DNA of 64,000 bases from Aquamicrobium sp. (lineage in GTDB: Bacteria > Pseudomonadota > Alphaproteobacteria > Rhizobiales > Rhizobiaceae): assembly GCA_019739225.1 (NCBI GenBank), contig JAHHDT010000007.1, positions 310,001 through 374,000 on the forward strand. Reading direction: 5' to 3'. The notes under the pieces are model-generated. The model did no database searches, was not told where the DNA came from, and saw nothing but the letters and a program-made list of their open reading frames with translations. How positions within the stretch are numbered: position 1 is the first letter of the stretch; the number at the start of each line of letters is the position of its first letter. Shown piece after piece: positions 1 through 64,000 of the stretch. Both the position numbers and the translations under genes were made by a program.

Positions 1-466
1 GGCCGATCTGGCCGTCATAGGCGGCGACCGACGCGGTGTTGACGATGACGCCGCGCTCGCCGCCCTCCAGCGGTTCGGCCTGCTCGACGCGAGCGGCAAA
101 GAGCCGGATCATGTTGAACGTGCCGATGAGATTGACCTCGATAACCTTGCGGTAAAGGTCGAGCGGGTGGGCGCCGTCCTTGCCCGTGGTCTTCATGGCG
201 ATCGCGATGCCGGCGCAATTGACCAGGATCCGCGGCGTGCCGAGCTTGTCGGCGACCTCGGCGATGGCGGCTTCCGCTGCCTCGGCACTGGAGACGTCGC
301 ACTTGACCGCGATGCCGCCAAGTTCGGCGGCCACAGCCTCGGCGCGCTCGATGCCGATGTCCAACAGCGCGACCTTCGCGCCCTTCGCGGCAAGCGCACG
401 TGCCGTCGCTTCACCGAGACCGGAGCCGCCGCCGGTGACGATCGCGACCTGACCTGATGGGTTCAT
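1..466 (-). CDS. SDR family oxidoreductase, 3-hydroxyacyl-CoA dehydrogenase type II (HSD10)-like, 3' end cut by window
   Basis: NAD(P)-dependent short-chain dehydrogenase, cytosolic. The ATG at 466 follows a strong GGAGGAATTTCC ribosome site. The N-terminus carries the Rossmann glycine motif TGGGSGLG at about residues 11-18, then LVNCAGIA, the NLIGTFN segment and GVIVNTASVAAYDGQIG just before the catalytic Tyr, which lies outside the window. The last segment resembles HSD10-type 3-hydroxyacyl-CoA dehydrogenases, which act in branched-chain acyl-CoA oxidation; that substrate is an inference. About 155 residues are present of the usual 250-260. A palindrome at 485-505 just upstream is nearly repeated before the TRAP binding-protein gene at 50676-51707, suggesting shared control. 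Family assignment is firm, substrate is not. Confidence 0.85.
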   Translation of the reverse strand, partial: MNPSGQVAIVTGGGSGLGEATARALAAKGAKVALLDIGIERAEAVAAELGGIAVKCDVSSAEAAEAAIAEVADKLGTPRILVNCAGIAIAMKTTGKDGAHPLDLYRKVIEVNLIGTFNMIRLFAARVEQAEPLEGGERGVIVNTASVAAYDGQIG

Positions 467-484
467 GGAAATTCCTCCGCAGAT

Positions 485-505
485 ATTGTTATGAAATAGA
501 ACAAT
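485..505. promoter_or_regulatory. Candidate operator upstream of the SDR gene
   Basis: The sequence is ATTGTT-N9-AACAAT, a perfect 6-bp inverted repeat. Its centre is about 29 bases before the SDR start codon. Read on the minus strand, the core GTTCTATTTCATAACAAT matches the site at 51737-51757 with only two differences. The symmetric GTTCTAT-ATAGAAC character resembles some IclR-family operators, but the binding protein is unknown. Confidence 0.5.
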
Positions 506-626
506 TTGACACCATCTTAGCGGTGCCCCGCCGGGCGATGCAAGATGCGAGCATGGCCCTTTCACCGGTGTTCCGGAACGCGCAAGCGGTCGGTCGCGGC
601 AGGCGTGCCGCCGCGACCGGGTATCG

Positions 627-1070
627 CTAGCTACTGCGCATTGCGACCAGTTCGAGTGGCATGCCGTGCTCGTCGCTGATGCGCCTGCCGGTCTCCACGA
701 AGCCGATATGGCGGTAGAAGCCGATGGCGCTTGTGTTGAGGGCGAACACTTCCAGCGACAACTTGCCCTTCAGCGACAATGCGTACTCGACAAGGTGCCG
801 ACCTGCGCCTGTTCCATGGCGAGCAGTATCGACGAACAATCCGCCGATGAAGGTGTCCAGAAGGCCGATGAAGCCGATGGGCTCGTCGGCAAGCGTGGCA
901 ACCCAGTTTTCAGCCTTGGGCAGATAAGCTTCACCGACAAGCTTGGCCTGTTCGCGAAGCTGATCGGCGGTGAAGAAGGGATGCCCCCTCAGAGATGCGG
1001 CATGCCAGATGGCAAGCAGCCGCTGTCTGTCATCTGGACCATAGGCCCGGATACTTAAAGGTTCGGTCAT
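627..1070 (-). CDS. GNAT family N-acetyltransferase
   Basis: A 147-residue GCN5-related acetyltransferase that would transfer acetyl from acetyl-CoA to an unknown amine. The start at 1070 gives MTEPLSIRAYGPDDRQRL, the usual first GNAT beta strand; a longer frame to 1106 adds a basic leader unlike the family. The acetyl-CoA loop is visible as ARHGTGAGRHLVEYAL (about residues 90-105), followed by the Asn and aromatic segment ALNTSAIGFYRHIGFVETGRR typical of motif B. The upstream ribosome site is weak. It stands alone on the minus strand, 167 bases downstream of otsA. Family is certain; substrate cannot be read from sequence. Confidence 0.85.
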   Translation of the reverse strand: MTEPLSIRAYGPDDRQRLLAIWHAASLRGHPFFTADQLREQAKLVGEAYLPKAENWVATLADEPIGFIGLLDTFIGGLFVDTARHGTGAGRHLVEYALSLKGKLSLEVFALNTSAIGFYRHIGFVETGRRISDEHGMPLELVAMRSS

Positions 1071-1132
1071 TTCAGATATTCCGTCAGTAAGGCGCCTGCG
1101 GCGCACAACGTGTCATTCGGCCCTTGGGCCGT

Positions 1133-1174
1133 TCACTCCCCGCGGGGAAAACCGGTGATGACGTCGCTGCGCAT
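1133..1174 (-). CDS. Possible 13-codon leader ORF upstream of the GNAT gene
   Basis: A very short open frame, MRSDVITGFPRGE, begins at 1174 behind a near-perfect AAGGAG ribosome site and stops at 1133. Directly after the stop lies a GC hairpin (CGGCCC-AA-GGGCCG, 1118-1131). The GNAT start codon is 62 bases further on. It could be a translated leader or simply chance in GC-rich DNA. No codon bias test is possible at this length. Confidence 0.25.
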   Translation of the reverse strand: MRSDVITGFPRGE

Positions 1175-1237
1175 AAGGCTCCTTGTGCTGACGGTCGACC
1201 TGATAGCCGCCCGGCCGACGGGATGCAATCCCGCTGG

Positions 1238-2656
1238 TCAGGCCGCGTCGGCGGCGATGAGACTGTCGGGCGGCGGGTTGGTGTGACCGCCGGCGGTTTC
1301 AAGATCGCTTAGGAACGTCGCCAGCCACCGCTGCGTGTCCTGATGAAGGATATGATCGAGAAGCGCCTTGTGGCGAGCCTTGCGCTCGTCCAGCGGCATC
1401 ACAAGCGCCTGGTGGATCGCTTCGGCCATCGTGTCCGTGTCATATGGGTTGACGATCAGCGCTTCCGTCATGTCCTCGGCGGCACCCGCAAATTGCGAAA
1501 GAACCAGGACGCCAGGGTCTTCGTCGTCCTGCGCGGCAACGAATTCCTTGGCGACGAGGTTCATTCCGTCGCGCAATGGCGTCACCAAGCCAACGTGGCT
1601 GGCGCGGAAGAGGGCTGCCAGCGTCTCACGCGGGACGGGGCGGTGAATGTAGCGCAGCGGCGTCCAGTTGAAGTCCGAGAAGCGTCCGTTGATCGAGCCC
1701 GTCAGACCTTCCAGTTCGTCGCGTATGTCGGAATAGGCATTGACGTCCTCGCGGGTGGGTGGCGCCACCTGCAGGAAGGTCACCTGCTTTTCCAACTCGG
1801 GATGCTGTGCGAGCAATTTGCCGAAAGCCTGGAAGCGGTCCGGCAGGCCCTTGGAGTAGTCGAGCCTGTCGACGCCGATGATCTGCTTGCGTCCGAGCTT
1901 TTCGCGGCGCGCGCTGTCGATGCGCACGTCGTCGGGCGCATTACGAGCCATCTCCCGGAAGGTCTCGACGTCTATGCCGATCGGGTAGCGGTCGATGGCG
2001 ATCGTGCGGCCCTTGTAGCGGATCGTGCGCTCGTCGAGCACTTCGCCGACACCCCATTCCTCCAGGTAATGGCGGAAGTTGATCGTGTCCGCTGTCGTCT
2101 GGAAGCCGAGCACGTCGTAGTCGAGCAGCGCCTCGACGAGATAACGGTGGTTCGGGGAGGCGGCCAGCAGGTCCGGCGGCGGGAACGGGATGTGCAGGAA
2201 GAAGCCCATGCGCTGGCGGCAGCCGAGACGGCGCAGGCAGTTGGCCATGGGAATGAAGTGATAATCGTGGACCCAGATCAGGTCGTCGTCCTGCAGGTAG
2301 GGTGCGACCAGCCCGGCGAAGTTGGCATTGACCCGCTGATAGGCGTCGAAATAGGGCGCGTGGAAGTCGACGAGGTCGAGCCGGTAGTGAAACAGCGGCC
2401 ACAGGACGCTGTTCGCGTAGCCGACATAGTAGTTCATGTAGTCCTCGACCGTCATCGCGGCCGAGATCATGCGCACGTTGCCGACCTGCTCCACGGTGGC
2501 CTCGCGGGGCTGTGTCTGCAGCGTCTCGCCGTCCCAGCCGAACCAGACGCCGCCGCGCTGGCGCAGCGCATCGGCAAGGCCCACCGCGAGCCCGCCCGAC
2601 TGGCTGGTCTTGCGCAGGTCAGCCACGCGGTTTGAAAGAATCACCAGTCTGCTCAT
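1238..2656 (-). CDS. otsA: Trehalose-6-phosphate synthase
   Basis: GT20 glycosyltransferase joining UDP-glucose and glucose-6-phosphate to trehalose-6-phosphate in the cytosol. The 472 residues match the usual 460-480. The start at 2656 gives MSRLVILSNRV, the canonical N-terminus; the open frame further upstream lies inside otsB. Motifs include RQRGGVWFGWDGE near residue 40, LIWVHDYHFIPMANCLR (sugar-binding His/Asp), GVDRLDYSKGLPDR near residue 260, and GVLVLSQFAGAAEDM with the UDP-binding Glu near 370. The start codon overlaps the otsB stop as ATGA, so the two are translationally coupled. Trehalose serves as osmolyte and stress protectant, in keeping with the adjacent choline uptake operon. 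Confidence 0.97.
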   Translation of the reverse strand: MSRLVILSNRVADLRKTSQSGGLAVGLADALRQRGGVWFGWDGETLQTQPREATVEQVGNVRMISAAMTVEDYMNYYVGYANSVLWPLFHYRLDLVDFHAPYFDAYQRVNANFAGLVAPYLQDDDLIWVHDYHFIPMANCLRRLGCRQRMGFFLHIPFPPPDLLAASPNHRYLVEALLDYDVLGFQTTADTINFRHYLEEWGVGEVLDERTIRYKGRTIAIDRYPIGIDVETFREMARNAPDDVRIDSARREKLGRKQIIGVDRLDYSKGLPDRFQAFGKLLAQHPELEKQVTFLQVAPPTREDVNAYSDIRDELEGLTGSINGRFSDFNWTPLRYIHRPVPRETLAALFRASHVGLVTPLRDGMNLVAKEFVAAQDDEDPGVLVLSQFAGAAEDMTEALIVNPYDTDTMAEAIHQALVMPLDERKARHKALLDHILHQDTQRWLATFLSDLETAGGHTNPPPDSLIAADAA

Positions 2657-3489
2657 GTCACGTTCCCCATGGTCCTGGCCGGGCGGATACCGGGTCTGGT
2701 TCCGCGAGCCTGATTGCCTCCCGTCACTTCGTCTTCCTCCATTGTCTTTGCCAGTGCTGCCCTTTCGGCGGCGCGCACCAGCCAGCGATGAAACGCGCCG
2801 ATGCTTTCGAAGCTGTGACGAGCAGCCGTCGGGCCGGGCCCGATCCTCACCGATTGCCCGCCGAGTTCGTTGACGCGGCGAAATCCGTCTTCGTCGGTGA
2901 CGTCGTCGCCGAAGAACCACGGCGTGCGGCCCGCAAAGGGTGATCGTTCCATGAAATGGGAAACCGCGTCGGCCTTGTTGCGGCCGCCCAGGCGAAGCTC
3001 GGCGACCATCTTGCCGCGCAAGAGTTCCACGCCTGGCTCTGCCTGTGCGCAGTCATCGGCGAAGCTTTCTACTGCCTCGCCCAGCTCTGGCTCCTGGCGG
3101 TAGTGGATCGCTACGGAGCCTGCCTTCGTCTCGACCAGCAGGGCAGGATGGTCGGCCGCAAAGGCGCGCGCCGATGCGACGAGCCGATCCAGCGCTGCGC
3201 TATCGTAGCCGTGGCGCTGCACGTCGGTGGTGCCGTGGCGGACTTCGAGGCCATGAACGCCCGCGACTGGCAGGAGCAGCGGGGCAAGGAAGCTGTCGAG
3301 TTCGGAAACGGGCCTGCCGGATACGACGGCCAGCGCGCCGTCCAGCGCATCGTGAAGCAGGTCGAGTGCGTCGCGGACTTCCGCGCGGAGGATCACCGCG
3401 TCAGGGCGATCGGCGATATCGACGAGCGTGCCGTCGAAATCGAGAAACAGGGCGGTACTGTAAGGGTCGAGTTCGTCTTCTTCGGGCAT
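2653..3489 (-). CDS. otsB: Trehalose-6-phosphate phosphatase
   Basis: HAD-superfamily phosphatase that removes phosphate from trehalose-6-phosphate to give trehalose. The 278-residue protein starts MPEEDELDPYS, and the nucleophile motif LFLDFDGTLVDIA follows at about residues 14-26. VVSGRPVSELD is motif II and FFGDDVTDEDGF near residue 220 is the Mg-binding motif IV. The frame is open upstream to 3717, but that extension is basic and overlaps the preceding small gene. It begins 10 bases after the stop of that gene and ends in an ATGA overlap with otsA, so a three-gene unit is likely. Confidence 0.96.
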   Translation of the reverse strand: MPEEDELDPYSTALFLDFDGTLVDIADRPDAVILRAEVRDALDLLHDALDGALAVVSGRPVSELDSFLAPLLLPVAGVHGLEVRHGTTDVQRHGYDSAALDRLVASARAFAADHPALLVETKAGSVAIHYRQEPELGEAVESFADDCAQAEPGVELLRGKMVAELRLGGRNKADAVSHFMERSPFAGRTPWFFGDDVTDEDGFRRVNELGGQSVRIGPGPTAARHSFESIGAFHRWLVRAAERAALAKTMEEDEVTGGNQARGTRPGIRPARTMGNVT

Positions 3490-3499
3490 CTTTCGCGGA

Positions 3500-3790
3500 C
3501 TAGAAGTTCCACCAGGCGCCGCAGCCGACCGGGGTCGGGCCCAACCGGGCGTTGCTGGTGCGTTTATGTTCTTGCGCCGAGCCGTCCTCGACGATGGTGA
3601 CGCATGACGCGTCCTCGCCCTCGCGCAACAGGGTGCGCGAAACCGAATCCTGAATCTTGCGCGCAAGCCGCTTTGCCGCGCTGTCGCTGCCGGACGGCAG
3701 CGAAATCTTGAGATCAACCGTGCGTTGACGCGCGTTGAGCGCTGTCTTGCGGCGGGGGATGTTCTTGTTTGACGGGCCTGTGCCGAGCAT
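3500..3790 (-). CDS. Conserved-looking small hypothetical protein preceding otsB
   Basis: A 96-residue protein with no family I recognise. The ATG at 3790 sits behind a clear GGAGG site (GGAGGCAACG). The N-terminus is basic and polar (MLGTGPSNKNIPRRKTALNA), the middle (SGSDSAAKRLARKIQDSVSRTLLRE) looks like an amphipathic helix, and the C-terminus ends in an unusual CGAWWNF. No membrane segment or signal peptide is visible. It ends 10 bases before otsB on the same strand, so co-transcription with the trehalose genes is probable. Coding status rests on the ribosome site and spacing. Function unknown. Confidence 0.6.
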   Translation of the reverse strand: MLGTGPSNKNIPRRKTALNARQRTVDLKISLPSGSDSAAKRLARKIQDSVSRTLLREGEDASCVTIVEDGSAQEHKRTSNARLGPTPVGCGAWWNF

Positions 3791-3903
3791 CGTTGCCTCC
3801 TGGCTTTGCCAAGGTGAACGTCTCGCGCCTTCGACGGTTCCCGTTATGTGCCTCGAACGGGCCAAACACGAGATCGCAATGCAGCATAACCTTGCTGCGT
3901 TGC

Positions 3904-3927
3904 AAAATCCACCCTTGCGAGGATTTT
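3904..3927 (-). terminator. Possible terminator after choV
   Basis: A 7-bp stem AAAATCC/GGATTTT around a 10-base loop lies downstream of the choV stop and upstream of the small gene at 3790. The stem has few GC pairs, so termination strength is doubtful. The sequence is symmetric and could act in either direction. Confidence 0.35.
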
Positions 3928-3950
3928 CTTCCTGTGGCTGTGGGTAACGC

Positions 3951-5132
3951 TCAGCGGCGCAGCACGGCACGCAGCACGTCGCGAATGCCGATCGCGCCGA
4001 CGAAGCGCGAGCTTTCGTCGAAGAGAGCGACGGGCGCGGTCTGCGACTGGTGCATGGCCTGCATCACCGCCTTGAGCGGCGTGCCCGGCTTGGCCCAGTA
4101 GACCTGGTGGGCGTCGTCGGGCAGCGCTTCGAAAGGATCGCACGACGTCCAGATCGCCGGCCGGCCGTTTCTTTCCGCGCCGGTGACGAGCCCGTTGGCG
4201 TCAAGCTGGAAGCGCGTCGTCTTGCGGCGATCGAGCCACACCCAGTCCTCGCCGGCATCGGAAAGATCGCGCCGGTCGCGCATGACGTTCCATGCCGTCA
4301 GGACGGAGAGGGGGTTCACGTTGGAGATGAAGTCGCGGACATAATCGTTGGCGGGAGAGAGCACGATCTCTTCGGGTGCGCCGGTCTGGACGATGTGGCC
4401 GCCCTCCATGATGGTGATGCGATTGCCGATCTTCAGCGCTTCCTCGAGATCGTGGCTGACGAAGATGATGGTCTTGTGCAGGCGCTCCTGCAGAGCCAGC
4501 AACTCGTCCTGAAGCTTGGTCCGGATCAGCGGATCGAGCGCCGAGAAGGGTTCGTCCATCAGCAGGATCGGCGCTTCGGTGGCGAAGGCGCGCGCCAGCC
4601 CGACGCGCTGCTGCATGCCGCCGGACAGCTCGTGCGCATATTTGTCGGCCCATTGCGACAGGCCGACCAGCTCGAGCTGCGCTGCCACGCGCTCCTTGCG
4701 CTGCGCGGCAGGCACGCCGGCGAGCTCGAGGCCGAAGCCGACATTTTCACGCACGGTGCGCCAGGGCAGAAGCGCGAACTGCTGGAAGACCATCGCGATA
4801 CATTCGCGGCGGATCTTGCGCAGTTCGGCGGGCGGGCAGGAGACGACGTCGGCCGCCCAGTCGTCGTCATGCACGATCACCTCGCCGCGCGTGACCTTGT
4901 TGAGCCCGTTGACCGCGCGCAGCAGCGTGGACTTGCCTGAGCCGGAAAGCCCCATCAGCACGGAAATCTCGCCCTGCTCGACGGTGAGGCTGGCGCCGGC
5001 GCATCCGAGCACCGCGCCGGTTGCGTCGAGGATCTCGGCGCGGGAGGCACCCGCATCGATCATCTTCAGCGCGGCCTGCTGCTCCTTGCCGAAGACGATG
5101 TCGACATTCTTGAATTCGACCGCGACGCTCAT
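3951..5132 (-). CDS. choV: Choline/glycine betaine ABC transporter, ATP-binding subunit
   Basis: ATPase of a QAT-family osmolyte importer at the inner membrane face. The 393-residue protein has Walker A GLSGSGKST at 61-69, Q-loop MVFQQFALLPWRTV near 114-127, signature LSGGMQQRVGLARA at 169-182 and Walker B ILLMDEP at 189-195, then a C-terminal regulatory region ending in a CBS-like VALFDESSRFVGAIGIRDVL. An insert between strand 1 and Walker A (ALKMIDAGASRAEILDATGAVLGC) is typical of ProV/ChoV. The start is fixed by the ATGA overlap with choW. The choX-choW-choV order matches the rhizobial choline system. Specificity is inferred from choX. Confidence 0.93.
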   Translation of the reverse strand: MSVAVEFKNVDIVFGKEQQAALKMIDAGASRAEILDATGAVLGCAGASLTVEQGEISVLMGLSGSGKSTLLRAVNGLNKVTRGEVIVHDDDWAADVVSCPPAELRKIRRECIAMVFQQFALLPWRTVRENVGFGLELAGVPAAQRKERVAAQLELVGLSQWADKYAHELSGGMQQRVGLARAFATEAPILLMDEPFSALDPLIRTKLQDELLALQERLHKTIIFVSHDLEEALKIGNRITIMEGGHIVQTGAPEEIVLSPANDYVRDFISNVNPLSVLTAWNVMRDRRDLSDAGEDWVWLDRRKTTRFQLDANGLVTGAERNGRPAIWTSCDPFEALPDDAHQVYWAKPGTPLKAVMQAMHQSQTAPVALFDESSRFVGAIGIRDVLRAVLRR

Positions 5133-5989
5133 TTGCCGGTGCCTTGTGCGATGCGCGTCATGCGGTCGAGGATGATGGCGATGATGACGATGGCAAGCCC
5201 CGCCTCGATACCCTGTGGAATATTCAGCGTGTTCAGCGCGCGCACCACCGGCGTGCCGAGGCCGGACGCGCCGATCAGCGCGGCGATCACGACCATGGAG
5301 AGCGAAAGCATGATGCATTGGGTGAGGCCAGCCATGATTGTCGGCAGGGCGGCCGGCAGCTCCACCTTCCACAAAAGCTGCCGCTTCGTCGCTCCGAATG
5401 CCTCGCCGGCCTCCAGCATCGGCGTCGGCACGGAGGTGATGCCCAGATAGGTGAGGCGAATGGGGGCAGGGCTGGCGAAGATGACGGTGACGATAAGGCC
5501 CGGCGCCATGCCGAGACCGAAGAGGATCAGCACCGGAATGAGATAGACGAATGTCGGCAGGGTCTGCATCAGGTCGAGGATCGGCTGCAGGACGCGATAG
5601 ACGCGTTCGTTATGCGCTGCCCAGATGCCGATCGGCACGCCAATGGCCATCGACGCGGAGGCCGCGGCGATGACGAGTACCAGCGTTTCCACGGTGGCTT
5701 CCCACAAGCCCTGATTGATGATGAAGAGCAGCCCGAGCGCCACGCCGAGCGCCAGCTTCCAGGATCGTTGCAGGAGATAGGCGAGGCCAGCCATGGCCAG
5801 CACTATCGCGACGGGCGGCACCGCCAGAAGCAGGTCGACAAAGAAGTCGAGGACAGTGGTTATGCCCCTCGCCAGAGAATCGAAGAACCAGGCGAAATTG
5901 GTGGTCAGGAAGTCGAAGAAATCCCGACCCCACTTGCCGATCTCGATCTTGCGATCGCGGTCGGCGATCCAGTCGGAGATAGGATCCAT
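5129..5989 (-). CDS. choW: Choline/glycine betaine ABC transporter permease
   Basis: Inner-membrane permease of 286 residues, the usual ChoW/ProW length. Several hydrophobic spans are visible, with the conserved cytoplasmic EAA-type loop at GEAFGATKRQLLWKVELPAALPTIMAGL, which contacts the ATPase. The N-terminal SDWIADRDRKIEIGKWGRDFFDFL segment is soluble. The gene starts 80 bases after choX and overlaps choV by 4 bases, so the three form one operon. Choline rather than betaine specificity is inferred from the neighbouring binding protein. Confidence 0.93.
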   Translation of the reverse strand: MDPISDWIADRDRKIEIGKWGRDFFDFLTTNFAWFFDSLARGITTVLDFFVDLLLAVPPVAIVLAMAGLAYLLQRSWKLALGVALGLLFIINQGLWEATVETLVLVIAAASASMAIGVPIGIWAAHNERVYRVLQPILDLMQTLPTFVYLIPVLILFGLGMAPGLIVTVIFASPAPIRLTYLGITSVPTPMLEAGEAFGATKRQLLWKVELPAALPTIMAGLTQCIMLSLSMVVIAALIGASGLGTPVVRALNTLNIPQGIEAGLAIVIIAIILDRMTRIAQGTGK

Positions 5990-6069
5990 TATTTCCCCCG
6001 GGGCGATTGCCGAATGGCCGAAGCGGCCCGCGCCCTCCGCGCGCCGCCTCGCTTTCTATCTGCTAGCTG

Positions 6070-7017
6070 CTAGAGGCCAAGATCAGCCTTCACCGCGGCA
6101 AGTCCGTCCTCGCCGCCGAGCGTCGTGACGCCCGCGAGCCATGCGTCGAGCGCCTGCGGATTGGCCTTGAGCCAGTCTTCGGCAGCGTCCTCGGCATCCT
6201 CGCCGTCATTGAGGATCGCGCCCATGATCTCGTTTTCCATCTGGAGCGAAAAGACCATGTTGGTCAAAAGCTTGCCGAGGTTCGGGCACTCTTCGGTGAA
6301 GCCCTGCCGCACATTGGTGTGAACCGTCGCGCCGCCATAGTTGGGGCCGAACACGTCATCGCCGCCTTCCAGATAGGCCATCTCGATATTGGCGTTCATG
6401 GGATGCGGCTCCCACCCGAGAAACACGACGGGCTCCTCGGCGTTCACCGAGCGCTGTACCTGGCTCAGCATGCCGGCTTCAGAGCTTTCGACGACCTCGA
6501 AACCGTCGAGACCGAACTGGCCGGCCTCGATCATGTCGATGATGAGGCGGTTGCCGTCATTGCCGGGCTCGATGCCGTAGATCTTGCCGCCGAGCTCGTC
6601 CTTGAACTTGGCAATGTCGGCAAACGACTTGAGGCCTGCGTCATAGGCATATTTGGGCACGGCCAGCGTGTATTTGGCGCCTTCGAGATTGGTGACGATC
6701 GTCTCGACCGAGCCGTCCTCGCGATAGGGTGCGATGTCGGCCTCCATGGTCGGCATCCAGTTGCCGAGGAAGACGTCGATGTCCTTGTTCTTGAGCGACG
6801 CATAGGTGACTGGCACCGAGAGCACCTGCGTCTCAGGATCGTAGCCGAGCGCGTCGAGAACAACCGACGCGGTTGCCGTGGTGGCGGTGATGTCGGTCCA
6901 GCCGACGTCGGAGAAGGTGACCGTCTCGCAGCTTTCCGGGTCGGCAGCAAAAGCGCTGCCCGTGCCAAGCGCGGCCGAAAAGGCCAGCGAAATCAGAATA
7001 GTCCTGCGATGCGACAT
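6070..7017 (-). CDS. choX: Choline ABC transporter substrate-binding protein
   Basis: Periplasmic receptor of 315 residues with a Sec signal peptide (MSHRRTILISLAFSAALGTGSAFA, cleavage before ADPE). The aromatic-box motifs of ChoX are recognisable: DVGWTDI near residue 38, FLGNWMPTM near 85, the conserved Tyr in LAVPKYAYDAG, and VVFLGWEPHPMN near 200, with Trp and Tyr residues that cage the quaternary ammonium. ATG 7017 follows a GGGAGA site. It is the first gene of choXWV. In rhizobia this system takes up choline for betaine synthesis; a related betaine substrate cannot be excluded. The 222 bases before it are shared with tdk on the other strand; no operator was recognised there. Confidence 0.92.
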   Translation of the reverse strand: MSHRRTILISLAFSAALGTGSAFAADPESCETVTFSDVGWTDITATTATASVVLDALGYDPETQVLSVPVTYASLKNKDIDVFLGNWMPTMEADIAPYREDGSVETIVTNLEGAKYTLAVPKYAYDAGLKSFADIAKFKDELGGKIYGIEPGNDGNRLIIDMIEAGQFGLDGFEVVESSEAGMLSQVQRSVNAEEPVVFLGWEPHPMNANIEMAYLEGGDDVFGPNYGGATVHTNVRQGFTEECPNLGKLLTNMVFSLQMENEIMGAILNDGEDAEDAAEDWLKANPQALDAWLAGVTTLGGEDGLAAVKADLGL

Positions 7018-7239
7018 GTTACGTCTCCCAATGTTGGATGGCCTGGCGGTTCGCCATGCTTTAGATGATTGTCATGAGCCAAACATCATTTGTTGCCGGT
7101 TTCAAGGTTAACGGCGCAACGGCGCGCGTCGCGGGCTGGCCTGAGCGCCACAAGGCGTTGTTTCCGGGGCATGCGCAAAAATGGTGGAAGGTGGAAAGCC
7201 CTACCTCCCAACCGCTGCTGCGTTGAGGTTAATAGGCCG

Positions 7240-7854
7240 ATGGCAAAGCTCTATTTCCACTACGCAACGATGAACGCCGGCAAGACGACCATGCTGCTGC
7301 AGGCTTCGTACAACTACCGCGAACGCGGCATGACGACGATGCTGTTCGTGGCCGGCCACTACCGCCGCGACGACGCTGCAGGCTACATTTCCTCGCGCAT
7401 CGGCCTCGAAGCGGACGCGGAGATGTTCCGCGACGGCGACGACCTGTACGAGCGCATTCGCGACCATCACGATCACACGACGACACACTGCGTGTTCGTC
7501 GACGAGGCGCAGTTCCTGGAAGAGGAACAGGCGTGGCAGCTCGCGCGGGTGGCGGACCGGCTGAGCATTCCCGTGATGTGCTACGGGCTGCGGACCGATT
7601 TCCAGGGCAAGCTGTTTTCCGGCTCGCGGGCGCTGCTGGCCATTGCCGACGAGCTGCGCGAGGTGCGCACGATCTGCCGTTGCGGGCGCAAGGCGACGAT
7701 GGTGGTGCGGCTCGGCGCCGACGGCAAGGTTGCCAAGCAGGGTGCCCAGGTGGCGATCGGCAAGGACGTCTACGTCTCGCTGTGCCGCCGGCACTGGGAG
7801 GAGGAGATGGGCCGCCTGCCGCCGGAGGACCTGATCGGTTTTGCCGGGAGCTGA
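7240..7854 (+). CDS. tdk: Thymidine kinase
   Basis: Type II thymidine kinase (204 residues) that phosphorylates thymidine to dTMP in the salvage pathway. The start MAKLYFHYATMNAGKTTMLLQ places the P-loop at residues 8-17. FVDEAQFLEEEQ is the Walker B region and CYGLRTDFQGKLFSGS is the conserved lasso-adjacent segment. The zinc-binding cysteines appear as ICRCGRKATMVVR and SLCRRHW. An upstream in-frame extension to 7090 does not resemble the family. The ribosome site is poor (TTGAGGTTAATAGGCCG). It faces choX and precedes the desaturase by 78 bases. Confidence 0.95.
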   Translation: MAKLYFHYATMNAGKTTMLLQASYNYRERGMTTMLFVAGHYRRDDAAGYISSRIGLEADAEMFRDGDDLYERIRDHHDHTTTHCVFVDEAQFLEEEQAWQLARVADRLSIPVMCYGLRTDFQGKLFSGSRALLAIADELREVRTICRCGRKATMVVRLGADGKVAKQGAQVAIGKDVYVSLCRRHWEEEMGRLPPEDLIGFAGS

Positions 7855-7932
7855 CACGGGCCAAGCGTCTCCGGGTGCGTCAAATAGCTGCGAGCTATTG
7901 AGCGCGACCGGCGGGAATGGCTATAAGCGCCG

Positions 7933-8958
7933 ATGAATACTTCCCTTTCGCCCTTTGCGACCGGTTCCGACAAGCGGTTGTGGACCAAGCTTCTTGCGAA
8001 ATATCGCACGCCTCACCGTGGTCGCAGCACTTTCGAACTGGCTATCACCGTCATCCCGTTCTGCGCGTTGTGGGCGCTGAGCTGGGTCGCCGTCCACTAC
8101 CAGTTCTGGCCGGGCCTGCTTCTCACCGTGCCGGCGGCCGGCTTCCTGCTGCGGCTTTTCATGATCCAGCACGATTGCGGGCACGGTTCGTTCTTCGCCC
8201 ACCGCACGGGCGACGACTGGACGGGCCGGGCCATCGGCGTGCTCACGCTGACACCTTATGACTACTGGCGCCGCGCCCATGCGGGGCATCATGCGACGGC
8301 CGGCAATCTGGACGAGCGTGGGGTGGGCGACATCACGACGCTGACCGTGGGAGAGTATTCCGCTCTTTCCTTCTGGCGCAGGCTCGGCTACCGGCTTTAC
8401 CGGCATCCGCTCGTGATGTTCGGCATCGGGCCGATCTGGCTGTTCGGGCTGAAGCAGCGGCTGCCCTTCGGGATGATGCGGGCCGGCAAGGAGCCGTGGG
8501 TGTCCACCATGGCGACGAACCTTGCGATAGCCGCGCTCGCGGGCGGCCTCATCGCGCTCGTCGGGCTGTGGCCATTCCTTCTCATCCATCTTCCGATCGT
8601 CATCCTTGCCGGAAGCGCGGGAATATGGCTGTTCTACGTGCAGCACCAGTTCGAGGAAACGCACTGGTCGAACGGCTCCGACTGGGATTTCAGGGAGGCG
8701 GCGCTCCACGGCTCGTCCTATTATGATCTTCCGGGAGCCCTGAGCTGGCTTACCGGCAATATCGGCATCCATCATGTGCATCATCTGTCGAGCAAGGTTC
8801 CCTGCTACCGGCTTCCCGAGGTGCTGCGCGATTTTCCGGAGCTGAGGGAGATCGGGCGCATCACGATCGCCGACAGCCTCGCCTGCGTGAAGCTGGCCCT
8901 GTGGGATGACGATCGGCGAAGGATGGTCTCTTTCGGCGAGGTGCGTGTTCGGGCCTAG
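7933..8958 (+). CDS. Membrane fatty acid desaturase (omega-6/delta-12-like)
   Basis: Di-iron membrane desaturase of 341 residues that would insert a double bond into fatty acyl chains of membrane lipids. Three His boxes are present: HDCGH at 80-84, HAGHH at 116-120 and HHVHH at 280-284. Hydrophobic spans surround them (residues 37-75, then about 155-165 and 193-230). The third box and the VQHQFEETHW segment before it resemble bacterial omega-6 desaturases, though some members hydroxylate carotenoids or other lipids. The gene stands alone between tdk and the uncharacterised cluster. Substrate position is not predictable from sequence. Confidence 0.88.
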   Translation: MNTSLSPFATGSDKRLWTKLLAKYRTPHRGRSTFELAITVIPFCALWALSWVAVHYQFWPGLLLTVPAAGFLLRLFMIQHDCGHGSFFAHRTGDDWTGRAIGVLTLTPYDYWRRAHAGHHATAGNLDERGVGDITTLTVGEYSALSFWRRLGYRLYRHPLVMFGIGPIWLFGLKQRLPFGMMRAGKEPWVSTMATNLAIAALAGGLIALVGLWPFLLIHLPIVILAGSAGIWLFYVQHQFEETHWSNGSDWDFREAALHGSSYYDLPGALSWLTGNIGIHHVHHLSSKVPCYRLPEVLRDFPELREIGRITIADSLACVKLALWDDDRRRMVSFGEVRVRA

Positions 8959-9087
8959 AATTCGGATCCGGATACTCAGCGCGGCCGCCTTTGCTTCCTC
9001 CGGCTTTGCGTCTTTCAATCGCAATGCCGCCCACATATATTCCGCGAAGTCATTTTAGGAACTTATCGATTGGTTGGAGCGGAGCGC

Positions 9088-10176
9088 ATGGCGACATTGC
9101 AGAATTTCGACGCCGAGATTGCCAAGACGAAACGGGTGGTCGAGGATATGCGCTCGAAGATCGAGCAGTCCGGTGTCGTGCTGGAGAAGTTTGCGCAGAC
9201 CGACCAGAAGATCGGCGCCAGCGACTTCGACATCGAGAACGCCCGCATCCAGGACGTGCTCAACCAGCAGAAGGTGATGGAAGGCAACATCGCCGACCTC
9301 ATCATCGGACTGGAGGATGCCACCAACGTCTTCGGCGCCGAGTTCGAGAGCATGAAGAGCTATACGGGCTGGGAGAGCTTCATCGGCATCTTCTCCAGCC
9401 AGCGCAAGCAGCGGATGCGCACCGAGCGCGTACGCAACATGTCGCTGGCCGGCAACCTGCAGGAGCTGCTGGCGAAGTCCGACACGATCGTCGGCATCCT
9501 GACCGAGCAGAAAAACATCCTGGACCAGCGATTCGCGACCTCGGAGAAGAGCCTCGGTGAGGTGATCGAGCGCCGCAAGGCGACGATCGACAACCTGACG
9601 GCCACCCAGAAGCGCATCGAGGAGCTGAACCCGGCCCTGCTCGACATCGAGAACCGCATCGCTTCTTCGACCAGCCAGACCGAGCGCACCGAGCTAGAGG
9701 CCGAGCGCTCGAAGCTGGCGACCGAGTACAACCAGGCGCAGGCCAAGGAGCAGGAACTGCTGGCCGAGAGCCAGACGCTCGAGCGCTACACCTCGATGTT
9801 CCAGACCTTCGTGGATTCGCTCAACAACCAGATCGCGGCGCAGAACACGCTCATCAACAAGCTGACCATCGACACCGAGCAACGCATCGTTCTCTACAAG
9901 GCGCTGGAGGATTCGCTGAAGACGGCTGCGCAGCAGGAAGTGGCGCACCGCATCAACACGCTGGGCAGCCAGGTCGACAACACTGCCGAGGAGACGATGG
10001 CGGGCATCGGAGCCGCCGCACAGCGTCACATCGGCGACCTGCTCGAATTGCACGAGAAGAACATGGTGACGACCGCCGACATCCAGCGCCGCAAGAAGCT
10101 CGCCGACGATGCGTTTGCCCGGCGCTTCGACGAGGTGCTTAAGAAGCACAACTCGGCCGACTACGTGAAGCAGTAG
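9088..10176 (+). CDS. Coiled-coil protein of unknown function, first gene of the 9-16 kb cluster
   Basis: A 362-residue soluble protein, almost entirely predicted coiled coil: regularly spaced heptads run from residue 3 to about 60 (AKTKRVVEDMRSKIEQSG), 130-250 (RIEELNPALLDIENRIASSTSQTERTELEAERSKL and following) and 280-360. The only clearly non-helical patch is ESMKSYTGWESFIGIFSSQRKQR at about 90-112. No signal peptide or membrane span is seen. ATG 9088 follows TTGGAGCGGAGCGC; an ATG 18 bases upstream lacks a better site. The overall look recalls toxic-anion-resistance (TelA-like) proteins, but the match is not decisive. It opens a co-directional set with an AAA+ ATPase and a membrane protein. 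Confidence 0.75.
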   Translation: MATLQNFDAEIAKTKRVVEDMRSKIEQSGVVLEKFAQTDQKIGASDFDIENARIQDVLNQQKVMEGNIADLIIGLEDATNVFGAEFESMKSYTGWESFIGIFSSQRKQRMRTERVRNMSLAGNLQELLAKSDTIVGILTEQKNILDQRFATSEKSLGEVIERRKATIDNLTATQKRIEELNPALLDIENRIASSTSQTERTELEAERSKLATEYNQAQAKEQELLAESQTLERYTSMFQTFVDSLNNQIAAQNTLINKLTIDTEQRIVLYKALEDSLKTAAQQEVAHRINTLGSQVDNTAEETMAGIGAAAQRHIGDLLELHEKNMVTTADIQRRKKLADDAFARRFDEVLKKHNSADYVKQ

Positions 10177-10202
10177 CGCATCTTCTGCGAGCCTTGAGCC
10201 CT

Positions 10203-10363
10203 ATGTTACCCCCCTCTGTCCTGCCGGACATCTCCCCCACGAGGGGGGAGATCAACCAGTCGTTCGGGTTTCGCCAAGCGGTGGCCTGGCAGAATAAGCG
10301 AGTGGGCATTTGCGAGCCGATCTCCCCCCTCCTGGGGGAGATGTCCGGCAGGACAGAGGGGGG
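10203..10363. repeat. Intergenic mosaic element, family A, copy 1
   Basis: Two inverted arms of about 45 bases (10207-10253 and 10319-10363) built on CCTCTGTCCTGCCGGACATC plus CCCCC-rich hairpin sequence enclose a 65-base spacer. A second copy lies at 33347-33507. The two spacers match when one is reversed, sharing TTGGCGAAA and flanking bases, so the two copies are inserted in opposite orientation. The look is that of rhizobial intergenic mosaic elements. Confidence 0.85.
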
Positions 10364-10396
10364 CGCGAAGGAACGCCATCGCGCAAAAGGATGGGC

Positions 10397-11539
10397 ATGA
10401 CGACCACCGACGCCGCAGCGCGCTATTTCGACACCATTTCTGCCGCTCTCGGCGGTTTGGATGTCTTTCTGCGCGACGAGCGTTCGCCGCTATACCGGCA
10501 CGACCTCGTCGCCAAGGTGATGGCCGAATATCTGGTGCGGCTGGAAAATTCCTTCGCGTGCTGGAAGAACCGTCTCGGCTTCATGGATTCGTTCCGCATC
10601 TCGCGGGCCGAAAGCGGCTATCCCGTATTCCAGAACGTGCTGGAACTGGAGAACGACCGGCGCAGTGCCGAGAAGCGGCTGTCCGGCATTCCGGAACCCG
10701 AGGTGCTGCGCGCGGAGATGGCCGATTTCATCCTGCGCCACAGGGCGATGCCGGAGGCGTTGCGCAAGTCGATGGCCGAGCGGCTTTACCTGGAAGAGGT
10801 TTCCGAGGGGCTGATCTTCGCGCCCTTCGTGCTGCCCCGGACGGTGAAGGTGTCTGTGAACCCCAAGACCCGCCGGCCGATCTACGTCGTCCATTGGGGT
10901 GCGTTCGACGGCACGGCCAACCTGCCGCTGGTCTACATGGCGACGGTGGAGGATTCTTCCGAAAACGTGGTCCGAGAACTGGTTTCCCGGGACGGCAAGC
11001 TCGACGAGAACGTCAAGATTCCGCTGCCGGTCGAGGGGCTGCTCAACCCGGAACTCGCGCACCGCTTCGATGATTTCGCGGAAAAGAACTCGGCCTATTC
11101 ACTGTCGCCGGCCACCATTGCCGGCAATCTCGACAAGGATTTCGACGCGCTGCATCCCAAGCAGCTACGCCGCGTGGTGCTGGGGCCGTTCTATTCCGCC
11201 GGCATCACCGAGCACAATTCGGTCGTCGCCGAGGTTCTGTCGAAAGTGCGCCGCGAGCAGAATGCGTGGCTTTTGACCTGGACGGTGCAGGAAGTGTTTT
11301 CCAAGTCCGAACAGCCGGCGCGCAAGGGGCTGTTCTCCAGCCAGCCGGCGCGCGAGGAATTCCACATCAACACCGACGACCTCGAGGCGACCCGGCAGGG
11401 CGTTTCGAGCTACGAGCGCCACGCGCTGATCCCGCACGAGGCCTATCAGGCGCTCTACGCCGCCGGGGAGGCGCAGAAGATCTTCGGTGGCTATCAGGTC
11501 CATATCATCTCCAACGGGCAGGTGATCAGCGATGTTTAG
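10397..11539 (+). CDS. Hypothetical protein, second gene of the AAA+ cluster
   Basis: A 380-residue soluble protein without a recognised domain. The ATG at 10397 follows AAAGGATGGGC; another ATG two codons earlier (10391) is possible. The sequence is a mix of alpha and beta with no signal peptide or membrane span. Notable segments are YLVRLENSFACWKNRLGFMDSF (about 40-60), VLPRTVKVSVNPKTRRPIYVVHWGAFDGTANLPLVYMATVED (about 140-180) and RVVLGPFYSAGITEHN (about 255-270). It ends 12 bases before the ATPase start and is probably translated from the same mRNA, so a partner or substrate of the ATPase is a reasonable guess. Confidence 0.8.
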   Translation: MTTTDAAARYFDTISAALGGLDVFLRDERSPLYRHDLVAKVMAEYLVRLENSFACWKNRLGFMDSFRISRAESGYPVFQNVLELENDRRSAEKRLSGIPEPEVLRAEMADFILRHRAMPEALRKSMAERLYLEEVSEGLIFAPFVLPRTVKVSVNPKTRRPIYVVHWGAFDGTANLPLVYMATVEDSSENVVRELVSRDGKLDENVKIPLPVEGLLNPELAHRFDDFAEKNSAYSLSPATIAGNLDKDFDALHPKQLRRVVLGPFYSAGITEHNSVVAEVLSKVRREQNAWLLTWTVQEVFSKSEQPARKGLFSSQPAREEFHINTDDLEATRQGVSSYERHALIPHEAYQALYAAGEAQKIFGGYQVHIISNGQVISDV

Positions 11540-11551
11540 GAGAGCCTGACC

Positions 11552-13462
11552 ATGGACACCGGCCTGACCGCGATATCCGAAGCCGACATCGAGAAGCACA
11601 GCGCGATGGCGCAGAGCTTCATCACGCGCATTGTGGTGCTGGAGGATTCGTCCGGCCGCTCGCAGACGGAATTGGCAGGCACCGGGCGGCGTTTCGTGTC
11701 GACGGTTTCGACCGGCTCGGTCCGGCGAACGCGCGAGGTGGAGCTGGCAAAGACCGTGCAGGCGGTGCGGCCCGACGACCAGCTCATGTCGATCCCGCAG
11801 CACACGCTGCTCTATCGCGCGCGACGCGGACTGGCGATCGCGATGGCGGTGGCCGACGTGTTCGCCAAATCGACCGCGCTGGAGGATCTGCAGGCGAAGA
11901 ACGCGCGCTCGCCGCTCGAGGGCGAGGACGTGTCTCACTACAAGCGGCTGCTTTCGGCGGCGGCCTATGTCGCGGCCTTCACCTTTGCCTCCTACCTATT
12001 GCAGACCGTCGAGAGCGACGCCGAGGCGCCCAGCGACGTTGGCGAGCCGGACTACGTCTTCGACACCCAGCAGGACGCGCTGAAGGCGCTGATCGCCGGG
12101 CTCGACGGCGCGCTTGCCGGCGCCAAGGACGATCACGACCTGCCGGCGCGCACGCGCGCCTTCGCGACAGCCGCCATCGAGGGCCTGTTGTCGCGGCGCA
12201 GCCGCTTCGATGCGCTCGGCGCGTTCGACGACGCGCATATCCGCATCGAGAAGGACGACTTCACCATCGATGGTTTCGACGTCGCGCCCGGCCGCAAGGC
12301 CAAGGCGCTGGTGATGACCTTCAAGAAGCCGGACGAAGTGGTGGGCAACCACGTCGCCAAGTACCAGTCGGTCAAGCTCGCCAAGATGCTGATGGCTTAC
12401 GATCTCGACCGGCAGCTCAATCCGTTTGTGGAACTCGGCGGTTTCATCTTCACCTTCATCGGCGACGGCGCGCCGGGTACCGGCAAGACGACGCTGATCC
12501 AGATGATCGCCGGCCTCGTCAACGACTACGCCCAGGTGGCGGGCGTGCCCTTCCACTACGAGAATTTCGGTGTCGACCAGATTTCGTCCTACCAGGGCAA
12601 GTCGGGGCAGAACTGCCGCCAGTTCGTCAACAACGTGCTCAATCCGCGCGCGATCGCGTTCGGAACCATCGACGACATCGACCAGGTGGCGGCCAAGCGC
12701 TCGGACGATCGCGCCTCCGCCGGCCAGCACGAGATCACGGGCGTGCTGATGGACGCCTTCGCCGGCGCCGGTACGGTGGTGCGCGGCAACTGCTCCTTCG
12801 GCATGTTCTCGAACTATCCGGAGAACGTCGACGATGCGCTTCGCCAGCGCGCTGGCGCGCGCTGGCTGGTCGACGGGCCGCAGACTCGCGACGACTATAT
12901 CGACATCTTTGCGCTCCTGGCCGGCAAGAACCACAAGATCCCGCTGGGCGACCACACGCTTTATGCAGCGCAGGAGATCAAGCGCGCCGTTCAGACGGCC
13001 TATGACGCCCATTCCAAGCCGCAGGAGGCCGGGCTGCAAAAGGTCTACGACCGCTTCATGGACGAGCGAGGCGAGCCGAAGACGCTGGCCGACGTTGGCG
13101 ACTATCTCCACCGGATCAAGGAAGCGGAGCCGCGCTTCACCGGCCGGGCGATCAAGAACGTCACCGACGCGATCAAGATGCGCGCCATGGACATCGAGCT
13201 GCCCGACGAATGGTTCGAGAAGCCCGAGACCTTCATGGGCAAGGGCTACGACGAGAAGAAGGCCATGGTGGAGGACCTGCGGCGTCCGTTCACGATGGAC
13301 ATGGTGATGCAGGAGATCAACCGCTACGCCGATTCCGAGTTCCGCTACGCCGACAAGTCAGACGACGCGGCGGTCGAGAAACTGCTACGCGACGCGCGCC
13401 TGCGCGAGCGGGCGGCGCGGGAGATGGCTGAATTGCAGAAAAAGGGCCTTTGGGATGCGTAA
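11552..13462 (+). CDS. AAA+ family ATPase with altered Walker B, cluster core
   Basis: A 636-residue ATPase. The first 280 residues are a family-specific N-domain with a hydrophobic stretch near 133-150 (SAAAYVAAFTFASYLLQ). The AAA+ module runs from about 290 to 490: Walker A GDGAPGTGKTTL at 304-315, a pore-loop-like SSYQGKSGQNCRQF near 350, Walker B IAFGTIDDID near 368-377 with Asp where most AAA+ proteins have the catalytic Glu, sensor 1 MFSNYPENVDDALRQRAG near 410-427 with Arg-finger candidates. The C-terminal third is helical and charged. The layout is that of a classic-clade AAA remodeller. AGGAGA precedes ATG 11552. No close family name comes to mind. Confidence 0.88.
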   Translation: MDTGLTAISEADIEKHSAMAQSFITRIVVLEDSSGRSQTELAGTGRRFVSTVSTGSVRRTREVELAKTVQAVRPDDQLMSIPQHTLLYRARRGLAIAMAVADVFAKSTALEDLQAKNARSPLEGEDVSHYKRLLSAAAYVAAFTFASYLLQTVESDAEAPSDVGEPDYVFDTQQDALKALIAGLDGALAGAKDDHDLPARTRAFATAAIEGLLSRRSRFDALGAFDDAHIRIEKDDFTIDGFDVAPGRKAKALVMTFKKPDEVVGNHVAKYQSVKLAKMLMAYDLDRQLNPFVELGGFIFTFIGDGAPGTGKTTLIQMIAGLVNDYAQVAGVPFHYENFGVDQISSYQGKSGQNCRQFVNNVLNPRAIAFGTIDDIDQVAAKRSDDRASAGQHEITGVLMDAFAGAGTVVRGNCSFGMFSNYPENVDDALRQRAGARWLVDGPQTRDDYIDIFALLAGKNHKIPLGDHTLYAAQEIKRAVQTAYDAHSKPQEAGLQKVYDRFMDERGEPKTLADVGDYLHRIKEAEPRFTGRAIKNVTDAIKMRAMDIELPDEWFEKPETFMGKGYDEKKAMVEDLRRPFTMDMVMQEINRYADSEFRYADKSDDAAVEKLLRDARLRERAAREMAELQKKGLWDA

Positions 13463-13468
13463 ACGGTT

Positions 13469-14003
13469 CCTTCTCCCCGTTTACGGGGAGAAGGTGGCCC
13501 GAAGGGCCGGATGAGGGGCAGCGCCATGCGCGGTGGGAATTCGCGACGCACGGGACGAGCAAGAGAGCTTCGCAAGGTCGAGAATGAAGCAGAGGAAGCG
13601 TTATGGCACGAACTGCGCGGTCGGCGTCTGAATGGGTACAAATTCGTCAGGCAATTTCCGATCGGTCCATACTTCGCCGATTTCGCCTGTCGTGAAGCCA
13701 ACCTTGTAGTGGAGGTCGACGGTAGCCAGCATGCCGGGCGAGGTAGCGACCGATATCGGGATGGGACGATGAACAGAAATGGATGGTCGGTGCTGAGGGT
13801 TTGGCATTCCGATGTTCTCAGAAATCGCGGAACGACACTTAACACGATTGTTGCTGCCCTCGATGGTCGTCTCAATGGGAAGATGATTTCGACGGAAGCG
13901 AAGTTTTTGCCGGCGTACAAGGGCGCCGAATCATGATCGTAAACGTTTGTGCCGCCCCTCATCCGCCCTTCGGGCACCTTCTCCCCGTGAACGGGGAGAA
14001 GGG
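13469..14003. repeat. Intergenic mosaic element, family B, with a DUF559 gene between its arms
   Basis: The left arm (13469-13519) reads CCTTCTCCCCGTTTACGGGG followed by AGAAGGTGGCCCGAAGGGCC and GGATGAGGGGC. The right arm (13954-14003) is its inverted copy. At 23650-23773 the same two arms are separated by only 24 bases. Here the gap is about 430 bases and holds the DUF559 gene. The right arm ends in GGGGAGAAGGG, which serves as the ribosome site of the next gene. Confidence 0.85.
13526..13936 (+). CDS. DUF559 domain protein, Vsr-like endonuclease fold
   Basis: A 136-residue protein with the DUF559 signature: ARELRKVENEAEEALWHELRGRRL, then YKFVRQFPIGPYFADFACREANLVVEVDGSQH near 45-75 and VLRVWHSDVLRN near 95. 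The pattern F-x-D-F, then VVEVDGSQH, corresponds to a PD-(D/E)XK-type nuclease core related to very-short-patch-repair endonucleases. The start could be 13511, inside the repeat arm (MRGSAMRGG), or 13526 behind GAGGGG; I prefer the latter. It is enclosed by inverted repeat arms and splits an otherwise continuous cluster, suggesting arrival as a cassette. Activity is unproven. Confidence 0.85.
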   Translation: MRGGNSRRTGRARELRKVENEAEEALWHELRGRRLNGYKFVRQFPIGPYFADFACREANLVVEVDGSQHAGRGSDRYRDGTMNRNGWSVLRVWHSDVLRNRGTTLNTIVAALDGRLNGKMISTEAKFLPAYKGAES

Positions 14004-14006
14004 ATA

Positions 14007-15293
14007 GTGGACCTTCTGCGTGACAACGAGCTGATCTATGGCAGGCTGCTTGCCATCGAGGAGCCGCATCTGATCGAGCGCTACAACAAGGCGCTGAAGG
14101 CGTTCGGGCTGAAGCCGACGCAGCGCGAGCGGATCGAGATCGACCGCACGGGTTTCTCGCCGCAGGTGGCCGAGGACCTCGGCGACATCAACTATCTCGA
14201 TCCGAACCAGATCAACCGGCGCTTCATCATCCTGACCCCGCAACAGGCCGACCTGCCGGTGGTGCACACGGCATTCTCAAACACCTCGCAGCTCCTCTAC
14301 GAGTTCCTGACCGCCAATGCCCGCGTCATCAACGCGCTGACGATCAAGGACGTGATCTACGGCGAGATTGAGGATTCGGTCGCCAAGGTCGAAGACATCG
14401 AGGACCTGCTGTCAATCAACCAGGTAGAATTCCGTGTGCTGTCGGCGGAGGACGTGACCGGCAAGGCAACCGAACTTGCGACGCTCGTCGACAGGCTCAA
14501 GCAGGAGCCGGAGGCGTGGCGCGACACGACGATGCTGGAGCACATGGTCGATCTCGCCAAGGTGACGGGCGACATCCGACAGAACGCCCTGGTGCCGGAC
14601 CAGGTGATCTTCCGCCACAATGCCTACTGGACCAGCCATTTCGGCGGGCTCTACGTCTTCGTCGATCCGGGCATGACAACGGTCATCAGCGACCCTGCCG
14701 CACCTGGCTTCCGGCGCTCGCGACCGTGGCAGGTAAGCTACCTTTCCCTGCACGACGCCGAACGCATCTTCGACTTCCTCGTTTCCACCGGCCGGATCGA
14801 GCTGCCGCGCGCTTCATGGATCGAAGAATCCAATTACCTTGAACATCGCGCCGAAATGATCGTGCGGACGCTGATCCATCAGTCGGACCCCAAGCGCGAG
14901 CTGTCGACCGTCGACCGGGTGTGGCTGCAAAGCTGGATTCACGGCCATGCCGACCTCATCAACCGGGAGGGCACTTTCCCCTTCCTCAACGCGGCGAAGC
15001 GGGAGCTTGCTCAGCTTGGCCAGATGAAGATGGCCGACGTGCGGCCCGAGCGCCGTTTCCTTGTGGTCAGGGCAAAGCCCGACCATCCCGACGCCTGGCT
15101 CACGAGCCGACTGATTTCGGATTTCGTGCCGTTCGACTTCGTGTCGCGCTACGTGTTCAACAAGCAGGGCTTCTATCGTGACTACGAAGGTTTCGACGCG
15201 GTCTGGCGGCGCCATGTTGTCGAGACGCTGAAAGATACGTATCTGAAAGACAAGGCGGGTTTCCGCGCGCGGCTTTACGGGCTCCACGACTGA
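14007..15293 (+). CDS. DUF6638-like protein of unknown function, fourth gene of the AAA+ cluster
   Basis: A 428-residue soluble protein. The start is GTG at 14007 (VDLLRDNELIYGRLL), placed behind GGGGAGAAGGG, a ribosome site lying in the repeat arm; the upstream open frame is repeat sequence. I recall this family as DUF6638 in alphaproteobacterial annotation, without known function. Visible segments: QINRRFIILTPQQADLPVVHTAFSNTSQLLYEF near 67-100, a HNAYWTSHFGGLYVFVDPGMTTVISDP stretch near 205-232, and YVFNKQGFYRDYEGFD near the C-terminus. No membrane span. It ends 9 bases before the DUF2333-like gene and is probably co-translated with it. Confidence 0.8.
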   Translation: MDLLRDNELIYGRLLAIEEPHLIERYNKALKAFGLKPTQRERIEIDRTGFSPQVAEDLGDINYLDPNQINRRFIILTPQQADLPVVHTAFSNTSQLLYEFLTANARVINALTIKDVIYGEIEDSVAKVEDIEDLLSINQVEFRVLSAEDVTGKATELATLVDRLKQEPEAWRDTTMLEHMVDLAKVTGDIRQNALVPDQVIFRHNAYWTSHFGGLYVFVDPGMTTVISDPAAPGFRRSRPWQVSYLSLHDAERIFDFLVSTGRIELPRASWIEESNYLEHRAEMIVRTLIHQSDPKRELSTVDRVWLQSWIHGHADLINREGTFPFLNAAKRELAQLGQMKMADVRPERRFLVVRAKPDHPDAWLTSRLISDFVPFDFVSRYVFNKQGFYRDYEGFDAVWRRHVVETLKDTYLKDKAGFRARLYGLHD

Positions 15294-15302
15294 GGGGGAA
15301 CC

Positions 15303-16427
15303 ATGTTCGATCCGATCGTCAATTTCTTCACCCGCGTCTTTCAGGCAATCGGCCGTGGCATCGGCCTGGTGATCGCGTGGATCTGCTGGCCCTTTGTCGC
15401 TGCCAGCCGCTGGTATGCGCGGCGCGGCTGGCTCATCAAGGGCCCCATCGGCATCGGTCTTCTCGTGCTGATCGGCCTCTATGGCTATTTCTTCTGGAAT
15501 ACGCAGCGCTGGACGGGCTTCGATCCCGACTATGTCCAGGCCTACAACCTTGCCAGCCGCAACCTGTCGGCGGGCGAGCAGGTTTCGGCCGCCGATGGGG
15601 GCGACACGGCGCGCACCTGCGGCCGCTCGGCGATCGCCGACGTGACGGCCGACCTCGTCGAGTTCAACGTCAACGAGAATGCCTGGATCTCGTCGATGAT
15701 CCTCTACAAGCTGGGCCTGTTCGGGATGGACTGGGACCATACGCCGTGGCTCGACAACAAGGCGTCGTTCCAGCGCGGGGTGAACCAGGCGATACGCCGC
15801 ACCTCGATCGAGCTCGTCGACACGCTTGGCCGTATCCGCGGTACATCGCAGATCGATCAGAATCTGCAGGATGCCCGCGGCAACCTGCAGTTCGACGAAT
15901 ACACCTGGTATTTCGGCCTCAATCCGTTTGGCCCGAAAACGCCGACGCCCAGCTTCTACCGTTCGGCGATCCGCGACCTGAATACGTTCAACGACAGGCT
16001 TGAAGCCTGCAACGCCGTGTTCGACGCGCGCGCCGACAACCTTATCCAGTTCATCGATCGCATCGCCAATGACATCGGGTCGACCTCGGCGATCCTGCGG
16101 GAGCGTTCCGAAGCCTATAATTATGGCTGGTTCGACACGCGCGCTGACGACCGGTTCTGGTTCGCCTATGGCCAGCTCTATGGCTATTACGGCATTCTCC
16201 ACGCAGCCGGGGCCGACTTCGAGGACGTCATCCGCCAGCGTGCGATCCTCCCGCTGTGGCAACAGACGGAGCAGCAGCTCCGCGCCGCGCTGAATATCCG
16301 GCCGTTCATCATCTCCAACGGCAACGAGGCGGGCTGGATCATGCCGACGCATCTGGCGACCATGGGCTTTTACGTGCTGCGGGTGCGGTCCAATCTGGTC
16401 GAGGTGCGGCAGGTGCTGGATCGTTAG
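15303..16427 (+). CDS. DUF2333-like membrane-anchored protein, fifth gene of the AAA+ cluster
   Basis: A 374-residue protein with hydrophobic segments at about 19-36 (GIGLVIAWICWPFVAASR) and 47-65 (GPIGIGLLVLIGLYGYFFW), then a soluble domain of about 300 residues, probably periplasmic. That domain contains RTCGRSAIADVTADLVEFNVNEN-type and WYFGLNPFGPKTPTPSFYRSAIRDL segments that I associate with DUF2333, a family with no assigned role. The gene follows the DUF6638-like gene after 9 bases with a GAGGGGGAACC ribosome site. A membrane protein beside an AAA+ ATPase and a coiled-coil protein suggests a complex at the inner membrane; this is inference. Confidence 0.82.
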   Translation: MFDPIVNFFTRVFQAIGRGIGLVIAWICWPFVAASRWYARRGWLIKGPIGIGLLVLIGLYGYFFWNTQRWTGFDPDYVQAYNLASRNLSAGEQVSAADGGDTARTCGRSAIADVTADLVEFNVNENAWISSMILYKLGLFGMDWDHTPWLDNKASFQRGVNQAIRRTSIELVDTLGRIRGTSQIDQNLQDARGNLQFDEYTWYFGLNPFGPKTPTPSFYRSAIRDLNTFNDRLEACNAVFDARADNLIQFIDRIANDIGSTSAILRERSEAYNYGWFDTRADDRFWFAYGQLYGYYGILHAAGADFEDVIRQRAILPLWQQTEQQLRAALNIRPFIISNGNEAGWIMPTHLATMGFYVLRVRSNLVEVRQVLDR

Positions 16428-16438
16428 CGGATTGAGGC

Positions 16439-16565
16439 GATAGGGGCATGGGGCAGTAAGGCAGTAGGTGAAACAGTAGAAGGAACCTGCTCGGGCCACG
16501 GACGCGCTGCGCGTCGCTCGATAATCCCTACCGCCGCATTACCCTAATCCCCATGCTGCCCTATC
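16439..16565. repeat. Imperfect inverted repeat element, family D
   Basis: GATAGGGGCATGGGGCAGTA and following bases at 16439-16468 are mirrored imperfectly by CCTACCGCCGCATTACCCTA to CTATC at 16527-16565. The arms share the GGGCAGTA/TAGGG theme and enclose about 58 bases. The element follows the last gene of the AAA+ cluster and may mark its 3' boundary. The rest of the gap to fhs shows nothing recognisable. Confidence 0.6.
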
Positions 16566-16695
16566 CAGACCCTGTCGCATTTCGCGCATTGCGCGGCTGT
16601 TTTGAGACGGCGCGAAATGACCCGCTCGGGCTTCTATGCGCCCAACGGCGGCGCATCAGCCGCGTCGCAAACGAGCCGTCCCAGGGGGAGATCGC

Positions 16696-18375
16696 ATGGC
16701 CGAGTTCAAGTCCGACATCGAGATCGCACGCGCAGCCAATAAGAAGCCGATCATGGACGTGGGCGCGGGGCTGGGCATTCCAGCCGAGCATCTGCTGCCT
16801 TATGGCCACGACAAGGCGAAGGTCTCCGCCGAATACATCAAGCAGGTTCAGGGCAACAAGGACGGCAAGCTGATCCTCGTCACGGCGATCAATCCGACGC
16901 CGGCGGGTGAGGGCAAGACCACCACCACCGTGGGCCTGGGCGACGGGCTGAACCGCATCGGCAAGAAGGCGATGGTCTGCATCCGCGAGGCGTCGCTCGG
17001 ACCGAATTTCGGCATGAAGGGTGGTGCTGCCGGCGGCGGGTATGCCCAGGTGATACCGATGGAGGACATGAACCTCCACTTCACCGGCGACTTCCATGCG
17101 ATCACCACCGCGCACAACCTGCTTTCGGCTCTTATCGACAACCACATATACTGGGGCAACGAGCAGGGCATCGACGTGCGACGTGTCGCCTGGCGGCGTG
17201 TCATGGACATGAACGATCGCGCCCTTCGGCAGATCATCTGCTCGCTTGGCGGGGTCGCCAACGGTTTTCCGCGCGAGGCCGGTTTCGACATCACGGTTGC
17301 CTCGGAGGTCATGGCGATCCTATGTCTGGCCACGGATCTGGCAGACCTGCAGAAGCGCATCGGCGACATCATCGTTGCCTATCGCCGCGACAAGAGCCCG
17401 GTCTTCGCGCGTGACCTGAAGGCCGACGGCGCCATGGCCGTGCTGCTGAAGGATGCCGTGCAGCCCAATCTCGTGCAAACGCTGGAGAACAATCCGGCCT
17501 TCGTGCATGGCGGGCCGTTCGCCAACATCGCGCATGGCTGCAACTCGGTGGTCGCGACCACCACGGCGCTCAAGATCGCCGACTATGTGGTGACGGAGGC
17601 CGGCTTCGGCGCCGACCTGGGCGCCGAAAAGTTCTTCGACATCAAGTGCCGCAAGGCCGGCTTGAAGCCGGCGGCCGCGGTGATCGTGGCGACGGTGCGC
17701 GCGCTCAAGATGAACGGCGGCGTCAAGAAGGACGATCTCGGCGCCGAGAATGTCGACGCCGTGAAGAAGGGTTGCGCCAATCTCGGCCGCCACATCGAGA
17801 ACGTGAAGCAGTTCGGCGTGCCGGCCGTCGTTGCGATCAACCATTTCCACTCCGATACGGAAGCCGAAATCCAGGCGGTGAAGGATTTCGTCGCCTCGAT
17901 GGGCGAGGAGGCTATCCTGTGCCGGCACTGGGCGCAGGGCTCCGCCGGTATCGAAGAGCTCGCGCACAAGGTGGTGCAACTCGCCGAAAGCGGCACTTCG
18001 CAGTTCGCGCCGCTCTATCCGGACGACATGAAGCTGTTCGACAAGATCGACACAATCGTCAAGCGCATCTACCGCGGCTCGGAGGCCATCGCCGACAAGT
18101 CGGTGCGCGACCAGCTTCACCAGTGGGAAGCGCAGGGCTATGGCAACCTGCCGGTGTGCATGGCCAAGACGCAGTACTCGTTTTCGACGGATCCGAACCT
18201 GCGCGGCGCGCCGACGGACCACGTCGTACCGGTGCGCGAGGTGCGGCTTTCCGCTGGCGCGGGCTTCGTCGTGGCAATCTGCGGTGAGATCATGACCATG
18301 CCCGGCCTGCCGAAGTCGCCCTCATCGGAGCGTATCTTCCTCAACGACAAAGGGCAGATCGAAGGGCTCTTCTGA
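16696..18375 (+). CDS. fhs: Formate--tetrahydrofolate ligase
   Basis: ATP-dependent enzyme joining formate to tetrahydrofolate to give 10-formyl-THF for one-carbon metabolism. The 559 residues match the family. The P-loop [12 protein letters not shown] lies at 66-77, followed by [36 protein letters not shown] near 105-140 and [15 protein letters not shown] near the C-terminus, all hallmark segments. AGGGGGAG precedes ATG 16696. It is a single gene. I looked for a ZTP (pfl) riboswitch in the 268-base upstream gap and did not find convincing conserved elements. Confidence 0.97.
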
Positions 18376-18498
18376 CGCGCCCGGCGCGCGGAAGCGCAGC
18401 CGCATCGACCTGAGCCGCCTTGCCGCAGCCCCGGCACGGCGGCTTGCCATGGGCTTGCCGAGCCGCCATATCTGGCTTCCATCCGGAGAGGCGGAACC

Positions 18499-19752
18499 AT
18501 GGTATCGAAGTGGAAATGGCTGTTCAGCCTGCTGACAAGGCGCCTGTGGTTTCGCGCCTCGGTGATCTCGCTGCTGGCCATCTTCGCCGCCCTCGTCTCA
18601 CTGCTGATCTCGCCTTTCATTCCAACCGGGCTTGCCGACAAGCTCGGCGCAAACTCGGTCGACCGCATCCTCGAGATCATCGCCTCGAGCATGCTGGCCG
18701 TGACCACATTCTCGCTGTCGACCATGGTTGCGGCATATTCGGCCGCGACCAGCAATGTCACGCCGCGCGCGACCAAGCTGCTAATCGAGGACAAGACAAC
18801 TCAGAACGTGCTGGCTGCATTCGTCGGCTCGTTCCTCTACAGCCTCGTCGCGATCATCACCCTGTCGATGGGCGCCTATGGCGAGCGCGGCCGGGTGGTG
18901 CTGTTCTTCATGACACTGGCTGTCGTGATGCTGATCGTCATAACCCTGCTGCGATGGATCGACTACCTGCTGAGGCTCGGCCGCGTCGGCGAGACCACGG
19001 ATGTGGTGGAAGAGGCGACGGCAAAGGCCATGCGCGCGCGGCGCAGTACGCCCTATCTCGGCGGCAGGCGACTGGAGCCCGGCCGCGACGTCGTCGATGA
19101 CGGCGCGCATCCCGTCTACAGCGATCGCATCGGCTATATCCAGCATGTCGATACCGCAGCCATCTCCAGGGCCGCCAAGGCGGTCGGCGGGCGGGTGTAT
19201 CTCGCAAGCCTGCCGGGCACGTTCATCGACCCTGGCCGGCCGATCGCGTGGTGCAGCGGTTTCGATACCGCCACCGATTTCGACGCGATCCTCGATGCGG
19301 TAACCATTGCCGACGAGCGCAGCTTCGACCAGGACCCGCGCTTCGGCCTTTGCGTTCTGGCGGAGATCGCTTCGCGCGCTCTTTCGCCCGGCATCAACGA
19401 TCCGGGCACGGCGATCGACGTTATCGGTCGCGCGGTGCGTGTGCTGGCGATATGGGCGGGAGAAGACGATGAGATCGAGCCGCTGTTTCCAGAGGTCTGG
19501 GTGCCGGATCTCGACATAGCCGAACTGTTCGACGACATCTTCGTGCCGATCGCGCGCGACGGCGCAGGTGTGGTGGAGGTGCAGGTAAGGCTGCACAAGG
19601 CGCTTGCAGCACTTGCGCGCACGGGCGACCAGCGTTTTGTCGAGAATGCGCACCGCCAGTCCGAACAGGCCCTGGAGCGCGCGGCCCTGGCGATGAATTT
19701 CCCGAACGACATTGGCCGCGCCAGGGCGGCGGCCGCGATGGTGGGTGCATGA
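18499..19752 (+). CDS. DUF2254 family membrane protein
   Basis: Predicted inner-membrane protein of 417 residues. Four hydrophobic spans are visible at about 20-40, 58-80, 104-124 and 132-154, followed by a soluble C-terminal domain. The segment LAEIASRALSPGINDPGTAIDVIGR near residue 295 is the hallmark of DUF2254. GIGYIQHVD-like (RIGYIQHVDTAAI) and YLASLPGTFIDPGRPIAW are also typical. The molecular role is unknown. ATG 18499 follows GGAGAGGCGGAACC. The stop overlaps the start of the PAP2 gene (ATGA), so the two are coupled. Confidence 0.88.
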   Translation: MVSKWKWLFSLLTRRLWFRASVISLLAIFAALVSLLISPFIPTGLADKLGANSVDRILEIIASSMLAVTTFSLSTMVAAYSAATSNVTPRATKLLIEDKTTQNVLAAFVGSFLYSLVAIITLSMGAYGERGRVVLFFMTLAVVMLIVITLLRWIDYLLRLGRVGETTDVVEEATAKAMRARRSTPYLGGRRLEPGRDVVDDGAHPVYSDRIGYIQHVDTAAISRAAKAVGGRVYLASLPGTFIDPGRPIAWCSGFDTATDFDAILDAVTIADERSFDQDPRFGLCVLAEIASRALSPGINDPGTAIDVIGRAVRVLAIWAGEDDEIEPLFPEVWVPDLDIAELFDDIFVPIARDGAGVVEVQVRLHKALAALARTGDQRFVENAHRQSEQALERAALAMNFPNDIGRARAAAAMVGA

Positions 19753-20462
19753 ACCAGATTTTTCAACTCGTGCGCGGTATGCAGGACATGCGTTTCGCGA
19801 CCGTACCGGTGCTGCTGGTCGCGGTGGTGACAAGCGGCGTTTACGTATTCCTCGCAATCGCCGACGAGGTGAGCGAAAACGAGATCGCGCGGATCGACAG
19901 TGCACTGCTGCTGATGTTTCGCGACCCGACAGACAATGCGCGACCGCTCGGACCCGGTTGGCTGGTGGAGACGATCACCGAGATCACGGCGCTGGGCGGC
20001 TATCCGGTGCTGGTCGTTCTGGTAGCTTCGGTGCTGGGGTTTTTGCTGGTCGTCGGCCGCTACGGGCCGGCGTTGTTCGTCTTCCTGTCGATCGTTTCGG
20101 GAACCGCGTTGAGCCAGCTTCTCAAGATGCTCTACGACCGGCCGCGGCCCGACATCGTCGATCATCTCGTGCAGACGCATACGGCGAGCTTCCCGAGCGG
20201 CCACGCGACGATGAGCGCGCTGGTCTATCTCACGCTTGCCACGCTGATCGTTCGTCTCGTCGACAGTCTTGCGGCGCGCATCTACGTCATCTGCGTGGCC
20301 GTGCTCCTGACCATCATGGTGGGCTTCAGCCGCGTCTATCTCGGCGTCCACTGGCCGAGCGACGTTGCCGCCGGCTGGGCGCTGGGCGCAGCCTGGGCGA
20401 GCTTGACCTGGCTGGTGGTCAGCGGTCTGCGGGCGTTCAACCGATCTCGCGAAGCGGCCTGA
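19749..20462 (+). CDS. PAP2 superfamily phosphatase
   Basis: Integral membrane phosphatase of 237 residues that would act on a lipid phosphate or pyrophosphate at the outer face of the membrane. The three catalytic motifs are present: KMLYDRPRP near 119-127, PSGHATMS near 144-151 and SRVYLGVHWPSDVAAG near 195-210. Hydrophobic spans lie before, between and after these. It is coupled to the DUF2254 gene by a 4-base overlap, which hints at related membrane roles. Its 3' end overlaps the convergent DUF1868 gene by 26 bases. Substrate could be phosphatidate or undecaprenyl pyrophosphate. Confidence 0.92.
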   Translation: MNQIFQLVRGMQDMRFATVPVLLVAVVTSGVYVFLAIADEVSENEIARIDSALLLMFRDPTDNARPLGPGWLVETITEITALGGYPVLVVLVASVLGFLLVVGRYGPALFVFLSIVSGTALSQLLKMLYDRPRPDIVDHLVQTHTASFPSGHATMSALVYLTLATLIVRLVDSLAARIYVICVAVLLTIMVGFSRVYLGVHWPSDVAAGWALGAAWASLTWLVVSGLRAFNRSREAA

Positions 20463-21150
20463 ACTCCTCCATATCGTCGAACACACAGAAGGCGGGCACG
20501 TCGAGCTCGATGCCTTCGGGAAGGGCGTCGAGCAGCGTCTTAATCTCGGCAAGTGCCGGCAAATAGATCGCTTCCGCCTTGGGCGGCAGCCAGTCGAGCT
20601 GATAGGCCAGCGTGATGTGGAAGGTGTAGTCGTCATGGTCCGGGTGGCGGTAGCCAAGGCGCTCCGCAAGGTTGTCGCGTGCCTCGCGCATGACCGCTTC
20701 GTCGGCATCGGTCAGGCCTGAGACGACAACACCGAGCGGCGTGACCATGTCGGCCCTGATGCGGAACGGCGCCTTGACCGAGAAGCCGTCGAGGCGCTCG
20801 TCGATCCAGCTTGTCGTCTCGGGAATTGCTGCATCGGCAGGCAGCGCCGCCGGCCAGTATTCGCGCCCGCGGCGGCCTTCGATCACGCCCTGGAAAAGCG
20901 TCTTGTGCAGGCTCGAGACCGGCGTGAAGGTGAAGTGGTCGGCATGGGGCAGGGCACGCAGGCGCTCGCGAACCTCCATCAGTGCCTTCTGGCTCTGCGA
21001 ACCGTCGACGACGTGCGACACGAAGGTGTTGCCCGGTTCGTAGAGAAAGTTGCCGGCGCTGTCATAACGGGTGCCGAGGTGGCGCGGCGGCGTGTCTTTC
21101 CCGGTCGAGATGAAGTGTCGGCCGAAGTCGTCGTTCGTCGCGTATGCCAA
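20437..21150 (-). CDS. DUF1868 protein, 2H phosphoesterase-like
   Basis: A 237-residue cytosolic protein of the DUF1868 family, related to the 2H phosphoesterase fold. Two His-containing motifs are seen: SSLHKTLFQGV near 79-89 and TFHITLAYQLDWL near 180-192, corresponding to the paired H-x-T/S motifs of 2H enzymes that cleave cyclic phosphodiesters. FVSHVVDGS near 43 is a family-specific segment. ATG 21150 follows AGGAAAG. It overlaps the PAP2 gene tail to tail by 26 bases. The substrate is unknown. Confidence 0.82.
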   Translation of the reverse strand: MAYATNDDFGRHFISTGKDTPPRHLGTRYDSAGNFLYEPGNTFVSHVVDGSQSQKALMEVRERLRALPHADHFTFTPVSSLHKTLFQGVIEGRRGREYWPAALPADAAIPETTSWIDERLDGFSVKAPFRIRADMVTPLGVVVSGLTDADEAVMREARDNLAERLGYRHPDHDDYTFHITLAYQLDWLPPKAEAIYLPALAEIKTLLDALPEGIELDVPAFCVFDDMEEFRPLREIG

Positions 21151-21281
21151 GGCAATCTTCCTTTCCTGAGGGAGCGGACCGTCCGCGTAAGGTATGCGCG
21201 TGACATGAGGGTGACAGGGGGTTGTGACAGGGCGCGGAAATCAGGTTGCGCAGGCCAGCGTTCGCCGCTAAGGATTTCGCC

Positions 21282-21326
21282 ATGACGGTTCGTTCGATCA
21301 AGACCCTGTGGTGGTGGGCCTGCTGA
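21282..21326 (+). CDS. trpL: trp leader peptide
   Basis: A 14-residue open frame, MTVRSIKTLWWWAC, begins behind CTAAGGATTTCGCC and contains three consecutive Trp codons (21309-21317). It precedes trpE(G), as peTrpL (also 14 residues with WWW) does in Sinorhizobium meliloti. Ribosome stalling at the Trp codons would favour the antiterminator and let trpE(G) be transcribed. In S. meliloti the released leader RNA and peptide also act in trans; whether that holds here is unknown. Confidence 0.92.
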   Translation: MTVRSIKTLWWWAC

Positions 21327-21329
21327 CAA

Positions 21330-21398
21330 GCGGCCGGGCGAACGCGTGCGCGTGAAATGTGATGGCCGCAACGGATTTCCGGGCGGCCATTTTGTTTT
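21330..21398 (+). terminator. trp attenuator: antiterminator and terminator hairpins
   Basis: The terminator stem pairs ATGGCCGC (21362-21369) with GCGGCCAT (21383-21390), has an inner CGGA/TCCG stem and is followed by TTTGTTTT. The upstream GCGGCC at 21330-21335 can pair instead with GGCCGC at 21364-21369, making the two structures mutually exclusive. This is a textbook transcription attenuator between trpL and trpE(G). Confidence 0.88.
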
Positions 21399-21442
21399 CA
21401 GTCGTCCCGGGTCCGCCAGGCGGAAACGGATGGAGACAGGGA

Positions 21443-23632
21443 ATGACAGTCGAACTGCTTGAAGACGGCGCCGAACGGTTCATCACCGCCGGAGGCGTGA
21501 CGGTGACGCGGCAACGCCACGACACACCCTATGACGGTGCGATCGAGGCCTATATCGATGCGCTGGATTCGCGCCGGGGCTGCGTGTTCTCCTCCAACTA
21601 CGAATATCCGGGCCGCTACACGCGCTGGGATACGGCCATGATCGACCCGCCGGTCGTCATCAGCGCCAAAGGCCGGGCGATGCGTATCGAGGCGCTGAAC
21701 GCACGCGGTGAGGTGCTGCTGCCGACGATACGCCGTGCGGTGGCGGGGCTGTCCGACGTGACAATGGGCGAGGTCTCGCCCCGCCTTCTGACGCTCCAGG
21801 TCGCCGAGCCCGGCCGCGTCTTTGCCGAAGAGGAGCGGAGCAAGGCGCCGACGGTCTTCACCGTGCTGCGGGCGCTGGTGGATCTCTTCCGCTCGCCGGA
21901 AGACGGCAATCTCGGCCTCTACGGCGCCTTTGGCTATGACATCGCCTTCCAGTTCGACCATGTCGAACAGAAGCTGGATCGTTCCGACGACCAGCGCGAC
22001 GTCGTGCTTTACCTTCCCGACGAAATCCTTGTCGTCGACCATCACCAGGCCAAAGCCTGGCACGACCGCTACGACTATTCCGGCGCGGGCTTTTCGACCG
22101 CCGGCCTGCCGCGCGACAACGAACAGGAGCCTTTCCGGCCGAGCAGCCGCATCCCGCCGCGCGGCGACCATGAGCCTGGTGAGTATGCGAGGCTGGTGGA
22201 AAAGGCCAAGGAGAGCTTCCGGCGCGGCGACCTCTTCGAGGTTGTGCCGGGGCAGATGTTCTTCGAGCGCTGCGATTCCAAGCCGTCCGAAATCACGCGG
22301 CGGCTGAAGAAGATCAACCCGTCGCCCTATTCGTTCTTCATCAATCTCGGCAGCGGCGAATATCTTATCGGCGCCTCGCCCGAGATGTTCGTGCGGGTCA
22401 ACGGGCGGCGCGTGGAGACCTGCCCGATTTCCGGCACGATCCGCCGCGGCGACGATGCGATCTCGGACTCCGAGCAGATCCTGAAGCTGCTGAACTCGAA
22501 GAAGGATGAGAGCGAGCTGACCATGTGTTCCGATGTCGACCGCAACGACAAGAGCCGGGTCTGCGAGCCGGGTTCCGTGCGGGTCATCGGCCGCCGGCAG
22601 ATCGAGATGTATTCGCGGCTGATCCATACGGTCGACCACATCGAGGGCCGCCTGAGGGAGGGCATGGACGCGTTCGACGCGTTCCTGTCGCATGCCTGGG
22701 CGGTGACGGTGACCGGGGCACCGAAACTGTGGGCGATGCGCTTCATCGAGAACCACGAGAAGAGCCCGCGCGCCTGGTATGGCGGCGCAATCGGCATGGT
22801 GCATTTCAACGGCGACATGAACACCGGCCTGACGCTGCGCACCATCCGCATCAAGGACGGCATTGCAGAAGTCCGCGCAGGCGCGACGCTGCTCTACGAT
22901 TCCGATCCTGCCGAGGAAGAAGCAGAGACCGAGCTGAAGGCCTCCGCGATGCTGGCGGCGATCCGCGAGGCGTCGGCCGGCAATGCGGCAGCGAGCGAGC
23001 GCGAGGGTGCGAAGGTGGGCGAGGGCGTCTCGATCCTGCTGGTCGACCACGAGGACTCATTCGTTCACACGCTGGCCAACTATTTCCGCCAGACCGGCGC
23101 GAGTGTCTCCACCGTGCGCTCCCCGGTGCCGGAAGAAGTGTTCGACCGGGTCAATCCCGATCTTGTCGTACTTTCGCCCGGCCCCGGCAGCCCGAAGGAT
23201 TTCGACACCAAGGCGACGATCGAGAAGGCGCGCAAGCGCGACCTGCCGATCTTCGGCGTCTGCCTCGGACTGCAGGCGCTGGCGGAGGCCTATGGCGGCG
23301 AACTACGCCAGCTTCATGTGCCCATGCACGGCAAGCCGTCGCGCATCCGGGTTTCGAGGCCCGGCGTCATCTTTTCCGGCTTGCCCAAGGAAGTGACTGT
23401 CGGTCGCTATCACTCGATATTCGCCGATCCGGTGCGGTTGCCGGACGCGTTCATCGTCACGGCGGAGACCGAGGACGGCGTGGTGATGGCGTTCGAGCAC
23501 AAGCACGAGCCGGTGGCTGCCGTGCAGTTTCACCCCGAATCGATCATGACGCTCGGCCAGAACGCCGGCATGCGGATGATCGAGAACGTGGTCGCGCATC
23601 TGCCGCGCAAGGCGAAGGTCAAGGCGGCGTGA
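21443..23632 (+). CDS. trpE(G): Anthranilate synthase, fused TrpE-TrpG
   Basis: Converts chorismate and glutamine to anthranilate, the first step of tryptophan synthesis. The 729-residue fusion is the rhizobial form. The TrpE part spans about 1-510 with chorismate-binding segments near the [10 protein letters not shown] and [11 protein letters not shown] motifs and [17 protein letters not shown]. The TrpG glutamine amidotransferase spans about 525-729 with [18 protein letters not shown], nucleophile Cys in [16 protein letters not shown] near 607 and [10 protein letters not shown] near 695. ATG 21443 follows GGAGACAGGG. The trpL attenuator lies directly upstream. Confidence 0.97.
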
Positions 23633-23649
23633 GGAACGAGACCGCACTC

Positions 23650-23773
23650 CCTTCTCCCCGTTTACGGGGAGAAGGTGGCCCGAAGGGTCGGATGAGGGGC
23701 GGCACCAGCCTTGCAATGCTAGCTTTGCCCCTCATCTGCCTGCCGGCATCTTCTCCCCGTAAACGGGGAGAAG
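23650..23773. repeat. Intergenic mosaic element, family B, short copy
   Basis: Inverted arms at 23650-23702 and 23727-23773 with a 24-base spacer. The arms are the same as those around the DUF559 gene at 13469-14003. The right arm ends in GGGGAGAAG about 10 bases before the CDF start codon, where it probably acts as ribosome site. Confidence 0.85.
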
Positions 23774-23783
23774 AGACCCCGTC

Positions 23784-24692
23784 ATGACTGCCAAGCAGCG
23801 CATACGACGCCTTGCGGCGTGGTCCATCGTCGTCGCATTCGGCGTGATGGGTCTGAAGTTCGTCGCCTGGTGGATGACCGGGTCGGTCGCGCTTTATTCG
23901 GACGCGCTGGAATCAATCGTCAACGTGATCGCTGGCTTCGCGGCCTTCTGGGCGATCTCGGTCAGCCACAAGCCGGCCGATCGCGATCATCAGTACGGGC
24001 ACCACAAGGCGGAATATTTCTCGGCCGTGCTTGAGGGCGTGCTTATCGTCGTCGCCGCGCTGCTCATCATGGGCGAGGTGTGGCGAAGCTGGCAGAACCC
24101 GGCACCGATTGAGCAAGCCTGGGAAGGTCTTGCGGTCAACGGCGTCGCGGCGGGGATCAACTGCGTCTGGGCGCTGATGCTGATCCGCGTCGGGCGCAAG
24201 GACAAGTCGCCGGCGCTGGAAGCTGACGGTCACCACGTCATGACGGATGTGGTCACGTCGATCGGCGTCATTGCCGGTCTCGTCGGGGCCGTCCTGACCG
24301 GCTGGTATTTTCTCGATCCGCTGCTGGCGCTGGTCGTTGCGCTCAACATTCTCTGGCAGGGGTGGAAGGTCATCACCTCGTCACTGGACGGCCTGATGGA
24401 CCGCGCCGTGCCGGTTGAGGAGCATGTGCGTATCCGCGACATCATCTCGGCCAATTCCAAGGGCGCGCTGGAAGTTCACGATCTCAAGACGCGGATCGCC
24501 GGCCGTGCGACCTTTATCGAGTTCCATATGGTCGTCGACGCTCACATGACCGTCGGCGAGAGCCATGCGATCTGCGACCGGATCGAGGAGGCACTGGAGG
24601 CGGAAATTCCGTCGGTGCGTATCGTCATCCACGTCGAGCCGGAAGACGAGGCGAAACTGCCGCCCGGAACCCCGGCGGTTCCGTTCGCCTAG
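23784..24692 (+). CDS. Cation diffusion facilitator family transporter
   Basis: Inner-membrane metal/proton antiporter of 302 residues exporting divalent metals such as Zn or Fe. Six hydrophobic spans are visible. The metal site residues appear as ALYSDALESIVN in span 2 (about 35-46) and ADGHHVMTDVVTS in span 5 (about 147-159), a D-D/H-D arrangement. DHQYGHHKAEYFSAVLEG is the family signature after span 2. The C-terminal domain has ALEVHDLKTRIAGRATFIEFHMVVD and IVIHVEPEDE. The last 4 bases overlap the convergent gluconolactonase gene. Metal specificity cannot be read. Confidence 0.92.
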   Translation: MTAKQRIRRLAAWSIVVAFGVMGLKFVAWWMTGSVALYSDALESIVNVIAGFAAFWAISVSHKPADRDHQYGHHKAEYFSAVLEGVLIVVAALLIMGEVWRSWQNPAPIEQAWEGLAVNGVAAGINCVWALMLIRVGRKDKSPALEADGHHVMTDVVTSIGVIAGLVGAVLTGWYFLDPLLALVVALNILWQGWKVITSSLDGLMDRAVPVEEHVRIRDIISANSKGALEVHDLKTRIAGRATFIEFHMVVDAHMTVGESHAICDRIEEALEAEIPSVRIVIHVEPEDEAKLPPGTPAVPFA

Positions 24693-25603
24693 ATGGTTCT
24701 GGCGCCATTGACCTTCAGATAGACGGCGTAGAGCGACGTCGTGGCGGTGATGAAAAGACGATTGAGCTTTTGGCCGCCGAAACAGCAGTTTGAGACGATT
24801 TCCGGCACCAGAACCTTGCCGATCAGGGTTCCGTCGGGATCGTAGCAATGGATGCCGTCGGCCGCGCTTGTCCAGATGCGGCCGGCCGTGTCGAGCCGGA
24901 AGCCATCGAACAGGCCCGCGGTGCAATCGGCAAAGACCGATCCGCCGCTGAGACGCCCACCGTCGCCGACATCAAAGACGCGCATGTGGGCCGGATGATG
25001 GTCGCCATGCGTGCGGCCGGTATCGACAACGTAGAGCTTCGTCTCGTCGGGCGAGAAAGCGAGGCCGTTCGGCTTTATCATGTCAGTGACGACCGCTTCG
25101 ACCGTGCCGGTCGCCGGGTCGATGCGGTAGGCATGCGAAGCGCCGATTTCGCTGTCGGCCCTGTCGCCCTCATAGTCGGAATCGATGCCGTAGGTGGGGT
25201 CCGTGAACCAGATCGAGCCGTCGGATTTGACGACAAGATCATTGGGCGAGTTCAGCCGCTTGCCCTGCCAGCGGTCGGCAATCGTGACGACGCTGCCGTC
25301 ATGCTCAGTGCGGCTGATGCGGCGGGCCTTGTGCTCGCAGGAAACCAGCCTGCCCTGCCTGTCCACCGTGTGGCCGTTGGTGTTGCCGGCGGGCTGGCGG
25401 AAGACGCTGACATGGCCGTCGGCATCGTCATAACGCAGCATGCGATCGTTGGGGATGTCCGACCATACAAGGTAGCGGCCGGGCGCAAACCATGCGGGCC
25501 CCTCGGTCCAGCGGCTTCCGGTATGGAGCCGCTCCAGCCTGGCCGTGCCATTGATCAGCTTCGCGAAGCGCGGGTCGAGGATTTCGTACGGGCTTTCGGA
25601 CAT
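24689..25603 (-). CDS. SMP-30/gluconolactonase family protein
   Basis: Six-bladed beta-propeller lactonase of 304 residues that would open sugar lactones such as glucono-1,5-lactone. The start at 25603 (MSESPYEILDPRF) lies behind GAGGAGGAGAAG; the upstream frame is unlikely. Metal-ligand regions are visible as RWTEGPAWF near residue 31 (Glu), RLNSPNDLVVKSDGSIWFTDP near 115 (Asn), MIKPNGLAFSPDETKLYVVDTG near 170 (Asn) and the Asp-containing DGFRLDTAGRIW near 225. It follows gluconokinase by 49 bases on the same strand, making a lactone-to-6-phosphogluconate route plausible. Confidence 0.9.
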   Translation of the reverse strand: MSESPYEILDPRFAKLINGTARLERLHTGSRWTEGPAWFAPGRYLVWSDIPNDRMLRYDDADGHVSVFRQPAGNTNGHTVDRQGRLVSCEHKARRISRTEHDGSVVTIADRWQGKRLNSPNDLVVKSDGSIWFTDPTYGIDSDYEGDRADSEIGASHAYRIDPATGTVEAVVTDMIKPNGLAFSPDETKLYVVDTGRTHGDHHPAHMRVFDVGDGGRLSGGSVFADCTAGLFDGFRLDTAGRIWTSAADGIHCYDPDGTLIGKVLVPEIVSNCCFGGQKLNRLFITATTSLYAVYLKVNGARTI

Positions 25604-25652
25604 GTCTTCTCCTCCTCGGCGTCGTGGCCGGCACGATCTGCCGTCAGCGTGT

Positions 25653-26201
25653 TTATGTGCCCGACCGGGCAGCCAGGAATGCAGCCGCCTGCTCGACCAG
25701 AGTGTCGACAGGCAGCAGCGCATCGAGGCGCAGAGCCGCCTCGTCAGCCGATGGCGGTTCGAGATCGGCGAACTGGCTGTCCACAAGGCTCGACGGCATG
25801 AAGTGCCCGCCGCGCCCCTGTACGCGGTTCCACGAAGCCTGCCGGTCGAGCGCCAGATGCAGGAAGACCAGGTTCGGGTTCAGGCTGCGCAACCGGTCCC
25901 TGTAGCGCCGCTTGAGCGCCGAACAGGTGGCGACCACCGTCGCGCCGCGTGCGGTGCGGCTTGCCATCTCGGCGGCGATCGTATCGAGCCAGCCGGCCCG
26001 GTGCTCGTCGTCGAGCGGAATGCCGCTGGCCATGCGCGCAATGTTCTCCGGCGGATGGAAGGCATCACCCTCGACGAATTCGGCACCCAGCTTGCGGGCG
26101 AGCGCGGAGCCGACCTCGGTCTTGCCACAACCGGCGACGCCCATGACGATCACGGGCGGCAAGCGGCCCGTTTCCGCTGGCTTGCCTGCTGCCTCCGTCA
26201 T
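25653..26201 (-). CDS. gntK: Gluconokinase
   Basis: Phosphorylates gluconate to 6-phosphogluconate, feeding the Entner-Doudoroff and pentose phosphate routes. The 182-residue protein has P-loop VMGVAGCGKTEVGSALA near 18-34, EGDAFHPPENIARMASGIPLDDEHRAGWL near 45-73 and CSALKRRYRDRLR near 94, all diagnostic of GntK. The chosen start at 26201 (MTEAAGK) has GGAGGTGACG in front; the frame extends to 26249 without such a site. It lies 34 bases after fructokinase and 49 before the lactonase, so the three are likely one operon. Confidence 0.94.
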   Translation of the reverse strand: MTEAAGKPAETGRLPPVIVMGVAGCGKTEVGSALARKLGAEFVEGDAFHPPENIARMASGIPLDDEHRAGWLDTIAAEMASRTARGATVVATCSALKRRYRDRLRSLNPNLVFLHLALDRQASWNRVQGRGGHFMPSSLVDSQFADLEPPSADEAALRLDALLPVDTLVEQAAAFLAARSGT

Positions 26202-26235
26202 CGTCACCTCCGTCCGATGTGATGCCCGACAGGCA

Positions 26236-27159
26236 TCAGGCGAGTTCATGCCGCCAGGGCGGGTTCGCTCCCGGCCGCGATACCGTCACCGCAGCCGCCG
26301 ACATGGCGAAATCGAGCGCGGCGCGCAGCTCGTCCGCGCTGAGTGTCGCCAGCCTTTCCTTGTCGAGCAAGCCTGCTTCGTCAAGCGAGGCGAGGATGCC
26401 GGCATTGAACGTGTCGCCCGCGCCGACCGTATCGGCAACCGTCACCCGCCGCGCCGGCACATCGATCCGTTCGCCCGCGATATAGCCGACGGCGCCCTTG
26501 CCGCCGCGGGTGACGACGACCACCCTCGGCCCCGCCTGCAGCCACCGCGCGGCGATCTCATCGTGGCTGCCGGTCTCGCCGAACCAGGCGAGGTCCTCGT
26601 CGGACAGCTTGACGATGTCGGCCATGGCGATCATGCGCCGCATGCGCAGCAGATGGCGGTCCTTGTCGGCGATGAAGCCTGCGCGGATGTTGGGGTCGAG
26701 CATCATGACGCGGTGCTGATGCTCGCGGCGCATGAGTGCCTCGTAGGTCGATCCGCAGGGTTCCGGTATCAGGCTGATGCAGGAGAAATGCAGCGCCCTG
26801 ACATTGTCGTCGAGCACCGGAAGGTCGGCTTCTTCCAGCATGCGGCCGGCCGTGTTCTCGTCGTAGAACGTGTATGTGGCATGGCCATCGGTGAGGTGCA
26901 CAAAGGCCAGCGTGGTCGGCCGGTCGGAGAACCGCACATGGCGCAGATCGACCTTGCTCGCTTCCAGGGCCTCGCTGAGGCGTGTGCCGAAAAGGTCCCT
27001 GGAAATACCTGAAAAGAAAGCCGTTTCCCTGCCGAGGCGGCCAAGCGCGATGGCGGTGTTGAACACGGCGCCGCCGACATAGGGTGCAAATGCTGCTTCG
27101 CCCGCTGACGTCTCGCGCGGAAGCATGTCGATCAGCGCTTCGCCACAACACAGGATCAT
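26236..27159 (-). CDS. frk: PfkB-family fructokinase
   Basis: Ribokinase-fold sugar kinase of 307 residues that would convert fructose to fructose-6-phosphate. The start MILCCGEALIDMLPRE follows GGGGAGGAACTG. The N-terminal glycine motif is GGAVFNTAIALGRLG near 30-44, and the anion-hole/catalytic base motif DTVGAGDTFNAG lies near 255-266. The N-terminus and overall length fit rhizobial Frk, but closely related PfkB kinases use other sugars. A LacI-type palindrome lies 36 bases upstream (27195-27208). It heads the frk-gntK-lactonase operon. Confidence 0.87.
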   Translation of the reverse strand: MILCCGEALIDMLPRETSAGEAAFAPYVGGAVFNTAIALGRLGRETAFFSGISRDLFGTRLSEALEASKVDLRHVRFSDRPTTLAFVHLTDGHATYTFYDENTAGRMLEEADLPVLDDNVRALHFSCISLIPEPCGSTYEALMRREHQHRVMMLDPNIRAGFIADKDRHLLRMRRMIAMADIVKLSDEDLAWFGETGSHDEIAARWLQAGPRVVVVTRGGKGAVGYIAGERIDVPARRVTVADTVGAGDTFNAGILASLDEAGLLDKERLATLSADELRAALDFAMSAAAVTVSRPGANPPWRHELA

Positions 27160-27194
27160 GCAGTTCCTCCCCTTCGTCCTTCGGACGGGGTTGC

Positions 27195-27208
27195 TTTAAT
27201 CGATTGAA
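27195..27208. promoter_or_regulatory. LacI-type palindrome upstream of frk
   Basis: TTTAATCGATTGAA is a near-perfect 14-bp palindrome with central CG, the style of LacI/GalR operators. It is 36 bases from the frk start and about 100 bases from glgP on the other strand. Its centre (ATCGAT) differs from the sites at 58941-59038 (ACCGGT), so a different regulator is expected. Confidence 0.45.
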
Positions 27209-27304
27209 TGCGGCTCTTCAATCCGCTAGCATTTGAAACTGGGAGGAAGTCTGGATAATCGCTCGCGTGCAGTCGCTTCGCGATTGCGCCAAGCCGGGGG
27301 CATT

Positions 27305-29773
27305 ATGACATTGACCAGAACTTCCGCATCCGATCATGCCGCCGCGAGACAGGTTGATGTGCTCAAGCTGGCGGCGGAAATCATCGAATGCCTGAAATAC
27401 CGCGTCGGCAAGGAGCCGTCGGTCGCCACGCGTCACGACTGGCTCGCCGCCTCCATCAAGGTGGTGCGCGACCGCGTAGTCGATCGCTGGATCGATTCCA
27501 CGCGGCGCGCCTACGAGCAGGGCGACAAGCGGGTCTACTACCTGTCGATGGAGTTCCTGATCGGCCGGCTGATGCGCGACGCCTTCTCCAATCTCGGCCT
27601 GATGGACGCGATGCGTGAGGCGCTGGCGATCCATGGCGTCGACATCGACGTGATCGCCGGGCTGGAGCCGGACGCGGCACTGGGCAATGGTGGCCTCGGG
27701 CGGCTGGCGGCCTGCTTTATGGAATCGATGGCAAGCGTGGACATACCCGCGCATGGCTACGGCATCCGCTATGTGCATGGGCTGTTCCGGCAGGAAATTC
27801 ACGATGGCTGGCAGGTTGAGCTGCCGGAAACGTGGCTGGAACACGGCAATCCGTGGGAGTTCGAACGGCGCGAGGGCGCTTACGAGATCGGCTTCGGCGG
27901 CACAGTCAGCTCCGTGACGTCCAAGGACGGCCGGCTGGAGCGTCACGTCTGGAAACCGACGGAGCGGTTTCTCGCGGTTGCCGTCGATACACCAGTGGTT
28001 GGATGGCGGGCCAAGCGCGTCAACACGCTGCGGCTATGGTCGGCGATGCCGATCGATCCGATCCTGCTCGACGCTTTCAACGCCGGCGACCATATCGGCG
28101 CGCTGCGCGAGAGCAACAAGGCGGAGGCGCTGACGCGGGTGCTCTACCCCGCCGACAGCCACCAGGCGGGCCAGGAGTTGCGGCTACGCCAGGAGTATTT
28201 CTTCTCGGCGGCTTCGGTGCAGGACATCGTTCGCCGCCATCTGAGCCAGTATCCCGACCTGACATCGCTGCCGGACAAGGCCGCGATCCACCTCAACGAT
28301 ACGCATCCGGCGATCGCGGTCGCCGAACTGATGCGGCTCCTGATGGACGTGCACGGCCACGATTTCGACGTGGCGTGGGACATCACCAACCGCACCTTTG
28401 CCTACACAAACCACACGCTGCTGCCGGAGGCGTTGGAAAGCTGGCCGGTGCCGCTGTTCGAGCGGCTTTTGCCGCGCCACATGCAGATCATCTATGCGAT
28501 CAACGCCGAGGTGCTCCTGAGGGTGCGCTCGACCGGCAAGTTCTCCGATGAACAGGTGCGGGCGATCTCGCTGATCCACGAGGATGGCGAGCGCCGCGTG
28601 CGCATGGGCAATCTCGCCTTTGTCGGTGCTTTCTCGGTCAACGGTGTTTCGGCACTGCATACCGAGCTGATGAAGGAGACGGTGTTCGCCGATCTCCATC
28701 GGCTCTACCCCAAACGCATCAACAACAAGACAAACGGCATCACGCCGCGCCGCTGGCTGATGCAATGCAATCCGGGCCTGACGAACCTGATCCGCGAGGC
28801 CATCGGCGACAGGTTCCTGGACGACATCGACGCGCTCAAGCAGCTGGACGCCTTCGCCGACGATGCGGCGTTCCAGGAGCAGTTCGCGGCGGTGAAGCGC
28901 GCCAACAAGGAACGGCTGGTTTCGCTGATCGGTGACAGGATGGGGCTGCGGCTCGATCCGTCTGCACTGTTCGACATCCAGATCAAGCGCATCCACGAAT
29001 ACAAGCGCCAGCTTCTCAACATCATCGAGGCGGTGGCGCTCTACGACCAGATCCGCTCGCATCCGGAAAAGGACTGGCTGCCGCGCGTGAAATTCTTCGG
29101 AGGCAAGGCGGCGCCGAGCTACCATAATGCCAAGCTGATCATAAAGCTCGCAAACGACGTCGCGCGTGTCATCAACAGCGACCCGTCGGTGCGGGGGCTG
29201 CTGAAAGTGGTGTTCGTACCGAACTACAACGTTTCCACCGCCGAGGTGATGATCCCCGCGGCCGACCTTTCCGAGCAGATTTCTACCGCGGGGCTGGAGG
29301 CTTCCGGCACCGGCAACATGAAGTTCGCGCTCAACGGTGCGCTGACGATCGGCACGCTCGACGGCGCGAATGTCGAGATCAGCGAGTGCGTCGGCGCGGA
29401 AAACATCGTGATCTTCGGACTGAAGGCTGACGAGGTGGCCGAGCGCCGGGCCGGCGGCTATGAGCCGCGCGCGATCATAGAGAAATCGCCCGAGCTGAGG
29501 CAGGCGCTTGAAGCGATCGCGTCCGGCGTATTTTCACCCGATGATCCGGAGCGCTACCGCGATCTCATCGGTGGGCTCTACGATCATGACTGGTTCATGG
29601 TCGCGGCCGACTTCGACGCCTATGCGGGCGCGCAGCGCCACGTCGATGAGCTCTGGCGCGACAGCCCGCGCTGGTACGGCATGACGATCCGCAATACGGC
29701 GCGCGTCGGCTGGTTCTCTTCCGACCGCACGATAAGGCAATATGCGAAGGAGATTTGGAACGTGCCAGCGTGA
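27305..29773 (+). CDS. glgP: Glycogen phosphorylase
   Basis: PLP-dependent enzyme releasing glucose-1-phosphate from glycogen. The 822 residues match the family (815-840). Diagnostic segments are VYYLSMEFLIGRLMRDAF near 80, LGNGGLGRLAACFMESMAS near 135, IHLNDTHPAIAVAELMR near 335 and the PLP-lysine motif EASGTGNMKFALNGALTIGTLDGANVE near 660. The start at 27305 has GGGGG close upstream; the frame is open to 27233 but lacks a site there. It opens the glycogen operon glgP-B-C-A-pgm-glgX. Confidence 0.97.
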   Translation: MTLTRTSASDHAAARQVDVLKLAAEIIECLKYRVGKEPSVATRHDWLAASIKVVRDRVVDRWIDSTRRAYEQGDKRVYYLSMEFLIGRLMRDAFSNLGLMDAMREALAIHGVDIDVIAGLEPDAALGNGGLGRLAACFMESMASVDIPAHGYGIRYVHGLFRQEIHDGWQVELPETWLEHGNPWEFERREGAYEIGFGGTVSSVTSKDGRLERHVWKPTERFLAVAVDTPVVGWRAKRVNTLRLWSAMPIDPILLDAFNAGDHIGALRESNKAEALTRVLYPADSHQAGQELRLRQEYFFSAASVQDIVRRHLSQYPDLTSLPDKAAIHLNDTHPAIAVAELMRLLMDVHGHDFDVAWDITNRTFAYTNHTLLPEALESWPVPLFERLLPRHMQIIYAINAEVLLRVRSTGKFSDEQVRAISLIHEDGERRVRMGNLAFVGAFSVNGVSALHTELMKETVFADLHRLYPKRINNKTNGITPRRWLMQCNPGLTNLIREAIGDRFLDDIDALKQLDAFADDAAFQEQFAAVKRANKERLVSLIGDRMGLRLDPSALFDIQIKRIHEYKRQLLNIIEAVALYDQIRSHPEKDWLPRVKFFGGKAAPSYHNAKLIIKLANDVARVINSDPSVRGLLKVVFVPNYNVSTAEVMIPAADLSEQISTAGLEASGTGNMKFALNGALTIGTLDGANVEISECVGAENIVIFGLKADEVAERRAGGYEPRAIIEKSPELRQALEAIASGVFSPDDPERYRDLIGGLYDHDWFMVAADFDAYAGAQRHVDELWRDSPRWYGMTIRNTARVGWFSSDRTIRQYAKEIWNVPA

Positions 29774-29830
29774 TAGGGTGAGGAAAACGCTGGGGCTTGT
29801 GAGTTCGGTGGAGGAGAAGGCCACGTCCAG

Positions 29831-32041
<2,211 letters not shown>

Positions 32042-32063
32042 AGGTCGGGAGGAGGAGGGAACG

Positions 32064-33323
32064 ATGGAACAGAAACGACCACAGCCGCTGGCCCGCGACG
32101 CGATGGCCTATGTGCTCGCTGGCGGCAGGGGGAGCCGTCTCGCAGAGCTGACCGATGTGCGTGCCAAGCCGGCGGTCTATTTCGGCGGCAAGACGCGCAT
32201 CATCGATTTCGCGCTCTCCAACGCGCTCAATTCCGGCATCCGGCGTATCGGCGTTGCCACCCAGTACAAGGCGCATTCGCTGATCCGCCACCTGCAGCGC
32301 GGCTGGAACTTCTTCCGGCCCGAGCGCAACGAGAGCTTCGACATCTTGCCGGCGAGCCAGCGCGTCTCTGAAACGCAGTGGTACGAGGGCACCGCCGATG
32401 CGGTGTTCCAGAACGCCGACATCATCGAGGATTACGGCGTCGAATACATGGTCATTCTGGCCGGCGACCACATCTACAAGATGGATTACGAGCTGATGCT
32501 GCGCCAGCACGTCGACCAGGGTGCCGACGTCACCATCGGCTGTCTGGAAGTGCCGCGCATGGAGGCGACCGGCTTTGGCGTCATGCATGTCGACGAGAAG
32601 GACCGCGTCATCGCCTTCGTCGAGAAACCCGCGGATCCGCCCGGCATTCCCGACAAGCCGGACTTCGCGCTCGCCTCGATGGGCATCTACGTCTTCCGCA
32701 CCGCCTTCCTGATGGACCAGCTTCGCCGCGACGCGGAGATGAAGGATTCCAGCCGCGATTTCGGCAAGGACATCATCCCCTACATCGTCAAGAACGGGAA
32801 GGCCGTAGCCCATCGCTTCGCCACTTCGTGTGTGCGCTCCAGCTTCGAACGCGAAGCCTACTGGCGCGACGTCGGCACGGTGGACGCCTATTGGGAAGCC
32901 AATATCGACCTGACCGACATCACGCCCGAACTCGACATCTACGACCGGGACTGGCCGATCTGGACCTATGCCGAGATCAAGCCGCCGGCGAAGTTCGTCC
33001 ACGACGAGGAAGGGCGACGCGGCTCGGCCATCTCCTCGCTTGTGGCGGGCGACTGCATCATCTCAGGCGCTGCGCTGCGGCGCAGCCTGATCTTCACCGG
33101 CGCGCGGGTGAACTCGTTCTCCTCGCTCGACGAAGCGGTGGTGCTGCCCAACTGCCATGTCGGCCGCAACGCGCAGCTTTCCCGCGTTGTGATCGACCGT
33201 GGCGTGAAGATTCCCGAAGGGCTGGTGGTCGGCGAGGATCCAAAGCTCGACGCGAAGCGTTTCAGACGTACGGAAAAGGGCGTATGCCTGATCACGCAGA
33301 AGATGATCGACCGGCTGGAGTGA
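32064..33323 (+). CDS. glgC: Glucose-1-phosphate adenylyltransferase
   Basis: Makes ADP-glucose from glucose-1-phosphate and ATP, the committed step of glycogen synthesis. The 419 residues match the bacterial enzyme. The N-terminal nucleotide loop is [26 protein letters not shown] near 16-40, with [11 protein letters not shown] near 110, [16 protein letters not shown] near 132, and the sugar-phosphate segment [11 protein letters not shown] near 180. The C-terminal left-handed beta-helix follows. AGGAGGAGGG precedes ATG 32064. Confidence 0.97.
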
Positions 33324-33346
33324 TCGGTTGCATAAAGTCCTCGCTC

Positions 33347-33507
33347 TATGTTGCCCCCCTCTGGCCTGCCGGCCATCTCCCCCGCACAGGGGGAGATCGG
33401 CAGCTTCGCATCCTTCGCCTTCTCTCCAACGCCGACGATTGGCGAAAGCCGTGCAGTCGGCTGATCTCCCCCCTTGTGGGGGAGATGTCCGGCAGGACAG
33501 AGGGGGG
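33347..33507. repeat. Intergenic mosaic element, family A, copy 2
   Basis: Inverted arms at about 33347-33398 and 33463-33507 around a 64-base spacer, placed between glgC and glgA. The arms match those of 10203-10363, and the spacer matches the reverse complement of that copy's spacer. It probably forms a long hairpin in the glycogen operon mRNA. Confidence 0.85.
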
Positions 33508-33542
33508 CGACGTCAAGACCGTTCGCCCGAGGTCCGCGCGCC

Positions 33543-36624
<3,082 letters not shown>

Positions 36625-36650
36625 TCGTTGGCTTCGTAGCAGCGGTGGGG

Positions 36651-36830
36651 GTGCGTCCTTCGAGGCTCGCTACGCTCGCACCTCAGGATGAGGGCTGTTG
36701 TGCATCGAGCACGCAAGCTCGCAGAGTCGAGGGTCGTTCATTTGACTTGCAGGGAGCCCGTAAAGGCGGATTCGATCCACCCACTTTCCTCGTCCTGAGG
36801 TGCGAGCGTAGCGAGCCTCGAAGGACGCAC
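36651..36830. repeat. 43-bp inverted repeat element, family C, between pgm and glgX
   Basis: Arms at 36651-36693 and 36788-36830 start GTGCGTCCTTCGAGGCTCGC and are inverted copies with one mismatch. They enclose 94 bases. Each arm also has internal GCGAGC/GCTCGC symmetry. Similar rhizobial intergenic repeats built on CGTCCTTCGAGGCTCGC are common. It fills most of the 232-base gap. Confidence 0.85.
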
Positions 36831-36856
36831 GGACTAGGTCGTCGCGGTCGAGTACG

Positions 36857-38704
36857 ATGGCTGTCGTGAGCGAAGGAATCCAGCCTGGAGCAGTGCTGGA
36901 AGCGGGCGGCGTCCGCTTTTCCGTCTGGTCCGGTGCTGCCGAGCGGGTGTGGGTTTCCATTTTCGACGACAGTGACCGCGAGACCGACCGCGTCGAGCTG
37001 GCGCGTGGGGCTGAAGGCATATTTTCAACGGAGATCGCCGTCCTCGGAGAAGGCGCCCGCTACGGCCTGCGCGCCGACGGGCCTTACGACCCCCAGCACG
37101 GCCTGTGGTTCGATCCCGACAAGCTGCTGGTCGATCCATACGCGCTGGAGATCGACCGGCCATATGCCTACGATCCAAGGCTTGCGGCGCGGCGCGGGGA
37201 GGGCGGCGATACCGCGCCGCTGGTGCCCAAGGCGCTGGTTCGCAAGCTGCCACGGGTGGACGTCGCGCCGCCGCGTTTCAGGCCCGGCGGGTTGATCTAC
37301 GAACTCAACGTACGTGGTTTCACGATGCGGCATCCGGCCGTGCCGGAGCATCTGCGAGGGACGATCGGTGCGCTCGCGCATCCTGCGGTCATCGAGCATC
37401 TCGTCGGGCTGGGCGTCGGTGCCGTGGAGCTGATGCCGATCACCGCGTGGATGGATGAGCGCCATCTGCCGCCGCTCGGCCTGGGCAACGCATGGGGCTA
37501 CAATCCCGTCACCTTCATGGCGCTCGACCCCCGGCTTGCGCCCGGCGGCTGGACGGAATTGCGGGAGACGGTGGCGGCGTTGCACGAGGCCGGCATAAGC
37601 GTGATCCTCGACCTCGTCTTCAACCACACGGCGGAGAGCGACGCGCTCGGCCCGACGCTCTCGCTGCGCGGCCTCGACGCGCGGGCCTATTACCGCCACG
37701 ACGCTGACGGCCGGCTGGTCAACGACACCGGCACCGGCCATACGGTGGCATGCGACCATCCGGTGGTGCAGCGCCTCGTGCTGGATTCGTTACGCGCTTT
37801 CGTGCGCCATGCCGGCGTCGATGGCTTCCGCTTCGACCTGGCGCCCATCCTCGGCCGCGATGCGAACGGTTTTCGGGCCGATGCGCCGCTGCTGCGCGCG
37901 ATGGTCGAAGACGAAACTCTCAGGGATCGTATCCTGATCGCCGAGCCGTGGGACATCGGACCGGGCGGTTATCAGCTCGGCAATTTTCAGCCGCCGTTTC
38001 TTGAATGGAACGACCGTTTCCGCGACGATGTGCGCCGCTTCTGGCGCGGCGATGCGGGCATTGTCGGCACCCTTGCGACGCGGCTTGCGGGATCGTTCGA
38101 CGTGTTTCCGGGCGATGCGACACGCAGCGTCAACTTTCTGGCCGCCCATGACGGGATGACGCTGCGCGACCTCGTCTCCTACGAACGAAAGCACAACCTC
38201 GCCAATGGGGAGGACAATCGCGACGGGCACGACGACAATCTGTCGTGGAACCATGGCGTCGAAGGCGAAACCGACGACGAGCAGGTTTTGGCGGCGCGCC
38301 GACGCGACATGAAGGCGCTGCTTGCGAGTTTGTTCGTTTCGCGCGGGACGATCATGCTGACGGCAGGCGACGAGTTCGGGCGCACCCAGGGTGGCAACAA
38401 CAATGCCTATGCGCAGGACAACGCCATCACCTGGCTCGACTGGGAGGGGCGCGACGAAGAACTGGAGGCTTTCGTGCGCGGGCTATCCGGCGTTCGCCGA
38501 AGGATCGCAGCCTTGTGCGAGACGACGCGGCTGGACGAAAGCGAGGTCCGCTGGCTGCGGGAGGACGATGCACCGATGACCGTTGCCGACTGGGAGGACC
38601 CTGCGCGAAGATGCCTGACGATGGTGCTCGGCGGTCTGCGGGTCGAGATCGGCCCCGACGAGGTGAAATGGCACGAGATGGAGAGCGACGATGGCCGAGA
38701 CTGA
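36857..38704 (+). CDS. glgX: Glycogen debranching enzyme
   Basis: GH13 enzyme cleaving alpha-1,6 branches in limit dextrins. The 615-residue protein is shorter than many GlgX (about 660-700). The CBM48 region is near 10-90, then GLIYELNVRGFTMRHP near 145, LDLVFNHTAESD near 253, nucleophile DGFRFDLAPILGRD near 322, acid/base ILIAEPWDIGPGGYQLG near 360, and NFLAAHDGMTLRDLVSYERKHN near 423. No good ribosome site precedes ATG 36857, so a later start is possible but would cut the CBM48 region. The 3' end overlaps the alpha-glucosidase start by 14 bases. Confidence 0.94.
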   Translation: MAVVSEGIQPGAVLEAGGVRFSVWSGAAERVWVSIFDDSDRETDRVELARGAEGIFSTEIAVLGEGARYGLRADGPYDPQHGLWFDPDKLLVDPYALEIDRPYAYDPRLAARRGEGGDTAPLVPKALVRKLPRVDVAPPRFRPGGLIYELNVRGFTMRHPAVPEHLRGTIGALAHPAVIEHLVGLGVGAVELMPITAWMDERHLPPLGLGNAWGYNPVTFMALDPRLAPGGWTELRETVAALHEAGISVILDLVFNHTAESDALGPTLSLRGLDARAYYRHDADGRLVNDTGTGHTVACDHPVVQRLVLDSLRAFVRHAGVDGFRFDLAPILGRDANGFRADAPLLRAMVEDETLRDRILIAEPWDIGPGGYQLGNFQPPFLEWNDRFRDDVRRFWRGDAGIVGTLATRLAGSFDVFPGDATRSVNFLAAHDGMTLRDLVSYERKHNLANGEDNRDGHDDNLSWNHGVEGETDDEQVLAARRRDMKALLASLFVSRGTIMLTAGDEFGRTQGGNNNAYAQDNAITWLDWEGRDEELEAFVRGLSGVRRRIAALCETTRLDESEVRWLREDDAPMTVADWEDPARRCLTMVLGGLRVEIGPDEVKWHEMESDDGRD

Positions 38705-40259
38705 CCGGGACTGGTGGCGCGGATGCTCGATCTACCAGATCTATCCGCGCTCGTTCCAGGATACGACGGGCGACGGCATAGGCGATCTCAAGGGCGTTGT
38801 CCGGCGATTGCATCATGCGGCCTCGCTCGGCGTCGACGCGGTCTGGCTGTCGCCGTTCTTCAAGTCGCCGATGGCCGACATGGGCTACGACGTTTCGGAT
38901 TATTGCGACGTCGATCCGCTGTTCGGCACGCTTGCCGACTTCGACGCGGTGGTCAAGGAAGCACACCGGCTGGGGCTGAAGGTTATCATCGACCAGGTGC
39001 TGTCGCACTCATCGGATCAGCACCCGTGGTTCGTCGAGAGCCGATCGAGCCGCACGAACCCGAAATCGGACTGGTATGTCTGGGCGGACGCCAAGCCGGA
39101 CGGCACGGCGCCGAACAACTGGCTTTCGGTGTTCGGCGGGCCGGCCTGGGAATGGGACGCGGTGCGACGGCAATATTACATGCACAATTTTCTCGCCTCC
39201 CAGCCGGATCTCAACTTCCACAATCCCGACGTCCAGGACGCGTTGCTGGATTCCGTGCGTTTCTGGCTGGAGCGCGGCGTCGACGGTTTCCGCCTCGATA
39301 CCGTCAATCACTACGTGCACGACGCGCTGCTGCGCGATAACCCGCCGCTGCCAAAGGGCAGGGGCAGCGACGTGCCGGAAGCCAACCCATACGGCTTTCA
39401 GGATCACCTCTACGACAAGACGCAGCCCGAAAACCTCGTGTTTCTGACGCGGCTGCGGGCGCTCCTGGAAGCCTATGACGCGCGCGCCTCGGTGGGTGAG
39501 GTCGGTGACGGGCATCGGTCGCTGCAGACGGTTGCCAGCTACACAAGCGGTCCCGAGCGGCTGCATATGTGCTACACGTTCGACTTGCTCAGCCCGGAAT
39601 TCTCGGCCGCCTATGTTCGCGGCCATATCGAGGCGTTCGAGGAGGCGGCGCCGGAGGGCTGGGTCTGTTGGGCCTTTTCCAATCACGACGTGCCACGCCA
39701 TGTCTCGCGCTGGCTACGGCCGGGCGACGATGTCGATGCGATGGCGCGTTTCTCGATCGCGCTTCTTTGCTGCCTGCGCGGTTCGATCTGTATCTATCAG
39801 GGCGAGGAGCTGGGACTGACGGAAGCCGACCTTGCCTTCGAGGACTTGCGCGATCCCTACGGCATCCGCTTCTGGCCGGGCTACAAGGGGCGCGATGGAT
39901 GCCGCACGCCGATGGTGTGGGAAGAAGAAGAAGCCAATGGCGGCTTTTCGAGCGGCAAGCCGTGGCTTCCGGTCCCGCAAGAGCATATCGCGCGAGCCGT
40001 GGACATTCAGGACAAGACCGCCGGTTCGACCCTCAACCACTACCGGGCGATGCTGAAGATGCGGAAGGAAAGCATGGCACTGCGGCGAGGCAGCATCAGA
40101 CTTGTCGACGGACACGACAAGGACGTGCTTGCCTTCGAGCGCGAGGCGGAAGGCGAGCGGCTGCTCTGCGCCTTCAATTTCGGCACGGAGCCGGTGCGGC
40201 TTGCCGATCCGGATGGCGCCGAACTGCCGCCGCTCGGCTGGCAGGTGAAGTCTTTCTGA
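38691..40259 (+). CDS. GH13 alpha-glucosidase
   Basis: Cytosolic exo-acting alpha-glucosidase of 522 residues, probably removing glucose from maltodextrins or hydrolysing disaccharides. IYQIYPRSFQDTTGDGIGDLKG near 14-35 is the family start. Catalytic residues fall in VDGFRLDTVNHYVHD near 199 (Asp), ASVGEVGDG near 268 (Glu) and AFSNHDVPRHVSR near 323 (transition-state Asp). Resemblance to rhizobial AglA suggests sucrose, maltose or trehalose substrates. Its start overlaps glgX by 14 bases, so it is translated with the glycogen operon and may finish maltodextrin breakdown. The stop is immediately next to the convergent TadG-like gene. Confidence 0.93.
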   Translation: MAETDRDWWRGCSIYQIYPRSFQDTTGDGIGDLKGVVRRLHHAASLGVDAVWLSPFFKSPMADMGYDVSDYCDVDPLFGTLADFDAVVKEAHRLGLKVIIDQVLSHSSDQHPWFVESRSSRTNPKSDWYVWADAKPDGTAPNNWLSVFGGPAWEWDAVRRQYYMHNFLASQPDLNFHNPDVQDALLDSVRFWLERGVDGFRLDTVNHYVHDALLRDNPPLPKGRGSDVPEANPYGFQDHLYDKTQPENLVFLTRLRALLEAYDARASVGEVGDGHRSLQTVASYTSGPERLHMCYTFDLLSPEFSAAYVRGHIEAFEEAAPEGWVCWAFSNHDVPRHVSRWLRPGDDVDAMARFSIALLCCLRGSICIYQGEELGLTEADLAFEDLRDPYGIRFWPGYKGRDGCRTPMVWEEEEANGGFSSGKPWLPVPQEHIARAVDIQDKTAGSTLNHYRAMLKMRKESMALRRGSIRLVDGHDKDVLAFEREAEGERLLCAFNFGTEPVRLADPDGAELPPLGWQVKSF

Positions 40260-41954
40260 CTACTGCACCAGAACGGCCCGGCCGCAATTCGCCCCATGGA
40301 CGCGCACGTCCGCCTGGCCAAGAGCGAGGCCGAGGGTCGAGAGAAGGTTGGCCAGCACCGTGTCGAGAGCGGGGGCGGCGGCTCCAATCGTCTGCCCGAG
40401 AAGGCCGGTCAGATTCGACGGCAGGCCGATGCCGAGCCCGATGACATTGATGTCGAGCTGCAGGCTCGAGAACAGCGACTTCGTCAGCGAACCGACGATC
40501 GCCTGCGTCGAAACCTGTTTGATCTTGCCGGACGCAATGTCCGGCGCGGAGAATGCGAGCGTCTTGTAATGCATCTCGGCGATTTCTGCGTGAGCCTGGG
40601 CAGTGACGTTTACCAGCGGCATCTGAACGAGACGCGCCGGTGCGCGCGGGGCGGGGTTTGCGAAATCGACGATCTTTGCCGGGTTAACCTCGGCCAGGTA
40701 AAGGTTTGCGATGCCGGGGCGCGCTTCCACTGACACCGTGACGTTGGCCGGCGAGCCGGACGGGCAGGTGACGCTCTTAAGCCGCGCCTCCGCGAAAGCC
40801 AGTTCGAGATAGAGCGGTATGCGGATTTTCGCGCCAAGCAAGCCACCGAGCCCGCCGATTTCGGCCACCAGCGACAGCCTCGTCTGTGCGGTGCGCACGA
40901 TGTCTCCATCGCTGCCGATCCGAAGCCAGGGAGACTGCTGGGGCGGCTCGCCGATGGCAAGGTCGACGGTGACTGCCAGCAGGCCGGGCACGTTCGCGCC
41001 GAGGTCCAGTGCAACCTGCTTGCCCTTGCCGGCGACGACTGCACTCAGCGCCAGAATTTCGAGCACGCCGACATCCGCAGCGATCTGCTCAATGTGGGCA
41101 GCGAGCAGTTCGCCGCGGGATTGGCCGAGGTCGATGAGACGCGAAAGGCGCAGTGTCGGGGCTTTCCCGCTGGAAGCCTGGAAGGAGAGCTTGCCGGCCG
41201 CCGCCTTCGCATTGCCGCTCATCCCCGGCGTCTTTGACAGAGACTTCGCGATCTGGCCGACCGTGACCGTCGCATCGAGTGCCTCTCGGTAGCTGCCGGC
41301 CCCGAGATTCAGATCGATCGCGAGCTGGTCGAGGAAGGAAAGGAGACTGACATCAGCGTCCAGCAGTGCGTTGTAGTCCATGACAGACAACGATATGCTG
41401 GAGCCTGTAAGGCCGCCAAGGAGCGCGTTGACGATGCCACCATTGAGCGCCGCGAGCCGCGAACCCACCGAAAACGCGGCTTCCGCCTCCGTGCCGGCGA
41501 TTGCGGACACCATGATCTCCGGGGGTGGAATGATCGCGCCGGCGAAGTAGCGTGAACCCGTTGTGCGGTAGAAGACTTTTGCCGCGTTGGTGGGCTTGGC
41601 GCCTGCGACGAACCGCGCTTTTGGCACCGCGCCCGTGCGATCATAATGTCCGGTGATGACCTGAACGCTATTTTCAGAGGCGGCATCGGTCGCGCCGTTG
41701 TCGGCGAATGTGACCAGGGCGGCTTGCTCGGCCTTGCCGATATTGGCGGCGGCCGTGATCGCGGCCAAGTCGACGAGTGCCTGCGCCCGCCTTTTTTCGA
41801 CATAGAGCGAGCCCGCGTCGACTGCGAAGGCAGCGAGTGTGATCGCAACGGGCGCGAGGATCGCCGTCATCAATGCAAACTGGCCGGACGTGTCGCGCAG
41901 GCGCCGCGCCGCGTTGCGCAATTGGCTCGACATGGTCGATAGCGAACGCATCAT
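40260..41954 (-). CDS. TadG-like pilus assembly protein
   Basis: A 564-residue protein with an N-terminal TadE/G-type membrane anchor: SGQFALMTAILAPVAITLAAFAVDAGSLYVEKRRAQALVDLAAITAA near 24-70. The rest is a large exported domain rich in Ala, Leu and Gly with repetitive hydrophobic helices, and a C-terminal pair of Cys-containing segments (VTCPSGSPANVTV near 405 and HGANCGRAVLVQ at the end). Proteins of this type act in Flp/Tad pilus biogenesis as minor pseudopilins. The start overlaps the TadE stop (ATGA). No other tad genes are visible nearby, so the pair may be a stand-alone set. Confidence 0.85.
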   Translation of the reverse strand: MMRSLSTMSSQLRNAARRLRDTSGQFALMTAILAPVAITLAAFAVDAGSLYVEKRRAQALVDLAAITAAANIGKAEQAALVTFADNGATDAASENSVQVITGHYDRTGAVPKARFVAGAKPTNAAKVFYRTTGSRYFAGAIIPPPEIMVSAIAGTEAEAAFSVGSRLAALNGGIVNALLGGLTGSSISLSVMDYNALLDADVSLLSFLDQLAIDLNLGAGSYREALDATVTVGQIAKSLSKTPGMSGNAKAAAGKLSFQASSGKAPTLRLSRLIDLGQSRGELLAAHIEQIAADVGVLEILALSAVVAGKGKQVALDLGANVPGLLAVTVDLAIGEPPQQSPWLRIGSDGDIVRTAQTRLSLVAEIGGLGGLLGAKIRIPLYLELAFAEARLKSVTCPSGSPANVTVSVEARPGIANLYLAEVNPAKIVDFANPAPRAPARLVQMPLVNVTAQAHAEIAEMHYKTLAFSAPDIASGKIKQVSTQAIVGSLTKSLFSSLQLDINVIGLGIGLPSNLTGLLGQTIGAAAPALDTVLANLLSTLGLALGQADVRVHGANCGRAVLVQ

Positions 41955-42394
41955 ATGCCCCCGATGCGGATTGTGGATCGTCGCATTATTGTCTGGCTTG
42001 GCATGGCCAATCCGTCGAACAGGCCCCAGATCGGCAGGTCGCTGCCGTCATAGCTGACGGTGACATTGAACTGGCCGGGCACGGAAAGGCTGTCGCCCAC
42101 CGTCACGCTGAGCTTGTCCGGGTCGATCAGCAGATAGCCACCGGCGTTTCGCTCGATGAAGTCGGAGGCCAGCGTCTGGCGTTCGGCTGCATTGATTCCG
42201 GCGATCGCGGCCCGTGCCGCGTCCGCTGAGAGCTGCTGCACGGAATGGCTGGCACCGAAATAGATGCCGTATGCCATCATGCCCATGATCAGGAGGAGAT
42301 AGAGTGGGCTCAGTATCGCGAACTCAACCGCCGCCGTGGCCGACTTGTCGGCGCTGAACTTGCGATAATTTAGTATTCGCAGAGAGCAGCTCAT
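41951..42394 (-). CDS. TadE-like pilus assembly protein
   Basis: A 147-residue protein with the typical TadE N-terminus: SADKSATAAVEFAILSPLYLLLIMGMMAYGIYFGASHSVQQLSADAARAAIAG near 14-66, where the Glu in AAVEFA precedes a single membrane span as in pseudopilins. The remaining domain (about 80 residues) is exported. It overlaps the TadG-like gene by 4 bases. It probably forms a minor pilin pair with that protein in the Flp/Tad system. Confidence 0.9.
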   Translation of the reverse strand: MSCSLRILNYRKFSADKSATAAVEFAILSPLYLLLIMGMMAYGIYFGASHSVQQLSADAARAAIAGINAAERQTLASDFIERNAGGYLLIDPDKLSVTVGDSLSVPGQFNVTVSYDGSDLPIWGLFDGLAMPSQTIMRRSTIRIGGI

Positions 42395-42499
42395 GTTGAA
42401 ATGGAAACATGACTCCGGTTAACAAATTCTACTATGTTTATACATGCGCAGGTTGTGACCGATTGTGATGTATTATTATAATCAGCAAATAAACAATAA

Positions 42500-42516
42500 G
42501 GTCCACAATATGGATC
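42500..42516. promoter_or_regulatory. Operator-like palindrome 1 before the TRAP operon
   Basis: GGTCCACAATATGGATC differs at three positions from the perfect palindrome at 42586-42602. The centres are 86 bases apart, about eight helical turns, as expected for cooperative binding on the same DNA face. The TATTATTATAAT sequence just upstream (42470-42482) could be a promoter -10 region. Confidence 0.55.
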
Positions 42517-42585
42517 GCGACTTATTCGCTGGAGGCTTGTCAAACAAGGCTCTCTGTGCGACCAAAGGGGAGACTGTGAGGGTAT

Positions 42586-42602
42586 GATCCATATTATGGA
42601 TC
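42586..42602. promoter_or_regulatory. Operator-like palindrome 2 before the TRAP operon
   Basis: GATCCATATTATGGATC is a perfect 8-bp inverted repeat around a central T. It ends 125 bases before the TRAP permease start codon. The IclR-family regulator encoded in the same operon (46528-47388) is the first candidate to bind it, although the GntR regulator at 51793-52536 is also possible. Confidence 0.6.
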
Positions 42603-42726
42603 AAATTTGAGCCTGAGGCGGGTCGACCGGGAGGAGCAATCGCCCAGAAGGGTAATTGCCGGTTTTCGATCCGCAACGCTTGTTTCGCGGCCTTGTTCGC
42701 GAACCAGACGGGGAGGAGGAATTTGC

Positions 42727-44595
42727 ATGGCGTCTGCCAATGAGGAAACGCTGACGATCGAAACGCAGGCCGAGGTTGTCGGCGCGCGACCCGGCTCGGT
42801 TTTGATGCGGCCGGTCGAAGCCGTGGCTGCAGTGTTGCTTGTCGTCATCGTCGGGCTGCTTCTCACCGGCGTCGTCGCGCGCTATGTGCTGCACACCCCG
42901 ATCATCTGGGTGGACGAGGCCGCCTCGATCTCCTTCCTTTGGCTCGCGATGATGGGCGCGGCGATCGCGATCGACCGCAACGAGCATCTGCGGCTCACCG
43001 TTTTCATCGGCATGTTCCCTGAACGACTGCGCGGCTTTGTCGACGCGCTGGCGCTGTTGATCGTGGTGGTGGTGCTGGGCGCGCTGATCCTGCCGGCGAT
43101 CGACTATGTGCGCGAGGAATCGTTCATCACGTCTGCCGCGCTCAACATATCGGTCAGCTACCGCGTGTCGGCCATCGTGCTCGGCATCGTGCTGATGCTG
43201 ATCGTGGCGATCGGGCATCTGCTGCGCGAGTCGAAGCCGACCGATATTGCACTGGCCGTCGTGACGCTTGCCGTGCTCGCCGGGCTCTTCTGGCTGGCGA
43301 AGCCGGTCTTCCTGGGTCTCGGCCACGGCAACATCCTGATCTTCCTCGTCGGCGTGGCTGCGCTGTGCCTGGTGATGGGCGTGCCGATCGCCTTCTGCTT
43401 CGGTCTCGGCACCATCTCCTTCCTGACATTTTCCACGCATGTGCCGATGATCGTCATGATCGGCCGCATGGACGAGGGCATGTCGAGCCTGATCCTGCTT
43501 TCGGTGCCGATCTTCGTGCTGCTTGGCTGCATTCTCGATGCGACCGGCATGGGCAAGGCGATCGTGGAATTCATGGGCTCGCTGCTCGGCCACGTGAAGG
43601 CCGGCATGTCCTATGTGCTGCTGGGTTCGTTGTTCCTCGTCTCCGGCATATCCGGCTCCAAGGTCTCTGACATGGCGACCGTGGCGCCGGCGCTGTTTCC
43701 CGAGATGAAGCGGCGTGGCCACAAGCCGAAGGAGATGATCGCGCTGCTGGCAACGGGTGCTGCCATGGCAGACACCGTGCCACCGTCCATCGTGCTGATC
43801 GTGCTCGGTTCGGTGGCGGGCGTCTCCATCGCCGCGCTGTTTACCAGCGGTTTCGTCATCGCCATGGTGCTGCTGCTGGCGCTCGCGGTGCTGGCGCGCT
43901 GGAAGGCGCGCCATGAAAACATGGAGGGCGTAAAGCGCGCGTCCTTCAAGGTGATACGCACCACCCTGTTGATCGCAGCACCCGCACTGCTTCTGCCCTT
44001 CATCATCCGTGGCGCGGTCGGCGGCGGTATCGCCACCGCCACCGAAGTCTCGACCATCGCAGTACTCTATGCCTTCGTCATCGGCATCGTGCTCTATGGC
44101 GGCATCAAGCCTGCCAAGATCTATGCGATGCTGGTCGAAACTGCCGCAATGTCGGGGGCGATCCTGCTGATCCTCGGCACTGCCTCGGCGATGGCCTGGG
44201 CGCTGACGCAGACCGGCTTCGCGTTCCAGCTCGCAACCGCGATGCAGGAACTGCCGGGGGGCTGGTTCTCGTTCATGCTGGTCACCATTGCCGTCTTCAT
44301 GGTGCTTGGCTGTGTACTGGAAGGGCTGCCGGCGATCGTGCTTATGGCGCCGTTGATGTTCCCCATCGCCAAGCAGCTCGGCATTCACGACGTGCACTAC
44401 GCGATGGTCGTCGTCACGGCGATGAACATCGGCCTGATGGCGCCGCCCATCGGCATCGGCTTCTACATCGCCTGCAAGATCGGCGACGTTTCGCCGGACG
44501 AGGCGATGGGCGCAATCTGGCCTTACCTGGGCGCGCTACTCATCGGCCTGCTTCTGATCGCCGCCGTGCCGGCGCTGTCGATTTCGTATCTGTGA
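42727..44595 (+). CDS. TRAP transporter fused small and large permease subunits (DctQM)
   Basis: Inner-membrane protein of 622 residues that imports a carboxylate with sodium. The DctQ-like part spans about 25-190 with IIWVDEAASISFLWLAMMGAAIAIDRNEHLRL near 60-91. The DctM-like part follows with many hydrophobic spans and the family segments VPIFVLLGCILDATGMGKAIVEF near 263, SGISGSKVSDMATVAPALFPEM near 307 and NIGLMAPPIGIGFYIACK near 575. A strong GGAGGAGGAA precedes ATG 42727; the upstream frame from 42607 overlaps palindrome 2's flank and is not used. It is first in the catabolic operon. Confidence 0.95.
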   Translation: MASANEETLTIETQAEVVGARPGSVLMRPVEAVAAVLLVVIVGLLLTGVVARYVLHTPIIWVDEAASISFLWLAMMGAAIAIDRNEHLRLTVFIGMFPERLRGFVDALALLIVVVVLGALILPAIDYVREESFITSAALNISVSYRVSAIVLGIVLMLIVAIGHLLRESKPTDIALAVVTLAVLAGLFWLAKPVFLGLGHGNILIFLVGVAALCLVMGVPIAFCFGLGTISFLTFSTHVPMIVMIGRMDEGMSSLILLSVPIFVLLGCILDATGMGKAIVEFMGSLLGHVKAGMSYVLLGSLFLVSGISGSKVSDMATVAPALFPEMKRRGHKPKEMIALLATGAAMADTVPPSIVLIVLGSVAGVSIAALFTSGFVIAMVLLLALAVLARWKARHENMEGVKRASFKVIRTTLLIAAPALLLPFIIRGAVGGGIATATEVSTIAVLYAFVIGIVLYGGIKPAKIYAMLVETAAMSGAILLILGTASAMAWALTQTGFAFQLATAMQELPGGWFSFMLVTIAVFMVLGCVLEGLPAIVLMAPLMFPIAKQLGIHDVHYAMVVVTAMNIGLMAPPIGIGFYIACKIGDVSPDEAMGAIWPYLGALLIGLLLIAAVPALSISYL

Positions 44596-44631
44596 CGCCA
44601 ATCAAACCATGCAACCAAGGAGGAAACCCGC

Positions 44632-45645
44632 ATGAACGTCACCCGCAGAACACTGGTGCTGGGAGCGGCGGCGCTGCCGCTGGTCAGCACGATCCGCTAC
44701 GCCGGCGCGCAGTCGGCCGAGTTCAACTACAAGTACGCCAACAACCTGCCGATCTCGCACCCGATGAACGTGCGCGCGCAGGAGGCCATGGACAAGATCC
44801 GCGAGGAGACCGACGGCCGCGTTGCGATCCAGATCTTCCCGAACAACCAGCTCGGTGCCGACACCGACATGCTGAGCCAGGTGCGTTCCGGCGGCGTGGA
44901 ATTCTTCACCCTGTCGCCGCTGATCCTGTCGACGCTGGTGGCCAATGCCTCGATCAGCGGCATCGGATTTGCCTTCCCGAGCTACGATGAGGTGTGGCCG
45001 GCGATGGACGGCGAGCTTGGCGCCTATGTGCGTGGCGAGATCGAGAAGTCCAACCTCGTCGTGCTCGACAAGATCTGGGACAATGGCTTCCGCCAGATCA
45101 CCTCGTCGGCCGGCCCGATTGCCACGGCTGACGACCTCAAGGGCTTCAAGATCCGCGTGCCGGTGAGCCCGCTGTGGACCTCGATGTTCACCGCCTTCGA
45201 ATCCGCACCGGCGAGCATCAACTTCGCCGAGGTCTATTCGGCACTGCAGACCGGCATCGTCGACGGGCAGGAGAACCCGCTGGCCATCATCTCCACGGCC
45301 AAGCTCTTCGAAGTGCAGAAGTATCTGTCCGTCACCAACCACATGTGGGACGGCTTCTGGTTCCTCGCCAACAAGCGCGCCTGGGAGGCGATGCCCGAGG
45401 ATGTGCGCGAGATCGTTGCGCGCAACATCAACGAGGCGGCGGTCAAGGAGCGTGAGGACGTGGCCGCACTCAATGCGACGCTGCGCGGCGAGCTGGAATC
45501 GAACGGGATGACGATCAACGACGCCGAGGCGGCATCCTTCCGCGAGAAGCTGACGGAAGCCGGCTTCTATGCGGAGTGGAAGGGCAAATACGGCGAAGAG
45601 GCCTGGGCGATCCTCGAAAAGGCCGTTGGCGCCGATCTCGGCTGA
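44632..45645 (+). CDS. TRAP transporter substrate-binding protein (DctP family), operon copy
   Basis: Periplasmic receptor of 337 residues. The N-terminus MNVTRRTLVLGAAALPLVSTIRYAGA has an RR pair before a hydrophobic stretch and could be Tat or Sec exported. The family features are LGADTDMLSQVRSGGVEFFTLSP near 75-97, DDLKGFKIRVPVSPLW near 166-181 with the conserved Arg that binds a carboxylate, and INFAEVYSALQTGIVDGQENPLAII near 196-220. AGGAGGAAACCCGC precedes ATG 44632. It is 36 bases after the permease gene. The ligand is unknown but is expected to be an organic acid. Confidence 0.95.
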   Translation: MNVTRRTLVLGAAALPLVSTIRYAGAQSAEFNYKYANNLPISHPMNVRAQEAMDKIREETDGRVAIQIFPNNQLGADTDMLSQVRSGGVEFFTLSPLILSTLVANASISGIGFAFPSYDEVWPAMDGELGAYVRGEIEKSNLVVLDKIWDNGFRQITSSAGPIATADDLKGFKIRVPVSPLWTSMFTAFESAPASINFAEVYSALQTGIVDGQENPLAIISTAKLFEVQKYLSVTNHMWDGFWFLANKRAWEAMPEDVREIVARNINEAAVKEREDVAALNATLRGELESNGMTINDAEAASFREKLTEAGFYAEWKGKYGEEAWAILEKAVGADLG

Positions 45646-45701
45646 TGGCCTGAAGCAACAATCTGCGGGCGGCCTCCGGGCCGCTCGCTAATGAAACCTC
45701 G

Positions 45702-46526
45702 ATGCCCCGGGAAAAGATCGGCGTGAGCGAGCGTCTCAAGGAAAAATGCGCAATCGTGTTCGGTGCGGGCTCGTCGGGTCCCGGCTGGGGCAACGGGAAG
45801 GCCGCGGCCGTCGCCTATGCGCGCGCCGGCGCTCGTGTCGCCTGTATCGACCTGAACGCGGACGCTGCTGAGGAGACGGCCGCGATCATCCGCGAAGAGG
45901 GCAACGAGGCGATCGCGATTGCGGCGGACGTGACGCAACTTGCCTCGGTCGAGGCCGCAGCCTCGGCGACCGTCGATGCGCTCGGCAGCATCGACATCCT
46001 GCACAACAATGTCGGCGTCACGCATATGGGCGGACCGGTCGAACTGGACGAAGCGGCGTTCCAGGCCGCGCTCGATCTCAATATCGGCCCCGTCTACCGA
46101 ACCGCGAAAGCGGTGCTGCCGCACATGCTCGAACGCGGCGGCGGGGCGATCGTCAACATCTCGTCGCTCGCGGCGATCCGCTATGTCGGCTACCCTTATT
46201 TCGCCTATTACGCCACAAAGGCGGCGGTGAACCAGGCGACCGTGGCGCTTGCAATGCAATATGCGCGGCAAGGCATTCGCGCCAACTGCATCATGCCGGG
46301 CCTGATCGACACGCCGCTGATCTACAAACAGATCTCCAGCCAATACGAAACCACCGACGATATGGTGGCGGCGCGCAATGCCATGGTGCCGCTCGGCCAT
46401 ATGGGCACGGCCTGGGACGTTGCCGCGGCCGCGGTCTTCCTGGCCTCGGACGAAGCACGGTTCATTACCGGCGTCTGCCTGCCGGTGGATGGCGGGCAGA
46501 GCTGCGCGGCCGGCGGGGCGGTGTGA
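45702..46526 (+). CDS. SDR family oxidoreductase, operon copy 1
   Basis: NAD(P)-dependent dehydrogenase of 274 residues. The glycine motif is FGAGSSGPGWGNGKA near 19-33, an unusual spacing of the SDR nucleotide loop that recurs in some sugar and hydroxyacid dehydrogenases. DILHNNVGVTHMGG is near 98, the Ser in NISSLAAI near 151, and the catalytic YYATK near 169-173. A GTG start at 45723 (VSERLKEK) would remove 7 residues and has a slightly better ribosome site (GGGAAAAG); both starts are possible. It ends one base before the IclR gene. Confidence 0.9.
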   Translation: MPREKIGVSERLKEKCAIVFGAGSSGPGWGNGKAAAVAYARAGARVACIDLNADAAEETAAIIREEGNEAIAIAADVTQLASVEAAASATVDALGSIDILHNNVGVTHMGGPVELDEAAFQAALDLNIGPVYRTAKAVLPHMLERGGGAIVNISSLAAIRYVGYPYFAYYATKAAVNQATVALAMQYARQGIRANCIMPGLIDTPLIYKQISSQYETTDDMVAARNAMVPLGHMGTAWDVAAAAVFLASDEARFITGVCLPVDGGQSCAAGGAV

Positions 46527-46527
46527 C

Positions 46528-47388
46528 ATGACGGTTGTGGTTTCGCCGATGGATCGCGACGCGACCGGTTCGCAAAGCGTCGATCGCGCGCTCGGCCTGC
46601 TGTCGACCGTCGGCAGGCACGCCGACCGTGGTGTTACGCTCACGGACCTCGTCGCGGAAACCGGGCTCAACAAGCCGACCTGTCGCCGACTGCTGCTGGC
46701 GCTGATGCGCGCGGGTTTCGTGGATCAGGATGCCGAGAGCCGCCGCTATTTTCCGGGCGAAGAGTCCTACGTGCTCGGCAGCCTCGCATCGCGCCGCTTC
46801 GGCCTGCTGCAGCTTTCGATGGAGAGCCTGCTGCGGCTTTCGAGGAAGACCGAGGATTCGTCCTTCCTGTCGGTGCGCCGCGACACCTATTCGGTATGCC
46901 TATACCGGGAGGAGGGCACCTATCCGGTGCGCACGCATGCGCTGCAGGCGGGTTTCGAGCACCCGCTCGGCGTTGGCGCCGGTTCGCTTGCGATGCTTTC
47001 GGCGCTTCCCGACGACGAGGTCGAGGCCATGCTTGCGGCCAATTCGGAAGCGATGGCCGTAAAATATCCGATGCTGTCGCAGGGCCGCATTCGCGAGGAC
47101 GTGGCCGAAACGCGCCGCAAGGGTTACGCGCTCAATCCTGGACTGATCTTCGCAAACTCCTGGGGCATCGGCGTGGTGCTGCGAACGCCAGAGGGGCGGA
47201 TTGCCGGCGCGCTGAGCGTGGCGGCAATCGACAGCCGCATGCAGGAGGCGCGCCAGGCGGAACTGGCCGGCTATCTGCTGCAGGAGGCGCAACTAGTCGA
47301 GGGCAAATTGGCGCAGATGTTCGCGGCCAGAAACGCCGGCCGCGACAACGCCAGCGTGAAGGCCCCCGAAAGAAGACTTTCAAGATGA
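46528..47388 (+). CDS. IclR family transcriptional regulator
   Basis: DNA-binding regulator of 286 residues. The N-terminal winged helix is SQSVDRALGLLSTVGRHADRGVTLTDLVAETGLNKPTCRRLLLALMRAGFV near 16-66. The C-terminal effector domain has the usual HPLGVGAGSLAMLSALPDDEV near 150-170. The gene begins one base after the SDR stop, inside the operon it presumably controls. The paired palindromes at 42500-42602 or the shared motif at 485-505 and 51737-51757 are candidate binding sites. Whether it represses or activates is unknown. Confidence 0.94.
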   Translation: MTVVVSPMDRDATGSQSVDRALGLLSTVGRHADRGVTLTDLVAETGLNKPTCRRLLLALMRAGFVDQDAESRRYFPGEESYVLGSLASRRFGLLQLSMESLLRLSRKTEDSSFLSVRRDTYSVCLYREEGTYPVRTHALQAGFEHPLGVGAGSLAMLSALPDDEVEAMLAANSEAMAVKYPMLSQGRIREDVAETRRKGYALNPGLIFANSWGIGVVLRTPEGRIAGALSVAAIDSRMQEARQAELAGYLLQEAQLVEGKLAQMFAARNAGRDNASVKAPERRLSR

Positions 47389-47416
47389 ATGCGGTTCTGA
47401 CAGCGGAGCGAAAGAG

Positions 47417-49045
47417 TTGACGGTGGACACAGGTGCACGGATGACGCCGAGCTCGACGCGGGTGATGAACCTGTCTCACTTCCTGACACAGGCGGCGCGG
47501 CGGGACCCCGAGGGTATCGGCTTCGTCTGGGGAGAGCGGAGCTGGAGCTGGGCCCAGATGGAGGCGCGGGTCGATGCCATGGCCGCAGCGCTCGTCTCCG
47601 AATTCGGTGTGACCAAGGGCGACCGCATTCTGGTTCAATCCTCCAACTGCAACCAGATGTTCGAATCCATGTTCGCCTGCTTCCGCGTCGGTGCGGTTTG
47701 GGTGCCGACCAACTACCGCCAGACGCCGGACGACGTCGCCTATCTCGCTCAGGCGAGCGGCGCGCGCGGCATGATCTGCGGCGCGGCCTTTGCGGATCAT
47801 GCGGCTGCCTGTCGACAGGCTTCGCCACATATCGGCTTCGTCATCTCGATCGGGGAATCCACGTTCGGCGAAGACTACGATGCGATCGTCGCCCGGCATG
47901 AGGGCGCCAAGGTGCGTGGTGCTGCGGTCGACCGCGACGATCCATGCTGGTTCTTCTTCACGTCCGGCACGACCGGCCGGCCCAAGGCGGCAGTGCTGAC
48001 GCATGGCCAGATGGCGTTCGTCATCACCAACCACCTGTGCGACCTGATGCCGGGCACCGGGCCGGACGACGCCTCCATCGTGGTTGCGCCGCTTTCGCAT
48101 GGCGCGGGAGTACACCAGCTCGTTCAGGTCGCGCATGGCGTCAAGACGATCCTTCCTGCTTCCGAGAAGCTGGAAGTGGGCGCCGTCTGGTCTCTGATCG
48201 AGAAGTGGCGCGTGACCAATCTCTTCACCGTACCGACGATCCTGAAGATGCTGATCGAGGACCCAGCCGTCGAAAAGATTGACCATTCCTCGCTGCGCTA
48301 CGTGATCTATGCGGGCGCGCCGATGTATCGCGAGGACCAGAAGCGGGCACTCGCCACGCTCGGACCGGTGCTGGTGCAGTATTTCGGCCTGGGCGAGGTG
48401 ACGGGCAACATCACCGTGCTGCCTCCGGCCTTCCACACGCCGGAAGATGGCCCGCATGCGCGCATCGGCACCTGCGGCTTCGAGCGCACTGGCATGCAGG
48501 TCGAAATCCAGAACGACGACGGAGACGAGGTCGCGCCCGGCGAGACCGGCGAGATCTGCGTCGTCGGTCCGGCCGTCTTTGCCGGTTATTACGACAACCC
48601 CGAAGCCAACGCGAAGTCGTTCCGCAATGGATGGTTCCGCACCGGCGACCTCGGCCACATGGACGAGAGCGGCTTCGTCTACATTACCGGTCGGGCTTCC
48701 GACATGTACATTTCCGGCGGCTCGAACATCTATCCGCGCGAAATCGAGGAAAAGATCCTGCAGCACCCTGCCATCAGCGAGGTGGCGGTGCTTGGTGTGC
48801 CGGACCCCGTCTGGGGCGAGGTCGGCGTCGCGGTCTGCGTGGCGCGGGGGGGATTGGCCGCGGCCGACATCGACGTCAGGTCCTGGCTGGAAACGAAGAT
48901 TGCGCGCTACAAGATGCCGAAGCGCTTCGTGTTCTGGCCGGAGATGCCGAAATCCGCCTACGGCAAGATCGCCAAGAAACTGATCCGCGAGGAGCTGGAA
49001 CGGCGCGGCGAACTCGGCGAGCGCGCGCAGGAGCCGGCGGCTTGA
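47417..49045 (+). CDS. Acyl-CoA synthetase, AMP-forming
   Basis: ANL-superfamily ligase of 542 residues that activates a carboxylic acid to its CoA thioester through an acyl-adenylate. The P-loop-like WFFFTSGTTGRPKAAVLTHG is near 176-195, QYFGLGEVTGN near 317-327 (with EVTGN where EXTG is usual), GWFRTGDLGHMDESGFVYITGRASDMYISGGSNIYPREIEE near 405-444, and the catalytic Lys in PKSAYGKIAKK near 514-524. The start is TTG 47417 or GTG 47423; ATG 47441 is also in frame. It lies 28 bases after the IclR gene. The substrate should match what the TRAP system imports. Confidence 0.92.
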   Translation: MTVDTGARMTPSSTRVMNLSHFLTQAARRDPEGIGFVWGERSWSWAQMEARVDAMAAALVSEFGVTKGDRILVQSSNCNQMFESMFACFRVGAVWVPTNYRQTPDDVAYLAQASGARGMICGAAFADHAAACRQASPHIGFVISIGESTFGEDYDAIVARHEGAKVRGAAVDRDDPCWFFFTSGTTGRPKAAVLTHGQMAFVITNHLCDLMPGTGPDDASIVVAPLSHGAGVHQLVQVAHGVKTILPASEKLEVGAVWSLIEKWRVTNLFTVPTILKMLIEDPAVEKIDHSSLRYVIYAGAPMYREDQKRALATLGPVLVQYFGLGEVTGNITVLPPAFHTPEDGPHARIGTCGFERTGMQVEIQNDDGDEVAPGETGEICVVGPAVFAGYYDNPEANAKSFRNGWFRTGDLGHMDESGFVYITGRASDMYISGGSNIYPREIEEKILQHPAISEVAVLGVPDPVWGEVGVAVCVARGGLAAADIDVRSWLETKIARYKMPKRFVFWPEMPKSAYGKIAKKLIREELERRGELGERAQEPAA

Positions 49046-49785
49046 GCGGCGCCGTCGTCGTCACCGGCGGGGCGTCCGGCATCGGGTTCGCGACTGCCCG
49101 CCTGTTGAACGAACGCGGCTGGCACCCATGGCTGCTCGACCTGAACCGCGAGGCGCTCGATGCGGCCTGCGACGCACTCGCCCTGTCGCGCGACCATGGC
49201 GTGGCGCTGAGCGTGACCGACGAGGACGCGGTCGAGGCAGCCATGGCGAGCATCGCCGCCGACGGACCGCTGGCCGGCGTCGTGAACTGCGCGGGCATCG
49301 GCATGGACAAGCCGGCCGTCGAGACCAGCGTCGAGGACTTCCGGCGTATCGTCGACGTCAACCTGACTGGCACCTTCATCGTCTCGCGGGCGGCTGCCCG
49401 TATCTGGCTGGCCGGCGGGCAGGGCGGCTCTATCGTCAACATCACGTCCATATCCGGCCTGATGGGCAACAAGGGGCGCAGCGCCTACGGATCGTCCAAG
49501 GGCGGGCAGAATCTTCTCACATTGGTGATGGCGAACGAACTCGGGCCAAACGGCATCCGGGTCAACGCTGTCGCGCCCGGGCCGATCGATACGCCGCTGG
49601 CGCGTGCCGTCCACACCGACGATGTCCGCCGCCAGTGGCACGAGCGGGTGCCGCTGCGCCGCTATGGTCAACCCGACGAGATCGCAACGGCGGTGGCGTT
49701 CCTGATTTCCGACGATGCGGCCTACGTCAACGGCCAGGTGCTGGCTGTCGACGGCGGGTTCGTCACGGCGGGGCTGGCGGGCTGA
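49042..49785 (+). CDS. SDR family oxidoreductase, operon copy 2 (FabG-like)
   Basis: A 247-residue dehydrogenase. The TTG start at 49042 overlaps the ligase stop (TTGA) and sits behind AGGAG; it gives LSGAVVVTGGASGIGFATARLL with the glycine motif TGGASGIG at residues 8-15. GVVNCAGIGMDKP is near 78, NITSISGLMGNKGRSAYGSSKGG near 133-155 holds the catalytic Ser, Tyr and Lys, and NAVAPGPIDTPLA near 174. The frame is open far upstream but that part overlaps the ligase and is not protein-like. Overlaps on both ends show tight coupling. Confidence 0.9.
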   Translation: MSGAVVVTGGASGIGFATARLLNERGWHPWLLDLNREALDAACDALALSRDHGVALSVTDEDAVEAAMASIAADGPLAGVVNCAGIGMDKPAVETSVEDFRRIVDVNLTGTFIVSRAAARIWLAGGQGGSIVNITSISGLMGNKGRSAYGSSKGGQNLLTLVMANELGPNGIRVNAVAPGPIDTPLARAVHTDDVRRQWHERVPLRRYGQPDEIATAVAFLISDDAAYVNGQVLAVDGGFVTAGLAG

Positions 49786-50633
49786 TGGCGATGCGCTCGA
49801 TCCGCCATCCCGGCCCGGTCGCGCCAGTACGGGAAAGGGTCGCTGCCGGCCGCGCCGTGCCGCTGGTGCTGCGCCTGCGGGCGGGGCAGAGCGTCAACGC
49901 GGCCGTTACCGGCGCGCTGGCCGAGGCCGGCTACGCATCCGGCTATGTTGATCTCGACGGGCTCGCGATCGCGCCGATGCACTACGTCATCCCGGCTGCT
50001 GCACCCGATACCTCGCATGCCGCCTGGTACAGCGACACACGTTCGCCGGCCGGCGTCGTCACCGTGGAGCGCGCAGGGGTGATCGCCGGCATCCGCGATG
50101 GCGAGCCGTTCATCCATTGCCATGGCATCTGGCTGCATAACGACGGTGAACGGCGTGCCGGCCACCTGCTGCCGCATGAGGCGATCGTGGCTGAGGATTG
50201 CGAAGTGAAGGGTTGGGGCCTCGACGGCGCTGCCTTCGTGGCGCGCGAGGACGCCGAAACCAACTTCAAGCTGTTCTCCGCCGAGGCGGCAGCCGGCGAT
50301 GGAACGGTATCTTCCAGACAGCGCTCGCTGGCATGCACCATGCGCCCCAATGGCGATATTTCGGCGGCGATCGAACGCGTCTGCAAAAGCCACGGTTTCA
50401 TGAATGCGTCCGTGTTCGGTGTCGGCAGTCTGGTGGGCGTCGATTTTGCCGACGGTTCCCATGTCCCGTCCTACGCGACCGAGGTGATGGTGCGGCGCGG
50501 GACGGTAGCGGAGGGTCGGTGCGAACTGGACGCCGCGCTGGTCGACATGAACGGCGACATCCACGAGGGATTGCTCGCGCACGGCAGCAATCTGGTCTGC
50601 GTCACGTTCGAGCTGGTCATCGTCGAAGAATAG
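49785..50633 (+). CDS. PPC/DUF296 domain protein, apparently tandem
   Basis: A 282-residue protein containing the plants-and-prokaryotes-conserved (PPC, DUF296) fold. The first copy spans about 25-150 with GVVTVERAGVIAGIRDGEPFIHCHGIWLHNDGERRAGHLLPHEAIVAEDCEV near 85-136, including the HCH motif. The second half (about 160-282) shows a similar order, TEVMVRRGTVAEGR, then ALVDMNGDIHEGLLAHGSNLVCVTFELVIVEE, but lacks the HxH motif. The ATG overlaps the preceding SDR stop (TGATG). PPC proteins form trimers; their biochemical role in bacteria is unclear. It ends the catabolic operon. Confidence 0.78.
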   Translation: MAMRSIRHPGPVAPVRERVAAGRAVPLVLRLRAGQSVNAAVTGALAEAGYASGYVDLDGLAIAPMHYVIPAAAPDTSHAAWYSDTRSPAGVVTVERAGVIAGIRDGEPFIHCHGIWLHNDGERRAGHLLPHEAIVAEDCEVKGWGLDGAAFVAREDAETNFKLFSAEAAAGDGTVSSRQRSLACTMRPNGDISAAIERVCKSHGFMNASVFGVGSLVGVDFADGSHVPSYATEVMVRRGTVAEGRCELDAALVDMNGDIHEGLLAHGSNLVCVTFELVIVEE

Positions 50634-50675
50634 CATCGTGACCGGCACGCGGCCGGCCACGAGCAAATGCGACGC

Positions 50676-51707
50676 CTACATCTCCGGCGTGTGCTTGGTG
50701 ATGAGTTCCTGGGCTTCCGTCACCATTGCTTCAGCGTCCAGCCCCTTGGCGCTCATCTCTGCGATCCAAGCATCGATCAGCGGCGCGGCGGCATCCTTCC
50801 AGCGCTGGGTCTCGGCTTCATCAAGCGTGATGATGTTGTTGCCGAGGTCCTGGGCGATCTTGAGACCGCCGGTATCGCCCTCGTCCATCACGCGGCCGAA
50901 CATCGCCGCCGTCTCGATGCCGGAATTGTCGTCGATGACTGCCTTCAGGTCATCCGGCAGCTTGTCGTAGGAGGCCTGGCTCATGGCGAAGACGAAGGTC
51001 TGCGTGTAGAGACCATGCGAGCCGGAGAAGCCGGTGTGGTTCTTGACGAGCTCTGAGACGCGCAGCGACGGCGTCACCTCCCAGGGGATGGTCGTCGCGT
51101 CGATCACGGCTTTCGACAACGCTTCGGAAACCGCCGGAACCGGCATGCCCACCGGGGTGGCGCCTAGCGCTTCGAGCATCTGGTTGATGACGCGCGAGCC
51201 GCCGCGAATCTTCAGCCCCTGCATGTCCTCGAGCGTGTTGACCGGGTTCTTGGAGTGAATGAGGCCAGGCCCGTGCGCGTGCCATGCAATCACCTTCATG
51301 CCGGCGAACTCGTCCACGCAGCGCTTTTCGCAATATTCGTGGAACGCCTTGGAGGTCGCCTCGCCGGTGGTCATGAAGAAAGGCAGCTCGAATGTTTCCG
51401 TGGAGGGGAAACGGCCCGGCGTGTAGCCGATGACGGTCCAGATCAGATCGACGACATTATCGCTCACCTGATCGACGAGCTGCGGCGGCGTGCCGCCGAG
51501 CGCCATGGCGTCGAACTGGTCGATCTGAATGCGGCCGCCCGAATCCGCCATCACCTTCTCGCGCCAGGGCGTCAGCGCCTTGGCTGGAATCGTCGCCTGT
51601 GGCGGCAGCATCTGGTGGAGGCGCAGCGTCACCTCCTGCGCATAGGACGCCGCGGTCATCGCCCCAAGGGCCGCCGCGGCAAGAAGCAGCGATTTCAGCT
51701 TACGCAT
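50676..51707 (-). CDS. TRAP transporter substrate-binding protein (DctP family), second copy
   Basis: Periplasmic receptor of 343 residues with a clear Sec signal peptide (MRKLKSLLLAAAALGAMTAASYA, cleavage before QEV). MALGGTPPQLVDQVSDNVVDLIWTVIGYTPGRF near 68-100 and LEDMQGLKIRGGSRVINQMLEALGATPVGMPVPAVSEALSKAVIDATTIPWE near 160-211 are typical, including the carboxylate-binding Arg in KIRGG. It has no permease beside it and may use the fused permease at 42727-44595 or one elsewhere. GGAGGAAACCCGAC precedes ATG 51707. It converges on the PPC gene with a 42-base gap. A candidate operator lies 30-50 bases upstream. Confidence 0.94.
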   Translation of the reverse strand: MRKLKSLLLAAAALGAMTAASYAQEVTLRLHQMLPPQATIPAKALTPWREKVMADSGGRIQIDQFDAMALGGTPPQLVDQVSDNVVDLIWTVIGYTPGRFPSTETFELPFFMTTGEATSKAFHEYCEKRCVDEFAGMKVIAWHAHGPGLIHSKNPVNTLEDMQGLKIRGGSRVINQMLEALGATPVGMPVPAVSEALSKAVIDATTIPWEVTPSLRVSELVKNHTGFSGSHGLYTQTFVFAMSQASYDKLPDDLKAVIDDNSGIETAAMFGRVMDEGDTGGLKIAQDLGNNIITLDEAETQRWKDAAAPLIDAWIAEMSAKGLDAEAMVTEAQELITKHTPEM

Positions 51708-51736
51708 GTCGGGTTTCCTCCCAAAAAGAACTGGTA

Positions 51737-51757
51737 ATTGTTATATAATAGAACTGT
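51737..51757. promoter_or_regulatory. Candidate operator upstream of the second TRAP receptor gene
   Basis: ATTGTTATATAATAGAACTG, in the same orientation relative to the gene as the site at 485-505. Read on the minus strand it is CAGTTCTATTATATAACAAT. Eighteen bases differ at only two positions from the first site. The sequence includes a TATAAT-like core and probably overlaps the promoter, so binding here would repress. Confidence 0.5.
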
Positions 51758-51792
51758 TCGAAGGGAAAGCCCGTCCAGGATGTGGCGGCGGA

Positions 51793-52536
51793 TCAACCCG
51801 CAACCAGAACGAGGCCCGGAACCCGCTCGATCAGGTCCTTGTCCTTCATTACGAAATCGAGGTTGATCCGCGCCAGCCGCGCATGCTCGCGCGTGACCGC
51901 CTCGGCGCGGGACCCCTCGCGCATCTCGATGGCCAGAGCAATGGCGCGGTGCTGTGCCTGGCCGACGCCGAGCGAGGCGCGGAAGGCGGGCACGCTGGTC
52001 TGGGCATTCAGAAACGCGCTTGGGCCGGCAAAAGGCAGATGCATGACGCGCTCGATCTCGCGCTGGACGATGCGACTGCCCGACAACGTGCCCAGCATCT
52101 CGTGGAACTCGGCGTTGAGGGCGATATAGGCGTCGAGGTCCATCGTCTCCGGAGGGACGGCGACAATCTCGTCGATCTGGCGCACAAGTGCCTTGAACGC
52201 GGCAAGCTTTGCCGGTGACACGCCCCGTTCGGCAGCAAGCCGGGCGGCGGTGCCTTCCAGCACGCCACGCAGCTCGATCGCATCTATCACGTCGGCTTCG
52301 GTGAAGAGCCTCACCGAATAGCCGCCGGAGGGGATCGCATCGAGAATGCCTTCCTGCTCGAGACGGGCGAGGGCAGCGCGCACTGGTGTGCGTGAAAGGC
52401 CAAGCCGCTCGCTGACGCTGACTTCGGACAGGCGTTCGCCCGGCGGTATCGCGCCCGAGAAGACAAGGTCGCGTACGCCGAGAACAGCCTTGAGTGTTTG
52501 GGAAGAACCCTTTTCCTGGCGCGCTTCGCGGGCCAT
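51793..52536 (-). CDS. GntR family regulator, FadR/FCD subfamily
   Basis: A 247-residue regulator. The winged helix is LKAVLGVRDLVFSGAIPPGERLSEVSVSERLGLSRTPVRAALARLEQEGIL near 15-65. The FCD domain follows, with metal-site candidates in DAYIALNAEFHEMLG near 134-148 (Asp and His), GQAQHRAIALAI near 193 (His) and TREHARLARI near 217 (His). The start at 52536 has AAAGGA in front; a start six codons earlier has none. It precedes the TRAP receptor gene on the same strand and is divergent from the MetE-like gene. TGTATACA at 52609-52616 is a likely own-operator core. Confidence 0.92.
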   Translation of the reverse strand: MAREARQEKGSSQTLKAVLGVRDLVFSGAIPPGERLSEVSVSERLGLSRTPVRAALARLEQEGILDAIPSGGYSVRLFTEADVIDAIELRGVLEGTAARLAAERGVSPAKLAAFKALVRQIDEIVAVPPETMDLDAYIALNAEFHEMLGTLSGSRIVQREIERVMHLPFAGPSAFLNAQTSVPAFRASLGVGQAQHRAIALAIEMREGSRAEAVTREHARLARINLDFVMKDKDLIERVPGLVLVAG

Positions 52537-52608
52537 GGCATCATCCTTTCGCATCGTATCGGCGTGTCCTTAGCACATCGCCGCCAGCCCCGTCGCGTCA
52601 GTACGTTC

Positions 52609-52616
52609 TGTATACA
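52609..52616. promoter_or_regulatory. Possible GntR operator core
   Basis: The palindrome TGTATACA lies in the divergent gap between the GntR gene and the MetE-like gene. Cores of this type are bound by several FCD-type GntR proteins, for example MatR of Rhizobium. Placement suggests autoregulation and control of the methyltransferase gene. Confidence 0.4.
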
Positions 52617-52706
52617 TCGAGCTGTCAAGTGGATGGTGCTTGCGCCTGCTCCGTGCTAGCGAGCCTGCGTCCGAGTCACATTTGCCGTTTTTTCGGAGGA
52701 GACGCC

Positions 52707-53852
52707 ATGAGCACTGTATCCAACGCCCCGTCGACCAAGCTGAGGCCGCCTTTCCGCGCCGACCATGTCGGAAGCCTGCTCCGGCCACAATCGGTGAAGG
52801 ATGCGCGAAAGCGTCACTATGAGGAAAAGGCGATCGACGCCGAAGAACTCAACGCGGTTGAAGACGAGGCGATCCGCGCCGTGGTGCGCATGCAGCAGAA
52901 CGCCGGGCTGCCGGTCGTGACCGACGGGGAGGTCCGGCGTTCCTTCTGGCATTACGATTTCATGGGCGAATTACAGGGGCTCGACCTCGAGGAGCGCGAC
53001 GAGGGCGTGCAGTTCCACGGTGTGAAGCTGCGCCCGATCTTCCCGACCATTACCGGCAAGCTCGACTTCCCCGACGATCACCCGATGCTGGAGCATTACC
53101 GCTTTCTGGCTGGCGCCACTGACGTAATGCCGAAAATCTCGATCCCCGGTCCGAGCTGCTGCCATTTTCGGGTTGCGAAGTCCGACATCCATCCCAAGGA
53201 ATATCAGGACGCCGACGCCCTGTTCGCTGACCTTGCCGCCGCCTATGCCAAGGCCGTGCGCGCATTCTACGATGCCGGCTGCCGCTACCTGCAGATGGAC
53301 GACATCTTCTTTGCCTATCTGTGCGATCCCAAGCACCGCGCGGCGAAGGCGGAAGAAGGACAGGACCCGGACTGGCTGATCGACCGTTACGCATGGATGA
53401 TGCACGAGGCGATCAAGAACCGGCCGGACGACATGGTGATCGGCATGCACATGTGCCGCGGCAACTTTGTTTCCACCTATGCGGCCGAGGGCGCGTACGA
53501 CCCGGCAGCGGACGCCATCTTCAACAAGACCGGCGTCGACATCTACTTCATGGAGTATGACAGCGAGCGGGCCGGCGGGCTGGAACCGCTGCGGTTGCTG
53601 CCCAAGGGCAAGAAGCGTGTGCTGCCGGGCTTCATCACCACCAAGGTGGGGGATCTCGAAGACCTCGAGGACCTGAAGCGAAAGTTCGACGCGGCTTCGA
53701 AGTTCGCCGACATCGACCAGCTCGGCATCGCGCCGCAATGCGGTTTCGCCTCGACCGAGGAAGGCAACAAGATCACCGAGGACGACCAGAAGCGGAAGCT
53801 CGATCTGGTGGTCAAGACCGCCGAGACGATCTGGGGCGGCGTCGACAAGTAG
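52707..53852 (+). CDS. MetE-like cobalamin-independent methyltransferase family protein
   Basis: A 381-residue protein of the MetE C-terminal/UROD-like barrel family, half the length of true MetE. It starts MSTVSNAPSTKLRPPFRADHVGSLLRP behind CGGAGGAGACGCC. The zinc-site pattern of MetE is kept: IGMHMCRGNF near 243-252 (His and Cys), IYFMEYDSERAGG near 281 (Glu) and GIAPQCGFASTEEGN near 340 (Cys). LQMDDIFFAYL near 193 is a substrate-pocket segment. Such single-domain proteins use varied methyl donors or thiols, and true methionine synthesis is not implied. It is divergent from the GntR gene. Confidence 0.88.
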   Translation: MSTVSNAPSTKLRPPFRADHVGSLLRPQSVKDARKRHYEEKAIDAEELNAVEDEAIRAVVRMQQNAGLPVVTDGEVRRSFWHYDFMGELQGLDLEERDEGVQFHGVKLRPIFPTITGKLDFPDDHPMLEHYRFLAGATDVMPKISIPGPSCCHFRVAKSDIHPKEYQDADALFADLAAAYAKAVRAFYDAGCRYLQMDDIFFAYLCDPKHRAAKAEEGQDPDWLIDRYAWMMHEAIKNRPDDMVIGMHMCRGNFVSTYAAEGAYDPAADAIFNKTGVDIYFMEYDSERAGGLEPLRLLPKGKKRVLPGFITTKVGDLEDLEDLKRKFDAASKFADIDQLGIAPQCGFASTEEGNKITEDDQKRKLDLVVKTAETIWGGVDK

Positions 53853-53890
53853 AAATGATCGCCGCGGCGTGGTGTGCCGCGGCGGCCAGC

Positions 53891-54523
53891 CTACCAGCGC
53901 AGCGCGAAGCGCCCGGCGACCGCGCCGAGCGCAGCAAGAATGCCGATCGCGACGCTATACCAGGCGGCCACGAAGAGCGGTGAATCGTCCGTGCAGTGGG
54001 CGGCGTAGAACATCGCCGCCACCCCGCCCGCGACCACGCCAGCCATGGCGCCGGTCAGAACGGGTCGCGTCGGTGCGCCCTTGCGCAGGGCCAAGATCAT
54101 GATCGCCAGCGGCCCCAGGCCGATCAGTGGAATGTAAGTGAGGCAGACCCAGAGATTGGTTCCGATCCAGGACGAGAGCCACGCCTCACGCGGCAGCACC
54201 GACAGTTCCACAAGCACGGCGAGCGCTGCAGCGGCGGGACCCGCAAGTGCCGCCCACATCGGCGGCCGCGCGCCGGGACGCACCAGCGCCTGAACGAGCG
54301 GGATCGTGCTGGCGAGCAGGATCGCAACCAGCAGGAACTTGAGTGGAAAGCGGACCGTGGACAGCACCGCCTGAAAGTCCGGCCGGGGCCCGAGCAGAAT
54401 GGCGAAGACCACGGCGGCGAGCACGAACCCGGCCGTTACGCAAAGCAGCCACGTCCTGCCGATGGGCGCTTCCATGCGTCCGGTGTCGGCGGCAATCGCC
54501 TTGATCAGATCGTCGGTGCGCAT
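53891..54523 (-). CDS. nrsF: NrsF/DUF1109 family anti-sigma factor
   Basis: Six-span inner-membrane protein of 210 residues, with hydrophobic spans near 25-45, 60-80, 88-108, 122-145, 154-176 and 183-205. It matches the DUF1109 family, whose Caulobacter member NrsF binds and inhibits the ECF factor SigF. In Caulobacter two cysteines (recalled as Cys131 and Cys181) are needed for release. Here Cys127 and Cys177 have the same 50-residue spacing, so metal or redox sensing is likely conserved. The start overlaps the sigma stop by one base (TGATG), so both are made in step. Confidence 0.92.
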   Translation of the reverse strand: MRTDDLIKAIAADTGRMEAPIGRTWLLCVTAGFVLAAVVFAILLGPRPDFQAVLSTVRFPLKFLLVAILLASTIPLVQALVRPGARPPMWAALAGPAAAALAVLVELSVLPREAWLSSWIGTNLWVCLTYIPLIGLGPLAIMILALRKGAPTRPVLTGAMAGVVAGGVAAMFYAAHCTDDSPLFVAAWYSVAIGILAALGAVAGRFALRW

Positions 54524-55065
54524 CAGCCGTTACCCCCAAATCGCTGCGCGATCGCGGCAAGACCGCGATGAAGTGCCACCCGTACAGCCGTCTCCTTCAT
54601 GCCAAGGCGCGTGGCGGTCTCGCTGATCGACTTGCCTTCAAGGCTTATCGCGGAAACCACATCCCGCTGCCCGGAGGTCAGGCACTCCAGCGCGCGTTCC
54701 AGATCGCGTTCGCTGACCGTCCGTTGCTCCTCGCTGGCGAGCTGGTCGGAAAAATCATCGATGTCGACGGAAACAGCGCGGCCGTGCCGGCGGAAGGCGT
54801 CCACTATCTTGTAGCGCGCAATGGCGTGCACCCACGGCCCGAGCGGACTGTCGGCGCGCCAGGTGTGGCGCTTGAGATGAATGGCCAGCAACGTTTCCTG
54901 CACGATATCCTCCGGGTCCAACCCCGACGATGATCCGATCCTTTTGCCGACAGTGGCTCTGACCAGCCCGGCGATTTCACGGAGGAAACCGGCATAGGCC
55001 GCTTCGTCGCCATCCAGGGCGGCCCGCAGCATCTTCGAAAGCCGGACATCCGTCTGAGGCGTCAA
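54523..55065 (-). CDS. sigF: ECF sigma factor, SigF-like
   Basis: Sigma-70 family ECF factor of 180 residues. Region 2 is near 15-85 with LDPEDIVQETLLAIHLKRHTW (about 49-69) and PWVHAIARYKIVDAFRRHGR (about 76-95). Region 4 is near 120-175 with RDVVSAISLEGKSISETATRLGMKETAVRVALHRGLAAI. The likely start is TTG 55065 with GGAGAC eight bases before it; ATG 55032 is an alternative. It is cotranscribed with the anti-sigma gene and divergent from the bufferin operon. Both upstream regions share CTGTAACA-N15/16-CGAAYT, a candidate promoter for this factor. Confidence 0.93.
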   Translation of the reverse strand: MTPQTDVRLSKMLRAALDGDEAAYAGFLREIAGLVRATVGKRIGSSSGLDPEDIVQETLLAIHLKRHTWRADSPLGPWVHAIARYKIVDAFRRHGRAVSVDIDDFSDQLASEEQRTVSERDLERALECLTSGQRDVVSAISLEGKSISETATRLGMKETAVRVALHRGLAAIAQRFGGNG

Positions 55066-55076
55066 TACGTGTCTCC

Positions 55077-55106
55077 AATTCGTGCTGCGGGGCCGACTTG
55101 TTACAG
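55077..55106 (-). promoter_or_regulatory. Candidate ECF promoter of the sigma-anti-sigma operon
   Basis: On the minus strand, CTGTAACA (55106-55099), 16 bases, then CGAATT (55082-55077). The same boxes with 15 bases between occur before bufA. The -10-like box is only 11 bases from the TTG start at 55065, leaving almost no leader; this fits better with a start at ATG 55032 or means the -10 box is misplaced. Confidence 0.45.
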
Positions 55107-55212
55107 AGGACTGGGACGAATTGTCGAATCCGCTCTTTTATCGGGGATCACAAACGTGTGTAGCGCACGCGAGTTCACGAAGCCATCACGAAGCCGTGTG
55201 CTGAGCTCCCGG

Positions 55213-55241
55213 CTGTAACACCGCCCCGCCTTCATCGAACT
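55213..55241 (+). promoter_or_regulatory. Candidate ECF promoter of the bufferin operon
   Basis: CTGTAACA (55213-55220), 15 bases, CGAACT (55236-55241). A transcript would start near 55248, giving a leader of about 70 bases that begins just before two small hairpins. The -35 box resembles the TGTAAC-type elements of SigF-like ECF factors. Confidence 0.6.
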
Positions 55242-55250
55242 GGTCAGCAT

Positions 55251-55292
55251 GAAGCCACTCCCGGCTTCAGCCACGAAGCCATTTCCGGCTTC
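55251..55292 (+). repeat. Two tandem hairpins in the bufA leader
   Basis: GAAGCC-N6-GGCTTC occurs at 55251-55268 and again at 55275-55292, a 24-base period. Each forms a 6-bp stem with a 6-base loop. They lie between the putative transcription start and the GGAGG ribosome site of bufA, and may protect the mRNA or tune translation. Confidence 0.7.
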
Positions 55293-55316
55293 AGTCAACA
55301 TGGAGGTATCCAAGAC

Positions 55317-55616
55317 ATGAACCGTCAGATTCTTTCGCTTGCACTGGCCAGCTCGCTCGCCACCGCTATGGGCGCCGCCGCTGTCGGGTCCGCTTCGGCC
55401 CAGGACAAGGAAAACATGGAGAAGTGCTACGGCGTCTCCATGGCCGGCCAGAACGACTGCGCGGCCGGTCCCGGCACCACTTGCGCCGGCACGTCCAAGG
55501 TCGACTACCAGGGCAATTCCTGGAAGCTGGTTCCCGCCGGCACCTGCGAAACCATGGAACTGCCCGGCGAGCGCATGGGCAGCCTCGAAGCGCTTACCCG
55601 CGACATTCCCTCCTGA
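55317..55616 (+). CDS. bufA: Bufferin precursor peptide (DUF2282)
   Basis: A 99-residue precursor of the bufferin RiPP family, periplasmic after export. The signal peptide is [20 protein letters not shown] to SASA, with cleavage likely after residue 28. The mature part has the DUF2282 pattern [24 protein letters not shown], then [17 protein letters not shown], with Cys at 37, 48, 56 and 77. In characterised bufferins, central cysteines are converted to thiooxazoles by BufB and the peptide binds copper. GGAGG lies 10 bases before ATG 55317. It is the first gene of bufA-bufB-bufC-doxX. Confidence 0.92.
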
Positions 55617-55687
55617 GACTGACAGCCGCCGGGGCGCCGCTGGTGGCGCCCCGGCCATCTCCCGAATAAGTGCGGAAGGAAGTCCGG

Positions 55688-56551
55688 ATGCCCCCCTGCA
55701 ATAACTTGCCCAGCCGTGCCGGTCTCGGCCTGAAGCCCGAACATTACGGCGAAATACTCTCCGACCGCCCGGATATCGGCTTCTTCGAAGTGCATGCCGA
55801 AAACTACATGGGCGAAGGCGGCCCGCCGCATCGCTACCTCTCGGCGATTGCCGAGCGCTATCCGCTGTCGCTGCATGGCGTGGGTCTCTCGATCGGGGGT
55901 AGTCGTGATCTCGACCAAGCGCATCTTGCGCGCCTCAAACGGTTGATCGAACGCTACCGTCCGGTGTCGTTCTCAGAGCATCTCGCCTGGTCGACGCACG
56001 ATAGCGGCTATCTCAACGATCTGCTGCCGCTGCCCTACACCGACGAGACCCTGAACCGCGTCTGCGCGCATGTCGGCGAAGTCCAGGAAACGCTCGGCAC
56101 GCGCATGCTGCTGGAAAACCCGTCGACCTATCTTCTGTTCGAGGAAAGCACGATCGACGAGATCGACTTTCTGCAAGCGATTTCAGAGCGTACCGGCTGT
56201 GGGCTGCTGCTCGACGTCAACAATGTGATGGTCTCGGCGATCAACCACCGGCTTGACGCTTACGACTACATCCGCCGTTTCCCCGTCGAGCGCGTCGGTG
56301 AGATCCACCTTGCCGGATACGACGAAACCGCCGACGAGGCGGGAGAGCGGCTGGCAATCGACGCACATGCCTCGACTGTGCACGACGATGTCTTCGCCCT
56401 TTACGAGTTCACGCTCGGCCGCACGGGACCGATCCCGACGCTGGTCGAATGGGACAACGACGTCCCCGATTTCCCGACGCTACAGGCAGAGGCCGAACGG
56501 GTCGACGATGCGCTTGCGCGCCTGCCGGCTGCGGGCAGGAGGGTCGCGTGA
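55688..56551 (+). CDS. bufB: Bufferin-modifying MNIO enzyme (DUF692)
   Basis: Multinuclear non-heme iron-dependent oxidative enzyme of 287 residues, TIM-barrel fold, that modifies cysteines of BufA. Metal-ligand segments include [12 protein letters not shown] near 35-46, [12 protein letters not shown] near 60-71, SEHLAWS near 94-100, [10 protein letters not shown] near 141, [12 protein letters not shown] near 173-184, [10 protein letters not shown] near 204 and [12 protein letters not shown] near 253. ATG 55688 follows GCGGAAGGAAG with good spacing; a GTG at 55670 is less likely. The stop overlaps the bufC start (TGATG). Confidence 0.94.
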
Positions 56552-57330
56552 TGCAACACGCCCAGGGCGAGGCGCGGTTTGCCGCGGCACTGGCCGATCC
56601 CGAGTTGCCGCTGCCGGAAGGCTTGACGAGCGCGCGCGGTGAGGCCGACAGGCTGCGCTTCGCGGTCTATCGCAACAATGTGCATGTCAGCCTGGTCGAA
56701 GCTCTGGTGCGTGCGTTTCCCGTCGTACACCGGATTGTCGGCGATGCGTTCTTCCGCGCCATGGCGCGCGCTTATGTGGCCGAACACAAGCCGGAAAGCG
56801 CCGTGCTGATCCGCTATGGCTCCAGCTTCGCCGATTTTGTCGCCGGGTTCCCGCCGGCGCATGCCCTGGCCTATCTCGCTGATGTCGCGCGGCTCGAATA
56901 CGCCTGGAGCGAGGCGTATCACGCCGCCGACGCCGATCCGATCAGCCTGCAGGATCTGGCGACCGTCGCCGCCGATCTGCTTCCCGATGTGCGACTGATC
57001 GCGCATCCGGCGACGCGGTTGCTTTCTTCAGGGCATGCCATCGGCTCGATCTGGTCAGCACACCAGCAGGAACAGGTGGCACGAGTACAGACGTCGCAGC
57101 CAGAAACGGTTCTGGTGACGCGGCCGCAGGCTGAGGTGAAGGCATCCGTCCTGCCCGAAGACGATGCGCCGTTCATCGCCGCGCTGCTGGCCGGCGACAC
57201 GATCGGCGAAGCGGCCGGGAAAGCCGGTACCGGGGGGCACGGCTTCGATCCGGGAGCGGCGCTGGCGGGGCTGATCTCGCTTGGCGCGGTTTCGGGACTG
57301 CAGATCAACACGCAGGAGACATTTCGATGA
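56551..57330 (+). CDS. bufC: BufC partner protein (DUF2063 domain)
   Basis: A 259-residue cytosolic protein. The N-terminal DUF2063 region shows LRFAVYRNNVHVSLVEALVRAFPVVHRIVGDAFFRAMARAYVAEHKPESAVLIRYG near 35-90, and ADVARLEYAWSEAYHAADA near 107-125. BufC-type proteins bind both the precursor and the MNIO enzyme and are needed for modification. The C-terminal part (about 150-259) resembles a small globular domain ending in FDPGAALAGLISLGAVSGLQ. The start overlaps bufB, and the end overlaps doxX (ATGA), so all are translationally coupled. Confidence 0.92.
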   Translation: MQHAQGEARFAAALADPELPLPEGLTSARGEADRLRFAVYRNNVHVSLVEALVRAFPVVHRIVGDAFFRAMARAYVAEHKPESAVLIRYGSSFADFVAGFPPAHALAYLADVARLEYAWSEAYHAADADPISLQDLATVAADLLPDVRLIAHPATRLLSSGHAIGSIWSAHQQEQVARVQTSQPETVLVTRPQAEVKASVLPEDDAPFIAALLAGDTIGEAAGKAGTGGHGFDPGAALAGLISLGAVSGLQINTQETFR

Positions 57331-57800
57331 ATACGATCGTTGAGCGCGGCACGGGGGTGCTGCACCGACTGGACGCACTGCTGGCGTCGATCCCCCCCTC
57401 GCTGGCGCTGCTGATGCTGCGCGTGGCGCTGGCGGTTCCGTTCTTCCGGTCGGGTCTGACCAAGTGGGAAGGCTTTCTGAACCTGTCGCCGTCGGCACAT
57501 TACCTCTTCGCCAACGAATTCAAGCTGCACCTGTTCGGGCAGGCCTACGGCTTTCCATTGCCCACGCTTGCGGCATGGGGGTCTTCGCTCGGCGAGATCG
57601 TGCTGCCGGTGCTGCTGGTGGCAGGCCTTTTCACGCGTTTTGCCGCGTTCGGGCTGCTGCTGATGACAGCCGTTATCCAGCTCACGATTCCCGATGGCTG
57701 GGCCAACTTCCATCTGCCATGGGCGGCCATGGCACTGGCCCTTGTGGTCTACGGCGGCGGACGTGTTTCAGCCGACGCTTTGCTACCCGCTGGCCGGTAG
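57327..57800 (+). CDS. DoxX family membrane protein of the bufferin operon
   Basis: A 157-residue inner-membrane protein with four hydrophobic spans near 18-42, 74-96, 98-118 and 123-146. The first span contains LRVALAVPFFRSGLTKWEGF, a DoxX hallmark. DoxX proteins often close bufferin operons. A redox or quinol-linked role is suggested by the family name but is not shown. Its 3' end is 5 bases from the convergent LacI gene. Confidence 0.9.
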   Translation: MNTIVERGTGVLHRLDALLASIPPSLALLMLRVALAVPFFRSGLTKWEGFLNLSPSAHYLFANEFKLHLFGQAYGFPLPTLAAWGSSLGEIVLPVLLVAGLFTRFAAFGLLLMTAVIQLTIPDGWANFHLPWAAMALALVVYGGGRVSADALLPAGR

Positions 57801-57805
57801 GCCGG

Positions 57806-58888
57806 CTAGCGGATACGCCGGGCCGGCGGCGGGGCGGTCGACTTGCGGACAGCGAGTTCAACGTCCAGCGTTTCGCGCCAGACCTCGTGTCCATGATCGA
57901 GAATGGCCTTTACCGCGCGGCGGCCGATTTCGGCGATTGGCTGCTGGATGGTGGTGAGGGGAGGGGTCGACCGCTCGCATTCGGGAACGCCGTCGAACCC
58001 GATGACGGAGACGTCGCCCGGTACCGAGATCCCCCGCGCGCGCAGCCAGTCCAATGCGATGAAGGCGATGCGGTCGGATTGTGCGAGCAGGGCCGTCGGC
58101 GGTGTGGGCGAGGAAAACAGTTCCTCCAGCGCGGGATGGACGGTTGCCTCGCCGGCTAGCGTCTCGAAAATCGGGATCGACGAGGTGTCGATGTTCCAAC
58201 TTGCCAGCTCGTCGAGGTAACCTTTCACCCGATCGCCCGAGGCGGAGAATGTCGACCTCGCGATGCGCTCGGGCGTTGCCCGACCGAAACCGCCTTCCTG
58301 GAACTCCATCGCCAGAACCGCGAAATCGCGATGGCCGAGTTCCGCCATGTGCCGGGCGGCGACCCGGGCACCTTCGACGTTGTCGACGGCCACCACTGAA
58401 ATGGTTTCGTCGCGATGGCCGAAGGCAAGTGCGACGAAAGGCAATTGCCGTTCGCGCGACAGGTCGATGAGCCGCTCCGCGCCTTCCAGGCAAAACAGGA
58501 TGAACCCGTCCACCAGCGCATTGCGGACATTCCAGATCAGCTCATCCTCGTTCGCTGCAGAGACCAGCGAGATGCCGGTGCCGTTTGCATCGCAAGCCTC
58601 GGTGATGCCGGTCATGAGCACGCGGGCGAAAGGGTCGGTGAAGAAATATCCGAGGGGTTCGACGGTGGCGACGCCGATGGCGTTGACCTTGCCCGCGCTC
58701 AGCAACCGGCCCTTGGGATCGGGGCCGCTATAGCCGATGGATGCGGCGGCCGCCAGGACGCGTTCGCGAACCTCCTTGCTGACGATTTCCGGCCTGTTGA
58801 AGACGTTCGATGCGGTTCCCTTGGATACGCCCGCCGCGTTTGCGACGTCGACGAGCTTGGGGCCTTTGTCGAGTATCAGCTTTCCCAT
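57806..58888 (-). CDS. LacI family transcriptional regulator
   Basis: A 360-residue regulator. The N-terminal helix-turn-helix and hinge are PKLVDVANAAGVSKGTASNVFNRPEIVSKEVRERVLAAAASIGYSGPDPKGRLLSAGK near 10-67. The periplasmic-binding-protein-like effector domain follows, with IGVATVEPLGYFFTDPFARVLMTGI near 71-95 and SVIGFDGVPECERSTPPLTTIQQP near 304-327. Three perfect TTGAACCGGTTCAA operators lie between its start and the DUF1127 gene. The nearest is 53 bases upstream of the start codon, so autorepression is likely. No sugar gene adjoins it here, and the effector is unknown. Confidence 0.93.
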   Translation of the reverse strand: MGKLILDKGPKLVDVANAAGVSKGTASNVFNRPEIVSKEVRERVLAAAASIGYSGPDPKGRLLSAGKVNAIGVATVEPLGYFFTDPFARVLMTGITEACDANGTGISLVSAANEDELIWNVRNALVDGFILFCLEGAERLIDLSRERQLPFVALAFGHRDETISVVAVDNVEGARVAARHMAELGHRDFAVLAMEFQEGGFGRATPERIARSTFSASGDRVKGYLDELASWNIDTSSIPIFETLAGEATVHPALEELFSSPTPPTALLAQSDRIAFIALDWLRARGISVPGDVSVIGFDGVPECERSTPPLTTIQQPIAEIGRRAVKAILDHGHEVWRETLDVELAVRKSTAPPPARRIR

Positions 58889-58940
58889 CAGGGCATCAAT
58901 CTCACAAACCCGGCCTCAAGTCCTTGATTTCCAGAGCGTC

Positions 58941-59038
58941 TTGAACCGGTTCAAAATAATGCTTGACGAGAGGATTGCAAGGCGTATCTTTGAACCGGTT
59001 CAAAACCTTCAATCTGCCTTGATGTTGAACCGGTTCAA
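58941..59038. promoter_or_regulatory. Three LacI-type operators
   Basis: Perfect 14-bp palindromes TTGAACCGGTTCAA at 58941-58954, 58990-59003 (extended to 16 bp with T and A) and 59025-59038. The centres are 49 and 35 bases apart. The central CG fits LacI/GalR binding. Three sites in one 179-base gap allow looping or tight repression of both divergent genes. The third site ends 29 bases before the DUF1127 start. Confidence 0.9.
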
Positions 59039-59067
59039 TGTGTGCTGCTCATGCTGGGAGTCTGGAA

Positions 59068-59334
59068 ATGTCGGTGTTCGAGCTTCAGGGACGGGTGCCT
59101 GTCCGCGCGATACGGTATGATTTCCTAGCGACATTGCGGGCAGGCTGGCGCGCCATGCTGGCTCACCGCGAGGAGCGTCGGGCAGTCGTGAAATTGTCGC
59201 GGCTTCCCGTGCATGTCATTCGCGACATGGGTTTCGATCCCGAGCGTATCTACGAAGCTCTCGACGGCTCCTGGGACGAGGTCGATCCCGCCAATCCCTA
59301 TCGAGATCGCCTGCCCAGAACCGGGCGCCTCTGA
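59068..59334 (+). CDS. DUF1127 small protein
   Basis: An 88-residue protein with a C-terminal DUF1127 (YjiS-like) segment: ATLRAGWRAMLAHREERRAVVKLSRLPVHVIRDMGFDPERI near 19-60. In many members this Arg-rich motif binds RNA or affects phosphate and carbon metabolism, as shown for small DUF1127 proteins in Agrobacterium and Rhodobacter. The ATG at 59068 follows GGGAGTCTGGAA; the in-frame ATG at 59038 overlaps the third LacI operator and is less likely. Expression should depend on the LacI protein. Longer than the usual 45-70 residues. Confidence 0.82.
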   Translation: MSVFELQGRVPVRAIRYDFLATLRAGWRAMLAHREERRAVVKLSRLPVHVIRDMGFDPERIYEALDGSWDEVDPANPYRDRLPRTGRL

Positions 59335-59395
59335 CGCTGGCAGGGTGCGGACGTCATACTTGCCAGCCGGTGCGGCTTCGGTTATTGAACCGCAC

Positions 59396-59515
59396 ATGAC
59401 CAAGCGTAGCGCCTCCCATACTGTCCGCTCGACCGCATTTGCGGGTGAGACCGTGCGCGCGCTCTTCTCCACGCTTCTTCTTCTCGGCCTTAGCGGCGAT
59501 CGCCGGGCTCGCTGA
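59396..59515 (+). CDS. Candidate leu leader peptide
   Basis: An open frame of 39 codons containing four consecutive Leu codons (CTT CTT CTT CTC, 59474-59485), then Gly and Leu. The likely translated part may start at GTG 59453 behind GGTGAG, giving VRALFSTLLLLGLSGDRRAR, a usual leader length. It ends 126 bases before leuA. Leu-rich leaders control leu operons by attenuation in many bacteria. It occupies the only gene-free stretch over 300 bases (59335-59641). Confidence 0.55.
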   Translation: MTKRSASHTVRSTAFAGETVRALFSTLLLLGLSGDRRAR

Positions 59516-59560
59516 AGGAGCGCCCGGCGGTCGATATGCCGCCGCCGGCGCCAGCTCCTT
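59515..59560 (+). other. Long hairpin after the leu leader
   Basis: AAGGAGC (59515-59521) pairs with GCTCCTT (59554-59560), and the inner CGCCCGGCGG pairs with CCGCCGGCG, giving a stem of about 16-20 pairs around TCGATAT. No T-run follows, so it is not a standard terminator. It could be the antiterminator or a translational element of the leu leader. Confidence 0.5.
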
Positions 59561-59641
59561 GCCGAACCAGTTCCGAAACACAGATGGAAGCGCGCCCCGC
59601 GCCGTGGCAATGAAAGCCCGGCTGGCGCTGGAGACAAGACG

Positions 59642-61351
59642 ATGAACGAGCAAAGCCGCATCGAGCCGACCGCCTCGCGAAAGGGGATGGGCGACGCCCC
59701 AGTGAAGTACCAGCCCTATCCCGCGATCGACCTCAAGGACCGTACCTGGCCGGCCAAGCGGATCGAGAAGGCGCCGATCTGGTGCTCCGTCGACCTGCGC
59801 GATGGTAACCAGGCGCTGGTTGATCCGATGGGGCACGACCGCAAGGCGCGCATGTTCCAGCTCCTCATCGACATGGGCTTCAAGGAAATCGAGATCGGCT
59901 TCCCGTCCGCGTCGCAGACCGATTTCGACTTCGCCCGCTGGTGCATCGAGCAGGGCAACGTGCCTGCCGATGTCGACCTGCAGGTGCTGGTGCAGTGCCG
60001 GCCCGAACTGATAAGCCGCACCTTCGAGGCGCTCGAGGGTGCGAAGACGCCGATCGTCCATTTCTACAATTCCACCAGCGAGTTGCAGCGGCGCGTTGTC
60101 TTCGCCAAGGACGTTGCCGGCATCAAGCAGATCGCCACCGACGCGGCGAAGATGATCACCGACATGGCCGCCAAGGCCGGCGGCGGATACCGCTTCGAGT
60201 ATTCGCCCGAGAGCTTCACCGGAACCGAGCTCGAGGTGGCGCTGGAAATCTGCAACGCGGTCGCCGAGATCGTGAAGCCGACGCCGGACAACAAGCTGAT
60301 CATCAACCTGCCGGCGACCGTGGAGATGGCGACACCCAACATCTACGCAGACCAGATCGAGTGGATGTGCCGCAACCTCGACAATCGCGACAGCCTGATC
60401 GTCTCGCTGCATCCGCACAACGATCGCGGCACCGGCATCGCTGCGACGGAGCTCGGCCTGATGGCCGGCGCCGACCGCGTGGAGGGCACTCTGTTCGGCA
60501 ATGGCGAGCGCACCGGCAACGTCGACATCGTGACGCTGGCGCTGAACATGTACACGCAGGGCGTCGATCCGGAGCTGGACTGCACCGACATCAACCGGAT
60601 GAAGGACGTGTTCGAGTATTCGAACCAGATGAAGATACCCGAGCGTCATCCGTATGTCGGCGAGCTGGTCTACACCGCGTTCTCCGGTTCGCATCAGGAC
60701 GCGATCAACAAGGGCATGAAGGCGATCAAGACCGCCAACAAGCCCCAATGGGAAGTGCCCTATCTGCCGATCGACCCGCAGGATGTGGGGCGTAGCTACG
60801 AGGCGATCATCCGCATCAACTCGCAGTCGGGCAAGGGCGGTATCGCCTACGTGCTGCAGGCCGACTACGGCCTCAACCTGCCGCGCGGCCTGCAGGTGGA
60901 GTTCAGCCAGGACATCCAGCAGATCACGGATGCCGAAGGCAAGGAAGTGCCGGCCAAGCGCATCCACGAGCGGTTTCTCGAGGTCTATGTCGACCAGCCC
61001 GGCGCGCGGCTGAAATTCGTCGACCACCAGACCTTTCCGGACACGTCGGCCAAGGGGCGACGCGTCGTAGAGGCGGTGGTGACCGACAATGGCGAGGAAA
61101 TCACCATCACCGGCACGGGAACGGGACCGATCGACGGCTTCGTCGACGCGCTTTCGCGCCACCTCGGCATCGAAATGTCGGTCCTCGACTATTCGGAGCA
61201 TTCCATGCAGCGCGGCTCGAACGCCGCGGCGATCAGCTACATGGAGATCGAGCACCCGGGCGGGCGCATCTTCGGTGCGGGAATCAACACCAACATCGTC
61301 GCCGCTTCTCTCGAAGCCGTCGTGTCGGCGGCAAATCGGATCATCGGCTGA
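59642..61351 (+). CDS. leuA: 2-isopropylmalate synthase
   Basis: Condenses acetyl-CoA and 2-ketoisovalerate, the first committed step of leucine synthesis. The 569-residue protein is of the longer, type 2 LeuA class. SVDLRDGNQALVDPM near 49-63 begins the catalytic barrel with the metal-binding Asp, LHPHNDRGTGIAATELGLMAGADRVEGTLFGNGERTGNVDI near 257-297 holds the His metal ligands, and the C-terminal regulatory domain (about 435-569) should bind leucine. It is preceded by a Leu-codon leader, so control by attenuation as well as feedback is likely. Confidence 0.97.
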   Translation: MNEQSRIEPTASRKGMGDAPVKYQPYPAIDLKDRTWPAKRIEKAPIWCSVDLRDGNQALVDPMGHDRKARMFQLLIDMGFKEIEIGFPSASQTDFDFARWCIEQGNVPADVDLQVLVQCRPELISRTFEALEGAKTPIVHFYNSTSELQRRVVFAKDVAGIKQIATDAAKMITDMAAKAGGGYRFEYSPESFTGTELEVALEICNAVAEIVKPTPDNKLIINLPATVEMATPNIYADQIEWMCRNLDNRDSLIVSLHPHNDRGTGIAATELGLMAGADRVEGTLFGNGERTGNVDIVTLALNMYTQGVDPELDCTDINRMKDVFEYSNQMKIPERHPYVGELVYTAFSGSHQDAINKGMKAIKTANKPQWEVPYLPIDPQDVGRSYEAIIRINSQSGKGGIAYVLQADYGLNLPRGLQVEFSQDIQQITDAEGKEVPAKRIHERFLEVYVDQPGARLKFVDHQTFPDTSAKGRRVVEAVVTDNGEEITITGTGTGPIDGFVDALSRHLGIEMSVLDYSEHSMQRGSNAAAISYMEIEHPGGRIFGAGINTNIVAASLEAVVSAANRIIG

Positions 61352-61382
61352 CGCTGCCGGTATAGCTGGTGCAAAAGTTTTT

Positions 61383-61414
61383 CGTCGGCGCGACAAGGAG
61401 TTGCGCCGGCGACG
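61383..61414 (+). terminator. Possible terminator after leuA
   Basis: CGTCGGCGC (61383-61391) and GCGCCGGCGACG (61403-61414) form a GC-rich hairpin with a three-base bulge, 31 bases after the leuA stop. Only CAGTTTA follows, so the T-run is weak. Confidence 0.4.
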
Positions 61415-61502
61415 CAGTTTATCAACTGCTTGTAGGTTTGTTCGGGACAACTTCGCGCGTATGATGCGGCTCCCTTAGCTTCCGCCAAGGAAGGGTCGAA
61501 AC

Positions 61503-63212
61503 TTGCGGCGCATCATGCCCCCCGCCGATCAGGTTCGCGACGCGCTGGAGCGTATTCTTGCGAGCGAAGTCTTCGCCCGGTCGGAGCGCGCGCGCGATCT
61601 GCTTCGTTATCTGATCGAGCAGGATCTGGCCGGCAACGCGGATCGCCTCAAGGGGTATTCGATCGCTGTCGATGTCTTCCACAAGGACGATCGTTTCGAT
61701 CCCGCCACCGACACGGTTGTGCGCGTACAGGCCGGGCGCCTTCGTGACCTCCTTCAACAATACTACGATGGAGACGGCGCGGATGATCCGCTGCATATAG
61801 CGGTGCCGCGCGGCAGCTACGTTCCAGAATACAGTTTCGCCGATCCTGCTGCAGCCTGCGCGGCGGAGGCAGCGACAACCGTGCAGGTCAATGCCGGGAA
61901 GCCGGCTGGCCGGCCGCGCACGTTGCCCCTGATTGCGATAACCCTTCTGCTGCTGGCGGTTCTGGGCGGCGTTGCCAGTTACCGTGCGTTCGCGCCTTCT
62001 TTCGCCGAAGGAGGGGGCGCGCGAGCCGTCCAACGCGCAGCCGCGCCCTTCGGACTCAGCGATACGACAGGTTCGGTGCCCGGCGATCTGCTGCCGTCGA
62101 TCTACATGAGCGTGGAAGCGGGTGACTACGGCGGGGAGCGGATGGCCGCAGCGGTCCGGCGCGGCCTCAGTGGTTTCGACACGGTGCATGTCATTGCGCC
62201 ACCGATGCAACCGGGCGAAAGCGGCAAGGCCCGGCGAACCGACTTCCTGTTCGTCATTGGGGAAGCATCCGAGCCCGACCAGGTGCATGTCGAGTTGCAG
62301 AACGTCGTCACCGGCAAGGTCATCCTGTCGCGAAATCTGGCGATCGCACGGCGCGATCAGGCGGCGCTGGAGGATATGGTCGCCGATCTGCTGACGTCGG
62401 TCGCGTCGGTCTCCGGAGCGCTCTATGCCGATCTTGCGGAAAGTCGCGCCGAGACACCGCTGGCGCGATGCCTGGCGCTCAACGAAGCCTTCTATCGGGA
62501 TCAGGAACCGACCGCGCATCGCACGGCCTATGAGTGCTTCGAAGACCTCAGGAAGGCGCGTGTTTCGTCCGCGCTGACCTACGCGGAACTGGCCGCGTTG
62601 CACATGCAGAGCATCGTCAATCGTTATGACTATCCGGAACAGCCATCGGAGCAGCAGGCGCTCGAATATGCGCGCCAGGCGGTGCAGCTCGCGCCCAACA
62701 GCCCGTCCGCCCACAGGTCGATGGGCTACGTGCTGTCGCGCACGGCGAATCTGGGGGAAGCGCTCCGGTGGACCCGCAAGGCTTACGAACTCAACGAGTT
62801 CGATCTCGGCATGGCGGCCGCCTACGGCTATGCGCTGATCTTTGCCGGTGACTATGCCGCCGGTACGCCAATCCTGCATCGCGCGGTCATGGCAGCCAGC
62901 GCGCATCCGACGTGGTGGGACTACGGCCTCTTTCTGGGGCAATTCATGCTCGGAGACATGGAGGCGGCATCCAATGCTGTGAGCCCGCTGGGCTCAAGCG
63001 ACCGCGCCCACTACATCGCGGCGCGGCTCATCGCTGCCCATGAACTCGGGGAAAGTCAGAAGGCGGCAGCACTGCTGGCCCGGCTTCGCCAAGGCAACTC
63101 GGTTTTCGCCGCCAATCCCGAGGCATTCTTCCAAAAGGGCAATTATCCGGAAAGTCTGACGAGCCGGCTGGTCGAAACGCTCCGCGCGGCGGGGCTTATG
63201 GGGGCGAGCTGA
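61503..63212 (+). CDS. Membrane-anchored TPR-like protein with CadC/adenylate-cyclase-type N-terminal segment
   Basis: A 569-residue protein. The N-terminal module (about 8-112) reads FARSERARDLLRYLIEQDL, then LKGYSIAVDVFHKDDRFDPATDTVVRVQAGRLRDLLQQYY and IAVPRGSYVPEY, a segment often found ahead of membrane spans and TPR domains in rhizobial proteins annotated as adenylate cyclase-like, though no cyclase domain is present. A single membrane span is near 141-160. The C-terminal half (about 300-560) is helical, with ALEYARQAVQLAPNSPSAHRSMGYVLSRTANLGEALRWTRKAYELN typical of TPRs. The start is TTG 61503 behind GAAGG. Function unknown. Confidence 0.8.
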   Translation: MRRIMPPADQVRDALERILASEVFARSERARDLLRYLIEQDLAGNADRLKGYSIAVDVFHKDDRFDPATDTVVRVQAGRLRDLLQQYYDGDGADDPLHIAVPRGSYVPEYSFADPAAACAAEAATTVQVNAGKPAGRPRTLPLIAITLLLLAVLGGVASYRAFAPSFAEGGGARAVQRAAAPFGLSDTTGSVPGDLLPSIYMSVEAGDYGGERMAAAVRRGLSGFDTVHVIAPPMQPGESGKARRTDFLFVIGEASEPDQVHVELQNVVTGKVILSRNLAIARRDQAALEDMVADLLTSVASVSGALYADLAESRAETPLARCLALNEAFYRDQEPTAHRTAYECFEDLRKARVSSALTYAELAALHMQSIVNRYDYPEQPSEQQALEYARQAVQLAPNSPSAHRSMGYVLSRTANLGEALRWTRKAYELNEFDLGMAAAYGYALIFAGDYAAGTPILHRAVMAASAHPTWWDYGLFLGQFMLGDMEAASNAVSPLGSSDRAHYIAARLIAAHELGESQKAAALLARLRQGNSVFAANPEAFFQKGNYPESLTSRLVETLRAAGLMGAS

Positions 63213-63290
63213 ACCTCTTGCCGCTGCTTTACCCGGATCGCCGTTCGTGAAAACGTCCGCTTCCGAAGACCGATGATTCCGGAGGTGAGA

Positions 63291-64000
63291 ATGGCGCTTT
63301 TCGCGCGGGAACTGGGCCGTGGCAGTGAAACGATCGCGCTTCTGCACGGCTTCGGCGGCAGCCACGCGGCGTGGACGCACATTCAGGAGCGTCTTGCAGA
63401 CGATGTCGCGACGCTGGCCTACGACCTGCCGGGACATGGCGCTTCGCTCTCCTATCCCGAGGGCGGTTCGGCGAAAGTGGCGGCACAGGCGCTTCTGGCG
63501 GATTTCGCCACGCGTGGCCTCGAACGCGTTCATCTCGTCGGGCACTCGATGGGCGGCGCAGTTGCGGCACTCATGGGGATCATGGAGCCTGACCGCGTCG
63601 CCTCGCTGACGCTGCTGTCGCCGGGCGGATTCGGATCGGAGATCAACCATCGCCTGCTGACACGCTACGCAGCCGCGCACGACGAAGCGGCGCTTCGCGG
63701 GTGCATGGAAGCGATGTATGGGTGGATGTCGCCGGTTTCCGATGCGGCGATTGCCGACACGCTCGCGGCGCGCGCAGCACCTGGCGCCGTCGAAAAGCTG
63801 GTTGCCATCGCTGCCGGACTGGTTCGGGACGGCCGGCAGGGGCTGCTTCCGCAGGATCGGCTCGAAGCGCTCGACATGCCGGTCAGCGTGGTATGGGGTG
63901 GTCTCGACAATGTGCTGCCGGCACGCCAGGCGCAGGGTTTGCCGTGGCAGTTCGCCGTGCATCTGTTTCCGGATCTCGGCCACATGCTGCCCGGAGAGGC
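63291..64000 (+). CDS. Alpha/beta fold hydrolase, 3' end cut by window
   Basis: Serine hydrolase-fold protein, about 236 residues in the window. The start at 63291 has an excellent GGAGGTGAG site; another ATG at 63273 is less likely. LLHGFGGSHAAW near 17-28 is the oxyanion region, VHLVGHSMGGAVAALMG near 82-98 has the nucleophile Ser, VVWGGLDNVLPA near 205 holds the acid Asp, and LFPDLGHMLPGE near 230 the catalytic His. The C-terminal part resembles the hydrolase domain of acetoin dehydrogenase E2-type proteins, but no lipoyl domain is present here. Substrate unknown. Confidence 0.88.
   Translation, partial: MALFARELGRGSETIALLHGFGGSHAAWTHIQERLADDVATLAYDLPGHGASLSYPEGGSAKVAAQALLADFATRGLERVHLVGHSMGGAVAALMGIMEPDRVASLTLLSPGGFGSEINHRLLTRYAAAHDEAALRGCMEAMYGWMSPVSDAAIADTLAARAAPGAVEKLVAIAAGLVRDGRQGLLPQDRLEALDMPVSVVWGGLDNVLPARQAQGLPWQFAVHLFPDLGHMLPGE

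Follow-up and report, generated by a model that had tools for sequence, protein, structure and literature searches.

A Buf1 bufferin cluster and its adjoining sigma/anti-sigma pair in Aquamicrobium sp., and a dyad recurring upstream of bufA and msrP

Closest described systems

The six-gene divergent architecture treated here has already been published for two bacteria, as the Caulobacter locus CC3252-CC3257 (PMC3511200) and as the rpoE7 locus of Sinorhizobium meliloti (PMC6180224). Six membrane helices are reported for the Caulobacter anti-sigma factor NrsF. The Caulobacter SigF regulon, which includes msrPQ, is induced by copper, to which a sigF mutant is sensitive (PMC8224329). No induction of the S. 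meliloti promoter by H2O2, Cd or chromate was seen (PMC6180224). Bufferins are reported to sequester copper, the residues modified in Buf1 being the central cysteines (PMC12452194, Fig. 3 legend), and the same survey already contains Buf1 clusters with sigma factor and NrsF genes. Thiooxazoles have been assigned to bufferin 1, and captophorins has been proposed as an alternative name for the Buf1 (DUF2282) bufferins (PMC13097082).

The locus and its gene products

The window, i.e., the whole stretch of DNA analyzed, comprises 64,000 nucleotides of contig JAHHDT010000007.1 (positions 310,001 to 374,000) from the Aquamicrobium sp. assembly GCA_019739225.1. Judged by its protein families, the segment 53891-57800 of the window is a Buf1 bufferin cluster, one more with its own sigma/anti-sigma pair. 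The genes bufA, bufB, bufC and bufD lie divergently to the genes of an ECF sigma factor and an NrsF anti-sigma factor, and Pfam cut-offs were exceeded by models for all six proteins. On the forward strand, bufA (55317..55616) encodes the Buf1 bufferin precursor (DUF2282; PF10048, 94.1 bits, cut-off 22.4), bufB (55688..56551, from an ATG; a GTG start at 55670 is possible) the MNIO maturase (NF050167, MNIO_BufB, 382.3 bits, cut-off 310; PF05114, 353 bits), bufC (56551..57330) the DUF2063 partner protein (PF09836, 88.5 bits, cut-off 27.2) and bufD (57327..57800) a DoxX-family protein (PF07681, 62.5 bits). On the reverse strand, sigF (54523..55065) encodes the ECF sigma factor (Sigma70 regions 2 and 4 over cut-off; PRK12512, 231.9 bits, cut-off 198), its TTG start codon at 55065 being our choice, and nrsF (53891..54523) the DUF1109/NrsF anti-sigma factor (PF06532, 170.7 bits, cut-off 26.8). 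Overlaps amount to one base between bufB and bufC (56551), four bases between bufC and bufD (57327-57330) and one base between sigF and nrsF (54523). At the thresholds used, the whole genome holds a single DUF2282, a single NrsF and a single MNIO match.

The first-pass annotation had described a DUF2282 precursor with four cysteines, followed by an MNIO enzyme, a DUF2063 partner and a DoxX protein with overlapping genes, and divergently an ECF factor with a DUF1109 anti-sigma protein; the models and coordinates above bear this out, and its assignment to the bufferins is upheld, as Buf1, by the family models together with the comparison with relatives. The novelty that it implied was overstated, as the same six-gene divergent locus is on record for Caulobacter (PMC3511200) and S. 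meliloti (PMC6180224).

The cysteines of BufA are located at positions 37, 48, 56 and 77, and the four-cysteine pattern recurs in 61 of 61 family loci with a middle spacing of 7 or 8. This family set consists of relatives chosen by similarity (59 places plus one, mostly the best-scoring). A hydrophobic stretch and an ASA-Q site were read by eye at the N-terminus of BufA. Assignment to Buf2 was considered and rejected (NCBIfam BufA2 model, 23.9 of 60 bits; four cysteines versus six). The closest solved structure to BufB by sequence is 3bww (E 1.9e-46), and BufC has no sequence match in the PDB at E up to 1. The bufA leader contains two tandem stem-loops of 24 nt (55248..55295, forward strand; z -3.59 for 55247-55330), a pattern that a genome-wide search found in this leader only.

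NrsF carries cysteines at positions 28, 127 and 177. Cys127 and Cys177, 50 residues apart as already recorded in the first-pass annotation for an NrsF-type pair, are kept in all 30 aligned family sequences (that of the window and two short reads included), and Cys28 is present in two of the 30. SigF is assigned to the ECF16 type by this adjoining DUF1109/NrsF anti-sigma factor with two conserved cysteines and by its promoters (see below). The strict NCBIfam equivalog model for NrsF, NF042994, is not reached by the protein (96.6 bits, cut-off 300); this model is narrower than the Pfam family, and thus the score lowers the case for strict orthology to Caulobacter NrsF, not that for the family assignment. 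In the family set, sigF and nrsF stand beside bufA in 30 of 61 loci and are absent there in 31.

Promoters and a dyad between the divergent units

Sigma-F-type promoters (TGTAAC-N16/17-CGAA), as expected for ECF16, precede both divergent units. By pattern match, that of sigF-nrsF, with a 17-nt spacer, lies at 55079..55105 on the reverse strand (C7:365079-365105), and that of bufABCD, with a 16-nt spacer, at 55214..55239 on the forward strand (C7:365214-365239). A promoter score of at least 10 was reached by 28 of 30 sigF-linked bufA loci (shuffle mean 0.07) versus one of 31 loci without sigF, and the promoters found at the orthologous locus of S. meliloti are those given in Table 1 of PMC6180224. 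A third site with a 17-nt spacer is located in the same genome ahead of msrP-msrQ, and among 22 msrP regions, 13, including that of the Aquamicrobium genome, score at least 10 (shuffle mean 0.17). The pattern TGTAAC-N15-18-CGAA is not rare in itself, with 12 occurrences in the genome versus 26 in a reversed control; two of the 12 are those in the window and one is that at msrP, and no meaning is given to the other nine.

Between the divergent promoters, at 55186..55198, lies the dyad TCACGAAGCCGTG, which cross-locus comparison marks as the candidate site of a second regulator. It is of the form CAC-N6-GTG (about GATCACGAATTCGTG), and the copy in the window is not fully palindromic. The first-pass annotation had missed this dyad. 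The upstream regions came from relatives picked by similarity, with the best 80 of 589 named loci (one of them lacking a bufA upstream region) alongside the family set. For the counts, bufA upstream regions scoring below 10 for the promoter entered a second set solely when no sigF was beside bufA. Sequences at least 62% alike were removed, which reduced the sigma-F-type set from 62 to 51 and the other set from 67 to 60; the window itself, being similar to a congener, dropped out of the bufA count. Of 512 dyads compared, CAC-N6-GTG was the commonest ahead of bufA promoters of the sigma-F type: it is present at 35 of the 51 and absent from the other 16, and 500 shuffles gave a mean of 1.03 and a maximum of 5. 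It also occurs at 21 of 60 bufA upstream regions lacking such a promoter. At msrP (similarity limit 55%, leaving 19 of 22 and 20 of 23 regions, one of the 23 being the second msrP of a genome already included), the dyad is present in 12 of 19 upstream regions from genomes with sigF beside bufA, and in 14 of 20 from genomes without it, as judged at the bufA locus only. The dyad is also found at named loci of Agrobacterium, Rhizobium and S. meliloti.

As the dyad is also found at bufA and msrP genes that have no sigma-F promoter, a role as sigma-F element is improbable; on this comparison of upstream regions, it is more likely the site of one further factor common to the bufferin and to periplasmic methionine-sulfoxide repair. 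It might instead be a by-product of the divergent promoters, arising from common descent of the sequences or from an extended form of the sigma-F promoter. In favor of such an origin, few nucleotides usually separate the dyad from the -35 element (4-16 nt in 33 of 38 copies), and the CACGAAGCC of the window belongs to a local tandem duplication. We consider it improbable, since the distance from -35 is variable, the dyad stands at genes without the promoter and ranks first of 512 after removal of similar sequences, and the Cupriavidus gig locus has sigma-F promoters with no dyad between them. The distance from TTGATTTCC to the dyad is 16-18 nt in most loci. The perfect palindrome TCACGAATTCGTGA was considered as the form of the site and rejected, as it is nearly absent (two of 199 genomes); the site thus departs from perfect symmetry. 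TCACGAANNCGTG recurs without mismatch at two other places in the Aquamicrobium genome, C5:553193 and C5:1663009, and no TGTAAC-N15-18-CGAA is found within about 1.5 kb of either.

The dyad is new as far as we have seen, no description in print having been found in a limited literature check. The literal strings CACGAATTCGTG, TCACGAACTCGTG and TCACGAAACCGTG turned up in papers unrelated by title and the start of the abstract; none of the papers found on bufferins, the gig operon, DUF2282 and SigF promoters was described as treating such a dyad, and the words palindrom and inverted are absent from the text of PMC6180224.

Proposed regulation and relation to known systems

It is likely that the Buf1 operon is under its own ECF sigma/anti-sigma switch, with SigF acting at msrPQ as well, that BufA is a copper-binding peptide bearing thiooxazoles, and that a second regulator acts at the dyad. 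By analogy with experiments in Caulobacter and Bradyrhizobium, SigF would be held at the membrane by NrsF as long as there is no stress, and would be freed when periplasmic stress, most likely copper, is perceived via Cys127 and Cys177 of NrsF. Once released, SigF would act on both promoters and drive its own sigF-nrsF unit as well as bufABCD; msrPQ is a further probable target in this genome. Following the bufferin literature, BufB and BufC would form thiooxazoles at the central Cys48 and Cys56 of BufA, and the peptide would be exported via Sec and bind copper in the periplasm. The dyad, which is of the TCACGA-N2-TCGTGA type and stands close to the promoters of bufA and msrP, would serve the second regulator independently of the sigma-F promoter; we infer this protein and its effect from a site that the comparison of loci brings out. 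Table 1 of PMC6180224 gives a rise of 6.8 log units for SMb20530 when RpoE7 alone was overexpressed in S. meliloti, and a second activator cannot therefore be obligatory there.

The inducer could also be an oxidant such as hypochlorous acid or peroxide, in which case the peptide would guard against stress that damages thiols or methionine, with copper binding as a secondary property. One NrsF-type pair regulates HOCl resistance in Brucella (PMC8315932), and another, in Bradyrhizobium, responds to H2O2 and singlet oxygen and controls three methionine sulfoxide reductases (PMC3420878); here, msrPQ is likewise preceded, as bufA is, by a sigma-F-type promoter and the dyad. The copper response of the Caulobacter SigF regulon and the copper sequestration reported for bufferins nevertheless make an oxidant an unlikely inducer, and copper is retained as the favored signal.

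As to the second regulator, we lean towards a so far undescribed alphaproteobacterial factor that binds TCACGA-N2-TCGTGA-type sites and couples bufferin production to the repair of oxidized periplasmic methionines by MsrPQ. At operons under SigF/NrsF control it would act jointly with this pair, and at others alone, which would make SigF/NrsF an interchangeable module over an older common control. No response-regulator gene lies regularly beside bufA or msrP: a scan of 192 bufA, msrP and plasmid loci with a home-made response-regulator profile gave four matches (E up to 1e-15). The candidates in these neighborhoods (L075, L051, L269, L167) were rejected as inconsistent.

The factor could belong to a known kind if the dyad served as box for a copper/HOCl response regulator of the OmpR type, like HprR or CusR; bufferin and MsrPQ would then form the alphaproteobacterial counterpart of the HprSR/CusSR-msrPQ circuit of E. 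coli. In E. coli the box reads CATTACAAAATTGTAATG (Fig. 1 legend of PMC9302797). Both TTACAA-N2-TTGTAA and TCACGA-N2-TCGTGA have a 6-N2-6 layout, agree at the T.AC.A/T.GT.A positions and stand upstream of msrPQ, as an operator of this type should, the resemblance being that of a short motif only. Against this, an OmpR-type regulator that is linked to the genes or bears the site was not found: besides the inconsistent matches in the 192 loci, CAC-N6-GTG occurs in none of 30 upstream regions (about 260 nt) of CusR-like response-regulator genes (part of those in 16 genomes), and no match in the 16 genomes reached the cut-off of the copper-regulator model. We regard a regulator of this kind as doubtful. 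The site shared by bufA and msrP is a concrete bait with which to look for the regulator, and its presence at both genes leads one to expect a single response that couples copper sequestration to methionine-sulfoxide repair. This site weighs more than the locus itself, as no sigF/nrsF pair that could control the operon adjoins 31 of the 61 loci in the family set.

Compared with the HprSR/CusSR control of hiuH-msrPQ in E. coli, the dyad resembles the E. coli box in its layout upstream of msrPQ; it differs in being more G+C-rich and in standing ahead of bufferin genes as well, and no candidate regulator was found among the loci scanned. With the Buf1 bufferins of PMC13097082, the window shares the set of precursor, MNIO, DUF2063 partner and DoxX genes, and this comparison revealed no difference. 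The Caulobacter vibrioides/crescentus locus CC3252-CC3257 (nrsF, sigF and the bufferin 1 operon) has the same six genes, divergent layout and promoter type, the same NrsF cysteine pair 50 residues apart, and a putative sigma-F promoter at msrP (CC2748) as well (PMC3511200); its second sigma-F-dependent bufferin operon, CC2907-CC2905, is absent from the Aquamicrobium genome, with its one DUF2282 and one MNIO match. The rpoE7-ecfR7 / SMb20527-SMb20530 locus of S. meliloti shows the six-gene architecture in a rhizobium, with listed promoters (PMC6180224) and with BufB 54% and BufA 57% identical in the aligned parts; unlike the window it is located on a megaplasmid, pSymB, and between its promoters the present analysis found the dyad ACACGCTTTCGTGA.

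Genes of the bufferin locus

The six genes reported by the first-pass annotation, bufA, bufB, bufC and bufD and the divergent sigF and nrsF (53891..57800), were all confirmed at their assigned coordinates, and the product of each scores above the curated Pfam cut-off of its own family. BufB also exceeds the cut-off of the NCBI BufB maturase model (382.3 bits vs 310). BufC (49.5 of 142 bits), BufD (53.9 of 80 bits) and NrsF (96.6 of 300 bits) fall below the strict equivalog cut-off of the nearest NCBIfam model. A Buf2 identity for BufA was considered and rejected; because the BufA2 model is matched only weakly (23.9 bits, cut-off 60), BufA is classified from its sequence as a Buf1 precursor.

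DUF2282 was present in 104 of 199 sampled family genomes and in 2 of 8 genomes of the genus. The locus sample consisted of 59 DUF2282 places from the family search, one from the genus search and the window, 61 in all, with relatives picked by similarity to BufA, BufB or MsrP of the same genome as the window and an identity filter that removes relatedness only partly. A divergent sigF was found in 30 of the 61 bufA loci, window counted, and all 30 also contain nrsF and bufBCD. Both sigF and nrsF were absent within about 5 kb in 31 loci (tblastn, window's proteins as query), 25 of which have a recognisable bufD. Three relatives (G106:C22, G091:C14 and G065:C11) have two neighbouring DUF2282 matches separated by a few hundred bases (tandem bufA). 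The four cysteines described for BufA (Cys 37, 48, 56 and 77) recur as C-x10-C-x6/7-C-x20-C in 61/61 loci, and the cysteine pair claimed for NrsF, Cys127 and Cys177, is likewise kept in 30/30 aligned family sequences.

Sigma-F-type promoters and msrPQ

A pattern search located sigma-F-type promoters upstream of sigF (TGTAAC-N17-CGAA, 55105-55079, minus strand) and bufA (TGTAAC-N16-CGAA, 55214-55239, plus strand). The pattern is informative by placement only, because the 5.35 Mb genome contains 12 copies vs 26 of the reversed control. Using a simple promoter score (maximum 11, threshold 10 or more), 28/30 sigF-linked bufA loci reached the threshold (shuffle mean 0.07) vs 1/31 family loci without sigF. 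A third exact copy, outside the window, precedes msrP-msrQ (G000:C4:60339); MsrP was identified by NCBIfam (471.5 bits, cut-off 207) and MsrQ was named by eye. At this locus (G000:C4:60326-61388, L039/L113) the promoter is abutted by the dyad described below, and an Ohr-like gene (named by eye) is located on the opposite strand, not far away. When the 30 genomes that carry sigF next to bufA (own included) were searched for MsrP, 29 yielded a match, in some cases a weak one; among the 22 strongest loci, 13 scored at least 10 upstream of msrP (shuffle mean 0.17, maximum 1 in 30).

A conserved dyad upstream of bufA and msrP

An inverted repeat, TCAC-N5-7-GTG, is present between the divergent promoters, at most 60 nt upstream of the -35 element, in 22/30 sigF-linked loci; comparison of bufA upstream regions placed the window copy at 55186-55198. 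As a guard against choice by eye, every dyad XYZ-N3-10-rc(XYZ) (n=512) was counted, and 500 dinucleotide-preserving shuffles were generated per set. In 51 non-redundant sigma-F-type bufA promoters, each counted up to 75 nt upstream of -35, CAC-N6-GTG ranked first with 35/51 (all-dyad mean 1.04, sd 2.3; shuffle mean 1.03, maximum 5); the next ranks went to forms nested within it, ACG-N4-CGT (20) and TCA-N8-TGA (16). It was independently first at msrP in genomes with sigF beside bufA (12/19, mean 1.09; runner-up GGC-N6-GCC, 10; shuffle mean 0.7, maximum 4), and first also in genomes lacking sigF in that position (14/20, mean 1.37; shuffle mean 0.97, maximum 4), where the sigma-F promoter score was below 10 in 22/23 msrP regions. 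Where bufA has no sigma-F promoter, the top rank went to TCA-N8-TGA (25/60), with CAC-N6-GTG second (21/60, mean 2.5; shuffle mean 2.2, maximum 6). The gap between dyad and -35 was 4-5, 10-13 or 15-16 nt in 33/38 copies. The window's genome contains TCACGAANNCGTG four times (reversed control 1), with one copy at bufA and another immediately next to the msrP promoter. Occurring at both bufA and msrP, whether or not a sigma-F promoter is present, the dyad is more readily explained as the site of a distinct transcription factor than as part of the sigma-F promoter itself. No consistent candidate for a linked regulator emerged from 192 bufA, msrP and plasmid loci, and no CAC-N6-GTG indicating autoregulation was found in about 260 nt upstream of 30 CusR-like genes. 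In one relative (L075:6702-9242), a two-component system and a gene for a small, possibly periplasmic protein lie near the bufferin locus.

At sigF-less bufA loci (e.g., L106, L083, L090) another conserved element, TTGATTTCC, replaces the sigma-F promoter. TGATTTCC occurs in 27/60 non-redundant bufA regions without a sigma-F promoter; exact TTGATTTCC was found in 25 regions, 14 of them with the dyad upstream, and 10 of the 16 gaps counted measure 16-18 nt. A third element type, approximately TATCGAAAC-N-ATGC...GCATTTCA, was seen upstream of bufA in L056, L058, L067, L076 and L092, and is dyad-like too (by eye). Four loci without sigF (L079, L083, L085, L104) have a threonine-aldolase-like gene before bufABCD and an Hsp20-like gene after, beyond which the first three contain a lysophospholipase-like gene (all named by eye).

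The bufA leader contains two tandem 24-nt stem-loops (55248-55295; z -3.59 for 55247-55330), a pattern with no further copy in the genome. On average, the leaders of 52 loci fold more than their own shuffles (mean z -1.4, 16/52 under -2); control stretches within bufB gave a mean z of -0.5 (2/21 under -2). Stem-loops are frequent in relatives' leaders, with sequences differing from the window's, and the plain reading is a stabilising 5' stem-loop.

Comparison with known systems

The spacing of the NrsF cysteines matches C131/C181 of Caulobacter NrsF, whose serine substitutions are reported to raise SigF regulon expression (PMC3511200); for OsrA of Bradyrhizobium, binding is reported to depend on the equivalent C129, and the response to peroxide on C179 (PMC3420878). 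Caulobacter msrPQ is described as a copper-induced member of the SigF regulon (PMC8224329). In E. coli, msrP is reported to be induced by copper via CusSR and by HOCl via HprSR, with the box CATTACAAAATTGTAATG upstream (PMC9302797); this HprR/CusR box has a layout like that of the dyad, the 14-mer resemblance being weak evidence. In the gig locus of Cupriavidus metallidurans both promoters are present, and the dyad was not found between them. The dyad does occur at named plasmid loci of A. tumefaciens, R. leguminosarum and R. gallicum, on pSymB of S. meliloti, and on named contigs of Aminobacter, Ancylobacter, Kaistia and Devosia. The A. tumefaciens and R. leguminosarum plasmid loci (L255, L256) carry bufABCD with sigma-F-type promoter and dyad; sigF and nrsF were not found in the annotated stretch, so a sigma factor encoded at another site would be needed. 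S. meliloti has the same locus as the window, by our own comparison and PMC6180224, where RpoE7 overexpression alone is reported to induce the operon strongly; a putative dyad factor would thus not be required there for transcription driven by the sigma factor. A survey of Buf1 clusters at large likewise reports sigma and NrsF genes (PMC12452194). Given the S. meliloti locus, the 30 of 61 family loci and this Buf1 survey, the bufferin locus with sigF and nrsF is one more example of an already known kind.
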